This document shows positions 1 to 51,781 of a stretch of 51,781 nt of DNA, one piece after another (within the stretch, counting starts at the first letter, position 1; every line of letters starts with the position of its first letter). A program made the translations under genes and the position numbers. The notes beneath the pieces were generated by a model that made no database searches, had not been told where the DNA came from, and worked only from the letters and a program-made list of their open reading frames with translations. This DNA comes from Phormidium tenue FACHB-1050. GTDB lineage: Bacteria > Cyanobacteriota > Cyanobacteriia > Pseudanabaenales > Pseudanabaenaceae. The DNA is taken from positions 1 through 51,781 of the forward strand of contig NZ_JACJQY010000041.1 of assembly GCF_014696925.1 (NCBI RefSeq). The letters are read 5' to 3'.

Positions 1-591
1 AAACTCTCGGATAACCTAGCCATGGTGGCATGGTATGCCGTGACCTTGTTGGGATTAACGGGAAAAGTCCGATTCTTTTGTCAAGACGAAACAAGGATTG
101 GTTTGAAAACCATCAGTGGTCGTAAAATAACGGCTCGTGGGGTCAAACCCAAGGCAAAAGTCCAGTGGCAGTTTCAGGCTACATGGTTATACGGCATCGT
201 CGAACCTGCGACGGGAGAAAGCTTTTTCTATGAATTTAGTCATCTCAACACTGACTGTTTTCAAATATTTCTTGACCTTGTTTCAGAGAAATTTGCAGAC
301 AGCATAATTATCATGCAAGTTGATCAAGCTGTTTGTCATCGGGCTAAGCGTTTGCGATTGCCGAGCAATGTCATTTTGATATTTCAGCCTGCTCATTCTC
401 CAGAATTAAATCCGATTGAGCGTGTTTGGTTACATTTGAAGCAAGGGTTGCGATTTGCGTTACCCAAAAACATGGATGAGTTGCGGCTTTTGGTCAAGAA
501 TCGCCTCTCTGAGATGACTAAATCTGTAATTGCTTCTCTTGTCGGTAGAGATTCCATACTGGATGCCCTATCTGTTGCCTCTCTTTTGTGA
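1..591 (+). CDS. IS630-family transposase, 5' end cut by window edge
   Basis: This is the C-terminal catalytic part of a DDE transposase of the IS630/Tc1-mariner superfamily. The first catalytic Asp lies in FCQDETRIG, the second in MQVDQAVCH, and the third acidic residue in SPELNPIERVW, which is the classic DDE_3 ending. The frame is open to base 1 and the first internal ATG is at 22, so the true start lies outside the window. The stop at 589-591 is followed within about 10 bases by a TA, and a minus-strand gene resumes there, which fits TA-targeted insertion. IS630 elements often need a frameshift between two ORFs; that part cannot be seen here. The family call is secure, but whether the element is active cannot be judged. 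Confidence 0.9.
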   Translation, partial: KLSDNLAMVAWYAVTLLGLTGKVRFFCQDETRIGLKTISGRKITARGVKPKAKVQWQFQATWLYGIVEPATGESFFYEFSHLNTDCFQIFLDLVSEKFADSIIIMQVDQAVCHRAKRLRLPSNVILIFQPAHSPELNPIERVWLHLKQGLRFALPKNMDELRLLVKNRLSEMTKSVIASLVGRDSILDALSVASLL

Positions 592-599
592 TTTGGTAT

Positions 600-953
600 A
601 AAGCCTATATCACTGAGAATATCCCACATAGCTCGGATTACTTCAAAGCTCGTTTGGTATGCGGTTGCGGTTGCGGATTTGGCGGCTTGGATTTCGGCTT
701 GGGTCAATAGTTGGCTTAGTTTTTCATAGCATCGATGCTGCCATGTGTTGCCTTGATGATTGGCTTTCACCCAAATATCGGTGAGGGTTCCCCATCCTGA
801 TGCTTTGGCGAGTTCTACTTGTTGTTCTGCTGTTGCTGATGATATTGATTTGCTTAGGGCGATCGCTTCGACGGTTGCTTCGGCTTTTACTCGCAGGGGG
901 CTATCAAAATGCTGCTCGATTTCTGGCGTGATCTCAAATATGGGTTGGTACAT
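600..953 (-). pseudogene. Hypothetical protein gene interrupted by IS630
   Basis: The minus frame encodes about 118 plausible residues, beginning near MYQPIFEITPEIEQHF and ending at ILSDIGF. It then runs into the IS630 end and reads on as nonsense antisense to the transposase. The N-terminus resembles a cyanobacterial hypothetical start, but I do not recognise the family. I place the start at the ATG complementary to 951-953, because longer starts at 1001 and 1028 run into the terminator of the neighbouring gene. No Shine-Dalgarno sequence is visible. The C-terminus was lost to the insertion, so the gene is called broken. Confidence 0.5.
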
Positions 954-1001
954 TTTTGGCTTTTTCACTAGTTTTTGTTCTTGCGAACAAGCGCTAGCCA
1001 T

Positions 1002-1038
1002 AAAAAAAGACATGACAACTAAAGTCATGTCTTTTTTT
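1002..1038. terminator. Bidirectional rho-independent terminator
   Basis: A perfect 15-bp inverted repeat (an A-run plus GACATGAC, a 7-nt loop, then GTCATGTC plus a T-run) lies 20 bases past the stop of the Rpn-type gene on the minus strand. T-tracts on both strands let it work in either direction. Confidence 0.85.
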
Positions 1039-1057
1039 GAATTGGTTCAAAAATCGT

Positions 1058-1936
1058 CTATTTGAGTTTGCCTTTGGTTTTTAGCCAGTTGTTGAGGTCA
1101 GCGATCGTCTCTAGGTCAAATAATGCTTCAGCTAAATTTTCTAACTGCTTTGCCGATAGCTTATTCACCTTGCCCCTCAAGCTTGGGGTGATCTGTCCAA
1201 ACTTGCGACCAAGCATCCGCAGCAACATCGTGGATTGCCCTTTTACTAGACCTCTTTGCTCGCCTAGTTTTAAGCCGTGTTGCTCACCCTCTTCTCTTGC
1301 ATCTTGATATACTCGCGTTTGCTTTAAATCGCTGTATGTAAACATTGCTTCAATCTCCTGCCGACTGAGTTTTGGGAATTTATATACCAACACTATCTCT
1401 ATTAATTCTAGTACCTGCTCTTGAATTTCGGTATTGTTTTCTCGCTCAATCTTCTCACCTAGATGTCTTGCCATAGCTACAGCTTGACTTTCACTCGATA
1501 AAATTAGCTGAATAATCCCGATCGCAAAAGAGTCTGTCTCTCGCTCTAGTAGGTCTTCTAAGTAAACTCGCTGTATCCTTTGACAGTCGAGCATTTCCTG
1601 CACATGGCTTCTTGGCTCTGGTTCATAGCTACGCCTCGCAAAGATAGCGATCGCTTGCCATTCCTGTTGAGGACGATATTGGTTTAGGTATAGATATATT
1701 TCAGATAAGTACTCCCAGTAAAAGTCTTCCTTTTGCTGAAATTGCACTTCCAGTAAATATATCGGTTTGTCTTGGGATTTGGGGCTAAATATGCCATCAA
1801 ATCGAAAGGCTTTTTCTTTCACTTCTACTGAGCTAAATTCATAGCCTTCTGCTTCAGCGATCGGGCGTTCGATTAGCTCGAAAAGCAGGGTGTGAAAGGT
1901 GTTGAATAGTTGATAGAATATCGTGTCTGTCTTCAT
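1058..1936 (-). CDS. Rpn-type PD-(D/E)XK nuclease with DUF4351 C-terminus
   Basis: The 292-residue protein has the layout of cyanobacterial DUF2887/Rpn (recombination-promoting nuclease, 'putative transposase') proteins. The N-terminal half has the nuclease core: FDGIFSP supplies the Asp, and the strand LLEVQFQ supplies the E-x-Q. The aromatic segment ending in a repeated Tyr pattern (residues about 70-95) is typical of the family. The last 60 residues are a DUF4351 helical domain with the leucine-rich pattern LLRMLGRKFGQ. E. coli Rpn proteins nick DNA and promote RecA-independent recombination; that this member does so is inference. It is a single gene with its own terminator. The ATG is complementary to 1934-1936. 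Confidence 0.8.
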   Translation of the reverse strand: MKTDTIFYQLFNTFHTLLFELIERPIAEAEGYEFSSVEVKEKAFRFDGIFSPKSQDKPIYLLEVQFQQKEDFYWEYLSEIYLYLNQYRPQQEWQAIAIFARRSYEPEPRSHVQEMLDCQRIQRVYLEDLLERETDSFAIGIIQLILSSESQAVAMARHLGEKIERENNTEIQEQVLELIEIVLVYKFPKLSRQEIEAMFTYSDLKQTRVYQDAREEGEQHGLKLGEQRGLVKGQSTMLLRMLGRKFGQITPSLRGKVNKLSAKQLENLAEALFDLETIADLNNWLKTKGKLK

Positions 1937-2327
1937 GAACAGTTAGTTTACAGTAGCTCTGAGGATTATTCTTGCGGGATTTGCGATCGCTTGATAGTTT
2001 CATTGCTTCTCTAATTTTGCTGGTATATTCATCGCGTCGGGCGATCGCTCTTTTGTAGAGAGTTCCGTTCAGTTTGAGGAATAGTTCGCGGAATCCGAGC
2101 AGGTTACACTCATGTAAGTCTGCGGGTTGCAAGCTAATTAAGTGCGACCACCAAAAAATTCCCAACAGTATCACATTACAAAATTATGAGTCCAGACATT
2201 TCAGTGTTATCGAAGAAGATAAAATTCAGATAAGAGTTTTATCTGGCTATGGCTGCAAGCTATAGTAATGTTAATAATCAAGTGACAATGTAAAACTACG
2301 TCAGCAATTTCAATCAAGGGTGATTTT

Positions 2328-2738
2328 ATGGAACCGATAACTGCGATCGCGGCGGCGGAAATTGTCAAAATTGCTTTTCAGGAGTTTGCTAAGTCTGGGG
2401 CTGGGGAATTGGCTAAGAAATCTGTCGGTGGGGCGATCGACTTAGTAAAAAATCTGCGCGACAAAATTAAAGCCAAATTTCAAGGCAATGAACGTGCTGA
2501 AAAAGCCTTAGCTGAGGTTGAACAAAATGGTAATTCAACGGCACTAGACAAAGTTACCAAACATCTAGATCTTGAGTTGGATGAAGATGAGGCATTTGCT
2601 ACGGAAGTAAGGCAGATTGCCCAACAAATTATCAATATCCAAAATCAAAACAATTCAAGTAGGGAATATAACAACTACGGGCGCGATCAGATCAACATCG
2701 AAAATATGCAAGGTAATCAGAAAATTGGCGGGGCTTAA
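2328..2738 (+). CDS. Small helical effector-like protein paired with NACHT ATPase
   Basis: A 136-residue protein of no family I can name with certainty. Residues 1-75 are Ala/Lys-rich and predicted helical. Residues about 80-105 are acidic and helical. The last about 25 residues carry a Gly/Asn/Gln-rich motif, NNYGRDQINIENMQGN. The next gene begins two bases after this one stops and carries nearly the same motif at its N-terminus. A helical domain with a C-terminal motif that recurs at the N-terminus of an adjacent NLR-like protein is the arrangement described for bacterial amyloid signalling motifs with Bell-type effector domains. The assignment here is inference. AAGGGTG, 8 bases upstream, is a weak ribosome site. 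Confidence 0.7.
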   Translation: MEPITAIAAAEIVKIAFQEFAKSGAGELAKKSVGGAIDLVKNLRDKIKAKFQGNERAEKALAEVEQNGNSTALDKVTKHLDLELDEDEAFATEVRQIAQQIINIQNQNNSSREYNNYGRDQINIENMQGNQKIGGA

Positions 2739-2740
2739 CC

Positions 2741-4651
2741 ATGTCTCGGCAATATGACAACCGTGGGCGCGATCAATTCAATATCGAACAGGTTCAGGGA
2801 AATGTAATAGTTCAGAACCAGCCTATTCGTTCGCGCAACGAGCTATTAATCTTGCAAGCAATAGAACAAGAAGTTGACTCTAGACTAGCGCAGTCGCTAC
2901 ACAATCATGTATTCGTTACTTTGGACAAGGAATCTCATCCAGAACAAGTAAAACGATTGTGGGATGCAGAAATTAAGATTGGTGCAAAGCCTCGACAACC
3001 TATCCCGCCAAAGACAAGCATTATAGAGACATTCGAGCAAACAGAAATTGCTGGACAGTTGCTAATTTTGGGCGCTCCAGGTTCTGGTAAGACAACAACG
3101 ATGCTAGACCTCGCAAAAGCGCTTGTTGCCAAAGCGGATCAAGATTCAGTTCGACCAATCCCAGTACTTTTTAACCTGTCGAGTTGGACAGATCCTCGTC
3201 AGTTAATGACTGAATGGTTAGTAGAGGAACTTAAATCAAAGTATGGAGTGCGTAAAGATATTGCTAAGAAATGGCTGCAAGAGAAACTAATTTTACCAAT
3301 GTTAGATGGTTTAGATGAAGTCAAAATAGAGCATCAGGAATCTTGTCTAGCAGCAATAAATCTATGGTTGCGGGGAGATTTGCGTCCGCCATCTGTAGTG
3401 GTGTGCAGCCGTCAAGAGGAGTATGCCAACTATCAGACACGATTAAATCTCAATGGTGCGATTTTGCTGCAATCGCTGACAGACGAGCAAATTCAAGAGT
3501 ATTTATTGGGGGTGAATCGGACAGAACTATGGCAGTTACTACAACAAGATACAGAGTTACTGGAATTAGTCAGAACTCCGTTGCTATTGAGCATAACAAT
3601 TTTGTCCTATACAAAACTTTCTTTGCATCAATGGCACACATTAAATTCGACGCAGCAACGGGTAAAACTTTTGCTGGATGCCTACGTTCAAAATATGTTC
3701 GAGAGGGAATTGAATAGTAGGGCTTATAGGAAAAAAAGAATCCCATCAGAAAAACAAACACGGCAATGGTTGAGAGTTCTCTCTCTAAAAATGCAACGAG
3801 AGTCACAGACAGAATTTTTGATCGAAAGGATGCAACCATCCATATGGCTATCAGGAAAAAAACAGAGCGGACGGTATAGGCTGGTTTTTGGGCTGATTTT
3901 TGGGCTGATTGGTTGGCTGATTGGTTGGCTGAGTGGTGGGCTGATTGGTGGGCTGATTTTTGGGCTGATTTTTGGGCTGAGTGGTAGGCTGATTTTTTGG
4001 CTGAGTGGTGGGCCGCTTAGTTCAATCAAATTAGTGGAGACATTCAACTGGTCTTTTAATGATGCGATTTCTGGGCTGCTTGGTGGGCTGCTTGGTGGGC
4101 TGCTTGTTGGGCTGCTTGTTGGACTGCTTGTTGGGCTGATTTTTGGGCTGAGTGGTGGGCTGCTTGTTGGGCTGCTTGTTGGGCTGATTTTTGGGCTGAT
4201 TTTTTGGCTGATTTTTTGGCTGATTGGTGGGCTGATTGGTGGGCTAATTTTTTCAGAAATGGATGTTAAGGCTCATCCAAATCAGGGGATACACAAATCA
4301 GTAAGCAATGCTCTTCTTGTTACAGTAATTGGTGGGCTGCTTGTTGGGCTGCTTGTTGGGCTGCTTGTTGGGCTGATTTTTGGGCTGCTTGGTAGGCTGA
4401 ATTTGGGGCTGCTTTTTGGGCTGATTGGTGGGCTGATTGGTGGGCCAATTGGTGGACTAAGCGGTGGTGGTGTAGCATGTATCCAACACCTTTCTTTACG
4501 TCTCATCCTTTACCACAATGGGAATATTCCATGGAATTACGCGCGTTTCCTGAACTACAGCACTGAATTACTTTTTCTCCAGCGCGTGGGAGGACGCTAT
4601 CGCTTTATCCATAAGCTATTACAAGAACATTTTGCCGAGATGGAGATCTAA
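2741..4651 (+). CDS. NACHT-domain STAND NTPase with repetitive membrane region
   Basis: The 636-residue protein has an N-terminal motif, [13 protein letters not shown] (residues about 8-20). A NACHT P-loop NTPase follows, with Walker [11 protein letters not shown] near residue 111 and Walker [11 protein letters not shown] near residue 187. The helical region contains YRLVFGL. Residues about 380-575 are a very repetitive hydrophobic stretch of Gly-Leu-Ile-Phe/Trp units with many possible membrane passes. The end, [11 protein letters not shown], is typical of cyanobacterial NACHT proteins. STAND ATPases oligomerise on ligand binding, and several bacterial NACHT proteins protect against phage. 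The likely partner is the small upstream protein. No C-terminal sensor repeats are present, so the membrane region may be the sensor, the effector or both. Confidence 0.9.
3880..4465 (+). repeat. 12-bp minisatellite coding GG-L-L/I-x repeats in the NACHT gene
   Basis: Units of the type GGGCTGCTTGTT or GGGCTGATTTTT recur dozens of times in two blocks, at about 3885-4005 and 4072-4460, with a short unique stretch around 4010-4070 and another around 4250-4325. Each 12-bp unit adds four residues, so unit gain or loss keeps the frame. The array could vary in length by replication slippage. Confidence 0.9.
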
Positions 4652-4658
4652 AGACACT

Positions 4659-5438
4659 ATGCCTTTATTTCCTCTCAATAACAACGATTTGTCCGACATT
4701 CGCTTGATTGCTTCCGATGTTGATGGCACTCTTACCCACAATGGAAAATTCTCCTCTGATTTCATCTCAACTCTTCTCGATTTACAATCAGCAGGAATCA
4801 AAGTCCTATTAGTGACAGGTCGCTCGGCGGGTTGGGTCAGTGCTTTGGTGAATTATTTACCTGTTTCTGGGGCGATCGCGGAAAATGGTGGTTTGTTTTT
4901 ACAGCCAAATGGTCAACAAAATTTGCTCTCTTCTATTCCCAATATATCTAGACATCGCATTCTGCTAGAAAATGCTTTCCATTACATTAAGCAAAAATTT
5001 CCTCATCTTCAGACTTCCACTGATAATCAATTCCGTATTACCGATTGGACTTTTGATGTCAATGATTTATCAACCGATAATATTCAAGCCATCTCTTCAC
5101 AATGTCAACAAATGGGTTGGAGTTTCACGTACAGCAATGTCCAATGTCACATCAAACCACCGCACCAAGATAAAGCAACTGGCTTAGATGCTGTACTCAA
5201 AAATCATTTTCCTGAACTCAATTCACAGCAAGTCCTAACCATTGGCGATAGCCCCAATGATGAGGCTATGTTTAATCCTGCAAAATTTCCCGTTTCGGTC
5301 GGTGTAGCAAATGTTCGTCACTATCAAGACAAGATGCTGCATTTACCTAAATACATGACTCATGACTCTGAGTTTGCTGGCTTCCAAGAGTTAGCCCAGC
5401 TATTACTCAAAAATAGTGTCTTAGATGACAGAATGTAA
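4659..5438 (+). CDS. HAD-IIB (Cof/sucrose-phosphatase-like) phosphatase
   Basis: The 259-residue protein shows all four HAD motifs: DVDGTLT (nucleophile and acid Asp), VTGRS (Thr), a Lys in PPHQDKATGL, and IGDSPNDEAM (metal-binding acids). The cap between motifs II and III is of the C2B type, as in Cof-like, sucrose-phosphate and mannosyl-3-phosphoglycerate phosphatases. The substrate cannot be told from sequence. I chose the ATG at 4659, eight bases after the NACHT stop. A TTG at 4632 would overlap the NACHT gene and adds nine atypical residues. The short spacing suggests cotranscription with the NACHT gene, but a functional link is not established. Confidence 0.85.
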   Translation: MPLFPLNNNDLSDIRLIASDVDGTLTHNGKFSSDFISTLLDLQSAGIKVLLVTGRSAGWVSALVNYLPVSGAIAENGGLFLQPNGQQNLLSSIPNISRHRILLENAFHYIKQKFPHLQTSTDNQFRITDWTFDVNDLSTDNIQAISSQCQQMGWSFTYSNVQCHIKPPHQDKATGLDAVLKNHFPELNSQQVLTIGDSPNDEAMFNPAKFPVSVGVANVRHYQDKMLHLPKYMTHDSEFAGFQELAQLLLKNSVLDDRM

Positions 5439-5589
5439 GCGAGACAAACCTATTCAGACTGATATCTATGAAATTTTGATCTTTTTTTGATCTTTTATAG
5501 ATCAGATCTAGAGCGATCGCTGTATGCTTAAATTGCAGTTTTTTATCTATAGGAGATTACTTAGTTAGTTTTCCCCTTCAAACACAAAA

Positions 5590-5620
5590 AAGCCAGTGAC
5601 GGCAAACCACTAGCTTTCTT
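5590..5620. terminator. Terminator-like hairpin after HAD gene
   Basis: AAGCCAGTG pairs with CACTAGCTT around a 9-nt loop with one G-T wobble. It is preceded by an A-run and followed by TCTT. It is about 150 bases past the HAD stop. Confidence 0.5.
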
Positions 5621-5696
5621 GTAACCCCGAAGGTTTTTAAATTTAATATCCAGGAATGGACAGATGTTGCTTGGAGGCAATTTTGTTCAGCGCTTT

Positions 5697-5721
5697 CTTA
5701 TATCTTAACGCAAGATATAAG
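5697..5721. promoter_or_regulatory. Perfect 10-bp inverted repeat upstream of replication gene
   Basis: CTTATATCTT and AAGATATAAG flank the 5-nt spacer AACGC. There is no T-tract, so a protein-binding site or structured leader is likelier than a terminator. It lies 213 bases upstream of the start of the replication protein gene. Confidence 0.4.
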
Positions 5722-5933
5722 TTTAGCAACAGTTTTTGCTGCAAATTTTTAATAATTTTGCAAAAAGCAATTATTGATTATAGAACTGAATTCAAAAAGT
5801 CTGTTTATTTCCTGATTGAAATCGCTACAAACCTTACAATCAGGACAATTTAGATGTTTTTAAAGTCACAAGACTTGTTGGAGGAGATCTATCTAAAGAT
5901 CGTCCTTGACAAGCTCATGGGAGGTCAAAACTA

Positions 5934-8900
5934 ATGACCTCTTTAAATAACCAGTATTCTTCCCGAAAGTTTTCACCAACTAAGTCCCATAACCCCTGCC
6001 CGATCTGCGATGACATCACAGGTAAATGTCGAACTGCTTCGGAAAATCAAGATTTTGTTCTGTGTATGACCCATCCTAGTGATGCAGATCTCGCAGATTG
6101 GAAATATCTGGGTGAAACCAATGGCAGTTATTTTGCAGGCAAATATGTAAGAATGCGCCCCGAATCTGAGTCAGATCGCCAAGAGCGTCGTGATAGAAAT
6201 CTAAAACTGCGGATGGCTCAACAAAAAGCAAAAAGGGGCAATCTCGCTAAGTTGCCTGATACTGCCCAACGCGATCGCCTTTATCAAAATTACTTACAAA
6301 AACTTGATTTAGATAGTTTAGATAGAGCTGATTTAGTCAGTCGTGGCTTGTCTGATGCTGAAATTAAGAGTTTAGGCGCTAAATCAACTAATTCTGGCTA
6401 TATTCTGCCAATTAAGAATCCTAATGGCAAAATCCTCGGTTTTCAAATCCGTTTACGCGATGCTGCATCAGGACGCTATCGCTGGCATAAGCCTTTTGGG
6501 ATATCGGCTCAACAACAAAATGGTGAGTTACCTTTAGCTTTTCATGGTGATATTCAGGTTGATTGTCAACGTGTAGTTTTAGTTGAGGGTACTGGTGTTA
6601 AGCCCTATCTTGCTGCTAAATTGCGTGGTTGTGTAGCGATCGGTGCTTCGGGTGGTCAGTTTGTTGCTAGTAAAGAAACTTTACAAAGTTACTTTGCAGA
6701 GATTGGGGCTAAACCTGAGCTAACCAGATTGGAATATGCGATCGATGCAGGTGATATTGCTAATCCATCTGTAATGCGCCGCCATGAGAAAAATCTGGAT
6801 TTTTTAGCTGACCTTGGCTATACCATCGATGTTCTCTGGTGGGGTCAGATTGCTAAAACTGATGATGATATTGATGAGTTATCTGGTGATGCAGCGATTC
6901 AGCTTTTGACGGTTGAGCAGTTTTTCCAGATTGCGAATTACCAACCCAAGCCAAAGTTTTCTCCGTTCCAATGGTTGAAGGATAAACTTTTTCCCAAGAA
7001 GCCCGCTAATGGTTTTGCTAATAAATCTCAAACTAGGCGATCGCCTCAATCAGTCTTACCCCAATTGAAATATGAGGCTGGGGCAAGGATTGAAACTTGG
7101 CGCGATTCGCTATTAACTCACAAACATGTCCTAGATGCTTCAGCAACTGGTACGGGCAAAAGTTATGATGCAGGGCGTTTGCGTCCTGAGTTATTTGATG
7201 GTGTTGAACGGATTATCTATATATCTAATGATTCGCGCAATGTCACCACAGCAACTTTGCAGGATTGGGAGATTTTGCCTGCGCGTCACAATGGTTTGAC
7301 TAATAAATCTGGTAAGTTACGCCGTGTTAAGTCGGGTGAGTCTGTGCATACTCAGGCGAACTGCTCTCGGACTGGAGCTATTTCGGCTCTGCGGGATAAA
7401 GGAGTTGCTGATACTAAGGTCATTTGTGAAACTTGTCCTTTACTGAATGCTTGTCGTGGCAATTCAGGTGATGGATTTGGCTTTAGACATCAAAGAGCGA
7501 TCGCTTTTAATTCTAAAATCTTGCGATCGCATCCTGCGAGTTTGCCTAGTCCTAATGAGTTTGATTATTCCAAAACTTTACTGATCTGGGAGGAAGTTTC
7601 GGAAAGTTTAACAACGATGCGTCAGATTTCCGTTGGGCGTGAGGATGTGGATCAGGCGATCGCTTTGCTAACTCGTTCTGAGATTAATAACAAATTAGAG
7701 ATTATTAATGTTCTCAATAAGTTGCATGGTTTATTAACCGATAAGTCTTACCACGGAATTGATTTCCAAGCGATTAAATCGGCTATCCCTGAAATTATTG
7801 ATACAACTTTGCTGGCTGATTTGCTGAAACCCGATTTATCTATTCTCGATACGGTTGATGGAATTGCTGATTCTGAGTTTGAAAATGCTAAAGGGAAGGA
7901 TAAGCGCGAGTTGGCTAAATTTCATGCTTTGCTAAAACGCGAAACTACTTTCCATGCTGATGAAATTAAGCAAAAGATTGACCGTGAGGTTTTGAAGCAA
8001 TGGTTGGTGGAGTTTTTAGATATTCTTTCTGGGGCTATTTCCCATGGTGATTTGCATATTCAATATGAAAAGTTAACGGTTTCTTTGGGTGATTCTCGGT
8101 TGCGGGAGATTGCTCACAGGTCTTCGGCTAATCTTTATCTGGATGCCACGATTGATGTCACTGATCTGCAAATGCGTCTCAATGCTCCTGTTCATACGAT
8201 TAAGCAATCTGGTCAATTGGTGATGCCGCAGGTTTATCAGGTGAATAATCTAGGGCGTTTGGGTTTGCAGCGACGTGAGGAAAAGACGGCTAAAGTTGAG
8301 GCAATTATTGCTCATCTTACTGAGCTTGATCCCACGACTAGGGTGATTGATTTTAAAAAGTTTGCTAAGTCAGATACTCATGGCTTTTGGTTCCGTGATT
8401 CCCGTGGCTCCAATGATTTTAAATCGGCTAAAACTTTTGTGATTGTCGGTACTCCTTGCGCCAATATTGCCATGCTTCGCGCTGATTATGTTGCAATGAC
8501 GGGCTTACATCCAATTGATAAAGATGCTGATTTTGCGGCGTTTGTCGATCGCCATATTTTGGCGACGGTTATGCAGTGTTTTGGTAGGAAGGCAGGCGAT
8601 CGCTTTCAGAATGGTGATGTTATTTACTTTTTGTCGGATTTTAATCTGGGTGATATGCCCCATACGCTTATTAAATCTGGTGATATCACTGCGGAAGCGA
8701 TGTCTAATTTGGAGCTTTTGCAACTTAAGGTAAATCAGATAATTAATTCTGTAACTGATGGTGGTTTTGATTTGCTGAATGCTTCAGAACGCCAGTTATG
8801 TCAGTATTTCGGGATTAAGCGCGGGATACTGCGTTACCATTTTGATTGGATCAAATTGTTATTAGATTCTCTATATAACCAATTGATCCATAGTTTTAAT

Positions 8901-9137
8901 GAAAGTCTAGTTTCTCTTACGGATTCTCAGGATCTTGAAATTGTTGATCTTTGGGTTGGTGCTACTGAGTTGTTTTTGACCGAAGAGATACCAATTAAGG
9001 AGACTTTGGCTGGAATATTTGAGTTTTTCACGGAACATATTCCACTCTATTTACATAGTCATGTTCTGGCAAGACTTTCAACTTATTCTCGTCATAAGTT
9101 ATTCTCGACTTTGGTTGTTTTAGCGATTAATGAGTAA
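5934..9137 (+). CDS. cyrepA1: CyRepA1-type plasmid replication protein
   Basis: The 1067-residue protein matches the architecture of cyanobacterial CyRepA1-family plasmid replication proteins. It has an N-terminal CPIC...C...C zinc-finger-like region (residues about 22-44), a DUF3854/TOPRIM-like segment (VVLVEGTGVKPYLAAK, then AIGASGG, residues about 210-245), and a superfamily I/II-like ATPase with Walker A DASATGTGKS near residue 402. WEEVSE, near residue 552, sits in the Walker B position. A four-Cys group (ANCS near 477; CETCPLLNAC near 500) resembles an iron-sulfur or zinc site. GGGAGG lies 8 bases before the ATG. CyRepA1 alone supports replication of small cyanobacterial plasmids, so this gene points to a plasmid. 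The initiator role here is family-based. Confidence 0.8.
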   Translation: MTSLNNQYSSRKFSPTKSHNPCPICDDITGKCRTASENQDFVLCMTHPSDADLADWKYLGETNGSYFAGKYVRMRPESESDRQERRDRNLKLRMAQQKAKRGNLAKLPDTAQRDRLYQNYLQKLDLDSLDRADLVSRGLSDAEIKSLGAKSTNSGYILPIKNPNGKILGFQIRLRDAASGRYRWHKPFGISAQQQNGELPLAFHGDIQVDCQRVVLVEGTGVKPYLAAKLRGCVAIGASGGQFVASKETLQSYFAEIGAKPELTRLEYAIDAGDIANPSVMRRHEKNLDFLADLGYTIDVLWWGQIAKTDDDIDELSGDAAIQLLTVEQFFQIANYQPKPKFSPFQWLKDKLFPKKPANGFANKSQTRRSPQSVLPQLKYEAGARIETWRDSLLTHKHVLDASATGTGKSYDAGRLRPELFDGVERIIYISNDSRNVTTATLQDWEILPARHNGLTNKSGKLRRVKSGESVHTQANCSRTGAISALRDKGVADTKVICETCPLLNACRGNSGDGFGFRHQRAIAFNSKILRSHPASLPSPNEFDYSKTLLIWEEVSESLTTMRQISVGREDVDQAIALLTRSEINNKLEIINVLNKLHGLLTDKSYHGIDFQAIKSAIPEIIDTTLLADLLKPDLSILDTVDGIADSEFENAKGKDKRELAKFHALLKRETTFHADEIKQKIDREVLKQWLVEFLDILSGAISHGDLHIQYEKLTVSLGDSRLREIAHRSSANLYLDATIDVTDLQMRLNAPVHTIKQSGQLVMPQVYQVNNLGRLGLQRREEKTAKVEAIIAHLTELDPTTRVIDFKKFAKSDTHGFWFRDSRGSNDFKSAKTFVIVGTPCANIAMLRADYVAMTGLHPIDKDADFAAFVDRHILATVMQCFGRKAGDRFQNGDVIYFLSDFNLGDMPHTLIKSGDITAEAMSNLELLQLKVNQIINSVTDGGFDLLNASERQLCQYFGIKRGILRYHFDWIKLLLDSLYNQLIHSFNESLVSLTDSQDLEIVDLWVGATELFLTEEIPIKETLAGIFEFFTEHIPLYLHSHVLARLSTYSRHKLFSTLVVLAINE

Positions 9138-9290
9138 TGGCATTGGTCAGCTAATCGGGGATAAGTGCTGAAACGTCCACTTTGTGACAATAACAAAGGC
9201 GCAAATACGTCGCGCTTTAACTGTCCAGTGCCCTTTGCCTAGTTGTTTTGCTGATACATTCTATCTATATAACCTAATCTATGCGATCGT
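9138..9290. other. Convergent intergenic region
   Basis: This 153-bp gap separates two converging genes. A weak pairing, AAAGGCGC with GCGCTTT (about 9195-9220), might act as a bidirectional terminator. Nothing else stands out. Confidence 0.3.
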
Positions 9291-11168
9291 TTAAATTCCC
9301 TTGCGCTTAACTAATTCCATGAGCTTACGTTTACGCGCATTTACTTCAACTAATTGATTTCTATAGGTGAGCCATTCCTTTTCCTGTTTTAAACCTTGAT
9401 ATCCATTGCGTACTTGTTCTAGCCACTCGATCGCCTGTTCGTAATCATCGGATTTGCCTCGAGTAATAATATCCTCAGCTAGAGACTTCGCTTTTGTGAT
9501 GACCCATTGCGGATTAGAACTAATCACTGCTTTCATGACCCGCAATCTATCGTAAGTTCGGCAATAGCTAGTATTAGCGATCACGATCGCCTGATCAAAT
9601 AGTTCCTCTTCTAAAAAGATAGCTACCTTGGCTTCAGAGGTCGCAAAGGAATCTAGTTGTAATAAATATTTTAGTAAGTTATCTTTAGTCGAGTTCCATT
9701 TATTCTTAGTCAAATCGCGAATTTGATGATAATCCGCAAGAGAAGGGGTTAGTTTAAAGGCAATGATTTTAGCATTGAGCAGAGTCCCTGATTCTCCTAA
9801 ACGCTCTGCTAATTGAGCTGTCCAATCCGCAAGTTCTTTAGAGCGATAACGTTTAGCATCGGTCTCTTGTAATTGCAATCCCTTATTGGCAATATATAAA
9901 GCCTGTTTTTCAAACCCATGCTCTAGCAATTTCTGAGCTATTTCAAAAGCATCATTTTCATCATCTACATTTTCCGCAGTAGCGATCGCTTCATTATGTC
10001 GGTCTAACTTGAGCAACATAATTACATAGTCTGTAAAGAAGTCTGCATCTTTAGCAAGATTGAGGTATTCATCAAAACGCTCTTGGGCTTGCAAAATTTT
10101 GAGTCGAATTCTTCCTAATGGACGTAAATCTGTTTCGTGAACATATGCATTGGCTCCCTTTTGAATAGTTGTCCTTTTCCTTTGGGATTGAGTTGAGATT
10201 TGTACGGCTGGATGATTAATAATTTCAGGCTTTTCTTTACCTTGCAGGACTGCTTGTAAATAGGGATCATCCCAACCTTGTATCAAGGCGGCGAGGCTAA
10301 AGTCAAGTTCAGCACAGAGAACATCTTGTGTACCTTCAAATTCTGTAACCCATTTTTGCCGATCCTTGACAGAAAAATCTGTCCAGAGAATTGCTTCAGC
10401 CATTTCTAGATCGAGATGATAAACCAAGTCAGAAACATCACCCAAATAGTTTTCTATTTCTTCTGTATAGTTACATAGCTCTTCCGCGATCGCATACAAC
10501 ATCACAAAAGCACGAAAACTATCGCCAGCCTCTAGAAATACGTTGGCTTTTTCGATCTCTTCATAAATGATGTCCGTGAAAGGATCATCTTCATCGTAAT
10601 AACTATGTTCATAATTGCGTAAAGAACTTTGTAATGAGTAGGATAGTTGCCGACGAAAAGGCGATCTGTCAATTTCGGGATGTTGAGTTTCTGTTTTACT
10701 AGTTTTTTTATTCGTCTTACTAGCTTTAGATTTACTCTCTTTAATATTGGTTAAAAGTTGGATCTGAATATCAATGAGATCTACTAAATCAGGTGATTTA
10801 GCAGTAAGGTTATGCAAAAGATTACGGGTTTGTTCTAGATCTAGCTTTTCTAACATTTCGACTAAACTAGGACGCGCTTCAATTTGAGGTCGCTCCATAC
10901 CTACTAATAGAACTGCCACAATATGCTTACACCAACCACCAAAATCGTAAGGGCATGAACACTTTGCTGTTTGAATGCCGCGATCGCTAAAGCCAATGCT
11001 CACGCGATAGTATGTACTACCTGCTACTGAAGCTTGTAAAGTCTGATCTCGTAAGACTAAATCTCTCACTGCTTGCGATCGCGCGTATTCTTTACCACGC
11101 TCAAAAGATTTATCGCTTGCATTTTTGCGAATCATGGATTCACTGATCTTTAGTGCAGGCATATGCAA
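9291..11168 (-). CDS. SWIM zinc-finger domain protein of unknown function
   Basis: The 625-residue protein has an N-terminal SWIM zinc finger, CSCPYDFGGWCKHIVA (residues about 71-86), with the C-x-C...C-x-H ligands intact. Before it is a region with SFERGKEYARSQAV, typical of SWIM proteins. A Lys/Ser/Thr-rich linker follows at about residues 150-170. The C-terminal 400 residues are helical and repetitive, resembling an alpha-solenoid. SWIM domains bind DNA or protein and often accompany SWI/SNF ATPases, and a SNF2 helicase gene lies 4 kb away; a link is speculative. The start may be the Met complementary to 11166-11168 or two codons later. It diverges from parA. Confidence 0.8.
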   Translation of the reverse strand: MHMPALKISESMIRKNASDKSFERGKEYARSQAVRDLVLRDQTLQASVAGSTYYRVSIGFSDRGIQTAKCSCPYDFGGWCKHIVAVLLVGMERPQIEARPSLVEMLEKLDLEQTRNLLHNLTAKSPDLVDLIDIQIQLLTNIKESKSKASKTNKKTSKTETQHPEIDRSPFRRQLSYSLQSSLRNYEHSYYDEDDPFTDIIYEEIEKANVFLEAGDSFRAFVMLYAIAEELCNYTEEIENYLGDVSDLVYHLDLEMAEAILWTDFSVKDRQKWVTEFEGTQDVLCAELDFSLAALIQGWDDPYLQAVLQGKEKPEIINHPAVQISTQSQRKRTTIQKGANAYVHETDLRPLGRIRLKILQAQERFDEYLNLAKDADFFTDYVIMLLKLDRHNEAIATAENVDDENDAFEIAQKLLEHGFEKQALYIANKGLQLQETDAKRYRSKELADWTAQLAERLGESGTLLNAKIIAFKLTPSLADYHQIRDLTKNKWNSTKDNLLKYLLQLDSFATSEAKVAIFLEEELFDQAIVIANTSYCRTYDRLRVMKAVISSNPQWVITKAKSLAEDIITRGKSDDYEQAIEWLEQVRNGYQGLKQEKEWLTYRNQLVEVNARKRKLMELVKRKGI

Positions 11169-11346
11169 CTCATGACGTTTGTTATCGTGATTTTACTATG
11201 AGATTGGCGATAGCCATTACTTCTAGTAACTAATTAAACTTTCCGACTTCTTTTGTTCTTTAATTCTGCTTTCGATTGCATTTTAAAGATAGACAATCAG
11301 GATTGATTTATCTCTGTCTTACCTAAATTTTAATGTTTGAGGTAAC

Positions 11347-11369
11347 TGACGGATAACGTTACCCGTCAA
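11347..11369. promoter_or_regulatory. Candidate parS (copy 1), near-palindrome
   Basis: The sequence has TAACGTTA at its centre, with TGACGG and CCGTCA arms; one symmetric pair is mismatched. The same 23 bases recur exactly inside parB at 12873. Two exact copies of a near-palindrome beside a parAB pair are what a ParB-binding centromere site would look like. Binding is not shown. Confidence 0.65.
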
Positions 11370-11448
11370 ATCAGAAATTGACATAAAATGCTTATAAATA
11401 GTCGATTTAATAAGCACAAATTAATCTATATCAACGCAAGAGATAGCT

Positions 11449-11520
11449 AGGACATAAAACCAAAAAGATGAGTGGCGGCGCAAAGTGCCACCACTCATCT
11501 TTTTGGTTTTGATCTGTCCT
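11449..11520. repeat. Long near-perfect hairpin upstream of parA
   Basis: The arm beginning AAAACCAAAAAGATGAGTGG pairs with its complement ending at 11510, giving about 24 bp with one or two mismatches and a short loop. An outer AGGACA/TGTCCT pair extends it after small bulges. No gene end is near on either strand, so it is oddly placed for a terminator. It may be a small palindromic mobile element or part of a replicon control region. Confidence 0.75.
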
Positions 11521-11600
11521 AAGTGAAACTTAAATTGCTATATGACTATTGAATCTATTTTAAAAGCAGCACAGTTTATAAAAAATTCCAAACATAAGTT

Positions 11601-11615
11601 ACACTTCATAAGTGT
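11601..11615. promoter_or_regulatory. Small inverted repeat just upstream of parA
   Basis: ACACTT-CAT-AAGTGT ends 18 bases before the parA GTG. ParA or ParB proteins often autoregulate from such sites, but this one is short and could be chance. Confidence 0.3.
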
Positions 11616-11633
11616 TGTTTACCAAGATATCCT

Positions 11634-12386
11634 GTGACCAAGATTATTGCCCTGTTTAATCAGTCTGGTGGGGTTGGCAAAACCAGTCTAACCATGAATC
11701 TGGGATACCAACTTGCCCAACGCGATCGCAAAGTCCTGCTCGTTGATATGGACCCGCAATCATCATTAACATCATTTCTAGGGCTCGATATCTACCAACT
11801 AGACAAGACTATTTACCAGTCTATTACTCAGTACGAGAGCTTACCAATCCACCACAATATTCATGGCATGGATTTAGTCCCATCCAACATTCAGTTGAGT
11901 GCTGCCGAGATGGAATTGGTTTTAGCTGAATTTCGAGAAGTGCGTCTCAAGGATGCGATCGCTACAGTCCAAGAGCAGTATGATTTTATCTTGATTGACT
12001 GTCCTCCCAGTCTTGCTATCCTTAGCTATATTAGTCTGATTGCAGCTACCCATGTTTTAGTCCCAATTCAAACCCATTACAAAAGTCTAGTTGGTTGCAA
12101 TTTGTTACTAGAAACTGTTGCGCGTGTGCGTCAAAGGGCTAACCGTAATCTTAAAGTTGCAGGTTTTATTCCCACTATGCACGAAGGTCAAACCCTGCAA
12201 GCGAAAACTAGCCTCAGTACTATTCAGACCCAACTATCATCAATTGCCACAGTCTATCCTCCCATCCCAAGGACAATCGCCTTCCCTGACTCGGCACAAA
12301 TGCATGAACCTTTAGGATTACATTCCCCGAAACACCCTGTTATCGATATCTTAAATCAAATTACAGATTCATTGGAGACAATTTAA
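11634..12386 (+). CDS. parA: ParA-family partition ATPase
   Basis: The 250-residue protein is a Walker-type partition ATPase. Its P-loop, NQSGGVGKTS (residues 9-18), has the second invariant Lys but a Ser where the deviant Walker A 'signature' Lys of KGGVGKT normally sits. The switch region LLVDMDPQSS and Walker B-like ILIDCPPSL are intact. No N-terminal HTH is present, so it is the short ParA type. The start is the GTG at 11634. The stop TAA shares one base with the parB ATG, which indicates translational coupling. ParA forms ATP-dependent gradients on the nucleoid that move ParB-parS complexes. The missing signature Lys, which contacts ATP across the dimer, may alter hydrolysis. Confidence 0.9.
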   Translation: MTKIIALFNQSGGVGKTSLTMNLGYQLAQRDRKVLLVDMDPQSSLTSFLGLDIYQLDKTIYQSITQYESLPIHHNIHGMDLVPSNIQLSAAEMELVLAEFREVRLKDAIATVQEQYDFILIDCPPSLAILSYISLIAATHVLVPIQTHYKSLVGCNLLLETVARVRQRANRNLKVAGFIPTMHEGQTLQAKTSLSTIQTQLSSIATVYPPIPRTIAFPDSAQMHEPLGLHSPKHPVIDILNQITDSLETI

Positions 12387-13306
12387 TGGCTAGCAAGCGA
12401 CCTTTACCAGCATATCAAATTAGCAATGTTCGCCTATTGGATGAATTGACACCAGCAACTAATCAGACAGTTAAAATAGATCTGATTCAATTGCCTATTA
12501 AACAGCCTCGACGATATTTCGATCCGCAAAAGATGCAGCAACTTGTGCAGTCGATCCAAGAACATGGCATCTTAGAACCACTATTAGTTCGTCCTTTGGC
12601 AAATGGACAATATGAATTAATTGCGGGGGAAAGAAGATTTCGAGCTGCCCAAATTCTTGAACTAGACACAATACCGATTATCAGTAAAGATGTTACGGAC
12701 AAAGAAGCAATTCAAATAGCTCTTGTCGAAAATTTGCAGCGTGAAGACTTAAACCCTGTCGAAGAAACCGAGGCTATTCTAGAGTTGTTATCCCTTTCCC
12801 TTGACGTTGAGATCAGTGATATTACCTCCACCTTAAACCAAGTCGCCAACGCTAAAAAACGTGGTTTAGAATTGACGGATAACGTTACCCGTCAACTTGA
12901 AGCAATCGAATCTTTGCTAGCCAATGTTGGCAGATTTAACGCTGAATCTTTCCGCACAAACCGTTTACCGCTATTAAATATGCCTGATGTTGTTTTAGAA
13001 ACATTGCGTCAGGGCAAATTAGAATTTACCAAAGCAAGAGCGATCGCTCGTATCCGCGATGAAGTTCAACGTCAAGAATTACTTGAAGAGGCGATCACTC
13101 AAAATCTTTCTCTTGCCCAAATTAAGGCTAGGATTGCTGCCGTTAACTCTGCTAAAGATACGACAGTAACAGAGCCTTCTCTCAAAGATTTGATGAGTGA
13201 TGCTTTCACCGCAATGAAAAAATCAAAGGTTTGGGATAATCCTAAAAAAACTAAAAAGCTGGCTAAGTTACTAGCGGAAATCGAAACTTTAATTCAGGAT
13301 GAGTAA
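12386..13306 (+). CDS. parB: ParB/RepB-family centromere-binding protein
   Basis: The 306-residue protein has a clear ParB_N CTP-binding domain: QPRRYF (residues about 38-43), GILEPLLVRP, IAGERRFRAAQ and ALVENLQREDLNPVEE. The canonical HTH is replaced by a region with ANAKKRGLELTDNVTRQ and then NRLPLLNMPDVVLETLRQGK, a variant I associate with cyanobacterial plasmid ParB proteins. The C-terminus is Lys-rich and probably dimerises. The candidate parS palindrome is embedded in the codons for LTDNVTRQ. The gene overlaps parA by one base. Its role is plasmid segregation with ParA. Confidence 0.9.
   Translation: MASKRPLPAYQISNVRLLDELTPATNQTVKIDLIQLPIKQPRRYFDPQKMQQLVQSIQEHGILEPLLVRPLANGQYELIAGERRFRAAQILELDTIPIISKDVTDKEAIQIALVENLQREDLNPVEETEAILELLSLSLDVEISDITSTLNQVANAKKRGLELTDNVTRQLEAIESLLANVGRFNAESFRTNRLPLLNMPDVVLETLRQGKLEFTKARAIARIRDEVQRQELLEEAITQNLSLAQIKARIAAVNSAKDTTVTEPSLKDLMSDAFTAMKKSKVWDNPKKTKKLAKLLAEIETLIQDE
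12873..12895. promoter_or_regulatory. Candidate parS (copy 2) inside parB
   Basis: The 23 bases are identical to 11347-11369, here in frame within the parB codons for Thr-Asp-Asn-Val-Thr-Arg-Gln. A parS inside the partition gene has precedent: B. subtilis parS lies within spo0J. Confidence 0.65.
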
Positions 13307-13314
13307 AACTCATT

Positions 13315-13644
13315 GTGGTTCTGCCGAACATATACGAACTTTCTCAAGAAGTATCTCAACTAGAAAAATTTGAGCAAATTGTTTCTGGTAAAAATATCCA
13401 GATTGAGCGCATTGTTTTCACAGGACAAACTACTCCCTATGGACAATGGTATGACCAAAAACTTGATGAATGGGTAATCTTGCTTCAAGGTGAAGCCGAA
13501 CTTTCCTATACGGACGATACGAGAATAAAACTAAAATCAGGAGATTATCTGCTAATTCCCGCGCATTCAAAGCATCGCGTTGAATATACCAGTGTCGAAC
13601 CAGCTTGTATTTGGCTTGCCGTGCATGGTCATTTTTCACCTTAG
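13315..13644 (+). CDS. Small cupin-domain protein
   Basis: The 109-residue single-domain cupin has the two conserved motifs in degenerate form: the first spans TPYGQWYDQKLDEWVILLQGEAEL, and the second is LKSGDYLLIPAHSKHRVE. Metal ligands would include the final His residues. The start is the GTG at 13315, eight bases past parB, so it may be cotranscribed. No substrate can be inferred; many such proteins are isomerases, oxygenases or binding proteins. Confidence 0.75.
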   Translation: MVLPNIYELSQEVSQLEKFEQIVSGKNIQIERIVFTGQTTPYGQWYDQKLDEWVILLQGEAELSYTDDTRIKLKSGDYLLIPAHSKHRVEYTSVEPACIWLAVHGHFSP

Positions 13645-14303
13645 CTAATCCAAATCTTGTTTGAATCATAAAAATTTCCTCGTTGCTCAAGTTTGAAATC
13701 ACCTAAAAGTAACCCCAGCCAAATCTCTACTATTGCTAAAGGTAAAGTAGCTTGTAAATCCAACAAGCAAATAGGAGGATAATTATTTGCAATGCATTGC
13801 GCGATCGCTTCAATCCAAGCCGAAACATTCTCAGCATGAGCAGTACTAATCGCCCGTTCAAATTCCTCCTCAAAACTAAGCAAGTTTTCCTGCTCTAAAG
13901 AATGAATCAAAGTTTCCTTATCAATTTCGCCAACAATTGAATTACCATTTTTTGCCTGTTCAGGAATTTTCCTAGGTAAACTTTGCAAAGGCTCAATGAA
14001 CTGCTCAAAATCCACCACCATAGACTGACGCACATAACGATCAAAAGCATCATCAGCCATGATCGGCTCGCCCTTTACTGCACGAGAATTTAACTCCTCA
14101 AATAAAAAGCTAGAGCGATCGCAAAACAAATCTGCAATCTGACATACCGCCTCTCCTACAATTCGTAACTGCGATCGCGTATCGAGATCAACCAGAGTCA
14201 GATCTAAAAGCTCAAACACACTTGGCAAATTAGCATCTTCAGGAGTTTGCCTCGCAGTTGAAATGACCTCCCACAAATTCAACTCAAGCTGTTTAACTTT
14301 CAT
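13641..14303 (-). CDS. Hypothetical cyanobacterial protein
   Basis: About 220 residues, acidic and mostly helical, with no motif I recognise. The pattern LWEVISTARQTPEDANLPSV near the N-terminus and LLDLQATLPLAIVEIWLGLLLG near the C-terminus suggest a soluble helical fold. I start it at the ATG complementary to 14301-14303 (MKVKQLELNL); a longer frame reaches 14360 but overlaps the upstream gene more deeply. It converges with the cupin gene and the ends overlap by 4 bases. It probably forms an operon with the Cys-rich gene upstream. Confidence 0.6.
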   Translation of the reverse strand: MKVKQLELNLWEVISTARQTPEDANLPSVFELLDLTLVDLDTRSQLRIVGEAVCQIADLFCDRSSFLFEELNSRAVKGEPIMADDAFDRYVRQSMVVDFEQFIEPLQSLPRKIPEQAKNGNSIVGEIDKETLIHSLEQENLLSFEEEFERAISTAHAENVSAWIEAIAQCIANNYPPICLLDLQATLPLAIVEIWLGLLLGDFKLEQRGNFYDSNKIWIS

Positions 14304-14317
14304 TGTCACACCGAAAA

Positions 14318-14809
14318 TTAATTTGAATGACAAGGGCAAGGACGCAAAGGACAAAGCCAAGGATCGAGACGTTCTTGACTTGCAAATTTCTTAATCCCAT
14401 AATTTGACTCTAGCAAAACCAATACTTTCTGCACATAAGTATGTACTTGTGTCGCAACCATCCCTGCACAATGAATTGGTGGAATCGCAGCGAACTTTTC
14501 TTGTCCTTGCCAAACTTGAACAGCGATCGCATGAATTGGTGTATCAGTTCCCGACTGCCGATAAACCACTAACACAGCCCAAAAAATTGAGGCGAATTCA
14601 TCAGTATTAACAACTAAATTTTCATCGGAATCACCACGTTGACGTGAGCGAATCAGATTACGGCGATCTCGATGACGAGCATAGGAACGGCGACTATAGC
14701 AAACCGCAGGATTCCAACAGCGATCGCCATCATTGCCATGAAGCTCTTGAGCCTGAGTCGCCGAAAGCATTGCACACTTTTTGCATTTATCTGGAATACT
14801 TTTAGTCAT
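14318..14809 (-). CDS. Cys-rich hypothetical protein, probable zinc binder
   Basis: The 163-residue protein has an N-terminal cluster of CKKC, then C and C spread over residues 9-37, followed by a basic stretch (CYSRRSYARHRDRRNLIR). This resembles a zinc-binding, nucleic-acid-contacting module. A hydrophobic core segment, SIFWAVLVVYRQ, follows. The C-terminus (LCPLRPCPCHSN) adds more Cys. I do not recognise a named family. The basic Cys-rich domain would fit a plasmid-encoded DNA-binding protein, but that is only a suggestion. Confidence 0.6.
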   Translation of the reverse strand: MTKSIPDKCKKCAMLSATQAQELHGNDGDRCWNPAVCYSRRSYARHRDRRNLIRSRQRGDSDENLVVNTDEFASIFWAVLVVYRQSGTDTPIHAIAVQVWQGQEKFAAIPPIHCAGMVATQVHTYVQKVLVLLESNYGIKKFASQERLDPWLCPLRPCPCHSN

Positions 14810-14940
14810 ATTTAGAACAGAAATAACCTAATTGAAATCGCTAAGGCTTCTTTAGATGTGAGGTTTAAGCTCTGATATCGTATGGTAGGAAATCAAATAT
14901 GTTATTAATACATATCAATCATTAGGCATACTGTACAAAT

Positions 14941-15252
14941 ATGGCAACACAAGGAAAACTGGAATTAACTATCAAAATTAATGAACTCCCTGATGATGTG
15001 TCCGTTGATAAAAATGGTTGGAAGTCCTTTGATTTAGATTGTGATGGTCAAGTCTTTAGCGTTACTGTGAAGCCCAAGGTATTTAAGAAGTTGGAAGATG
15101 CACAGGCTAATTATCCACAGTGGGTAGCGGCGATCGCAGGCAAGATGGGTGAAGCTACTGAAACAGGATTTGTTTTGCTTGAGCCAAATATCCAAGTATT
15201 TGAGAAAAAGCCTAAAGAAGCCAAACCTGCTGAAGAAGCAAGCCCCAACTAA
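14941..15252 (+). CDS. Small conserved cyanobacterial protein before SNF2 helicase
   Basis: The 103-residue protein has a beta-rich core (LELTIKINELPDD; FSVTVKPKVFKKL; QWVAAIAGKMG) and a Lys/Pro/Ala/Glu tail. Similar cyanobacterial proteins are, from memory, annotated 'fertility inhibition FinO-like'. I cannot verify that label here and use it only as a pointer; an RNA-binding role would be the reading. It starts with ATG 131 bases after the divergent gene and stops 45 bases before the SNF2 helicase, so it is probably the first gene of the defence-like operon. Confidence 0.65.
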   Translation: MATQGKLELTIKINELPDDVSVDKNGWKSFDLDCDGQVFSVTVKPKVFKKLEDAQANYPQWVAAIAGKMGEATETGFVLLEPNIQVFEKKPKEAKPAEEASPN

Positions 15253-15297
15253 ATCTCAAGCTCTTTAAAAGTTTTCTAATTTTGGGATTTTTCAAAT

Positions 15298-18168
15298 ATG
15301 CCTAGTTATAACATTGGTTCTGTAGTTACCTGTCGCGATCGCCAGTGGGTAGTTTTACCTTCAGATAATTCTGACGTGATTAGGCTACGACCTTTAAGTG
15401 GGAATGAGGATGAGGTTTGCGGTGTTTTTAAGAAACTGGGATTAGAAGTAATCGAATCAGCCGAATTCCCTGCGCCACAACCTGAAGCAATTAAAGACCG
15501 TCAAGCGGCTTTGTTATTGATGGATGCAGCGCGGTTGAGTTTGCGGAACGGGGCAGGTCCTTTTCGGAGTTTAGGGAGATTGTCGGTTTATCCACGTCCT
15601 TATCAGATGGTTCCTTTGCTGATGGCTTTGCGATTAGAAACAGTACGCCTACTAATCGCTGATGATGTGGGGATTGGCAAGACGATTGAAGCGGGATTGA
15701 TTGCAAGGGAAATGCTCGATCGCCATGAAATTAAACGAATTGCTGTTTTATGTCCGCCGCACCTATGCGATCAATGGCAAAGGGAATTGCGGGAGAAGTT
15801 TCATATTGAGGCAGTGGTGATTCGTTCGGGGACAGTGGGAAAATTAGAACGATCGCTACCTGCGGGAGATCATCATGTATTTGGCTACTATCCCCATATC
15901 ATCGTTAGTTTAGACTATGCCAAGTCCGATAAGCGGCGAGCGAGTTTTTTAGCCCATTGTCCAGATTTAGTAATTGTTGATGAGGCTCATACCTGTTCGC
16001 GTCCAAGTGGTCAAAGCGCTTCGCAACAGCAGCGCCATCAGTTAGTTAATGAGATCGCGGCAAAGCAAGATCAACATTTAATGTTGCTATCAGCAACACC
16101 CCATAGCGGTATTGAAGAATCTTTTTTGTCAATTTTGGGCTTGATTAAACCAGAATTTGCGGCGATGAATTTAGAACATCTCTCAGAGAAAGAGAGAACC
16201 AACTTAGCTAATCACTTTATTCAACGTCGTCGTAAAGACGTGAAGCAATGGCTAGGTAGTGAAACCCCATTTCCTAAAAGACTATCTACGGAGATTGGTT
16301 ACAAGCTGACGCGAGAATATCGGGAATTATTTAATGAGGTTTATGATTTTGCGCGAGGCTTGGTTAAGGGTGTTACTGATGATATGTCCTATGCCCAAAA
16401 GCGGGGACGTTATTGGGCGGCGTTAGCGCTGATTCGTTGTGTGATGTCATCACCTGCGGCGGCGGTGGCGACCTTAAGTAAACAGGTGGAAAAACGTGAG
16501 GTTTCGGAGCGCTTAGAGGCAGAAACGATCGATGAAGACTTGATGGCATCCTATGTTTATGATCCAACGGAACAGGAACAGTCTGCCGATGCTCAACCGA
16601 CTTTAGCGATCGAGCAGGGACAGCAACAATATCGAGATAGCGATCGCAAAAAGCTCAAAGCCTTTGTCCAGTCTGCTGAAAAACTCTACGGGGCAAAGGA
16701 TGCCAAGTTGCAACAGGCGATCGCTACAGTAATCACGCTTCTCAATGAAGGATATCATCCGATTATCTGGTGTCGTTATATTGCTACGGCGCAGTATGTG
16801 GCAAAGCATTTGGGCGATGTGCTGAAGCAAAAACTTGATAAAAAAGGTAATCGCTTGCGGGTGTTAGCAATTACGGGCGAGCAGTCGGAAGATGAAAGAG
16901 AGATATTTTTAAATGAACTAGGAAGCTATGAACTGAGAGTATTAGTGGCGACAGATTGCTTGAGTGAAGGTGTGAACCTGCAAGAACATTTCTCGGCAGT
17001 GCTGCACTATGACTTACCTTGGAATCCTAACCGACTAGAACAGCGTGAGGGTAGGGTCGATCGCTATGGACAAAAATCTGCGGTCGTGAAATGTGCTTTA
17101 CTCTGTGGACAAGACAATCCCATTGATGATGTGGTGTTAAAAGTATTGATTCGCAAGGCGGTTAAAATCCATCGATCCTTGGGCATTACTGTGCCTGTGC
17201 CGATGGACAATGCCAACATTACCGAGCGAATTTTCAACTCTTTATTTGAATACGAATCGGCAGGTGTACAGCTTTCTATTTTTGACGCTGGCTCACAGTT
17301 GGCGCTACTGGATGCTGAAATGAATCGGATTTGGGAGCAAGCTGAGGAAAAAGTTAGCCGTACAAGGTTTGCTCAGAGGGCAATTACTTCGGAAGATGTG
17401 CAACAGGAATTAATTGAGTCCGATCGCGTATTGGGTAATGCGACAGAAATCGAGCGCTTTGTGCGATCGGCTGGTGGGCGTTTGAATGCCTTACTCATTC
17501 CTAAAACAATCCAAAAGCATCCTTGCTATCTGTTGCCAAATATCCCGTCCCAGATTGCTCCAAGTCTGTCCGCATTCTTAGGAAACCAGCAAAAGCTAAC
17601 TCTTTCCTTTGTCAGTCCTACGCCAGAAGGTGTGGAGTTTATTGGGCGTAACCATCCACTAGTCGAGAGTTTGGCGCGATTTCTATTAGAAGATGTTTTA
17701 AGTAATATAGCCAATCCTGTGGCGGCGCGTTGTGGTTTCACGGTGACAGATGCCGTGACTAAGCGCACGACTTTATTAATATTGCGCTTGAGGCATTTGA
17801 TCGATAGCCCAAAACAAGGATTTAAAGAGGATAAGAGCCTATTAGCTGAAGAATGTTTAGTGGTTGGTTTTACAGGCTCAACTTCAAATCCGATTTGGCT
17901 AGAGCAAAGTGAGGCTTTACGGTTAATCGAAACTGCTGAACCAGTTGCCGATCCGCCTAGTTTGGGACTGGTGCGATCAGATATGCGCGACTTGTTAGAA
18001 AGTATGGAAGATTTGCAGGAGGAATTGGAATTAATTGCGAAGTCGCGATCTCAGGATTTAGCGCAATCTCACCGTAGAGTTAGAGCAATTACGAAGGAGG
18101 GACAGGTCAAAGTGAAGGCTCAGTTACCGATGGATTTGCTCGGTGTCTATGTTTTGAAACCTAAGTAG
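15298..18168 (+). CDS. SNF2-family helicase, DrmD-like
   Basis: The 956-residue superfamily 2 translocase has motif I DDVGIGKTIEAG (residues about 122-133), motif II DEAHTC (about 228), motif III LLSATPHSG, and C-terminal motifs LVATDCLSEGVNLQE and LEQREGRVDRYGQ. The last is typical of the RapA/DrmD group of SNF2 ATPases. Length and layout match DISARM DrmD, the class 1 DISARM SNF2 protein, which is encoded next to an adenine methyltransferase, as here. It probably translocates on double-stranded DNA. No nuclease motif is visible. It is followed 88 bases later by the methyltransferase gene on the same strand. The specific DISARM assignment is family-based inference. Confidence 0.85.
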   Translation: MPSYNIGSVVTCRDRQWVVLPSDNSDVIRLRPLSGNEDEVCGVFKKLGLEVIESAEFPAPQPEAIKDRQAALLLMDAARLSLRNGAGPFRSLGRLSVYPRPYQMVPLLMALRLETVRLLIADDVGIGKTIEAGLIAREMLDRHEIKRIAVLCPPHLCDQWQRELREKFHIEAVVIRSGTVGKLERSLPAGDHHVFGYYPHIIVSLDYAKSDKRRASFLAHCPDLVIVDEAHTCSRPSGQSASQQQRHQLVNEIAAKQDQHLMLLSATPHSGIEESFLSILGLIKPEFAAMNLEHLSEKERTNLANHFIQRRRKDVKQWLGSETPFPKRLSTEIGYKLTREYRELFNEVYDFARGLVKGVTDDMSYAQKRGRYWAALALIRCVMSSPAAAVATLSKQVEKREVSERLEAETIDEDLMASYVYDPTEQEQSADAQPTLAIEQGQQQYRDSDRKKLKAFVQSAEKLYGAKDAKLQQAIATVITLLNEGYHPIIWCRYIATAQYVAKHLGDVLKQKLDKKGNRLRVLAITGEQSEDEREIFLNELGSYELRVLVATDCLSEGVNLQEHFSAVLHYDLPWNPNRLEQREGRVDRYGQKSAVVKCALLCGQDNPIDDVVLKVLIRKAVKIHRSLGITVPVPMDNANITERIFNSLFEYESAGVQLSIFDAGSQLALLDAEMNRIWEQAEEKVSRTRFAQRAITSEDVQQELIESDRVLGNATEIERFVRSAGGRLNALLIPKTIQKHPCYLLPNIPSQIAPSLSAFLGNQQKLTLSFVSPTPEGVEFIGRNHPLVESLARFLLEDVLSNIANPVAARCGFTVTDAVTKRTTLLILRLRHLIDSPKQGFKEDKSLLAEECLVVGFTGSTSNPIWLEQSEALRLIETAEPVADPPSLGLVRSDMRDLLESMEDLQEELELIAKSRSQDLAQSHRRVRAITKEGQVKVKAQLPMDLLGVYVLKPK

Positions 18169-18179
18169 TTCAGAGTAGT

Positions 18180-18230
18180 CAAGGCTTTAGCCTATTTCCA
18201 CTTTAAACTCAGAGGCTTTAGCCTCGCTAC
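18180..18230. repeat. Two copies of short palindromic AGGCTTTAGCCT
   Basis: The motif GGCTTTAGCC appears twice about 30 bases apart between the helicase and methyltransferase genes. It is short and its meaning is unclear. Confidence 0.4.
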
Positions 18231-18256
18231 GGTTAATCATCAATTTATTAAGTATC

Positions 18257-21200
18257 ATGACCACTACTCAAATCTTCAAAAATAGTACAGGTTTGCATAT
18301 CGAAGGTAATTTGATTGCTGGGGACTATCTTGCGGATCTGGTTACGGGCAGTATCAAGGGACAAGCGCCCGAAGACTTTGGCTTTGCGAAGGCGGATAAG
18401 CTGGCGGATGAGATTGCGACGGTGTGGGGTGAGGCGAAAAAGTTTTGGGCAGGATTTAAAAAATCTCGTGAAGAATCTAGTTTCTCGGAGTCAGGGACTA
18501 CGGAAACGCGCAAGGCTTGGGTTGTGCCTTTGCTTTATAATTTGGGATATTTGCCCAGTTTTCGGGGTGAGGTGGAAGTTATTGATGGACAGAGTTTTGC
18601 GATTTCGCATCGGGCGGGAATGCCCTCACCCCCCAGCCCCCTCTCCCAAAAAGGGCGAGGGGGAGAAAGAGAATCAGAAATATTGTCCCCCTCTCCCAGA
18701 GGGAGAGGGGCTAGGGGTGAGGGCGAACCTCCGATTCACATTACTGGATGCAGAATAAGACTTGACCATAAGCCGCCGAGTGGAAATCCGAGGCTGTCGG
18801 CTCATGGGTTGATGCAGGAATATCTCAATCGGACTGAGCATCTATGGGGGATTACTACCAATGGTTTGCAGTGGCGATTGTTGCGTGACTCTTCTTTGAT
18901 GACGAGGCTTACTTATATTGAGTTCGATCTTGAGCAAATTCTCGAAGGTGAGAATTTTGCGGACTTTGGGTTGTTTTATCGTCTGTTTCACCGATCGCGT
19001 TTACCGATAGGAATGGATGATGCCCATGAGTGTCTGTTGGAGTTTTATCATCAAGAAACTTTGCAACAGGGCGGTAGGGTACGCGATCGTCTAAGAGATG
19101 GTGTTGAAAGAGCGATCGCACAATTAGGTAATGGTTTCTTGCAGCATCCCAAAAATCAAGTACTGAGGGATAAGTTTGCAGCTAAGGAAATTAGCGATCG
19201 CGATTTTTATCGACAAATCCTGTTGCTGATCTATCGCCTTTTATTCTTGATGGTGGCGGAGTCGCGTAATTTGTTGCTGACGGGGGAAGATCCTGAAAAG
19301 GTACGAATTTATGAGGAGTATTACAGCATTGAGCGTTTACGCGCTCTAGCAGAAAAGGCGATCGTTCCTCGCCGCGAAGGATTTCAAGACCTATGGCAAG
19401 GTTTGCGGGTGACGTTTTGCCTTTTTGATGAAAATTGGCGCGGTGAGTTGTTGGGGCTATCGCCGCTAAATGGTGATTTGTTCGGCTCGACGACTTTGCC
19501 AGAGCTAAATGTGAGTGCGTTAGATAATTACGATCTCATGGTCGTCATTCGCAATCTATCGCTCTATGCACCGACCGATAAGACACAACTGCGGCGTGTT
19601 AATTATGCGGCGCTTGATGTAGAAGAGTTGGGCAGTGTTTATGAGAGTCTGCTAGATTTTCATCCACAGGTGAGTTTGTCTCAGGGTAAGTATGAGTTTT
19701 TGTTAGTGGCGGGTAGCGATCGCAAAACGACAGGAGCTTATTACACACCATCAGAGCTTGTGGCACAGTTGGTGAAGAGTGCCTTGGAGCCTGTCATTGC
19801 AGAAAGGATGAATGAGGCGAAGAATTCCCTCACCCCCCAGCCCCCTCTCCCTAGGGGCGAGGGGGAGCAAGACGAATTTCAGAACCCCTCGCCCTCAGGG
19901 AGAGGGGCTGGGGTGAGGGATTCTTGGGAAATTTCTGATGATTTGCGGAAGAAGATGCAGGATGTGGCGCGGCAATTTCGTAAAGAGCCAACTCAAAGTG
20001 AAGCAATTTTGTGGGAGGCAATTCGCAACCGTAAGCTAGAAAATCGTAAGTTTCGCCGCCAGCATCCTATTGGTACATTTATAGTTGATTTTTTCTGTAG
20101 AGAAGAAAATTTAATTGTAGAAGTTGATGGACTAATCCATGAATCTCAGCAAGAGCTAGACCGTCAACGGCAAGGACTCCTTGAATCTCTTGGGTTACAT
20201 TTTGTGCGTGTCAGTAGTCAACAAGTAGAAACATCACTCTTTGAGACCTTAGAAACAATCAAACAATCTTTCTTGCTCCCCTCGCCCTCTGGGAGAGGGG
20301 CTGGGGGTGAGGGTCTTCAACAACTTCAAGAATCCGCACTCCTCTCCATTAAAGTTTGCGATCCTGCCTGTGGGTCTGGACATTTTCTGTTGGCAGCAGC
20401 ACGGCGGATTGGGAAGGAATTGGCTAAAGTACGGACGGGTGAAGCTGCGCCTAGTCCTGAACCTTTGCGTGAGGCGACCCGTGATGTGATTCAGCATTGC
20501 ATTTATGGAGTGGATATCAATCCCCTAGCGGTTGACCTTTGTAAGGTGGCGCTTTGGATTGAGGGTTTCGCGAAGGGAATGCCGCTTAATTTCCTTGACC
20601 ATCGCATTAAGTGCGGTAACTCGTTGGTGGGTGTTTTAAATCTTGATGTATTAAAGGAAGGGATTCCTGATGAGGCGTTTAAGGCGGTGACTGGGGATGA
20701 TAAGGCGCTGTCTAGTATCAAGAAGAAGGCGAATAAGCAGGAAAGGCTCAAGGATCTCAAGGGGCAACTCTCGACGGCGGGTCAGTTAGATGATGATTTG
20801 GCGGAAATTGCCTCAGCATGGCAGGAGTTGGATCGGATTCCTGAGAATACGCCTGAGTTTGTGAAGCAGAAGAAGGAGCGCTATGAGGCGAATCAACGCG
20901 ATCGCAAGTGGTGGCGCAGTCGTTCGGCTTGCAATTTGTGGACGGCGGCGTTTTTTATGCCTTTGACTGAGCAGAATTTGCAGTTATTGCCAACTACGGC
21001 GGCGTTGGTGCGGTTGTTGAATGAAGAAATTCCCTCACCCCCTAGCCCCCTCTCCCAAAAAGGGCGAGGGGGAACAGGAACCGAAGAAAATCTTGCTCCC
21101 CTCTCCCCCCTTGGGAGAGGGGCTGGGGGTGAGGGTCTTCCAGCTATAGGAATCAGAGATATTGTTGATGCTGCGAATCAGTTAGCCTCTGAGAAAGGCT

Positions 21201-23176
21201 TTTTTCATTGGGCTTTAGAGTTTCCTGATGTGTTTGAGAATGATGGTTTTGATTGCATTCTCGGTAATCCTCCTTGGGAGCGCATCAAGTTACAGGAAAA
21301 GGAGTTTTTTGCTTTGCGGGATGGGGAGATTGCGAAGGCGGCGAATAAGTCGGAACGGGAGAAGTTGATTAAGGCTTTGCCGACTCAGAAGCCTGAACTG
21401 GCGCGGGAGTTTGAGGCGGCGAAGCATGATGCTGAGGCACAAAGTAAGTTTATCCGCGAGTCGAATCGGTTTCCTTTGACGGCGGTGGGTGATGTGAATA
21501 CCTATGCGGTGTTTTCGGAGACTGCGAGGGATTTGATTGCGGGAAATGGTAGGGCTGGAATTATTGTGCCTACAGGGATTGCGACTGATGATACAACTAA
21601 AAAGTTTTTTAGTGATTTAGTGCAAAAGCAATCTTTAGATAGTTTGATAGGTTTTGAAAATGAAGCATTTATATTTTCAGAGGTACACAATGCTTTTAAG
21701 TTTTGTGCTTTAGTTATTACAGGTAAAGCGAGAATAATTAATGCTACTGATTTTATATTCTTGTGTCGTTATTTCTTTGATATCAAAGAACAAAGAAGGC
21801 ATTTTACATTAACTTCAAAAGATATTGCTTTAATTAATCCTAATACACTTACCTGCCCGATATTTCGTACTGTAGTTGATGCGAAAATCATTAAGAAAAT
21901 CTATCAAAATATCCCTGTTTTGGAAAATGAAAAAACGGGTGAAAATCCTTGGGATATTTCTTTTATGTCAATGTTTCACATGGCAAATGATAGTGAATTA
22001 TTTCACAATTCACCCAGTCAAAACACTGTGCTGCTCTATGAAGCAAAAATGTTTTGGCATTACGATCACCGCTTTTCTACTTATGAAAATGCAAAACAAG
22101 CAGATATAAATTCAGGAAGGTTACCGCAAACGATTCCAGAAATGAAACAAGATTCTAATTTTGATATTAAATCTCGATATTGGATCAATCGGGCTGAGGT
22201 TGAAAACCGCCTTGCTAACAAGTGGAATAAGCAATGGTTAATTGGCTTTCGTGATATTACAACTGCAACAAACGAACGCACAGCAATTTTTAGTTTATTA
22301 CCACGAGTTGCTGTTGGACATAAAGCACCTCTTCTGTTGACAAACGAAAAAGTCCAACTTGTTTTATGCTTATTTTCTAACTTTAATAGCTTAGTATTCG
22401 ATTTTGTAGCACGTCAAAAAGTTGGTGGAACTTCATTTAGCTTCTTCATTTTCAAACAACTCCCCGTCCTCCCCCCCGATCGCTACAGCCAAAACGACAT
22501 CAACTACATCACCCCCCTCGTCCTCGAACTCACCTACACCGCATGGGACATCAAACCCTTTGCCGACGACATTTGGAATCCCACACCCACCCGATCCCAG
22601 AGCGAAATCGAAGGGAGCAAAACCGAAACCCACTCCATCCTCACCCAAGTCAGCGACAAACAACAACTTGGGCTTGACCTAGAACTAGACCTCACAGGCA
22701 AAAAACAACTCGAACTCACCACCCCACCAGATCCCACCCACCAAACCCACCTCCGCCAACTCATCCTCGAACAATGGCAAGCCAACCGCGCTGCCTTCGA
22801 TCAAGACCCTCACCCCCCAACCCCCTCTCCCAAAGAGGGCGAGGGGGAGCAAGACTCTTTCAGAACCCCTCTCCCCACTTGGGAGAGGGGCAGGGGTGAG
22901 GGGCTTACCGACAACCTAGAAGGCATCCCCCTTCCCCCCTTCATCTGGCACGAAACCCGTCGCGCCCAAATCCGTGCCGAACTCGATGCCTACTACGCCA
23001 AACTCTACGGCTTAACCCGTGACGAACTGCGCTACATCCTCGACCCCGCCGACATCTACGGCGCAGACTTCCCCAGCGAGACATTTAGAGTCCTAAAAAA
23101 CAACGAAATGAAGAAATATGGCGAATACCGCACCCAACGCCTCGTTTTAGAAGCATGGGATAAACTGGGATATTAG
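18257..23176 (+). CDS. N6-adenine DNA methyltransferase (DrmMI-like) with nested DUF559 domain
   Basis: The 1639-residue protein is an Eco57I/type IIG-like gamma-class adenine methyltransferase. SAM motif I is DPACGSGHFLLAA (residues about 703-715) and catalytic motif IV is ILGNPPWERIK (about 1000-1010). YYTPSELVAQLV (about residue 498) is the N-terminal motif X-like segment. In DISARM class 1 a similar enzyme marks host DNA. Four full double-hairpin elements and one half element add low-complexity Pro/Gly/Arg/Glu peptides at residues about 123-155, 524-554, 673-685, 926-959 and 1518-1549. A DUF559 nuclease domain lies at about 555-673, between motifs X and I, yet both flanks keep family sequence. 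Base composition changes sharply near 21.6 and 22.45 kb. Target-recognition sequence probably lies in about 1115-1400. Confidence 0.85.
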   Translation: MTTTQIFKNSTGLHIEGNLIAGDYLADLVTGSIKGQAPEDFGFAKADKLADEIATVWGEAKKFWAGFKKSREESSFSESGTTETRKAWVVPLLYNLGYLPSFRGEVEVIDGQSFAISHRAGMPSPPSPLSQKGRGGERESEILSPSPRGRGARGEGEPPIHITGCRIRLDHKPPSGNPRLSAHGLMQEYLNRTEHLWGITTNGLQWRLLRDSSLMTRLTYIEFDLEQILEGENFADFGLFYRLFHRSRLPIGMDDAHECLLEFYHQETLQQGGRVRDRLRDGVERAIAQLGNGFLQHPKNQVLRDKFAAKEISDRDFYRQILLLIYRLLFLMVAESRNLLLTGEDPEKVRIYEEYYSIERLRALAEKAIVPRREGFQDLWQGLRVTFCLFDENWRGELLGLSPLNGDLFGSTTLPELNVSALDNYDLMVVIRNLSLYAPTDKTQLRRVNYAALDVEELGSVYESLLDFHPQVSLSQGKYEFLLVAGSDRKTTGAYYTPSELVAQLVKSALEPVIAERMNEAKNSLTPQPPLPRGEGEQDEFQNPSPSGRGAGVRDSWEISDDLRKKMQDVARQFRKEPTQSEAILWEAIRNRKLENRKFRRQHPIGTFIVDFFCREENLIVEVDGLIHESQQELDRQRQGLLESLGLHFVRVSSQQVETSLFETLETIKQSFLLPSPSGRGAGGEGLQQLQESALLSIKVCDPACGSGHFLLAAARRIGKELAKVRTGEAAPSPEPLREATRDVIQHCIYGVDINPLAVDLCKVALWIEGFAKGMPLNFLDHRIKCGNSLVGVLNLDVLKEGIPDEAFKAVTGDDKALSSIKKKANKQERLKDLKGQLSTAGQLDDDLAEIASAWQELDRIPENTPEFVKQKKERYEANQRDRKWWRSRSACNLWTAAFFMPLTEQNLQLLPTTAALVRLLNEEIPSPPSPLSQKGRGGTGTEENLAPLSPLGRGAGGEGLPAIGIRDIVDAANQLASEKGFFHWALEFPDVFENDGFDCILGNPPWERIKLQEKEFFALRDGEIAKAANKSEREKLIKALPTQKPELAREFEAAKHDAEAQSKFIRESNRFPLTAVGDVNTYAVFSETARDLIAGNGRAGIIVPTGIATDDTTKKFFSDLVQKQSLDSLIGFENEAFIFSEVHNAFKFCALVITGKARIINATDFIFLCRYFFDIKEQRRHFTLTSKDIALINPNTLTCPIFRTVVDAKIIKKIYQNIPVLENEKTGENPWDISFMSMFHMANDSELFHNSPSQNTVLLYEAKMFWHYDHRFSTYENAKQADINSGRLPQTIPEMKQDSNFDIKSRYWINRAEVENRLANKWNKQWLIGFRDITTATNERTAIFSLLPRVAVGHKAPLLLTNEKVQLVLCLFSNFNSLVFDFVARQKVGGTSFSFFIFKQLPVLPPDRYSQNDINYITPLVLELTYTAWDIKPFADDIWNPTPTRSQSEIEGSKTETHSILTQVSDKQQLGLDLELDLTGKKQLELTTPPDPTHQTHLRQLILEQWQANRAAFDQDPHPPTPSPKEGEGEQDSFRTPLPTWERGRGEGLTDNLEGIPLPPFIWHETRRAQIRAELDAYYAKLYGLTRDELRYILDPADIYGADFPSETFRVLKNNEMKKYGEYRTQRLVLEAWDKLGY
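18623..18723. repeat. GC-rich double-hairpin element 1 (in-frame in methyltransferase)
   Basis: The element begins CCCTCACCCCCCAGCCCC and ends in the complementary GGGGCTAGGGGTGAGGG. The left half folds on itself (CCCCCTCTCCC with GGGCGAGGGGG) and so does the right half (CCCCCTCTCCC with GGGAGAGGGGC), giving a cruciform-like unit of about 101 bp. It is read through as PSPPSPLSQKGRGGERE. Confidence 0.9.
19827..19919. repeat. GC-rich double-hairpin element 2 (in-frame, left of DUF559 cassette)
   Basis: This has the same two-hairpin design as element 1, about 93 bp, but is read in another frame as LTPQPPLPRGEGE...SGRGAGVRD. It contains no stop codon. It forms the left border of the DUF559-coding insert. 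Confidence 0.9.
19920..20274 (+). mobile_element. DUF559 nuclease-domain cassette inside the methyltransferase
   Basis: About 118 codons encode a complete DUF559 (Vsr-like) domain in the methyltransferase frame. It has an N-terminal helix with PTQSEAILWEAIRNRKL, then RKFRRQHPIGTFIVDFFC, then LIVEVDGLIHE and FVRVSS. The conserved Asp and E-x-D positions of the fold are present. DUF559 proteins normally stand alone at about 120 residues. Directly repeated right-hairpin sequences of about 35 bp border it on both sides (end of element 2, and 20275-20313), so it looks like an inserted cassette. Whether it is mobile or active is inference. Confidence 0.75.
20275..20313. repeat. Half double-hairpin element (right hairpin only) after DUF559 cassette
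   Basis: Only the right hairpin is present (CCCCTCGCCCTCTGGGAGAGGGGC plus the GGGTGAGGG end). It is a direct repeat of the right half of element 2, about 355 bp away. Confidence 0.85.
21032..21135. repeat. GC-rich double-hairpin element 3 (in-frame in methyltransferase)
   Basis: A full element of about 104 bp, read as PSPPSPLSQKGRGG...SPLGRGAGGEG. It lies between motif I and motif IV and does not break the frame. Confidence 0.9.
22807..22903. repeat. GC-rich double-hairpin element 4 (in-frame in methyltransferase)
   Basis: A full element of about 97 bp, read in a third frame as HPPTPSPKEGEGE...TWERGRGEG, near the methyltransferase C-terminus. Confidence 0.9.
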
Positions 23177-23186
23177 GAGGAAAATC

Positions 23187-23636
23187 ATGTCAGCCCGCGA
23201 TCTATTTCACCAAGTTGTCAGGCACGCCCTTGAAAAAGAAAATTGGCAAATAACCCACGATCCCTATGGACTCCAAACAGACAGCTTTGACCTAGCTATT
23301 GACCTTGGAGCCGAAAAAATTCTTGCAGCCGAGCTAGGAGAAACTAAAATTGCTGTAGAAATCAAAAGCTTTCTCGGATCTTCTAAAATTTCTGAATTTT
23401 ATGGAGCATTAGGACAATTTATAACCTATAGACTTGCCCTGCAAAAACTAGAAAGCGATCGTACCCTCTATCTAGCCGTCCCCGAAAACCTCTATGACAA
23501 ATTTTTCGCCACTTCCCTAGTCCAAGAACTGCTCCAACAGAACACCATTTACCTAATTACCTACGACATCGAACAGGAGAACATAGTCAAATGGATACCC
23601 TCACCCAATACCGTCAACATATCCAAAACCTCCTAA
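23187..23636 (+). CDS. xisH: XisH, fdxN-element excision controlling factor / PD-(D/E)XK fold
   Basis: The 149-residue protein matches XisH. It begins with SARDLFHQVVRHALEKENW, has LAAELGETKIAVEIKSFLG with the E-x-K catalytic-like signature of restriction-endonuclease folds, and GALGQFITYRLAL after it. XisH and XisI were named as factors needed for excision of the fdxN element in heterocystous cyanobacteria, but they occur in many genomes without that element and are often beside defence genes. A strong site, GGAGGA, precedes the ATG, which is 10 bases after the methyltransferase stop. It overlaps xisI by 46 bases, so the two are translationally coupled. A nuclease role here is inference. Confidence 0.9.
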   Translation: MSARDLFHQVVRHALEKENWQITHDPYGLQTDSFDLAIDLGAEKILAAELGETKIAVEIKSFLGSSKISEFYGALGQFITYRLALQKLESDRTLYLAVPENLYDKFFATSLVQELLQQNTIYLITYDIEQENIVKWIPSPNTVNISKTS

Positions 23637-23923
23637 AAGAACACGCTAGCCTAGTTTGGGATACCCGAATTCGCGCAGAAACAATCTTTGACACCGAACA
23701 TGACCATTATCAACTTGTCTATGTAGGTTGGCGCAACTCCAAACGAGTCTATGGCGTTGTTCTCCACATTGACATCATTGACAACAAAATTTGGATTCAG
23801 CAAGACGGCACAGAAATTGGTATAGCCAATAAATTAGTAGATCTCGGCATTCCTAAAGCAGCTATTGTCCTCGCCTTCGATCCGCCAAACCTCCGCAAGT
23901 ACACCGATTTTGCCGTTAGTTAA
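23591..23923 (+). CDS. xisI: XisI, partner of XisH
   Basis: The 110-residue protein has the conserved XisI pattern: YRQHIQNLL at the start, DTEHDHYQLVYVGW in the middle, HIDIIDNKIWIQQDGTE, and LVDLGIPKAAIVLAFDPP near the end. XisI proteins form a compact alpha/beta fold and are nearly always encoded directly after or overlapping xisH, as here. Its ATG lies inside the xisH 3' end. By family it is expected to act with XisH; the biochemical activity is unknown. Confidence 0.9.
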   Translation: MDTLTQYRQHIQNLLKEHASLVWDTRIRAETIFDTEHDHYQLVYVGWRNSKRVYGVVLHIDIIDNKIWIQQDGTEIGIANKLVDLGIPKAAIVLAFDPPNLRKYTDFAVS

Positions 23924-23949
23924 CATATAACCATTAATCTAAAATTGCC

Positions 23950-24276
23950 ATGTATTCACCAAATCAGACAATTAATAATCCTCTAAAAGCCCTTGATGCC
24001 CTCTATCAAACTGGCTATCGTAGCAACACCCTCGAACGTGCCCTAACTAAAATCGTTGATATCGAAATAGCGATCGCTCATCGCCAACATACCGAAATCC
24101 AAACCAAAATTCAAAACTACGAACAGCAATACCAAATAACATCCGAAGACTTTTATCAACGCTTTAATCGAGGTGAGTTAGGTGATACTGCGGACTTTGT
24201 AGAGTGGAGTGTATTTTACGATCTGCGTCAAGCAATCCGAGATCGCCTTAAAATCTTGCAACCACAAGCAGACTAA
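23950..24276 (+). CDS. Probable antitoxin-like partner of TumE-family protein
   Basis: The 108-residue helical, charged protein has a central coiled-coil-like segment (HRQHTEIQTKIQNYEQQYQ) and ends DRLKILQPQAD. It shares one base (TAATG) with the next gene, which codes for a TumE-type toxin. Short helical proteins in this position are usually the antitoxin (TumA-like). I do not see a clear HTH. No Shine-Dalgarno sequence is visible before the ATG. The call rests mainly on position and size. Confidence 0.6.
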   Translation: MYSPNQTINNPLKALDALYQTGYRSNTLERALTKIVDIEIAIAHRQHTEIQTKIQNYEQQYQITSEDFYQRFNRGELGDTADFVEWSVFYDLRQAIRDRLKILQPQAD

Positions 24277-24665
24277 TGGATGCAGAGCAATATCTAAGTG
24301 AGATTAAAACAAAACTCATTATTAGTCCTGCCATATTTTCTTTTACGGTTGTGGAAGAACAAGACTTAAGCGATCGGGGCTATTTTCGAGCTAGAGTCAT
24401 TCTTGCAAATAATGATTTTCTAGAAGTCTCCGAATACTTCATCGTTGATAGCAATAAAACTATTCCACAACGCTATCGTTATCAATGGATGGATGATACA
24501 CAATCTACTCTACGCAGACGATGGGATAATGTTCCACATTTTCCAAACCTGCCCAACTTTCCCCATCATATCCATATTGCCTCTGAAGGTAATGTTGAAA
24601 CAAGCCAAGCAATAGGAATTTTGGAAGTATTACAAATTATTGAAAAAGAAATTGCTGAAAACTAG
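24276..24665 (+). CDS. tumE: TumE (DUF6516) family toxin-like protein
   Basis: The 129-residue protein matches the TumE/DUF6516 family. It has an N-terminal helix with a SPAIFSFTVVEEQDL strand, then FRARVILANNDFLEVSEYFIV, then YRYQWMDDTQSTLRRRWDNVPHFP and a C-terminal HIHIASEGNVE...LEVLQIIEKEI. The conserved RYQWM...RRRWDN..HFP core is intact. TumE members pair with TumA antitoxins, and the toxic mechanism is not one I can state. It lies three bases before the helicase fusion gene, in the middle of the defence-like operon, so it could guard or stabilise that operon. Confidence 0.75.
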   Translation: MDAEQYLSEIKTKLIISPAIFSFTVVEEQDLSDRGYFRARVILANNDFLEVSEYFIVDSNKTIPQRYRYQWMDDTQSTLRRRWDNVPHFPNLPNFPHHIHIASEGNVETSQAIGILEVLQIIEKEIAEN

Positions 24666-24667
24666 CC

Positions 24668-26818
24668 ATGACCTTTAGCCTCACCTTTGCCCCAACCTTC
24701 ATGCACGAACTCATTGGCATACCGCAGAATGTCGCCAAACGAGTTTCTAAAGCCACCAAATTATTAGAACGCGATCCCATCTCTGCCGAAGGGGATGCCA
24801 AAAGGCTCAAAGGTTATGAAAATGTCTATCGCATCCGTATTGGTGACTATCGTCTTTTTTATGCGATCGGTACTGGTTGGGTAAAGCTGCTGAGTGTCCG
24901 CAAGCGCAATGAGCGCACCTATGAAACCGAAATTCCTAATGTCGTAGCGCCAGAAACCACCCTCGATCTCCAGTCCGTAAAACCGAAGAAAGTCCCCTCA
25001 CCCCCCAGCCCCCTCTCCCAAGCAGGGAGAGGGGGAGAAAGAGAAGATGACCTCTTGTCCCCCTCTCCCTCAGGGAGAGGGGCTAGGGGTGAGGGACTCC
25101 CTTTCGCACTTACAGAAGATATCTTGCAACAATGGCAGATTCCCGCACAATATTGGACAGCGATCGCTAAGGTGAATAGCGCTGAAGCATTGCTAGAGCT
25201 AGATATGCCCGATCGCTTTCTAAATGTGATTCTGGATAACCTTTATCCACGTTCCATTGAAGAAATAGATACACAGCCCGAATTTGTCCTCAGTCAAGCC
25301 GAAGACCTCGATCGCTATTTTGCTGGCGATCTCAGTGCTTTTTTACTCAAGCTCAGCGACGAACAAGAAAAATTAATTCAATTTGGCAGCAATGGCACAG
25401 TTCTGATCAAAGGCGGTGCAGGTACTGGTAAATCTACCCTTGCCCTCTATCGCATCAAAAAATTAGTAGAGCAGGGCTGCACCTCCATTTTATTTACCAC
25501 CTATACCAATGCCCTCGTTTCCTATTCCGAGCAACTTCTAGAACAATTACTAGGCTGTCCTCCTGCGGATAAAGGCGTAGAAGTAACTACGATTGATGCG
25601 ATCGCCCGCCGCTATTTCGTTACCACAGGCAAAACCACCCCATTCCTTGATCGTGATAAATGTCTATCACTATTAGCCAATGCCCTAGAGCAAGCGAATA
25701 TTCCTGCCCAAAATGTATTTGATCGCCAAGTCAAACTGCAAACATTACAAAAACTGGGTTTACCCTACCTCCTCGATGAAATCTTACAAACGATCGAAAA
25801 TTGGGGCATTCGCACTCTTGATGATTACATTGCCCACGATCGGCGTGGTCGGGCTGTGCCGCTGCGACAAAATATTCGTGAAGCAATTTGGGCAGTTTAT
25901 GAAACATGGGAAAAGTTATTAGCTAAAAATGGCAGCCTCACATGGGAACAGCTACGCCGCCAAGCTCTTGAAGTTGCTCAAAATTTAGTTGAAAAACCCT
26001 ATCAAGCGATCGTCATTGATGAAGCTCAAGATTTCTCCCCTGTCGCCCTGCGCTTTTTACTTAACCTCACTCCCAACTTCGACAATATTTACATCACCGC
26101 TGATGCTTCTCAATCCATCTATCAGCGCGGCTTTAGCTGGAAGCAAATCCATGAAGATTTGAAAGTCACGGGACGGACGCTCATCCTCAAGCAAAACTAT
26201 CGCAACACCCAACAAATAGCGATCGCCTGTACCGATATTCTGCTTGGCACAGAAGCAGGCGATCCCGAATGCTTACAGCAAATTCCCTCTTTACATATCG
26301 GCGATCCTCCTTTGCTCTTCCTAAGTAACAACCAAGATCAAGAACTAGCCGCTATTCGCGATTTTTTAATAGACTCCGCCAAACGTTTTCGTCTTCCTCT
26401 GCATGGCAGCGCCATCCTCTGCCCAAATAACTACAGCGCTGAAACCTATGCCAAACAATTATCACAATTGGGACTCAAAGCCAAATTTGTCTCAGGTAAA
26501 AAGATCGATCTTAAAGCTCCCTACATTAAAGTCCTGACCCTCTATTCCGCTAAAGGTTTAGAGTTTCCCTTTGTGGTAGTCACGGGATTAGCAGCAGGTA
26601 ATTTCCCAAGCTTCAACAGTGATTTACCGACAGAAGAACATTCTAAAATCCGCGATGAACAAAGGCGGTTATTTTATGTCGGCTGTTCTAGAGCTATGCG
26701 ATCGCTAATGGTTTGTGGCTCCTCCTCATATCCCTCTGAATTTATTGAAAACCTCAAAGCCCCATATTGGAACCCTCACCCCCCAGCCCCCTCTCCCATG
26801 AAGGGAGAAGGGGAGTAA
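24668..26818 (+). CDS. RelE-like domain fused to UvrD/Rep-type helicase
   Basis: The 716-residue protein has an N-terminal RelE/ParE-like fold (residues about 1-90, with AKRLKGYENVYRIRIGDYRLFYAI) and a superfamily I helicase. Walker A is KGGAGTGKST (about 248-257), motif II VIDEAQDFSP (about 449-458), motif V LTLYSAKGLEFPFVVV (about 623-638) and motif VI RRLFYVGCSRAM near the end. Double-hairpin element 5 separates the two domains (residues about 110-143), and element 6 supplies the last 15 residues and the stop. RelE-UvrD fusions occur widely in bacteria. Whether the RelE part cuts mRNA is unknown. The helicase probably acts 3' to 5'. Confidence 0.85.
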   Translation: MTFSLTFAPTFMHELIGIPQNVAKRVSKATKLLERDPISAEGDAKRLKGYENVYRIRIGDYRLFYAIGTGWVKLLSVRKRNERTYETEIPNVVAPETTLDLQSVKPKKVPSPPSPLSQAGRGGEREDDLLSPSPSGRGARGEGLPFALTEDILQQWQIPAQYWTAIAKVNSAEALLELDMPDRFLNVILDNLYPRSIEEIDTQPEFVLSQAEDLDRYFAGDLSAFLLKLSDEQEKLIQFGSNGTVLIKGGAGTGKSTLALYRIKKLVEQGCTSILFTTYTNALVSYSEQLLEQLLGCPPADKGVEVTTIDAIARRYFVTTGKTTPFLDRDKCLSLLANALEQANIPAQNVFDRQVKLQTLQKLGLPYLLDEILQTIENWGIRTLDDYIAHDRRGRAVPLRQNIREAIWAVYETWEKLLAKNGSLTWEQLRRQALEVAQNLVEKPYQAIVIDEAQDFSPVALRFLLNLTPNFDNIYITADASQSIYQRGFSWKQIHEDLKVTGRTLILKQNYRNTQQIAIACTDILLGTEAGDPECLQQIPSLHIGDPPLLFLSNNQDQELAAIRDFLIDSAKRFRLPLHGSAILCPNNYSAETYAKQLSQLGLKAKFVSGKKIDLKAPYIKVLTLYSAKGLEFPFVVVTGLAAGNFPSFNSDLPTEEHSKIRDEQRRLFYVGCSRAMRSLMVCGSSSYPSEFIENLKAPYWNPHPPAPSPMKGEGE
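24995..25095. repeat. GC-rich double-hairpin element 5 (in-frame in RelE-UvrD gene)
   Basis: A full element of about 101 bp, read as PSPPSPLSQAGRGGERE...SPSGRGARGEG. It forms the linker between the RelE-like and helicase domains. Confidence 0.9.
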
Positions 26819-26870
26819 GACAATTTCTTGTTCCCCTCTCCTTTCTTGGGAGAGGGGCTAGGGGTGAGGG
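26773..26870. repeat. GC-rich double-hairpin element 6 (3' end of RelE-UvrD gene)
   Basis: A full element of about 98 bp. Its left half codes for HPPAPSPMKGEGE and supplies the TAA stop at 26816-26818; its right half is noncoding. The gene's original 3' end may have been replaced. Confidence 0.85.
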
Positions 26871-26912
26871 TCTTCCAAACTGACATTTAACATTACATCT
26901 TCAATTAAAATC

Positions 26913-29900
26913 ATGTCCTCAAAACTCTCTTTACAACTGCAAAACCTGATCCAAAAGCCTGAAGCCGTGTTACATAATTTTGCGGGCATGATTGTCGATG
27001 GGAATGTGGCGATCGACTGCTCAGGAGTCGAAGCCGCAGATATTAATGAGTCTCAATTGCAAATTCTCTTTGGAGAAATCCGTGAAAAATGGGACTTCAC
27101 ACAACTCGGTGAATCCCTCGATCCTGCGACTATGAGCGATTCTCTGGCAGAGAAATTACTTAATTGGTTTCAAAATAAGCCAGTCGTTAAAGTTAGTAAT
27201 CAAATTATTAATCTTAACGATTCTCCCTCCACTCCATCTCTCAACATCTTTGCTCAACGCGATCGCATCATCAATGAATATCGCAGCTACATCGAAAGCT
27301 TTCTCAAAATCGCCGATCCGCGACTCAAGGAATTTGTCGAACAGGAGTTAAACGATGGACATCTCTGGACACCACCACTCCTGCAACTAACTCCCGAATA
27401 TCAAAAAGGACGAACCACCAGCGAACTCATTGCCGCAGGCATCTTACATCCTGACTGTTCCCAATATTTCCGCACTGATAAAGGACAACCCTTTCATTTT
27501 CGCTACCACCAAGAACAAGCCTTTGAAATTGCCCATCGTCAAGAAAACTACGTTGTCACCACAGGTACAGGATCGGGCAAAAGCTTAACTTACATCGTCC
27601 CAATTTTCGATGACCTAATCCGTAATCCTGACCAAACAGGCGTTAGGGCGATTTTGGTATATCCCATGAATGCCTTAATTAATTCCCAAGAGGAAGAGTT
27701 AAGAAAGTTTCTCAAAAATGTTCCAGACACCCATATTCGCGTTGAAAAATATACGGGTCAGGAAAGCCAAGCTCAAAAGATCGCCATCCAAAACGATCCA
27801 CCTCAAATCCTGCTCACGAACTATGTAATGCTCGAACTGATGCTTTCGCGTACCCATGAAGCAAAGTTTGTCAAATCCCCAAATTTAAAATTTCTTGTCC
27901 TCGATGAGTTGCACACCTATCGCGGTCGTCAAGGCGCAGATGTAGCAATGCTGATTCGTAAACTGAAGCAACGGTGCGGTCAAAAGCTGATCTACATCGG
28001 CACAAGCGCCACCATGTCTACCCAAGGTGATCGCCATGATATCCGCAAGACGATCTCAGATGTCGCCAGTAAACTTTTTGGCTCTGAGGTAAAACCCAAT
28101 CATGTGATTGATGAAACCCTCAAACGTTCCATCGATCGCCATGAGCCTGACCTTGCGGAACTAAAAGTGGCGATCGCTAATCCCTTACCCGAACCATCAG
28201 ATTCTCTAACGGATCTAACGCTCTTTCGCCAACATCCTCTCCCTGCTTGGATTGAGATGAATTTTGGGCTAAAAGATGACAATGGACATTTGATTCGTCG
28301 TACTCCCATCGCCATCTCTACTGGTGCAAAGCAACTCGCTGAACTGACAGGACATCTAGTCTCTGAATGCGAACAAAAACTTACAGATGTATTACTATGG
28401 GGCAGCCGCATTAAAGACCATAAACAAGGTTTAACTTTTAGACTGCATCAGTTCATCTCACAAGGCGGCAGTGTCTATGCCACGATTGAGCCAAAAGATC
28501 AGCGATACCTTACCCTTGACGGACAATACAGCACCACAGGCGATCGCTTGCTGTTCCCGATCGTCTTTTGTCGCGAATGTGGACATGATTACTACATGGT
28601 GCGTTGCGATCGCGAAAATCATAAAATTACGCCGCTACTCCCCAACGCGATAGACTTTGACCCCGATAACACCGAAATTCAAGAAGGCTATATCACTCTT
28701 GATGAGCCTGATTTATGGAGTGACGAAGATTGCGATCGCTTACCTGATAGTTGGTTTAAGGTCACCAAAAGAGGTGGACGGGAACCCCAACAAAAATATA
28801 TTGATCGCATTCCGCAAAAGCTGCGGATTCTATCCAATGGAACGATTACCGATAAATTAACCGAAGGTATTCCCTGTTGGTTTGTCAAAAAACCTTTTCG
28901 CTTTTGCCTCAACTGTGAAATTCTGCATGATGGACGCAAAGCCGAGTTTACCAAACTCTCTCGACTTAGCAGTGAAGGGCGCAGCAGTGCCACCACTTTG
29001 CTCTGTCTTTCCACTGTTGAAGAACTTAAGGCAAGTCTCGGTGAAAATAATCATGCTGCTAAAGTTCTGAGCTTTACCGATAATCGTCAAGATGCTTCAT
29101 TGCAAGCAGGACATTTCAATGACTTTGTGCAAACTACATTTCTGCGATCGTCTCTATGTGCAGCTTTGGCTAAAGCCAAACTACTTACTCATGAGGCGCT
29201 GGCTCAAGCTGTATTCAAGGAAATGAATTTGCCCGAAGAGGAATACGCTAGAGAACCAGCCCCATTTGATACCAGTAAAAGAAATGAGCGAGTTTTTCGA
29301 GACCTATTGGAATATCGACTTTACGAAGACCTACGACGCGGCTGGCGATTATTACAACCGAATTTAGAACAATGTGGCTTACTAGAAATCCAATATCAAG
29401 GATTAAGAGAAACTTGTAATGATGAAGGACTATGGCAGACCATTGATCATCCTATCCTCAGTAAAGCCTCACCTCAAGAGCGCTTTATTGCAATTAAGGA
29501 ACTTCTCGATTTATTGCGGCGCGAACTAGCGATCGATGCCGACCTATTAGATGTAGAACGAGTAGAACGCCTATACAAAGCAGTTACTCAATCTATTAGC
29601 GATCGTTGGAAATTTGAACTAGATGAAAATCTCTACAAAGCAAAATCGGCAATCTTCATCAAGGATAAGGATGATACTAGTTCAACTAGCAAAGCAAAAA
29701 GCAAATCATTTAGCAAATCAAATACAAAATCAAATACACAGGAGACGATCCCCCTGAGTAAACGCAGTCGATTCGGAAGGTTTCTGAGTAGCAGTGCTGC
29801 ATGGTCATGGTTAACTGAATCACTCTCAGAGCCAGCCTATCAAGAATTACTAGAAAAATTAATTGCAGCTTTACGGGCTTCAGGATTTCTGTCTGGAGAT

Positions 29901-32390
29901 GCTAAGACCGTGCAGCTTCGTCTCGCTAAAATTGAATGGCACGCTGTCAACTTAGATCAAATTCCTGTTAGCTTACTCACTACCAAGCGGCTCCAAGGTA
30001 GCACTACTAACCAAACTAACACCAATAAATTTTTCCAAACCCTATACACAAGAAACACAAGCGGTATTAAAAATCTGGAAGGTCGGGAGCATACAGGACA
30101 AGTCACTAATGAAAACCGCGCCAAGCGAGAAGAAGACTTTAGAAATGGTAAAATTGCGGCTCTATTCTGCTCGCCAACGATGGAGCTAGGGATTGATATC
30201 TCTGACCTCAATGTTGTGCATATGCGAAATATCCCTCCTAGTCCCGCTAACTATGCTCAGCGTAGTGGACGGGCGGGACGGAGCAATCAAGAAGCCCTCG
30301 TGATTAGCTACGCCTCCGTTGGCAGTGGACATGATCAGTATTTCTACCAACGTCAAGGACAAATGGTTTCAGGGGTAGTTGAGCCTCCCAAACTAGAACT
30401 TGCAAACCAAGATCTCATGCAGTCTCATGTTTATGCGATTTGGTTGGCACAAACTGGTGTTGATTTGCAAAATTCTATGAATCAGTTACTAAACATGGAT
30501 GCGCCAAATTACCCTTTGAATGATGATATTCGAGCCAGATTTCAATCTACAAGTACAGGCGATCGCTTACATAGATGCATTGAATCTGTTCGAGAAGTCC
30601 TAGCCGATCAATTCTGTCAAGCCGATATTAATCGTGCTAGTTGGTACAATGACAACTGGATACGCCGTACCCTTGAAGATGCCCCTAATGCCTTCGACCG
30701 TGCTTGCCAACGTTGGCGAGAGCTATATGCTGCCGCAGTCAAGCAAAGGGAAGAAGCCAGAAAGATTAGCGATCGCTTTGCCGCAGGTGGAATTAGCAAT
30801 GCCGAGAGAGACAATGCAGAGAATCTAGAGAATGAAGCCAAAAGGCAAATAAACTTATTAATAGGGGCAACTAGTAACCAAAATCGCAACTTATCAGAAC
30901 AGGAGTTTTCCCCCTACCGATACTTTGCTACGGAAGGCTTTCTCCCTGGATACAACTTCCCCCGTCGTCCTATTCGCACTTATATTCCTTTTGATGGCGG
31001 GAGATTTATTTCGCGCCCTCGCAATGTTGCCATCCGTGAGTTTGCACCCTCAAATATTGTCTATTACGAAGGCAGTAAATTCCAAATTGCTAAAACCAAA
31101 ATATCTGTTGGTGGCATTCAAGATGAATATACACAGGCTGCTTTTTGCTATTCCTGTGGCTACTTCCATGAAGGACAAGATGCCTTTAAGAATAGAGAAA
31201 CCTGTGAGAACTGCGGCGCAAAACTTGAGGATAAAGGTAGATTAAATGCCAAAACTATACGTTTACTGGAAATGAATACGGAATCAACCAAACGCCGTCA
31301 ACGCATTACCTGTGACGAAGAAGAACGCCTAAAATATGGCTATACGATGACTACCCACTTTCGCTATGCCACAAACAAACGAGAGGTTGCTAAAGTCTTA
31401 GTCCAAAGCGAGAAATCTACAGAATGCTTGATAGAACTTAGTTATGGAGAAACTGCCAATTTATGGCGCGTCAATCGAGGATTAAAAAATAACCGTGAAG
31501 AGATTGGCTTCAAGCTAAATCCTAAAACAGGTGAATGGGGCGATTTTAAAGGAGATCAAGCAGCAGGAAATCAAGTTACTAACCCTGAAGATTTACCCCA
31601 TAACCAAGTTCTCCTAAAGGTACAAGAAACCTCCAATATTCTCGTAATCCAACCTCAGAATATACCCAAGGACAATCAGGATGCATTTCTCGCTACTTTG
31701 CAATATGCCTTGGAAAGAGCAATTCAAGCGGTATATATGCTCGAAGAAAATGAGTTGTCTTCCGAACGTCTTGGCAATGGTAAATATCTATTATTCTGGG
31801 AAGCTGCGGAAGGTGGTGCGGGTGTTCTATCTCAAATTATTGGCGATCCTCAAGCATTCCAACGCATTGCTAGAGAGGCTCTAGATATTTGCCACTTTAC
31901 CGAAGATCAAGATAAGCCTGATTGCATTAAAGCTTGTTATGAATGTCTATTGTCCTATAGTAACCAATTGGATCATGCCTTGCTCGATCGCCATCTAATT
32001 CATGACTACTTGGATAAGTTAACAACTAGTCTAATCGAGCGTCATTCTTCAAATATCAGCAGAGAAGAACAATATCAAGCCCTTCTTTCCCAAACAGATC
32101 CAAACTCCGATTTTGAAAGACAAGTTCTTCAGGAAATTTACGACCAGCATTACAAGTTACCTGATGCAGCCCAATACTTCATTGAAGAAGCAAATATCAA
32201 ACCTGACTTCGTTTACTTAAATGAGAAAATTGCTGTTTTCTGTGACGGTTCCGTTCACGACTCTCCCGAACAACGAAAAAAAGATCGGCGCGATCGCGCC
32301 AATCTAAGAGACACAGCAAATTTTTATGTGATAACTCTTCGCTATGACCAAGACTGGCGTTCAGAGATAAAAGGCTTAGAGTTGCACTAG
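26913..32390 (+). CDS. Giant DEAD-box/DUF1998 (MZB) helicase with Vsr-like nuclease tail
   Basis: The 1825-residue superfamily 2 helicase has motif I TTGTGSGKS (about 216-224), motif II VLDELHTYRG (about 329-338), motif III IGTSATMS, and the C-half motifs SPTMELGIDISDLNVVH and YAQRSGRAGRSN (about 1087-1125). Cys groups occur at FCRECGHD, FCLNCEI, CYSCGY...CENCGAK and CIKACYEC, the last in the DUF1998/MZB domain. The final about 90 residues have FERQVLQEI, KPDFVYLNEKIAVFCDG and YVITLRYD, a Vsr/DUF559-like nuclease pattern. Druantia DruE has a similar helicase-plus-DUF1998 layout and size, while DISARM splits these between DrmA and DrmB. It is 94 bases after the preceding stop. Confidence 0.85.
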   Translation: MSSKLSLQLQNLIQKPEAVLHNFAGMIVDGNVAIDCSGVEAADINESQLQILFGEIREKWDFTQLGESLDPATMSDSLAEKLLNWFQNKPVVKVSNQIINLNDSPSTPSLNIFAQRDRIINEYRSYIESFLKIADPRLKEFVEQELNDGHLWTPPLLQLTPEYQKGRTTSELIAAGILHPDCSQYFRTDKGQPFHFRYHQEQAFEIAHRQENYVVTTGTGSGKSLTYIVPIFDDLIRNPDQTGVRAILVYPMNALINSQEEELRKFLKNVPDTHIRVEKYTGQESQAQKIAIQNDPPQILLTNYVMLELMLSRTHEAKFVKSPNLKFLVLDELHTYRGRQGADVAMLIRKLKQRCGQKLIYIGTSATMSTQGDRHDIRKTISDVASKLFGSEVKPNHVIDETLKRSIDRHEPDLAELKVAIANPLPEPSDSLTDLTLFRQHPLPAWIEMNFGLKDDNGHLIRRTPIAISTGAKQLAELTGHLVSECEQKLTDVLLWGSRIKDHKQGLTFRLHQFISQGGSVYATIEPKDQRYLTLDGQYSTTGDRLLFPIVFCRECGHDYYMVRCDRENHKITPLLPNAIDFDPDNTEIQEGYITLDEPDLWSDEDCDRLPDSWFKVTKRGGREPQQKYIDRIPQKLRILSNGTITDKLTEGIPCWFVKKPFRFCLNCEILHDGRKAEFTKLSRLSSEGRSSATTLLCLSTVEELKASLGENNHAAKVLSFTDNRQDASLQAGHFNDFVQTTFLRSSLCAALAKAKLLTHEALAQAVFKEMNLPEEEYAREPAPFDTSKRNERVFRDLLEYRLYEDLRRGWRLLQPNLEQCGLLEIQYQGLRETCNDEGLWQTIDHPILSKASPQERFIAIKELLDLLRRELAIDADLLDVERVERLYKAVTQSISDRWKFELDENLYKAKSAIFIKDKDDTSSTSKAKSKSFSKSNTKSNTQETIPLSKRSRFGRFLSSSAAWSWLTESLSEPAYQELLEKLIAALRASGFLSGDAKTVQLRLAKIEWHAVNLDQIPVSLLTTKRLQGSTTNQTNTNKFFQTLYTRNTSGIKNLEGREHTGQVTNENRAKREEDFRNGKIAALFCSPTMELGIDISDLNVVHMRNIPPSPANYAQRSGRAGRSNQEALVISYASVGSGHDQYFYQRQGQMVSGVVEPPKLELANQDLMQSHVYAIWLAQTGVDLQNSMNQLLNMDAPNYPLNDDIRARFQSTSTGDRLHRCIESVREVLADQFCQADINRASWYNDNWIRRTLEDAPNAFDRACQRWRELYAAAVKQREEARKISDRFAAGGISNAERDNAENLENEAKRQINLLIGATSNQNRNLSEQEFSPYRYFATEGFLPGYNFPRRPIRTYIPFDGGRFISRPRNVAIREFAPSNIVYYEGSKFQIAKTKISVGGIQDEYTQAAFCYSCGYFHEGQDAFKNRETCENCGAKLEDKGRLNAKTIRLLEMNTESTKRRQRITCDEEERLKYGYTMTTHFRYATNKREVAKVLVQSEKSTECLIELSYGETANLWRVNRGLKNNREEIGFKLNPKTGEWGDFKGDQAAGNQVTNPEDLPHNQVLLKVQETSNILVIQPQNIPKDNQDAFLATLQYALERAIQAVYMLEENELSSERLGNGKYLLFWEAAEGGAGVLSQIIGDPQAFQRIAREALDICHFTEDQDKPDCIKACYECLLSYSNQLDHALLDRHLIHDYLDKLTTSLIERHSSNISREEQYQALLSQTDPNSDFERQVLQEIYDQHYKLPDAAQYFIEEANIKPDFVYLNEKIAVFCDGSVHDSPEQRKKDRRDRANLRDTANFYVITLRYDQDWRSEIKGLELH

Positions 32391-32445
32391 TTTTTATATT
32401 CCTTACTTAACAACTAATTTCAAATTAACAAACGGACTGATTTCA

Positions 32446-32766
32446 ATGACACAACCTCCTCTCCCCCAACCTCAAAGCGATCGCACACCAATCACCTTCG
32501 AGCAGTACGAAGCCTACACACCCGAAAAACTAGAGCTATGGGACGGCTTCTATGACTACGGCGACCCAGAGGATTTCAAAGGCTTTTACCTAGCAATCCT
32601 TACAAACATGGGATTACGCGCCGCCGTTAGCCATGTCCCGATCGCACAGTGGTTAGCCGCCATCCAAGAGGTAGCATTGCAAAATCCCAAGCTTGACGAT
32701 GCTTTGCGCGATCGCTTAGTTCGAGGAATAGCTGAGTTGAATGCAATCGCTGAGTGTTTGGAGTAG
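32446..32766 (+). CDS. Hypothetical cyanobacterial protein
   Basis: The 106-residue protein has a Pro-rich start and then FEQYEAYTPEKLELWDGFYDYG, a pattern seen in short cyanobacterial hypothetical proteins and reminiscent of the N-terminus of Uma2 nucleases (E-x-Y...K-L-E-L-x-x-G), but no Uma2 catalytic core follows. The rest is helical. It starts 55 bases past the giant helicase and stops 2 bases before the next gene, so it may close the defence operon or start a two-gene unit. Confidence 0.6.
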   Translation: MTQPPLPQPQSDRTPITFEQYEAYTPEKLELWDGFYDYGDPEDFKGFYLAILTNMGLRAAVSHVPIAQWLAAIQEVALQNPKLDDALRDRLVRGIAELNAIAECLE

Positions 32767-32768
32767 TT

Positions 32769-34181
32769 ATGAATCTGTTATTGAAGTTGATTGGGACAAT
32801 CTTAAAGCTGGGAATCTATGCTTGTATATATTTGACACCCGTTCTAGGCGTATGGCTTGCATCTTCCCTTGCAGCATTCTCTAATCGTTCCACTTTGCTA
32901 TCTGTCATCGCAGGGATATTTCTGTTTCCAGTCTTGCCTCTGCTATGGGAGCTATGGTCAAGCCACAAGCGGCGTAAATTGGGCAAGTCAGGGGAACAGA
33001 CATTAACTTGGGGCGATCGCCTAACTATAAGAACTTTGGTGATTAATCTAATTGCGATCATTGCATTATTAGCATGGCAACCAAGTACTAGTTTTATAGC
33101 TCTTTCAACAAGGGGGGACTGGATGCTAGGGGGGATGCAAGGGCAACATGTAGAAGTCACGCGACAAAGCCTCTTCAAAATCGCAGGAGGTTTAGAGTGG
33201 CTTTACAACGCCTTTAACAAAAATCCCTATGAGCAATATGACGATGGTAGTAACAAGATCAAGCCAGAACCACAACCTAATCAGAAACCAGTTGACCTTA
33301 AACCTAGTAAAAATGCATGGGCATGGGATGGACAGGGTTTACATCCAGCGATCGCCAATATGCCAGCCAATGTGGAGACAAGCATTGATTCTGTTGCTAA
33401 GTACATTGTCAGTAAAGAAACTGATCCAGTTTTGCGGGTGAAAGCCTTACATGACTATGTTGCCGATCGCATTGCCTATGATGCTGAGTCATACTTTGCT
33501 GGTGTATATCCGCCACAGGATGCGGAGACAGTGTTTCGCACTCGTAAATCAGTTTGTGCGGGTTATGCACAGTTGCTAGAAGCACTAGGTAAAGCGGCGG
33601 GAGTAGAGATTGTCTATGTAGTTGGTGATGCTCGTACCCAGACTAGCGATTTAAGCGGTCAAGGTCATGCGTGGAATGGGGTTAAGGTTAATGGTCAGTG
33701 GTACTTAATCGATCCGACTTGGGATAGTGGCTATGTTAGCCGTGAGAAAGGCTTTATCAAAAACTATCGCACCGAATATCTCATGCCACCACCAGAAGTA
33801 ATTGGCATTACCCATTTCCCAAAAGATCCAGCATGGCAATTACGCTCTAACCCAATTAACCAAGGTGAGTTTCTACGTCAGCCGATGATGCGTCCCAAAT
33901 TTTTTGCCGATGGACTGTCATTGATTAGTCCACGGCGATCGCAAGTTGATACGAATACCAATGCCGTGATTAATCTTGCCAACCCTCAGAAACGCTGGAT
34001 CTTGGCTAGTTACAGACCTAAAGGTAGTAATGATGCTCAGAATTGTGGTCAACCTGTTCAGGATAGCCAAATTTCTTGTCCGCTTCCTAGTTCTGGAAGC
34101 TATGAGGTCAGTTTATTTACTTCAACCGAGGCTGAAGGCAATTTCAGGTATGTGGGGAGGCTAGAGTTCAATAAAACTTAG
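32769..34181 (+). CDS. Membrane-anchored transglutaminase-like cysteine protease
   Basis: About 470 residues. Two to three membrane segments lie in residues about 1-60 and one near residue 95-115. The papain-like transglutaminase core has the triad Cys in KSVCAGYAQLLEALG, His in GHAWNGVKVNGQWYLID, and Asp in DPTWDSGY (coding near 33,556, 33,667 and 33,713). The C-terminal about 100 residues look beta-rich. Bacterial proteins of this type are often proteases rather than crosslinkers, and the core is predicted to face outside the cytoplasm. I start at ATG 32769, two bases after the previous stop; a TTG at 32754 would overlap it. Confidence 0.85.
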   Translation: MNLLLKLIGTILKLGIYACIYLTPVLGVWLASSLAAFSNRSTLLSVIAGIFLFPVLPLLWELWSSHKRRKLGKSGEQTLTWGDRLTIRTLVINLIAIIALLAWQPSTSFIALSTRGDWMLGGMQGQHVEVTRQSLFKIAGGLEWLYNAFNKNPYEQYDDGSNKIKPEPQPNQKPVDLKPSKNAWAWDGQGLHPAIANMPANVETSIDSVAKYIVSKETDPVLRVKALHDYVADRIAYDAESYFAGVYPPQDAETVFRTRKSVCAGYAQLLEALGKAAGVEIVYVVGDARTQTSDLSGQGHAWNGVKVNGQWYLIDPTWDSGYVSREKGFIKNYRTEYLMPPPEVIGITHFPKDPAWQLRSNPINQGEFLRQPMMRPKFFADGLSLISPRRSQVDTNTNAVINLANPQKRWILASYRPKGSNDAQNCGQPVQDSQISCPLPSSGSYEVSLFTSTEAEGNFRYVGRLEFNKT

Positions 34182-34183
34182 CT

Positions 34184-34203
34184 GCACTTGCTATAGCAAG
34201 TGC
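34184..34203. terminator. Perfect 20-bp palindrome between convergent genes
   Basis: GCACTTGCTATAGCAAGTGC is fully self-complementary. It lies just past the transglutaminase stop and 43 bases before the end of the convergent CHAT gene. The lack of a T-tract makes it an imperfect terminator; a binding site is possible. Confidence 0.5.
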
Positions 34204-34245
34204 ATAGGAGAAAAATTATTTGTAACATAATGCGCGATCGCTACT

Positions 34246-37200
34246 TTACAGTCCATTTCCAATCAAGATGAAGGCTGACCAGTAAAAGGGATGAGAGAGT
34301 TGTGTCTCTTGGTTAGTTGGCACTGTTCCCACGATTCTGACACCAGCCCGATCGCTACTATTGCCTTTCTTATTACTGCGAATCATGGCGATCTGCGCTT
34401 GACGCAGTGCCTCAGATGAGGAAATGTTTTTCTGGCTGAGGTTTTTGTATAGGGCTTGCATGAGTTCGCTTGTGCCATTGTCACTGACTTTCCAGAGTGA
34501 GGCGATCGCTGCACCTGCACCACGATTTTGAATCTGATAGCCTAAGCCGAGAATCTCGATGCCATTGCCAAGTTTACCGCCGATCGCGGTTTCACAGGCA
34601 CTGAGTACGACTAAGGCGACGTTGGTTAATGACCAATTTCCAATATCAGAGATAGTGGCTTTGTCTCCGTCGCCAAAGACTATAAATGAGTCTTCAGGTT
34701 TGCCGATCGCAAAGTAGCCGTGGGTGGCTAAATGGACGATGTTATTGCGCTGCATATTGGGGACGGTGGCGGCTTTGTTGAATTGTTGATCGATGAAGGT
34801 GGTGGTGTTGGGTAGTAGGGTGGCGATCGCTTCGACTTCGGTTTTGGTGGCGGGTAAGGCTCCGAAGGGAATGGAGCGATCGCCGAGTTTGATGTTTTGG
34901 CTATTGGTGGCGGCGGCGGCGAGGACTTTGGGTGGTTTGTAGGTGCGGGGTCGGAGGTTGGTGAGGGAGCTAGCGGTGATGTTGTTGATGCGATAGCGTT
35001 CGATTAGCCATTGGTTGCCGTCATGGAGGGCGGCGATAGGAATATAGCGCAGTTGTCCATCGGGGGAATAGATGATGGTTTGGATGTTTGCATCTTTTAG
35101 TTCTTTCTCAAAGGGTTTGAGCAGGTAGTTATAGAGTTTTTGTCCGTCGGCTTGGACATCGGCGGAGGAGGGATCGCGTAGGTTGCTGAGAAAGTCGGAG
35201 ATGTCTTTGTTGAGGTCTTCTCGTTTGATTTTGACGGTTTTGCGGATGGGGGCGGTGTTGGCGGTGATCAGGATTAGTTCGAGGCGATCTTCGAGGATGA
35301 GTGGATAGAAGACGACGGCATTTTTGATTTCGGCAAGGCTTGCCCGTAGTCTGTTGTATTCTTCAAGATCGACGTTTTTGGCTTTTTCGAGGGTGAGTTG
35401 TTTGATTTGTTTTTGGACTTCGGGGCTATTGAGGAAGGCGTTGAATTGGGCGTTGCGATCGCTTTCTTGATTTGTTAGGTAGGCAAGTCTTTGTTCTTGT
35501 TCTTTGGTGAGGGTGTCGAGTTGTTGGAGTTTGGCGAGTTCGTTGCCGAGGGCGATGATGTTTTGTTCGGGTAGTTGATAGTCGGCTTTTTTGGCGCTGT
35601 CACCAACTTCGGCGGAGCGGAAGTAGTCGCTGAGTTCTTGGACTTTGAGGAGGTCGAGGATTTGTTGGGCTTCGAGGATGCGGTCTTGTTTGAGAAGTAA
35701 GTCGGCGAGGGCGCGATAGTCTTTTTCGATGGTGGCGAGGTAGGATTTTTGTTCTGTTTGGCTGAGTCCTGTGATATCTTTGCGAATGGTTTCGCGCACA
35801 TTGACGGATTGTTTGTAAAAGAGAATCGCGAGTTCGGGTTGTTTTTGTTGAGCGAATAGATATCCTAAATTACTCAGCGTTATTCCTTCAGTGCTGCGAT
35901 CGCCGATTTGCTTGAAGATGACTAAGGATTGCTGGTAGAAATCAATTGCTTTCTGGTACTGTCCGAGATTGTTGTATGCAAGACCCAGATTATTGAGAGA
36001 CGTTGCTTCACCATTGCGATCGCCGATTTGCTTGAAGGTTGCTAAGGATTGCTGATAGAAATCAATCGCTTTCTGGTACTGTCCGAGATTGTTGTATGCA
36101 AGACCCAGATTATTGAGAGACCTTGCTTCACCATTGTGATCGCCGATTTGCTTGAAGGTTGCTAAGGATTGCTGAAAGAAATCAATTGCTTTTTGATACT
36201 GTCCAAGATTTATGTATGCAGCACCCAAATTATTAAATGATTGTGCCTTTCCAATGCGATCGCCAATTTGCTTTTTGATCGTTAGGGATTGTTGATAGAA
36301 ATTAATAGCTCTCTGATACTGTCCGAAACTTCTATATACTTCTCCAAGATTATTGAGTAACGTAGCTTCACCATTACGATCACCGATTTGCTTTTGGATT
36401 GCTAAGGATTGTTGAAAGAAATCAATTGCTTTCTGATACTGTCCGAGATAGTTGTATGCAAATCCCAGACTACCAAGTGATACTGCTTCACCATTGCGAT
36501 CGCCGATTTGCTTTCGGATTGCTAAGGATTGCTGATGTAAATCAATTGCTTTTTGATACTGTCCGAGATAGCTATAAGCTTTACCCAGATTACTAAGTGA
36601 CGTTGCTTCACCATTGCGATCGCCGATTTGCTTTTGAATCGCTAAGGATTGCTGGTAGAAATCAATCGCTTTCTGGTACTGTCCGAGCTTGTTATATGCA
36701 AGACCCAGATTATTGAGAGATGTTGCTTCACCATTGCGATCGCCGATTTGCTTTTTAATTGCTAAGGATTGCTGATAGAAATCAATTGCTTTCTGGTACT
36801 GTCCGAGATAGTTGTATGCAAGTCCCAGATTATTGAGAGACGTTGCTTCACCATTGCGATCGCCGATTTGCTTTTTAATTGCTAAGGATTGCTGATAGAA
36901 ATCAATTGCTTTCTGGTACTGTCCGAGATAGTTGTATGCAAGTCCCAGATTATTGAGAGACGTTGCTTCACCATTGCGATCGCCGATTTGCTTTTGAATC
37001 GCTAAGGATTGCTGGTAGAAATCAATGGCTTTCTGATACTGTCCAAGATTGTCGTATTGTAATCCCAGTCCAAGAAGTGATGTTGCTTCACCATTGCGAT
37101 CTTTAATCTCGCGATAGATCCCTAGAGCCGAATCAAATACTTGAATCGCTTCTCGATAGCGACTGGTTCGATATAACTGAAGCCCTTGCTGGATTAGCCG

Positions 37201-37344
37201 ATCTGCTTCTGCTTTGCGGTCTTTGGTTGTTTGAGCAGCAACTGACTCTAGAAAATAAATTTCAGAAAAAGGAATTGGGGTAATGGTTAAAATTAACGTT
37301 GCAAGGACAGTCAGCGATCCAAAACTAAACGATTTCAGACTCAT
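34246..37344 (-). CDS. Exported TPR-CHAT protease 1
   Basis: About 1030 residues. The N-terminal signal (MSLKSFSFGSLTVLATLILT...VAAQ) suggests Sec export. About 12 tetratricopeptide repeats of 40 residues follow, nearly identical to one another (GEATSLNNLGLAY...YQKAIDFYQQSLAI). Coiled-coil linkers and a C-terminal CHAT caspase-like protease come next, with His in HLATHGYF (coding near 34.72 kb) and Cys in VLSACETA (near 34.60 kb). It ends with HPFYWSAFILIGNGL, typical of the family. I chose the ATG at 37342-37344 because GAGGAG lies 10 bases before it and the signal peptide begins there; longer starts reach 37446. The TPR part probably recognises partners and the CHAT part may cleave them. 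Confidence 0.9.
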   Translation of the reverse strand: MSLKSFSFGSLTVLATLILTITPIPFSEIYFLESVAAQTTKDRKAEADRLIQQGLQLYRTSRYREAIQVFDSALGIYREIKDRNGEATSLLGLGLQYDNLGQYQKAIDFYQQSLAIQKQIGDRNGEATSLNNLGLAYNYLGQYQKAIDFYQQSLAIKKQIGDRNGEATSLNNLGLAYNYLGQYQKAIDFYQQSLAIKKQIGDRNGEATSLNNLGLAYNKLGQYQKAIDFYQQSLAIQKQIGDRNGEATSLSNLGKAYSYLGQYQKAIDLHQQSLAIRKQIGDRNGEAVSLGSLGFAYNYLGQYQKAIDFFQQSLAIQKQIGDRNGEATLLNNLGEVYRSFGQYQRAINFYQQSLTIKKQIGDRIGKAQSFNNLGAAYINLGQYQKAIDFFQQSLATFKQIGDHNGEARSLNNLGLAYNNLGQYQKAIDFYQQSLATFKQIGDRNGEATSLNNLGLAYNNLGQYQKAIDFYQQSLVIFKQIGDRSTEGITLSNLGYLFAQQKQPELAILFYKQSVNVRETIRKDITGLSQTEQKSYLATIEKDYRALADLLLKQDRILEAQQILDLLKVQELSDYFRSAEVGDSAKKADYQLPEQNIIALGNELAKLQQLDTLTKEQEQRLAYLTNQESDRNAQFNAFLNSPEVQKQIKQLTLEKAKNVDLEEYNRLRASLAEIKNAVVFYPLILEDRLELILITANTAPIRKTVKIKREDLNKDISDFLSNLRDPSSADVQADGQKLYNYLLKPFEKELKDANIQTIIYSPDGQLRYIPIAALHDGNQWLIERYRINNITASSLTNLRPRTYKPPKVLAAAATNSQNIKLGDRSIPFGALPATKTEVEAIATLLPNTTTFIDQQFNKAATVPNMQRNNIVHLATHGYFAIGKPEDSFIVFGDGDKATISDIGNWSLTNVALVVLSACETAIGGKLGNGIEILGLGYQIQNRGAGAAIASLWKVSDNGTSELMQALYKNLSQKNISSSEALRQAQIAMIRSNKKGNSSDRAGVRIVGTVPTNQETQLSHPFYWSAFILIGNGL
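35900..37120 (-). repeat. Tandem 120-bp TPR-coding repeats
   Basis: About ten DNA units of 120 bp code for TPRs and are highly alike, with several adjacent units nearly identical. Most carry the HIP1 octamer GCGATCGC at the codons for Gly-Asp-Arg. The similarity suggests recent duplication or gene conversion. Confidence 0.85.
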
Positions 37345-37709
37345 CTTCGCGATTCTCCTCACAGGTTGCTGATTTCCAGACATATTACTAGAGATTGCCT
37401 TGCACATAATCACATCGCCTCGACCGAGTACTATCAAACTTACCAATATCTAGATATTTCGTCACCCGACCATATGCAGTTTTCAAGGCAAAGGAAAAAA
37501 TTACAGTAGGTGCGAAGCATTACCGCAACCATTCACGCATATCGCCCCAATCATCAAACGGTAATGCTTCGCCCAACCCCCACAACGCAGCCAAAATTTA
37601 TCAACCAGAGCGAAGAAGGGTATCGTTAAAGATGAATTTATTTGTTTTTTGCATATGCTCCCAAAGCTCAGAGAGATAAACTGACGAAACCCAGTGAGGA
37701 ACATCAACG
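37345..37709. other. Divergent region with a GCGAAGCATTACCG inverted repeat
   Basis: Between CHAT protein 1 and the subtilisin gene. GCGAAGCATTACCG (37512-37525) and CGGTAATGCTTCGC (37559-37572) form a 14-bp perfect inverted repeat with a 33-nt spacer. It should also hold promoters for both genes. No gene is supported. Confidence 0.6.
37512..37572. repeat. AAGCATT-type palindromic repeat, copy 1
   Basis: A 14-bp perfect inverted repeat, GCGAAGCATTACCG/CGGTAATGCTTCGC. A related element (copy 2) lies at 43655-43719. Both are just upstream of a TPR-CHAT gene. Confidence 0.75.
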
Positions 37710-39872
37710 ATGAAACGGATCATATCTAGCCTTTGCTTTGCAGGATGCCTCTGGACAACCGCCATCCTTCCCATCGAAATTACCAAACAAGCGATCGCAC
37801 CTATCCAAGCCCAAGAAACCACCTCAACCGCCAAAAACGACAGCGAGCTTTATTACCTCTACTACGGACAAAAAATCTCCCTACGTCAGCGCGACAACGC
37901 GATCGCAGTTGCTTTTAATACCACCCAAGGAATACCACGCGGCAGTTCCTTTAGTGAAATGCTCCAGCGTGATCTGAGAGGAGGTAACACCCGCGAACTC
38001 ACCCTTACTCCCCAATCCGCCAAACCTGAAATCGAAGTTAAAGCAATTGGCGATCGCTATGCCCTGATCGAATTTTCTGCGGAAACCAGTGAACAAGAAC
38101 GTGAGGAAATTACTCGCAAAGCCGAAACCAGATTCTATGTTGCATCGACACTGCCTGTCCTCAATCGCAATGATGGTCAAGACAATAGCGAAGCGATCGT
38201 TCTTCCTAATGAAATTACCGTCAGCTTTGAGCCGAAACTCACCTCTAGCCAAATTCAACTGATTCTCAATCGCAACAACTTACAAATTGTGCGTCCGCTT
38301 CGGTTTACCCAAAACCGTTACATCGTGAGATCAAGAGCGGTGATGGGAACTGATATTCTCACCGCCTCCAATCAACTCAATGGCATCACAGGCGTGAAAT
38401 CGGCAACACCTAACTTTGTGCAGACACTCTCCTATAAATTCCAAGAGCAACGCGCAGGCAAAATCAACTTCTCTCAAGAATCTGATGCGTCTCAGTATCT
38501 CCAAAAACTGCGATCGCGCTATGTTCTCGCCAATAACGGTACATTCTTTAGCAATCTATTACCTCTGCAATGGCATCTCAACAGCACACCCCAGCGCGGT
38601 AACTATTCATCACGCATCGATCTTCGCGCTACAGAAGCATGGAAAAACAGTAAGGGTGGGGATGGAGTTGTCGTTGCGGTCATCGATAGTCTGATCCAGT
38701 GGGATCATCCCGATTTGATTGACAATGTTTACAACACCGCAAATGCTAAAGATAAGCTTCCCAATGAAGTGATCGGTTGGGACTTCACTGGTAAGAATGG
38801 CGGCGATCCTGATACGCGCATCAGCAAAGAAGAAGTCGCGAAATTGCGGGCTGATTTCCAGAGTACCTTTCAACTGTCGAATGCCCAATTGAACAAACGT
38901 TACGAACTATGGGCACGGATGCTCAAATCAAGGAATCCTAAAAGTTCTGAGGCGGCGATCGCCACGATCATTCGCAACTATATTCGTGGTGATATCGCTT
39001 CCGAGTTTCATGGCACATGGTCGGCGGGAGTCATTGCTGCCCACTCTAAAAACGGTGAAGGCGTTTTTGGCGTTGCACCCAAGGCTAAGATTTTACCAGT
39101 GCGGGTATTTGGCTTAAATGGCGAGATTTCTAACACTAATCTGGTTGAGGCAGTTGGCTATGCCAGCGATCGCGGCGCACAGGTGATCAACATGAGCCTT
39201 GGTGGTCTGCTTCCCGATCAGGAACTCACCGACCAAATCTTCCAAATCCTAGACAACAACCCTAACTTGGTGATTGTTGCCTCCGCAGGTAATGAGAGCC
39301 TTGATGGTGTCGGTTTCCCTTCCGCGATTCCAGGGGTTTTGTCTGTCGGCTCCACAAATATTAGTGGCAATCGTTCTTTTTACAGTAGTTTTGGTGGTCG
39401 TTTGGATGTGGTTGCTCCTGGTGGTGAAACCAATCAAAATGCATTAGGTGGTATTCTCACCACTGGCGGTACATGGGTTTCGGGCTTTTGGGAAAAGGCG
39501 GATGCTCCAAAATACACATGGGAACCTGCACTCGATCCTTTGGGTAAATATGTGCGCGTACAGGGAACTTCTTTTTCTGCGCCCAATGTAGCGGGAGTAG
39601 TGGCGCTGATGCGTGGTGAGAATGCAAATATTAATCGCGAAAATCTGATTGCAATTCTCAAGCGCACTTCTAGTTATGAAGGTTTGGAAATCTCTTCATC
39701 TGATGCGAATAAGTACCGTTTGCAAGCTGCGATCGGCTTTAGTACGGTGAAAGACTTTCCCTTTGTGCGTCCGTCAGGGATTTACACCGCACCCACACCG
39801 ATTTCGGCGAAGCAGTATTACTTTGGCAGTGGGTTAGTCAATGCCGAGGCAGCAGTCAAAGCTGTCCAGTAA
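37710..39872 (+). CDS. Exported subtilisin-like (S8) serine protease
   Basis: The 720-residue protein begins with a signal peptide (MKRIISSLCFAGCLWTTAIL...IQAQ). A propeptide-like region of about 250 residues precedes the S8 domain. The triad is Asp in VVAVIDSLIQWDHPDL (coding near 38.68 kb), His in FHGTWSAGVIAAH (near 39.01 kb) and Ser in GTSFSAPNVAGVV (near 39.57 kb); the oxyanion Asn is in ASAGNES. An insertion of about 60 residues between the Asp and His is helical and charged. It diverges from CHAT protein 1 and ends at a strong terminator. Its role with the neighbouring proteases is inferred from clustering only. Confidence 0.9.
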   Translation: MKRIISSLCFAGCLWTTAILPIEITKQAIAPIQAQETTSTAKNDSELYYLYYGQKISLRQRDNAIAVAFNTTQGIPRGSSFSEMLQRDLRGGNTRELTLTPQSAKPEIEVKAIGDRYALIEFSAETSEQEREEITRKAETRFYVASTLPVLNRNDGQDNSEAIVLPNEITVSFEPKLTSSQIQLILNRNNLQIVRPLRFTQNRYIVRSRAVMGTDILTASNQLNGITGVKSATPNFVQTLSYKFQEQRAGKINFSQESDASQYLQKLRSRYVLANNGTFFSNLLPLQWHLNSTPQRGNYSSRIDLRATEAWKNSKGGDGVVVAVIDSLIQWDHPDLIDNVYNTANAKDKLPNEVIGWDFTGKNGGDPDTRISKEEVAKLRADFQSTFQLSNAQLNKRYELWARMLKSRNPKSSEAAIATIIRNYIRGDIASEFHGTWSAGVIAAHSKNGEGVFGVAPKAKILPVRVFGLNGEISNTNLVEAVGYASDRGAQVINMSLGGLLPDQELTDQIFQILDNNPNLVIVASAGNESLDGVGFPSAIPGVLSVGSTNISGNRSFYSSFGGRLDVVAPGGETNQNALGGILTTGGTWVSGFWEKADAPKYTWEPALDPLGKYVRVQGTSFSAPNVAGVVALMRGENANINRENLIAILKRTSSYEGLEISSSDANKYRLQAAIGFSTVKDFPFVRPSGIYTAPTPISAKQYYFGSGLVNAEAAVKAVQ

Positions 39873-39880
39873 AAGAAGAA

Positions 39881-39905
39881 GGCGGCGCATCGCGCCGCCT
39901 TTTTC
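39881..39905 (+). terminator. Rho-independent terminator of the S8 protease gene
   Basis: GGCGGCGC and GCGCCGCC form an 8-bp GC stem with a 3-nt loop, followed by TTTTTCT. It starts 8 bases after the stop codon. Confidence 0.9.
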
Positions 39906-39953
39906 TCTTTGGAGTTTGATCCAAGTATTACTGTCTACGTTTTGATTTTTCAA

Positions 39954-40034
39954 GCCCCCTAAATCCCCCAATTCTGGGGGACTTTGAAAGAATTTTATTT
40001 TCTTGTTCCCCCAGAATTGGGGGCTAGGGGGCGA
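39954..40034. repeat. CCCAATTCTGGGG-type palindromic element, copy 1
   Basis: The outer arms AGCCCCCTAAATCCCCCAAT and ATTGGGGGCTAGGGGGC pair, with CAATTCTGGGGG and CCCCCAGAATTG inside them, around an AT-rich loop beginning ACTTTGAAAG. The element ends 3 bases before the stop codon of CHAT protein 2. A copy with an inverted loop lies at 46259. Confidence 0.85.
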
Positions 40035-40036
40035 AT

Positions 40037-43000
40037 TTACAATCCATTGCCAATCAAGATAAATGCTGACCAGTAGTAGGGATGAGATAATTTTCCATCT
40101 GGGTTATTGGGTAATGTACCGACAATCTTAATACCAGCAGCGCGATCGCTACCCTCCACCCTCTTGTCACTCTTGATCATCGCAATCTGAGCCTGTCGTA
40201 AAGCCTCTGATGTTGATATATTGCCCTGCTTAATTTGCGAATAAAAAGCTTGCATCAACAATTGTGTACCACCATCTGATACTTCCCAAAGAGAAGCGAT
40301 CGATGCTTTTGCTCCTGCTCTTTGGACTTGATAGCCAAAGCCAAGTATTTCGGCTCCATTGGCAGAAGTACCTAATCCTGTTTGACAAGCACTAAGTACA
40401 AACAAATTTACATCCTTTAAATTCCATTCGCTAATGTCAAATATCGTTGCCTTGCTACCATCACCAAACAATACATAGGAATCAAGAGGACTACCCGATC
40501 TAAAACTAGCATGAGTGGCAAGATGAATAATGGAATTACCAACCGCTTTATCTTTACTGGCTTGGGCTGTGAAATCTTTTTCAGTAATCTTGGTGGTATT
40601 AGCAAATGTGGTTTGAATACTATCGACTTCGGGAATGGTGGCGGGTAGTTGACTAAAGCCAGATACGAGTCTTTGATTGCTATTGCCATAGGCTCCTGCA
40701 AAGATGCTGGGATTAGTTTGAGCTTTGCGATTCTGGTCAAAGAGGCTATAGGCGATGAGGTTATTAATGCGGTATTTCTCGATTAGATATTGTTTGCCAT
40801 CATAGAGGGCGGCGAGGGGAATATAGCGTAGCAATCCATCGGGAGCATAGAGAATAGTCGTGGCGTTGGACTGTTGGAGTTCAGCTTCGATAGGTTTGAT
40901 GATGAGGTCGTATAGTTTTTTGCTTGAGATTTTAATGTTTTCAGAACCATTGCCTTGCAGATCGCGGCGAAAGTCAGTTACTAGTTGTTGGAGTTCTTCC
41001 TTTTTAATGGGAAAGGTGCGATTGATGGGTAGGGTGTTGGGCGAGTAGATGATTAGTTCGAGGCGGTCTTCAAGAATAAAGGGATAAATTAGGACTGCGC
41101 CTTGGGGGATGTTTTGGAAGTATGGAGGAACTTTGTTGATTTCAGATTTTGGCAGTTGTTGAAGCTGACTGGCGAGTTGTTGATTGAGTTCAGGGATTTT
41201 GTCTAAACTGAGTGATGATAGCTGGTCGCTAATTGCTTTTTCTGGTGCTAATAGTTCAATTCCTTTTTCAGTTGTGTTATTCCCTTTCACATTTTTGAGA
41301 TAGTCATCAAGTTCTTGAATTTTAAGGAGGTCGAGGACTTGTAAGGCTTCGGTAACTCGTCCTTGTTTGAGTAAGAGATTAGCTAAATCTCGGTAAGTAT
41401 TAACAACAGTGCGCGTAAAAGATTGTTGTTCTTCTTTACTAAGTTTTTTGATGTCTTTACGAATAGATTCTTTTACTTTAACTGATTTTTTGAAGAAAAG
41501 AATAGCCAATTCTATCTGTGATTGAGAATTTAAGGTATAGCCAATATTGTTGAGCGTTATTCCTACGCCAGCGAGATCGCCAGTTTTCTCTAAAATCAAG
41601 AGAGAGTTTTGATAATATTCTAGAGCTTTAAGATATTGTTCAAGCTTATTGTAAACCAAGCCGACATTACTAAAGACTATCCCTTCTCCAGATAGATCTC
41701 CAATCTCTTTGCTAATCGAAAGTGATTTCTGGTAATAATCGAGGGCTTTTATATACTGTCCAAGATTTTGGTAAACGCCACCAATATTACTGAGAGATGT
41801 TCCTTCTCCAGAGCGATTACCAATTTCTTTATTAATCGCAAGTGCTTGCTGGTAATACTCTAGAGTTTCTGAATATTGTCCGAGTTTATAGTAAACGCCA
41901 CCGATATTGTTGAGAGATGTTCCTTCTCCAGAGCGATCGCCAATTTCTTTATTAATCGTAAGGGCTTGCTGGATATAGTTTAAAGCTTGAGAATACTGTC
42001 CGAGGAAGATATAAATCACCCCTATATTGTTAAGAGTTGAACCTTCACCAGAACGATTACCAATTTCTTTTCTAATTACAAGAGATTGCTGATAATACTC
42101 TAGGGCTTTAACATATTGTCCAATGCTACCGTAAATCGCTCCGATACTGTTAAGAGTTCTACCTTCTCCAGAACGATCTCCAATTCTTTTAATGATTTCA
42201 AGAGATTGCTGGATATAATTTAAGGCTTGGGTATACTGTCCGAGATAGAAATAAATCTCGCCTATACCAACTAAGGATGTCCCTTCTCCAGAGCGGTCGC
42301 CAATTTCTTTTTTGATTGTTAGGGCTTGCTTGGAATACTCTAGGGCTTTAGGATAATTTCCAAGGTCTTTGTAAACTCCACTAATATTGCCGAGAATCGT
42401 TCCTTCTCCATAGCTGTCACCAATTTCTTTTGCGATCGCTAGCGCTTGTTGGTAATACTCTAGAGCTTCAGGATACTTTCCAAAGTCTTTGTAAACACTA
42501 CCAATATTATTGAGAGATGCTGTTTCTTTAGAACGATCACCTATTTCTTTTACAATCGCCAGCGCTTGCTGATAATATTCTAGAGATTTGGGATACTTTC
42601 CAAGATTGTTATAAACAATACCAATATTGCTGAGTGTAGAACCTTCTCCAGAGCGATCTCCAATTTGTTTTTTGATAGCTAAGGCTTGTTGGTAATACTC
42701 TAGAGCCTTAGGATATTGTCCTAGATTGGAATAAACTAAGCCAATACCAAGTAGAGTCGATCCTTCTCCAGAACGATTGTCAACTTCTTTCATAATCGCA
42801 AGGGCTTGCTGGTAATACTCTAGAGCCTTGGGATATTGTCCAAGTTTATCGTAAACTGCTCCAATATTGGTGAGAGTAGCTCCTTCTCCCTTACGATCAC
42901 CAACTTCTTTGCTGATCGTAATGGCTTGCTGGTAATACTCTAGAGCTTTAGGATACTTTCCTAGATTGGAGTAAACTAAGCCAATGCCAGTTAGGGTGCT

Positions 43001-43609
43001 TCCTTCTCCCTTACGATCACCAACTTCTTTGCTGATCGTAAGGGATTGTTGGTAATACTCTAGAGCATTGGGATACTTCCCAAGATTGTCGTAAATCCAG
43101 CCTATATTGTGGAGAGTTATCCCTTCTCCCGAACGATTGCCTACTTCTTTTCTGAAAGCTAAGAGTTGCTGATAATACTCTAGAGCTTTGACATATTGTC
43201 CAAGCTTTTTGTAAACTACCCCAATATTATTAATGATTGTTCCTTCTTCAGAGCGCTTGCCAACTTGTTTTTTAATAGCTAAGGCTCTCTGATAATACTC
43301 TAGGGCTTTGACATACTGTCCGAGATCTTCGTAAATTCCACCGATATTGTTGAGGGCTGTTCCTTCACTAGAGCGATCTTTAATCTCTATATAAATATCT
43401 AGAACTTGCCCGAATTTTACCAAAGCATCTTTTAATTGACCTTTGTTTAATAACTGAATTCCCAACTCGTTTAACTTATATGCTTCGACTTTCCGATCTC
43501 TTTCTGTTTGTGCCCAGCCAACCTCACAAAATATCATCTGCACAGGCAAACAACCCAACACCAAAGCAATTACCACCGATCCCAACTGATTACGCATAGC
43601 TGTAAACAT
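40037..43609 (-). CDS. Exported TPR-CHAT protease 2
   Basis: The 1190-residue protein is the largest of the three. It has a signal peptide (RNQLGSVVIALVLGCLPVQMIF...GWAQ), about 17 TPRs of 40 residues (GEGTSLNNIGGVY...YYQQALAI), a helical linker and a C-terminal CHAT domain. Catalytic His is in HLATHASF (coding near 40.52 kb) and Cys in VLSACQTG (near 40.39 kb). The family ending HPYYWSAFILIGNGL is present. The start may be the ATG complementary to 43607-43609 or the one 12 bases later; neither has a good ribosome site. It lies downstream of the caspase-like gene on the same strand. Confidence 0.9.
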   Translation of the reverse strand: MFTAMRNQLGSVVIALVLGCLPVQMIFCEVGWAQTERDRKVEAYKLNELGIQLLNKGQLKDALVKFGQVLDIYIEIKDRSSEGTALNNIGGIYEDLGQYVKALEYYQRALAIKKQVGKRSEEGTIINNIGVVYKKLGQYVKALEYYQQLLAFRKEVGNRSGEGITLHNIGWIYDNLGKYPNALEYYQQSLTISKEVGDRKGEGSTLTGIGLVYSNLGKYPKALEYYQQAITISKEVGDRKGEGATLTNIGAVYDKLGQYPKALEYYQQALAIMKEVDNRSGEGSTLLGIGLVYSNLGQYPKALEYYQQALAIKKQIGDRSGEGSTLSNIGIVYNNLGKYPKSLEYYQQALAIVKEIGDRSKETASLNNIGSVYKDFGKYPEALEYYQQALAIAKEIGDSYGEGTILGNISGVYKDLGNYPKALEYSKQALTIKKEIGDRSGEGTSLVGIGEIYFYLGQYTQALNYIQQSLEIIKRIGDRSGEGRTLNSIGAIYGSIGQYVKALEYYQQSLVIRKEIGNRSGEGSTLNNIGVIYIFLGQYSQALNYIQQALTINKEIGDRSGEGTSLNNIGGVYYKLGQYSETLEYYQQALAINKEIGNRSGEGTSLSNIGGVYQNLGQYIKALDYYQKSLSISKEIGDLSGEGIVFSNVGLVYNKLEQYLKALEYYQNSLLILEKTGDLAGVGITLNNIGYTLNSQSQIELAILFFKKSVKVKESIRKDIKKLSKEEQQSFTRTVVNTYRDLANLLLKQGRVTEALQVLDLLKIQELDDYLKNVKGNNTTEKGIELLAPEKAISDQLSSLSLDKIPELNQQLASQLQQLPKSEINKVPPYFQNIPQGAVLIYPFILEDRLELIIYSPNTLPINRTFPIKKEELQQLVTDFRRDLQGNGSENIKISSKKLYDLIIKPIEAELQQSNATTILYAPDGLLRYIPLAALYDGKQYLIEKYRINNLIAYSLFDQNRKAQTNPSIFAGAYGNSNQRLVSGFSQLPATIPEVDSIQTTFANTTKITEKDFTAQASKDKAVGNSIIHLATHASFRSGSPLDSYVLFGDGSKATIFDISEWNLKDVNLFVLSACQTGLGTSANGAEILGFGYQVQRAGAKASIASLWEVSDGGTQLLMQAFYSQIKQGNISTSEALRQAQIAMIKSDKRVEGSDRAAGIKIVGTLPNNPDGKLSHPYYWSAFILIGNGL
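41600..43380 (-). repeat. Tandem 120-bp TPR-coding repeats
   Basis: About 15 units of 120 bp with conserved reading such as YYQQALAI and GDRSGEGTSLNNIG. They are more divergent than those in CHAT protein 1. Confidence 0.8.
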
Positions 43610-43953
43610 CCATTTACTTACAAAATTTCGCTATCAAAAATATAGTTCTCATAGGGGCAAAGCATTCCCACAGATATTTATCCGTTTAGCCAAAATCATT
43701 AAATGGGAATGCTTTGCCCAAACCTCTCAGTATAGCGATCGCCTGTTAATTGCGAAGAGGGCTTTGCATTTGCAGATCGATATTGTGGTAGTGAGTTTAG
43801 GCATAGTAGCGCAAATGTAAAGCCCTTAAGAACATATGTCCTAAACTTAAATAATTTGGTGAAAGTAGAGGATGCACAGATCTCCGACTTTTGTTGTAAA
43901 TTTACAAATCCCTTATGATGGAATAGGAAAAAGTCGGAGATCTCAACTTTTTT
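43610..43953. other. 344-bp region between caspase-like and CHAT 2 genes
   Basis: No gene is supported. It holds an AAGCATT-type inverted repeat (43655-43719) and two overlapping hairpins at 43878-43960 that cannot form together. Confidence 0.6.
43655..43719. repeat. AAGCATT-type palindromic repeat, copy 2
   Basis: GGGCAAAGCATTCCCA (43655-43670) and TGGGAATGCTTTGCCC (43704-43719) form a 16-bp perfect inverted repeat with a 33-nt spacer. It lies just upstream of the CHAT 2 gene. The spacer length equals that of copy 1 at 37512. Confidence 0.8.
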
Positions 43954-43960
43954 CTATTCC
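43878..43960 (-). promoter_or_regulatory. Two mutually exclusive hairpins at the end of the caspase-like gene
   Basis: Hairpin A pairs AGATCTCCGACTTTT (43878-43892) with AAAAGTCGGAGATCT (43929-43943). Hairpin B pairs 43920-43934 with 43946-43960 (GGAATAG...CTATTCC), including the stop codon. They share 43929-43934, so only one can form at a time. It resembles an attenuator, but A could equally be the ends of a tiny mobile element. Confidence 0.55.
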
Positions 43961-46143
43961 ACCCGAATCGTCACCGATAGAGCTGCCAACGTATTCATAT
44001 CCATCGTGCTGACATCTCTCCTTTTGATATTAATACCCGCAGTTCGCGTTGCATTCGTCAGATCGCCCAGCAAACCATTAATCATGTCCTCTGGATCATC
44101 TACTGTTCTTGCTACACCGCGCTCTCCTCGGATTTTATTCAAACCCTTGAGAGCATTACGCAATGGCTGCACACTTGCCAACACCAGAATATCAAACGTA
44201 TTCGATGAACCATACACCTCAAAATCAAATTTATCGCGACCTGCTCTAGGCACTTGCAAAGTATCACCTGACTTCAGTAAAGCAGCATCTTCAGCCGCAC
44301 TATAATCTAATGGATATAACAGCATCAAATCACCACTAGAACTGATCGCTAAAACACCCACATAGAGATCCTGTCTTTCGCTGTTTTTGATGCTGACTTG
44401 CAGATTTGTACCAGGTTTGACCTTTTGCGAGAAGTCGATCGCTTTCGTAGCAATCGTATTGCTACTGCGACTTGTCCCCGCTCTCCCAAACGGTTGTCCT
44501 GCCCGACCAACGGGATGAATGTTCACTTGGACATTCAACTTCGACGATCGCGGATTTAGTAGAGACTGCAACACCTTACTGGCTAGCAAAAGTTTAAACT
44601 TTGATTTTAAACGCCCGATCGCCACTTCAGGAGATTCACCCGCAATACCAAAGGAGTCGTCGATTGCCCGTTCTTTGGATGGAGAGAATAAACCGATGCT
44701 AGCTAATGCAGGGACATTAGTAAGCGATCGCTGTAATCTGGGGCGATCGCTTTCTTCCACTTTACCGAGAATGAAGTCAACTTCACCTGTTCCCAATTCC
44801 ACAGTTTTAATCCGATTAATTCCTTGCAATGCTTTCTGAATATTCGCCACATTACCCAGTGAAGGATCGATACCAATATTCAAGCTCAAATCGTTGGGAA
44901 TACCACGCACTTCTTCCCGCAAGAGCGCTCCCTCTTTGATGGCGCTAGTATCTCCATCGATAAAAGTTCCTTTAGCCGTTAATCCATTTCGCTCATCTAG
45001 GCGTAATGTTGCCAAGGATTTTCCATCCTTCTTATCGACGATCGCAAAGATACTATCTTTACCAAGAGCATTATTTGCATCAATGCCGCCCATCCAGAAA
45101 GTAGCTTGTTTACCTTCTACTTTGATGATCGCCGCTTCAGCGGATGGTACTGCCGATGGCAGATTATAAAACAGCGCTTTATTATCAGTATCTCCTGCCT
45201 TACAGGTAGCTTTGCACTCCACCTCTGGATCTTGGTCATGGTCACGAGTAGTCCGCAAGGAAATATCAGCGATCGCACTGGTGAGATAGGTATCGCCTGT
45301 TTGCTGCCAGAGATATTTGGTCATGTAGTAGGTAAAGGCTCCTGCACTAAACCCAGAAAAACTAGCATCAATGGCGAATTGGCTACGGTTAGCGGAGGCG
45401 ATGACTGTACCTTTGGCGATCGCCAGACGGCGAAGTTTAAATTCTTCGGATGACAGGCGCAATTTGCCTAGCCATTGCTTTTGATATTCCAGTTCCATTT
45501 GACTAGGAATATCATTGGAACCAGTAATATTAGTCCGAGTGATGGCTCTAATCCGTGAGTTGCCGCGCTTGCCGCCGCCTGAGTGACAGCTATCGAGTAC
45601 GGCGGTGAAATTATCAGTCTTGATCGCTGACATTAACAGGAATAGAGTACGTCCCATGATGTCTGACACTTCAAAATTGTTGCCAACTTGCTTGACGGTG
45701 CGATCGATAGGTACAAAGGTGCTATTTAATCCATCGGCGGTATCGAGGTCTTTTACCCGTGAGCCATGTCCTGAATAATGGAAAACGACGACATCGCCTG
45801 CTTTCGCTTGCTTGATTAAGTGTTCTTCAAAGGATTGGAGGATACCTTCGCGAGTGGGTTTGATCGCAGTATTATCATTGACGATGAGGATGTCTTTAGG
45901 ATTGAAGCCAAAGCGATGGACAAGGAGTTGATATTGCAGTTCGGTGTCGGTGACACAGCCATATAGAGGCGCATCGGGATAGGCATTAGCTCCAATCAGG
46001 AGGGCAAGTTTGCGGGGTGTGTTTTGGGCAAGGACTTTGCCATAGCGATCGCCCATGTTCAGTAGGTCAAATTGGCTCATACCCATCGCGGCGATCGCTG
46101 ATCCACCAAATTGCAAAAACTGACGACGTTTGATCTGTGTCAT
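43954..46143 (-). CDS. Tat-exported caspase-like (C14, orthocaspase) protein
   Basis: The 729-residue protein begins with a twin-arginine signal (KRRQFLQFGGSAIAAMG). The caspase-like p20 domain follows (residues about 43-310), with catalytic His in FHYSGHGSR (coding near 45.77 kb) and Cys in VLDSCHSGGG (near 45.59 kb). The C-terminal 400 residues are beta-rich and contain LLYPLDYSAAEDAALLKSGD, close to the DUF4384 pattern found in bacterial caspase-like proteins. AAGGAG precedes the ATG by 8 bases. Orthocaspases cut after Arg or Lys. Tat export means folding before export, which suits a calcium-dependent or auto-processing enzyme; that part is inference. Confidence 0.9.
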   Translation of the reverse strand: MTQIKRRQFLQFGGSAIAAMGMSQFDLLNMGDRYGKVLAQNTPRKLALLIGANAYPDAPLYGCVTDTELQYQLLVHRFGFNPKDILIVNDNTAIKPTREGILQSFEEHLIKQAKAGDVVVFHYSGHGSRVKDLDTADGLNSTFVPIDRTVKQVGNNFEVSDIMGRTLFLLMSAIKTDNFTAVLDSCHSGGGKRGNSRIRAITRTNITGSNDIPSQMELEYQKQWLGKLRLSSEEFKLRRLAIAKGTVIASANRSQFAIDASFSGFSAGAFTYYMTKYLWQQTGDTYLTSAIADISLRTTRDHDQDPEVECKATCKAGDTDNKALFYNLPSAVPSAEAAIIKVEGKQATFWMGGIDANNALGKDSIFAIVDKKDGKSLATLRLDERNGLTAKGTFIDGDTSAIKEGALLREEVRGIPNDLSLNIGIDPSLGNVANIQKALQGINRIKTVELGTGEVDFILGKVEESDRPRLQRSLTNVPALASIGLFSPSKERAIDDSFGIAGESPEVAIGRLKSKFKLLLASKVLQSLLNPRSSKLNVQVNIHPVGRAGQPFGRAGTSRSSNTIATKAIDFSQKVKPGTNLQVSIKNSERQDLYVGVLAISSSGDLMLLYPLDYSAAEDAALLKSGDTLQVPRAGRDKFDFEVYGSSNTFDILVLASVQPLRNALKGLNKIRGERGVARTVDDPEDMINGLLGDLTNATRTAGINIKRRDVSTMDMNTLAALSVTIRVE

Positions 46144-46258
46144 GACTGATGCTCCTTAACTGTTTTGATGTTGCTCAATCGATCTATAGCTTTCAGCTTA
46201 TCCGAGGATATGCATTTTGCAAGAAATATAGGTTTTCTTTTTAAATCTATGTTGTGAC

Positions 46259-46343
46259 TAAGCCCCCTAAATCTCCCAATTCTGGGGAAACAAGAAAATA
46301 AGAATCTTTCAAAGTCCCCCAGAATTGGGGGCTAGGGGGCGAT
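46259..46343. repeat. CCCAATTCTGGGG-type palindromic element, copy 2
   Basis: The outer arms are the same as at 39954 (AGCCCCCTAAATC...GGGGGCTAGGGGGC), but the AT-rich loop (AACAAGAAAATAAGAATC) is the reverse complement of the other copy's loop. It lies about 20 bases past the 3' end of CHAT protein 3. Confidence 0.85.
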
Positions 46344-46360
46344 TAATTTAGACTTTAACT

Positions 46361-49069
46361 TTACAAACCATTCCCGATCGCAAAAAATGCCGACCAATAA
46401 TATGGATGGGATAATGTCGAGGAATTTGGCACTGTTCCCACGATTCTAACGCCAGCGCGATCGCTACTATCTGTTCCCTTTTTATCGCTATTAATCATCG
46501 CAATCTGCGCCCTTCGCAAAGCTTCAACAACAGAGACATCGCCTTTTTTGAGTTCGTCATAAAATGCTTCCATTAGTGCTTGCGTACCAGCATCATCGAC
46601 TTTCCAGAGAGAGGCGATCGCAACTCTGGCTCCAGCGGCTTGCATTTGATAGCCTAAGCCAAGAATCTCAACTCCCGATCCTAACTTGGCTCCTAGTCCC
46701 GACTGACAGGCACTCAAAACGACTAAATCGACATTGGTTAATGACCATCTGCGAATATCGGAGATGGTCGCTTTTTCGCCATCGCCAAAGATGATGAAGG
46801 AATCTTTGGGGTCACCAGTGGAGAGTTGTCCGTGGGTAGCCAGATGGAGAATGGTGTAGGAATTAGAGTTAGTGGTGGTTAATTCCTTAGTAAAGGCAGT
46901 TTCGATAAGGGTGGTGGTATTGGGAAAGCGATCTCGTATTTTCTTGACTTCGGTGATCGTGGCGGGTAATCCTGAGAAGCCTTGTTTATTGACGTTGCCA
47001 AAGGCTCCTGCAAAGATCTTGGGTGTAGAAATAGGCGGTTTATTAAACTTCGTCAGGGATGCGGCGGTGATGTTGTTGACGCGATATTTTTCGATGAGCC
47101 ATTGTTTGCCATCATGGAGGGCTGCGAGGGGAATATAGCGTAATTGTCCATCGGGAGCATAGATGATTGTGTCGATTTTTAGTTCGGCTAGTTCTGTTTC
47201 AAAGGGTTTGATTAGCCATGTATACATTTGCTGTGCAGGTTTTTTGACATCTTCTGAACCTGAGTCTCTGAGTCCTGCGAGAAAATCAGTAATTTCTTGA
47301 TTGAGTTTTTCTCGTTTGATGTTGATGGTGCGACGGATCGGTGTGGTTTTGGCGGTAACTAGAATTAATTCGAGGCGATCGTCAAGGATGAGGGGATAGA
47401 GGAGAACAGCATTGGGATATTTGCTGAGAATATCGGTGCGAAGGTTTTGAAAGTTGTTGGTAATATCAACGTTTTGTTGTCTTTCCTTGAGGCGCAGTTC
47501 TTCGACTAGGGTTTGGACGGGATCGCTATCGAGAAAGGCGATGAATTGATTTTGTTGCTCTTGCTCATATTTGACGAGTTTGTTTAGCCGTTCTTGTTCG
47601 GCGGCGGTAATGTTATTAGCGAGTTTGCGTTTTTGTAGTTCGTCGAGTTCAAGGGCAAGGGCGATGAAGGTTTTTTCTTGATTTCGCAGTTCTGTTCCTT
47701 GTTCGGTTTGGCTGCTGCGGGTGGGGGTACGGAGGTATTCGTTGAGTTCTTCGACTTTGAGGAGGTCGAGGACTTGTTGGGCTTCGAGGATGCGGTCTTG
47801 TTTGAGTAGCAGGTCGGCGAGGTTACGATAGGTTTTCTCGACGGTGGCTAAATAGGACTTTTGGATGTCTTTATCGAGTTTACTGATGTCTTTACGGATC
47901 GCTTCGCGGATGTTGATTGATTGTTTGTAAAAGAGAATAGCTAGTTCGGGGCGTTTGAGTTTGACAAATAATTCGCCTATGTTGTTGAGAGTTTTTCCTT
48001 GATTACTACGATCGCCTATTTTGTTGAAAATAGCTAATGCTTGCTGGTAAAAGTTTAAGGCAGTTGAGAATTTACCGAGTTTTTGATGAGCAATGCCAAG
48101 ACTATCGAGGGTATTGCTTTCACCTGATTGATCTCCTAATTGCTGAAATAGAACTAAAGCTTGCTGAAGAAATGGAATTGCTTTTATTGGTTGAGTTTGA
48201 GAATATAGATAGCCAAGATTATTGAGAGTAATTGCTTCGCCTGGTTGATCTTTGATGTCACGGCGTATAGATAATGATCTTTGATAATATTCTATAGCTT
48301 TTTGATTTTGATTAAGGATGGAATAAATATAACCAATGTTATGTAAGGTTTGACCTTCACCAATGCGATCGCCTATTTCTTTTCTAACAACAAGTGACTT
48401 TTGATAAAGCTCGATCGCTAGATTATATTTACCGAGATTAGATTGCACTAAGCCAATATTATTGAGAACGGCGGCAATGCCTTGACGGTGATTCTGTTGT
48501 TCAAAAATGGTGAGTGCTTGTTGATGTGAGGCGATCGCTTCAGGATATTTGCCGAGGGCATCGTAAATGGCTCCAATATTACTGAGGGTACGTCCTTCTC
48601 CAACTCTATCATTTACCTCTCTACGAATGGCTAAAGCTTGTTGGAATGTTTGTAATGCTTCTAGAAAACTTCCTTTTAGTTGGTAGGTTCCACCGATATC
48701 GTTGAGAATACTTGCTTCACCTGTGCGATCGCCCATTTCTTTTGTTAAGATAATTGCTTGCTGCAAATACTTAATCGCATCTTCATACTTTCCTAGTTTA
48801 TTGTAAGTTACTCCAATCTTTTGAAGAACTGCTTTTTCAGACAATCGGTTCTTTTGTTCTTTAAAAATTTGTAAGGCATCTTGATAGAGTTTTAGAGCTT
48901 CTTGATATTGTCTGTTGCGATATTTTTGCAAGCCTTCTCTAAGGAGAGATTCAGCAGTAGCTTTTTGAGTCACAACAAGTTTTATCCTTGTTTGATCAGT
49001 CAAATTCTGAGCCAATACTGATTGACAGAGCGCAAGCAGGAAAATTGTTGTAGCTATTCTTATAAGCAT
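46361..49069 (-). CDS. Exported TPR-CHAT protease 3
   Basis: The 902-residue protein has a signal peptide (MLIRIATTIFLLALCQSVLAQ), about eight or nine TPRs (YQEALKLYQDALQIF; GEASILNDIGGTYQ), then coiled-coil linkers and a CHAT domain. His is in LHLATHGQL (coding near 46.84 kb) and Cys in VLSACQSG (near 46.71 kb). The TPR units are more divergent than in CHAT proteins 1 and 2. The start is 6 bases after the TPR protein upstream, so they are cotranscribed. It has a short C-terminal tail like the other two. Confidence 0.9.
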   Translation of the reverse strand: MLIRIATTIFLLALCQSVLAQNLTDQTRIKLVVTQKATAESLLREGLQKYRNRQYQEALKLYQDALQIFKEQKNRLSEKAVLQKIGVTYNKLGKYEDAIKYLQQAIILTKEMGDRTGEASILNDIGGTYQLKGSFLEALQTFQQALAIRREVNDRVGEGRTLSNIGAIYDALGKYPEAIASHQQALTIFEQQNHRQGIAAVLNNIGLVQSNLGKYNLAIELYQKSLVVRKEIGDRIGEGQTLHNIGYIYSILNQNQKAIEYYQRSLSIRRDIKDQPGEAITLNNLGYLYSQTQPIKAIPFLQQALVLFQQLGDQSGESNTLDSLGIAHQKLGKFSTALNFYQQALAIFNKIGDRSNQGKTLNNIGELFVKLKRPELAILFYKQSINIREAIRKDISKLDKDIQKSYLATVEKTYRNLADLLLKQDRILEAQQVLDLLKVEELNEYLRTPTRSSQTEQGTELRNQEKTFIALALELDELQKRKLANNITAAEQERLNKLVKYEQEQQNQFIAFLDSDPVQTLVEELRLKERQQNVDITNNFQNLRTDILSKYPNAVLLYPLILDDRLELILVTAKTTPIRRTINIKREKLNQEITDFLAGLRDSGSEDVKKPAQQMYTWLIKPFETELAELKIDTIIYAPDGQLRYIPLAALHDGKQWLIEKYRVNNITAASLTKFNKPPISTPKIFAGAFGNVNKQGFSGLPATITEVKKIRDRFPNTTTLIETAFTKELTTTNSNSYTILHLATHGQLSTGDPKDSFIIFGDGEKATISDIRRWSLTNVDLVVLSACQSGLGAKLGSGVEILGLGYQMQAAGARVAIASLWKVDDAGTQALMEAFYDELKKGDVSVVEALRRAQIAMINSDKKGTDSSDRAGVRIVGTVPNSSTLSHPYYWSAFFAIGNGL

Positions 49070-49075
49070 TTGAGG

Positions 49076-50611
49076 TTACTTTTTTTGCTCTTGAGTAGTA
49101 GAATCTGATTTACTCTCTGTGGAAGGAGAAGGAAGTAGCTTATCCAGATCGTCTTCATCAGATATTATGGAAACACTACCACTACCACCTCCATAGCCTC
49201 CACCAAGCCATTCCGTCCCTGATACATAATCAGCTTGCTTATAGAAGTTCATGGCTTTTTGGCGATCGCCTCTACTTGCATAAAAGTTCCCAATATCTAT
49301 CAAGAATCCTGGATAAAAGAAGAAGCTTGGTCTATAAGAATCTCTTTCTTCTTTTTTTACTAAGTTCGCTCTTATTTCACCAAATTTCAATAGATCTTCA
49401 TAAGCAATTAGAGCATTAGCTTCATCGCCAAGCCGCACATAAGTTCTAGCTATCTTATGTTTGATCAGAAATACATTTCTCAGAAAACTATGCTTATCAT
49501 TTTCATCTTTAGGGGGCTTAACTTGCGAATAATAGTCAATGGCTTTTTGATAGTACATCATAGCAACTTTGTAGTTACCAACTTCTGAATATGCATCGCC
49601 TGTATCTTCATAGGCACTTCCCATATCTACATCTAAGTGTAAAGAAACAGTTCCTGTTTTTTCATCAATCAAGGAATCACGAAGTAACTTCTGAGTATAA
49701 AGAACCTTTTCTAATAGTTGATTGGAACCCTTAGCTGCTGCTATTACAGTAAATTCTTTAAGATCTTCAAATACACCTAAATATCCCATTTTTTTGCCTT
49801 GTTTTAATCCATTGATTATTAAATCAAGTGTTTTTTCATAATAAACAAGTGCTTCATTTAGATAAATCAAAGCTTCTGCTTCATTCCCCATGAGTTTATG
49901 TGCGAGCCCCATTTTTAAGAGCAGTATGCTCGTTCTCGGTTCTCTTTCTGAGCTAATTTTACGGAGTTTTAGAATTCCTTTCTTATAGAACTCAATTGCT
50001 CTGGGATATAGCTTTTTGTAAACATAAGCATCACCTATACTCCCATACCCTGATGTTGTGCAGAAATAATCTTCTGCACAAAAATTCTTATGTTCAAATA
50101 GATACTCTACTCTTGCCTCTATGTCATCTGAGTTAGAATCTCGTTTAATTAAGTATTCATATACAGGCATATCCCCTGGAATTAAACGATTTTTGACAAT
50201 ATTTTCAAGACTCATACGATGAGACATTATTTCAAACTCAAATTTGATATCACCAGATGCTCTTGCTAATTTTAGTGCTTGCCGCAAAGTATTAATAGCT
50301 CTGCTATGGCGATATCTCCGAGCATCTAGATAAGCAAGGCTAACTAATGTTTTTACTTCACCCTTGAGATCTCCAAGACCTTTATAGATTGCCAAAATTT
50401 GTCGATTGATTTTTTCATGCTCCACAAGTGTGAGCCTACCCCTATAGTCTATTAGCCTTAATAGCTTATCCAACTCTTGTTCTCTCATCTTTCGGTAAGT
50501 AGATTTTTTAGCCGTTGTCTCCTCTGCCAACACAATGTTGGCAGGGTACATAGAGATTGCTAACTCAACTACCATAAACCACAGCACTAGCCCTAAACTC
50601 CTACCCATCAT
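49076..50611 (-). CDS. Exported TPR protein with acidic SDEDDLDKLL tail
   Basis: The 511-residue protein begins with a hydrophobic signal (GLVLWFMVVELAISMYPANIVLA) and has several TPR-like helical pairs (YEDTGDAYSEVGNYKVAMMYYQKAI; YASRGDRQKAMNFYKQA). Its C-terminus has a Gly-rich stretch and then ISDEDDLDKLLPSP with a charged tail. It has no CHAT domain. Upstream there is no gap to the neighbouring TPR gene (stop TAG then ATGATG), and GGAG precedes the ATG pair, so the start could be either. The role is probably scaffold or adaptor for CHAT protein 3. Confidence 0.8.
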   Translation of the reverse strand: MMGRSLGLVLWFMVVELAISMYPANIVLAEETTAKKSTYRKMREQELDKLLRLIDYRGRLTLVEHEKINRQILAIYKGLGDLKGEVKTLVSLAYLDARRYRHSRAINTLRQALKLARASGDIKFEFEIMSHRMSLENIVKNRLIPGDMPVYEYLIKRDSNSDDIEARVEYLFEHKNFCAEDYFCTTSGYGSIGDAYVYKKLYPRAIEFYKKGILKLRKISSEREPRTSILLLKMGLAHKLMGNEAEALIYLNEALVYYEKTLDLIINGLKQGKKMGYLGVFEDLKEFTVIAAAKGSNQLLEKVLYTQKLLRDSLIDEKTGTVSLHLDVDMGSAYEDTGDAYSEVGNYKVAMMYYQKAIDYYSQVKPPKDENDKHSFLRNVFLIKHKIARTYVRLGDEANALIAYEDLLKFGEIRANLVKKEERDSYRPSFFFYPGFLIDIGNFYASRGDRQKAMNFYKQADYVSGTEWLGGGYGGGSGSVSIISDEDDLDKLLPSPSTESKSDSTTQEQKK

Positions 50612-51679
50612 CTACTTTTTCTCCGTCTGATTAGTTGTTTCTGGCTTCCGTTCTTTGGAAGTATCAGCAAGTAACTTACCAAGGTCATCTTCATCAGAAA
50701 GAATGGAAGCCGTCGGAGTACCACCACCCCATCCACCACGAGCAGCATGAGATTTGTTTAATATGGTTTGAGCTTTATTATAAAAAGCTATAGCTTTATC
50801 AACTTCACCGATCTGCTTGTAAAGGTTGCCAATCTCTACTAACAGTCCTACGCTATCAGAAGAAGATAAAGTATGAGGTTGTCTCCCGATGATTCTGTAT
50901 AATTTTTCCCTATGTTCTCTCCAACGTGATTCGTTAGCAATGACATGCTGGCTTGTTTGTTCAAAAACTATCAAGTAACTCTCATAAGCTAGCAAATAAT
51001 ATTTTAAACTTGTGGACACATCCCCAATACCTGCATAAGCCCTAGCCAACTTACGATAAATTTCTATGCGCCACCTATTATCGATTTGTTTTCGTGATAA
51101 CCTTGACTCAGTTTCCCTTTTGATCGCTTGTTCATAATATTGAATAGCCATCTTGTAATTTGCAACAACACTGTAGGCATCACCTATACGTCCACCATAA
51201 CCGTGGTTTTCTGCTATCCGAGCTTTAATAGCCCGTTGTATCAACTCTTCTGAATTTTTTGCTATTGCAAGTACCGTAAGGTTTTCCAATCTATCATCAG
51301 TATAAATTTTCCCCTTTGTCAAAAACTCAGCAGTTGATAAATTGTTGTATTCTCTATCAACGCCAAGTCTGGAATAATAGTCCAACGCATTATTGAGAGC
51401 ATCATCAGCCTGAGATTGATTTCCCATACTCTTATATAACAAAGCTGTTTTAAGGTAAAGTTGAGCTATGGTTTCATAAACATCATTTTTGTATTGAACT
51501 TGCTCTCTATCTAATAAATCAGAAGCTCTCTTTATGCTTTTAGTATAGGATTCTATGGCTTTGATATAAGCTTTTCTGGATGAATAGCTGTCACCAATAT
51601 TCTGAATGGTATAGGTGTAATATCTGCGGTCTGGTACTGCAATGCCACTTAGTTTGAGTTGGATAAGTTTCTCATCCAA
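50612..51679 (-). CDS. TPR protein with SDEDDLGKLL tail, no signal peptide visible
   Basis: The 355-residue protein is made of TPR-like helices (YTYTIQNIGDSYSSRKAYIKAIESY; YSVVANYKMAIQYYEQAI). The tail has GGWGGG and then ILSDEDDLGKLLAD, matching the tail of the downstream TPR protein, so the two are paralogues. It starts at an ATG just inside a frame closed by an upstream TAG, so the 5' part seems missing relative to its paralogue. It may be a truncated copy, a frameshifted gene or a cytoplasmic variant. No Shine-Dalgarno sequence is evident. Confidence 0.7.
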   Translation of the reverse strand: MDEKLIQLKLSGIAVPDRRYYTYTIQNIGDSYSSRKAYIKAIESYTKSIKRASDLLDREQVQYKNDVYETIAQLYLKTALLYKSMGNQSQADDALNNALDYYSRLGVDREYNNLSTAEFLTKGKIYTDDRLENLTVLAIAKNSEELIQRAIKARIAENHGYGGRIGDAYSVVANYKMAIQYYEQAIKRETESRLSRKQIDNRWRIEIYRKLARAYAGIGDVSTSLKYYLLAYESYLIVFEQTSQHVIANESRWREHREKLYRIIGRQPHTLSSSDSVGLLVEIGNLYKQIGEVDKAIAFYNKAQTILNKSHAARGGWGGGTPTASILSDEDDLGKLLADTSKERKPETTNQTEKK

Positions 51680-51688
51680 GGTAATTGC

Positions 51689-51781
51689 TCAACCTATAGC
51701 AAACAATGATTTGAGAGGATTCAAAGCGATAAGAATGGACTCAAAAGCGGAAAAGCCTTTTCTTTTTCCAGTATTGACAAT
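51689..51781 (-). CDS. Possible C-terminal end of an unidentified protein (window edge)
   Basis: The minus frame is open from the window edge to a TGA at 51689-51691, giving 30 residues that include KGFSAFESILIALNPLK. It lies 9 bases before the next gene start. I do not recognise it; it could be chance or the end of a transposase or TPR gene. Confidence 0.3.
   Translation of the reverse strand: MVNTGKRKGFSAFESILIALNPLKSLFAIG

Follow-up and report, generated by a model that had tools for sequence, protein, structure and literature searches.

A DUF559 nuclease domain between intrastrand-triplex repeats in a cyanobacterial methyltransferase, probably one copy of a widespread mobile-element-like family

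How does a complete nuclease domain come to lie in frame inside a DNA methyltransferase, between hairpin repeats, and do nuclease and repeats belong together? The question arises from the window, a 51,781-nucleotide stretch of DNA from the cyanobacterium Phormidium tenue FACHB-1050. The open reading frame at 18257–23176 stays open across the insert. Pfam placed DUF559 (PF04480) at residues 566–670 (E = 1.2e-27); a match to N6_Mtase started at residue 699, at position 49 of the profile, and was followed by one to Eco57I; MmeI_Mtase matched as well. Because N6_Mtase resumes after DUF559 at profile position 49, the domain splits the methyltransferase upstream of the DPACGSG motif. This agrees with the preliminary description, which had an in-frame DUF559 insert at 19827–20313 between methyltransferase motifs X and I. 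The features discussed below are:

18257–23176, plus strand: host gene, a 1639-aa open reading frame for an Eco57I-class (type IIG-like) DNA methyltransferase that contains four inserts, all in frame (open reading frame list, Pfam, alignment)
18623–18723, no strand assigned: gene-less short element 1, in frame, host residues 123–156; missing in G117, G114, G100, G120 and G122 (alignment)
19827–20313, plus strand: whole DUF559 element within the host gene, residues 524–686 (repeats, alignment)
19827–19864, minus strand: left repeat unit, a minus-strand hairpin, then third strand GGGGTGAGGG pointing outward (sequence, repeat list)
19885–19919, plus strand: additional repeat unit of the right type, with which a gene-less element beside the DUF559 gene is complete (sequence, repeat list)
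19952–20266, plus strand: DUF559 nuclease domain, residues 566–670, PD-(D/E)XK/Vsr-like (Pfam, profile and fold search)
20278–20313, plus strand: right repeat unit, a hairpin, short loop and outward-pointing third strand ending in GGGGTGAGGG (sequence, repeat list)
21032–21135, no strand assigned: gene-less short element 3, in frame, host residues 926–960 (alignment)
22807–22902, no strand assigned: gene-less short element 4, in frame, host residues 1517–1549; missing in G117 and G100 (alignment)
24995–25095, no strand assigned: gene-less short element 5, in frame in a UvrD-like open reading frame (frame and element scan)
26773–26870, no strand assigned: gene-less short element 6, within which the UvrD-like open reading frame terminates (frame and element scan)

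The insert thus runs from the left unit through the extra right-type unit (19885–19919) and the nuclease domain to the right unit (20278–20313). The directly repeated GC-rich hairpin reported earlier is present, with 19885–19925 and 20278–20318 sharing 78% identity; the left border additionally begins with a left-type, inverted copy, in which 19835–19864 pairs with 20278–20307 at 80%. The units have more structure than a palindrome. Each consists of a pyrimidine arm, a loop, a purine arm, a second, short loop and a purine third strand that mirrors the purine arm with A or T opposite A, which is the design of BoxC/PIT/TM motifs. The second loop measured 3 nt in 224 of 478 scored units, with gaps of 2–40 allowed and the smallest taken first. 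Stem and third strand covary between copies (GGAGAGGG/GGGTGAGG, GGAGAAGG/GGATGAGG and GGGGAAGG/GGATGGGG; in Neisseria, GGGAGAGAG/GAGAGAGGG). For 356 asymmetric purine hairpins near DUF559, the mirror partner matched better than the direct partner in 161, worse in 53 and equally well in 142. Some units (L019, L026 and L116) have an extra hairpin inside the second loop. Judged by sequence, the hairpins of the window are intrastrand-triplex motifs of the BoxC/PIT/TM class; the hairpins of the preliminary description are there, but they are not plain palindromes. Holder et al. 2015 (PMC4666352) describe such motifs, earlier called BoxC or PIT, as a hairpin with a third strand folding back onto the purine arm, and report triplex formation by the E. 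coli motifs (TMECO) in vitro.

The same units also occur without a gene. Besides the DUF559 insert, the methyltransferase frame holds three gene-less in-frame copies of 96–104 bp, and the neighbouring large UvrD-like frame holds two, of 101 and 98 bp. Two or three of the six frames were stop-free in five of the six short elements examined, and one was stop-free in 19827–19919. A 21-mer from the unit end occurred at 59 sites in the 5.6-Mb genome with at most one mismatch and at none with a reversed-pattern control, so the repeat is not due to chance. Among 25 short elements, some of them orthologous, no target duplication of 2–10 nt was found (lowest P = 0.04, at 6 nt, with nine lengths tried); divergence of the aligned empty alleles makes the junctions indistinct. 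By eye, about half of the short elements had an AAGA/TCTT flank next to them. This flank may represent either a target or what is left of an end; orthologous copies inflate its count, and we place no weight on it.

The domain between the repeats has the fold of a nuclease. Its predicted structure (mean pLDDT 88.6) retrieved 3hrl, a Neisseria endonuclease-like protein, and 3r3p at the top of a fold search, with Vsr (1vsr) at rank 15, and a profile search likewise ranked 3hrl and 3r3p first. 3r3p (profile E = 4.1e-5; TM 0.70 in the fold comparison) is the homing endonuclease I-Bth0305I. Conserved acidic and histidine residues, D...ExD..H, were present in all 173 usable DUF559 domains, a count to be read knowing that 80 loci were found with a pattern containing E-x-DG and that such motifs helped in choosing the reading frames. 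Fold and catalytic residues are thus those of EDxHD/Vsr-like homing endonucleases. Compared with the copy in G114, the domain of the window has 12 synonymous and 5 non-synonymous changes (dN/dS about 0.10), which indicates purifying selection on the nuclease. Among the proteins scanned, PF04480 was the sole nuclease- or transposase-type domain between the repeats, apart from a weak overlapping match to MTES_1575. DUF559 measures about 105–120 aa when free-standing.

Comparison with related genomes revealed that the insertion site is variably occupied. We searched 26 genomes of the genus and aligned the six with long matches to the window, the comparison with insert-free methyltransferases that the preliminary description had proposed for fixing the borders. 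Three of the seven sequences were empty (G117, G100 and G120), G102 had a 97-bp gene-less element alone, and three carried DUF559: the window, G114 with the same element, and G122 with a different DUF559 and an extra element. At a site in PriA, for which we aligned 26 of the 33 genomes of one genus, 4 were filled, 1 held a repeat remnant, 10 were clean and 11 had other inserts. Leucyl-tRNA synthetase (LeuRS) was filled in 5 and empty in 11 of 16 Bacteroidota genomes, 4 of which were included for a LeuRS already known to be filled. Two conserved LeuRS motifs lay 164–182 aa apart in four filled and 30–36 aa apart in four empty proteins. The repeat-type peptide was missing from these four empty sites, so gene and repeats probably arrived there together. 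Elements at L031, L034 and L215 were 94–97% identical to that at L036 over 606–636 bp, and their outer flanks differed. The similarity stopped near the outer repeats in two of the three comparisons and continued for about 29 bases in L215. A reciprocal comparison for these elements gave a rearranged region and no clean empty site; given this rearrangement, recombination between repeats could account for the differing flanks. Empty sites together with very similar elements in different flanks suggest that the element is, or has been, mobile.

We tested the link between DUF559 and the repeats, which the preliminary description had noted at this one locus, at loci chosen irrespective of repeats. 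The genome of the window has six PF04480 matches, four of them strong, and all four strong genes are flanked by repeats: in an MmeI-type gene (L007), in HsdR (L008), at L009 and in the methyltransferase of the window. L009 has on either side a gene resembling type III restriction-modification (R-M) genes, and its repeat differs but has a similar design. A 9-base box of the repeat was absent from the stretches around the two weak matches. Across the phylum, 51 of 98 genomes had a strong DUF559 match, 98 matches in total, and the flanks of 93 of these were read (those left out were G053, G070, G005 and two in G013). A strict triplex unit lay within 350 bp at 85 of the 93 loci, compared with 7 of 91 window pairs placed 600–950 bp away, and a repeat common to the left and right flanks was found at 83 of 93 loci and at none of the 91 far pairs; 91 of 93 had one or the other. 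The search of other cyanobacterial genomes that had been suggested earlier therefore bears out the association. The earlier wording, that the nuclease rides on palindromic elements, holds as to co-occurrence and is too weak, because gene and repeats co-occur at nearly all phylum loci, mostly as inverted pairs.

The association extends across phyla. Among 115 loci from many phyla and an archaeon, made up of 80 named loci from a separate collection, 32 cyanobacterial loci and three added by hand after being seen (L189, L193 and L194, the first two being one E. coli gene in two strains), 87 had a triplex unit within 400 bp, 59 of them on both sides. None of the 115 did so after 2-mer shuffling, and 14 of 213 far windows did. 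Positive loci came from Bacteroidota, Chloroflexota, Elusimicrobiota, Spirochaetes, Pseudomonadota, a Desulfobacteraceae genome and a Methanophagales archaeon. For the 80 named loci, the best 80 of their collection, an inverted repeat was present in 47 of the 70 with enough flank, and in 6 of 293 far windows pooled over 102 usable loci, cyanobacterial ones included, after 10 of 112 had been dropped for short flanks. Fisher P values for the association ranged from 1e-33 to 1e-41, for windows that are not fully independent. Units on each side were found at 75 of 173 loci, 61 of these pairs being inverted (P = 4e-8) and 14 direct, and in the inverted pairs the third strands faced inward 31 times and outward 30 times. 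At least one of the 173 loci is counted twice, since L072 and L218, which are identical, probably come from a single genome. The strict unit was missing in 28 of the 115 loci and, under a similar rule, in 10 of 66 embedded loci, nearly all of the methionine-synthase group with its short, all-G arm stems.

Genomes with DUF559 also carry the motif more often. Any copy of one motif form was found in 22 of 51 genomes with DUF559 and in 8 of 47 without a strong match (P = 0.008), and at least four copies in 13 of 51 versus 1 of 47 (P = 0.001, with the threshold chosen after the counts were seen). In family f21 the numbers for any copy were 7 of 18 and 0 of 20 (P = 0.0025), and for the class alone the copy-number link was 9 of 27 versus 1 of 13 (P = 0.12). 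DUF559 copies inside one genome are mostly 40–70% identical, which speaks against a recent burst of the gene-bearing form; one within-genome pair, in G060, is 84–85% identical and has related flanks. Repeats and proteins co-diversify with r = 0.54, a value reached by none of 1,000 within-genome shuffles and confounded because some loci were inherited together. In the open-access PMC literature, the scope of our search, we found no link between DUF559 and these repeats.

Residence inside protein genes is common. Sixty-seven of 173 DUF559 loci lay within frames of at least 280 aa, 51 had 100 aa or more of frame to either side, and 29 of the 98 phylum matches lay in frames of at least 350 aa. According to Pfam scans of one member per group, the hosts are leucyl-tRNA synthetase, methionine synthase (MetH), type ISP, HsdM, HsdR, the Eco57I-class gene, PriA, MmeI, peptidase M14, GHMP kinase and radical SAM genes, DUF559 forming the C-terminal end of the last; we read IleRS, MetRS and IspE among the host identities. 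A DUF559 tree groups the domains by host site, though not without exceptions, needing 17 changes for 13 groups where shuffling gave a mean of 44.7. This is expected for elements that stay at a site and occasionally move, or for homing at fixed sites.

Such motifs are also known from E. coli. The ycjD gene of MG1655 (1351407–1351760) is a DUF559 gene (PF04480, E = 1.4e-49) and lies 168 bp from motif no. 9 in Table 1 of Holder et al. (PMC4666352); the chance of a random 354-bp gene lying that near one of the 23 motifs is 0.003. A decayed second motif copy overlaps the 3' end of ycjD and is fuller in strain HYM1. Holder et al. report no mobility function around the E. coli TMECO sites, and their main text mentions neither a nuclease nor a DUF nor ycjD (PMC4666352). 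Taking 80% cover of a paired-site query from MG1655 as a rough sign of presence, we found at least that much in 5371 (hrpB–mrcB), 2752 (fepB–entC), 3018 (ygfF–gcvP), 3728 (alx–sstT) and 3912 (lldD–trmL) of 5,426 genomes; Holder et al. had already reported paired-site variation for 56 strains (PMC4666352). When shorter alleles were read, the whole pair was missing in L263, L264, L265 and L268 and part of it in L266, L267 and L270, and the gcvP allele (L269) was without ygfF too. Alleles without ycjD on the fabI side, of which one strain was read, hold other genes and so are not simple empty sites. The E. coli among 14 control genomes gave no PF04480 match; as 2042 of 5375 E. coli genomes are without 80% of the ycjD locus, the control strain may be one of them.

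We consider it probable that the insert represents one member of a widespread, mobile-element-like family in which DUF559 lies between two, sometimes more, triplex units, usually inverted, and which includes gene-less derivatives of two units and about 90–110 bp that outnumber the gene-bearing form. We infer the following mode of movement. Where DNA becomes single-stranded, as at a replication fork or during repair, each unit would fold into a hairpin with its third strand; the DUF559 protein would recognise the triplex fold and nick or cut at its foot; and the segment between two units would reach a break at another place, by copying or by transfer, and be joined there with no target duplication. 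In-frame copies in protein loops would be tolerated because the units have stop-free frames, and, judging from these open frames, probably yield Pro/Gly-rich linkers in the protein, whether or not the nuclease domain is present. Going further, we lean, by a small measure, towards an unrecognised class of prokaryotic transposable element, in which DUF559 would be the single mobility enzyme and would read triplex folds at both ends. Our own data weigh in part against the mobile-element account, in the direct unit pairs, the loci without a strict unit, the genomes that have the motif but no strong DUF559 match and the want of a target duplication. Two published observations also count against it: Holder et al. 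2015 did not find a stable triplex in vivo (PMC4666352), and in Legionella DUF559 lies in a repeated segment together with a transposase (PMC12308824).

Several known systems resemble the element in part. The TMECO motifs share the hairpin with third strand, a similar sequence (no. 9: CCCTCGCCCCTCTGGGGAGAGGGTTAGGGTGAGGGG) and, at times, inverted pairing, but were described without an associated gene (PMC4666352), whereas a partner gene was found here. REPtrons (PMC3733652, PMC8266576) likewise bracket a gene with palindromic repeats that occur alone in many copies, and at DUF559 loci, too, inverted copies of a dispersed palindrome stand on either side of a gene; the REPtron enzyme is, however, a RAYT (Y1/HUH) transposase, whereas the gene here is PF04480, a PD-(D/E)XK/Vsr-type nuclease, and the units have a mirror third strand. 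None of the three Y1_Tnp (RAYT-type) genes of the genome had a full unit beside it, one having a lone GGGGTGAGG about 200 bp off, and RAYT was thus ruled out as carrier of the repeats. EDxHD homing endonucleases such as I-Bth0305I (PDB 3r3p; the subject of Taylor et al. 2011, cited in PMC9403480) have a homologous fold with D...ExD..H and occupy fixed sites in conserved genes, but around DUF559 we found neither an intron nor an intein, and it has its own repeats and gene-less derivatives. The rickettsial palindromic elements (PMC10969869) are also short palindromes in frame within protein genes, and seem to be described without a partner enzyme. An insert in a ShiLan phage methylase (PMC11855218) also bears an endonuclease and is open in the host frame without splicing signals, but there an HNH nuclease lies in another frame and no flanking repeats are mentioned in that account. 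An intein was rejected, as the frame is open and no intein domain appeared in the Pfam matches of 18 proteins. Rfam found no group I or II intron in 18400–27000, and its 55 sub-threshold matches, nearly all to microRNA models, are of the kind that hairpins give. A MITE or DDE insertion sequence was set aside for want of a target duplication in the 25 short elements and of a DDE transposase domain in the proteins scanned. The best account is that the DUF559 element works like a REPtron, and it differs from one in lacking the Y1 enzyme, as it does from inteins, introns and DDE elements in their defining parts.

We weighed three other explanations. The repeats could be spread by another enzyme, with DUF559 a homing endonuclease gene that inserts into them or cleaves them. 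Such a passenger is unlikely, although it fits the fold shared with I-Bth0305I, the gene-less element standing alone at the site in G102, the clustering by host site described above and the precedent of ISPpu9, a mobile element sitting in REP repeats (PMC8450116). We saw no second enzyme accompanying the repeats, and none of the three Y1 genes had a full unit; repeats often differ among the DUF559 copies of one genome; and the four empty LeuRS sites hold no repeat-type peptide. Still less probable is that motifs and nuclease are static, DUF559 serving in repair and every presence/absence difference being a deletion. The Caulobacter DUF559 protein VsrA has been proposed as a mismatch-repair nuclease (PMC12907096), instability linked to TMECO was read largely as deletion (PMC4666352), and the E. 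coli variation does include partial losses of motif pairs (L270 and L266); yet dozens of similar copies per genome, in-frame copies inside coding sequence and very similar gene-bearing elements in different flanks require some spreading process.

An ancient fusion, in which DUF559 would be a functional nuclease domain of the methyltransferase and the repeats would have gathered by chance, is very improbable. The host is of R-M type, HsdR, HsdM, MmeI and type ISP proteins carry DUF559 too, and the domain is under purifying selection. The domain is nevertheless missing from three of the seven aligned methyltransferases, and a fourth has a gene-less element in its place. It is also found within or at the end of LeuRS, MetH, PriA, peptidase M14 and radical SAM genes, and is flanked by repeats at nearly all phylum loci surveyed. 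The empty or filled sites in methyltransferase, PriA and LeuRS speak against a simple old fusion in general. We also looked for the case that the preliminary description had named as contrary evidence, the same host with DUF559 and no hairpins. L029, L072, L218 and L226 share host parts with the methyltransferase of the window, and the window DUF559 is sister to that of L226 (support 100/99), in which motif copies (G033:C2:107711 and 108181) flank the domain on both sides.

BoxC, PIT and triplex repeats have so far stood in catalogues as sequences that destabilise genomes, their origin being unclear. With a partner gene at most of the loci surveyed, their origin becomes directly testable, for example with ycjD in E. 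coli K-12. If the mobile-element reading is true, the source of BoxC/PIT repeats would be explained from E. coli to Cyanobacteria, and vital genes such as those for LeuRS, PriA and MetH would have been colonised in frame without splicing, a whole nuclease being translated within the host enzyme. DUF559, a large family of 'unknown function' in Pfam, would gain a role, and a nuclease-plus-triplex mechanism would be added to the routes by which DNA moves. The same reading would explain the Pro/Gly-rich inserts in many bacterial housekeeping proteins, some of which hold a complete nuclease domain.

In sister species, the PriA loop that receives DUF559 elements carries other inserts, purine-rich and inverted-repeat-like (AAGAAGGCAAG ... 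CTTGCC type). Elements of two or more types share this loop as a hot spot for insertion.

PriA loci with the other insert type (genomes G142, G131, G127, G128, G015, G034, G003, G135, G028 and G133; among loci L166-L185)

The source genome also holds a free-standing DUF559 gene, flanked by another repeat (CCCCCTAAATCCCCCAATTCTGGGGG ... CCCCCAGAATTGGGGGCTAGGGGG) and by genes that read like a type III restriction-modification system. One genome therefore contains several repeat/nuclease pairs.

L009 3060-3660 (contig G000:C5), free-standing DUF559 gene
L036 query 1904-2001 (G064, G048, G072), another short repeat family beside the DUF559 element
Window 18186-18230, a different palindrome-like sequence, GTTGCTAAAGCAAC type
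Window 24668-26818, UvrD-like helicase ORF

The other short repeat family, which adjoins the DUF559 element at locus L036, has many copies per genome. The palindrome-like sequence is also found at locus L139, an allele without short element 1, at the position that this element occupies in the window. The UvrD-like ORF has an N-terminal match that is ParE-toxin-like and carries two short elements, the last of which contains the end of the ORF.

VsrA, a DUF559 protein of Caulobacter, drives a DNA damage response when a solitary methyltransferase is missing (PMC12907096). In experimentally evolved Legionella, DUF559 segments are hot spots of mutation and recombination (PMC12308824). Each of these findings may be relevant to the DUF559 element.
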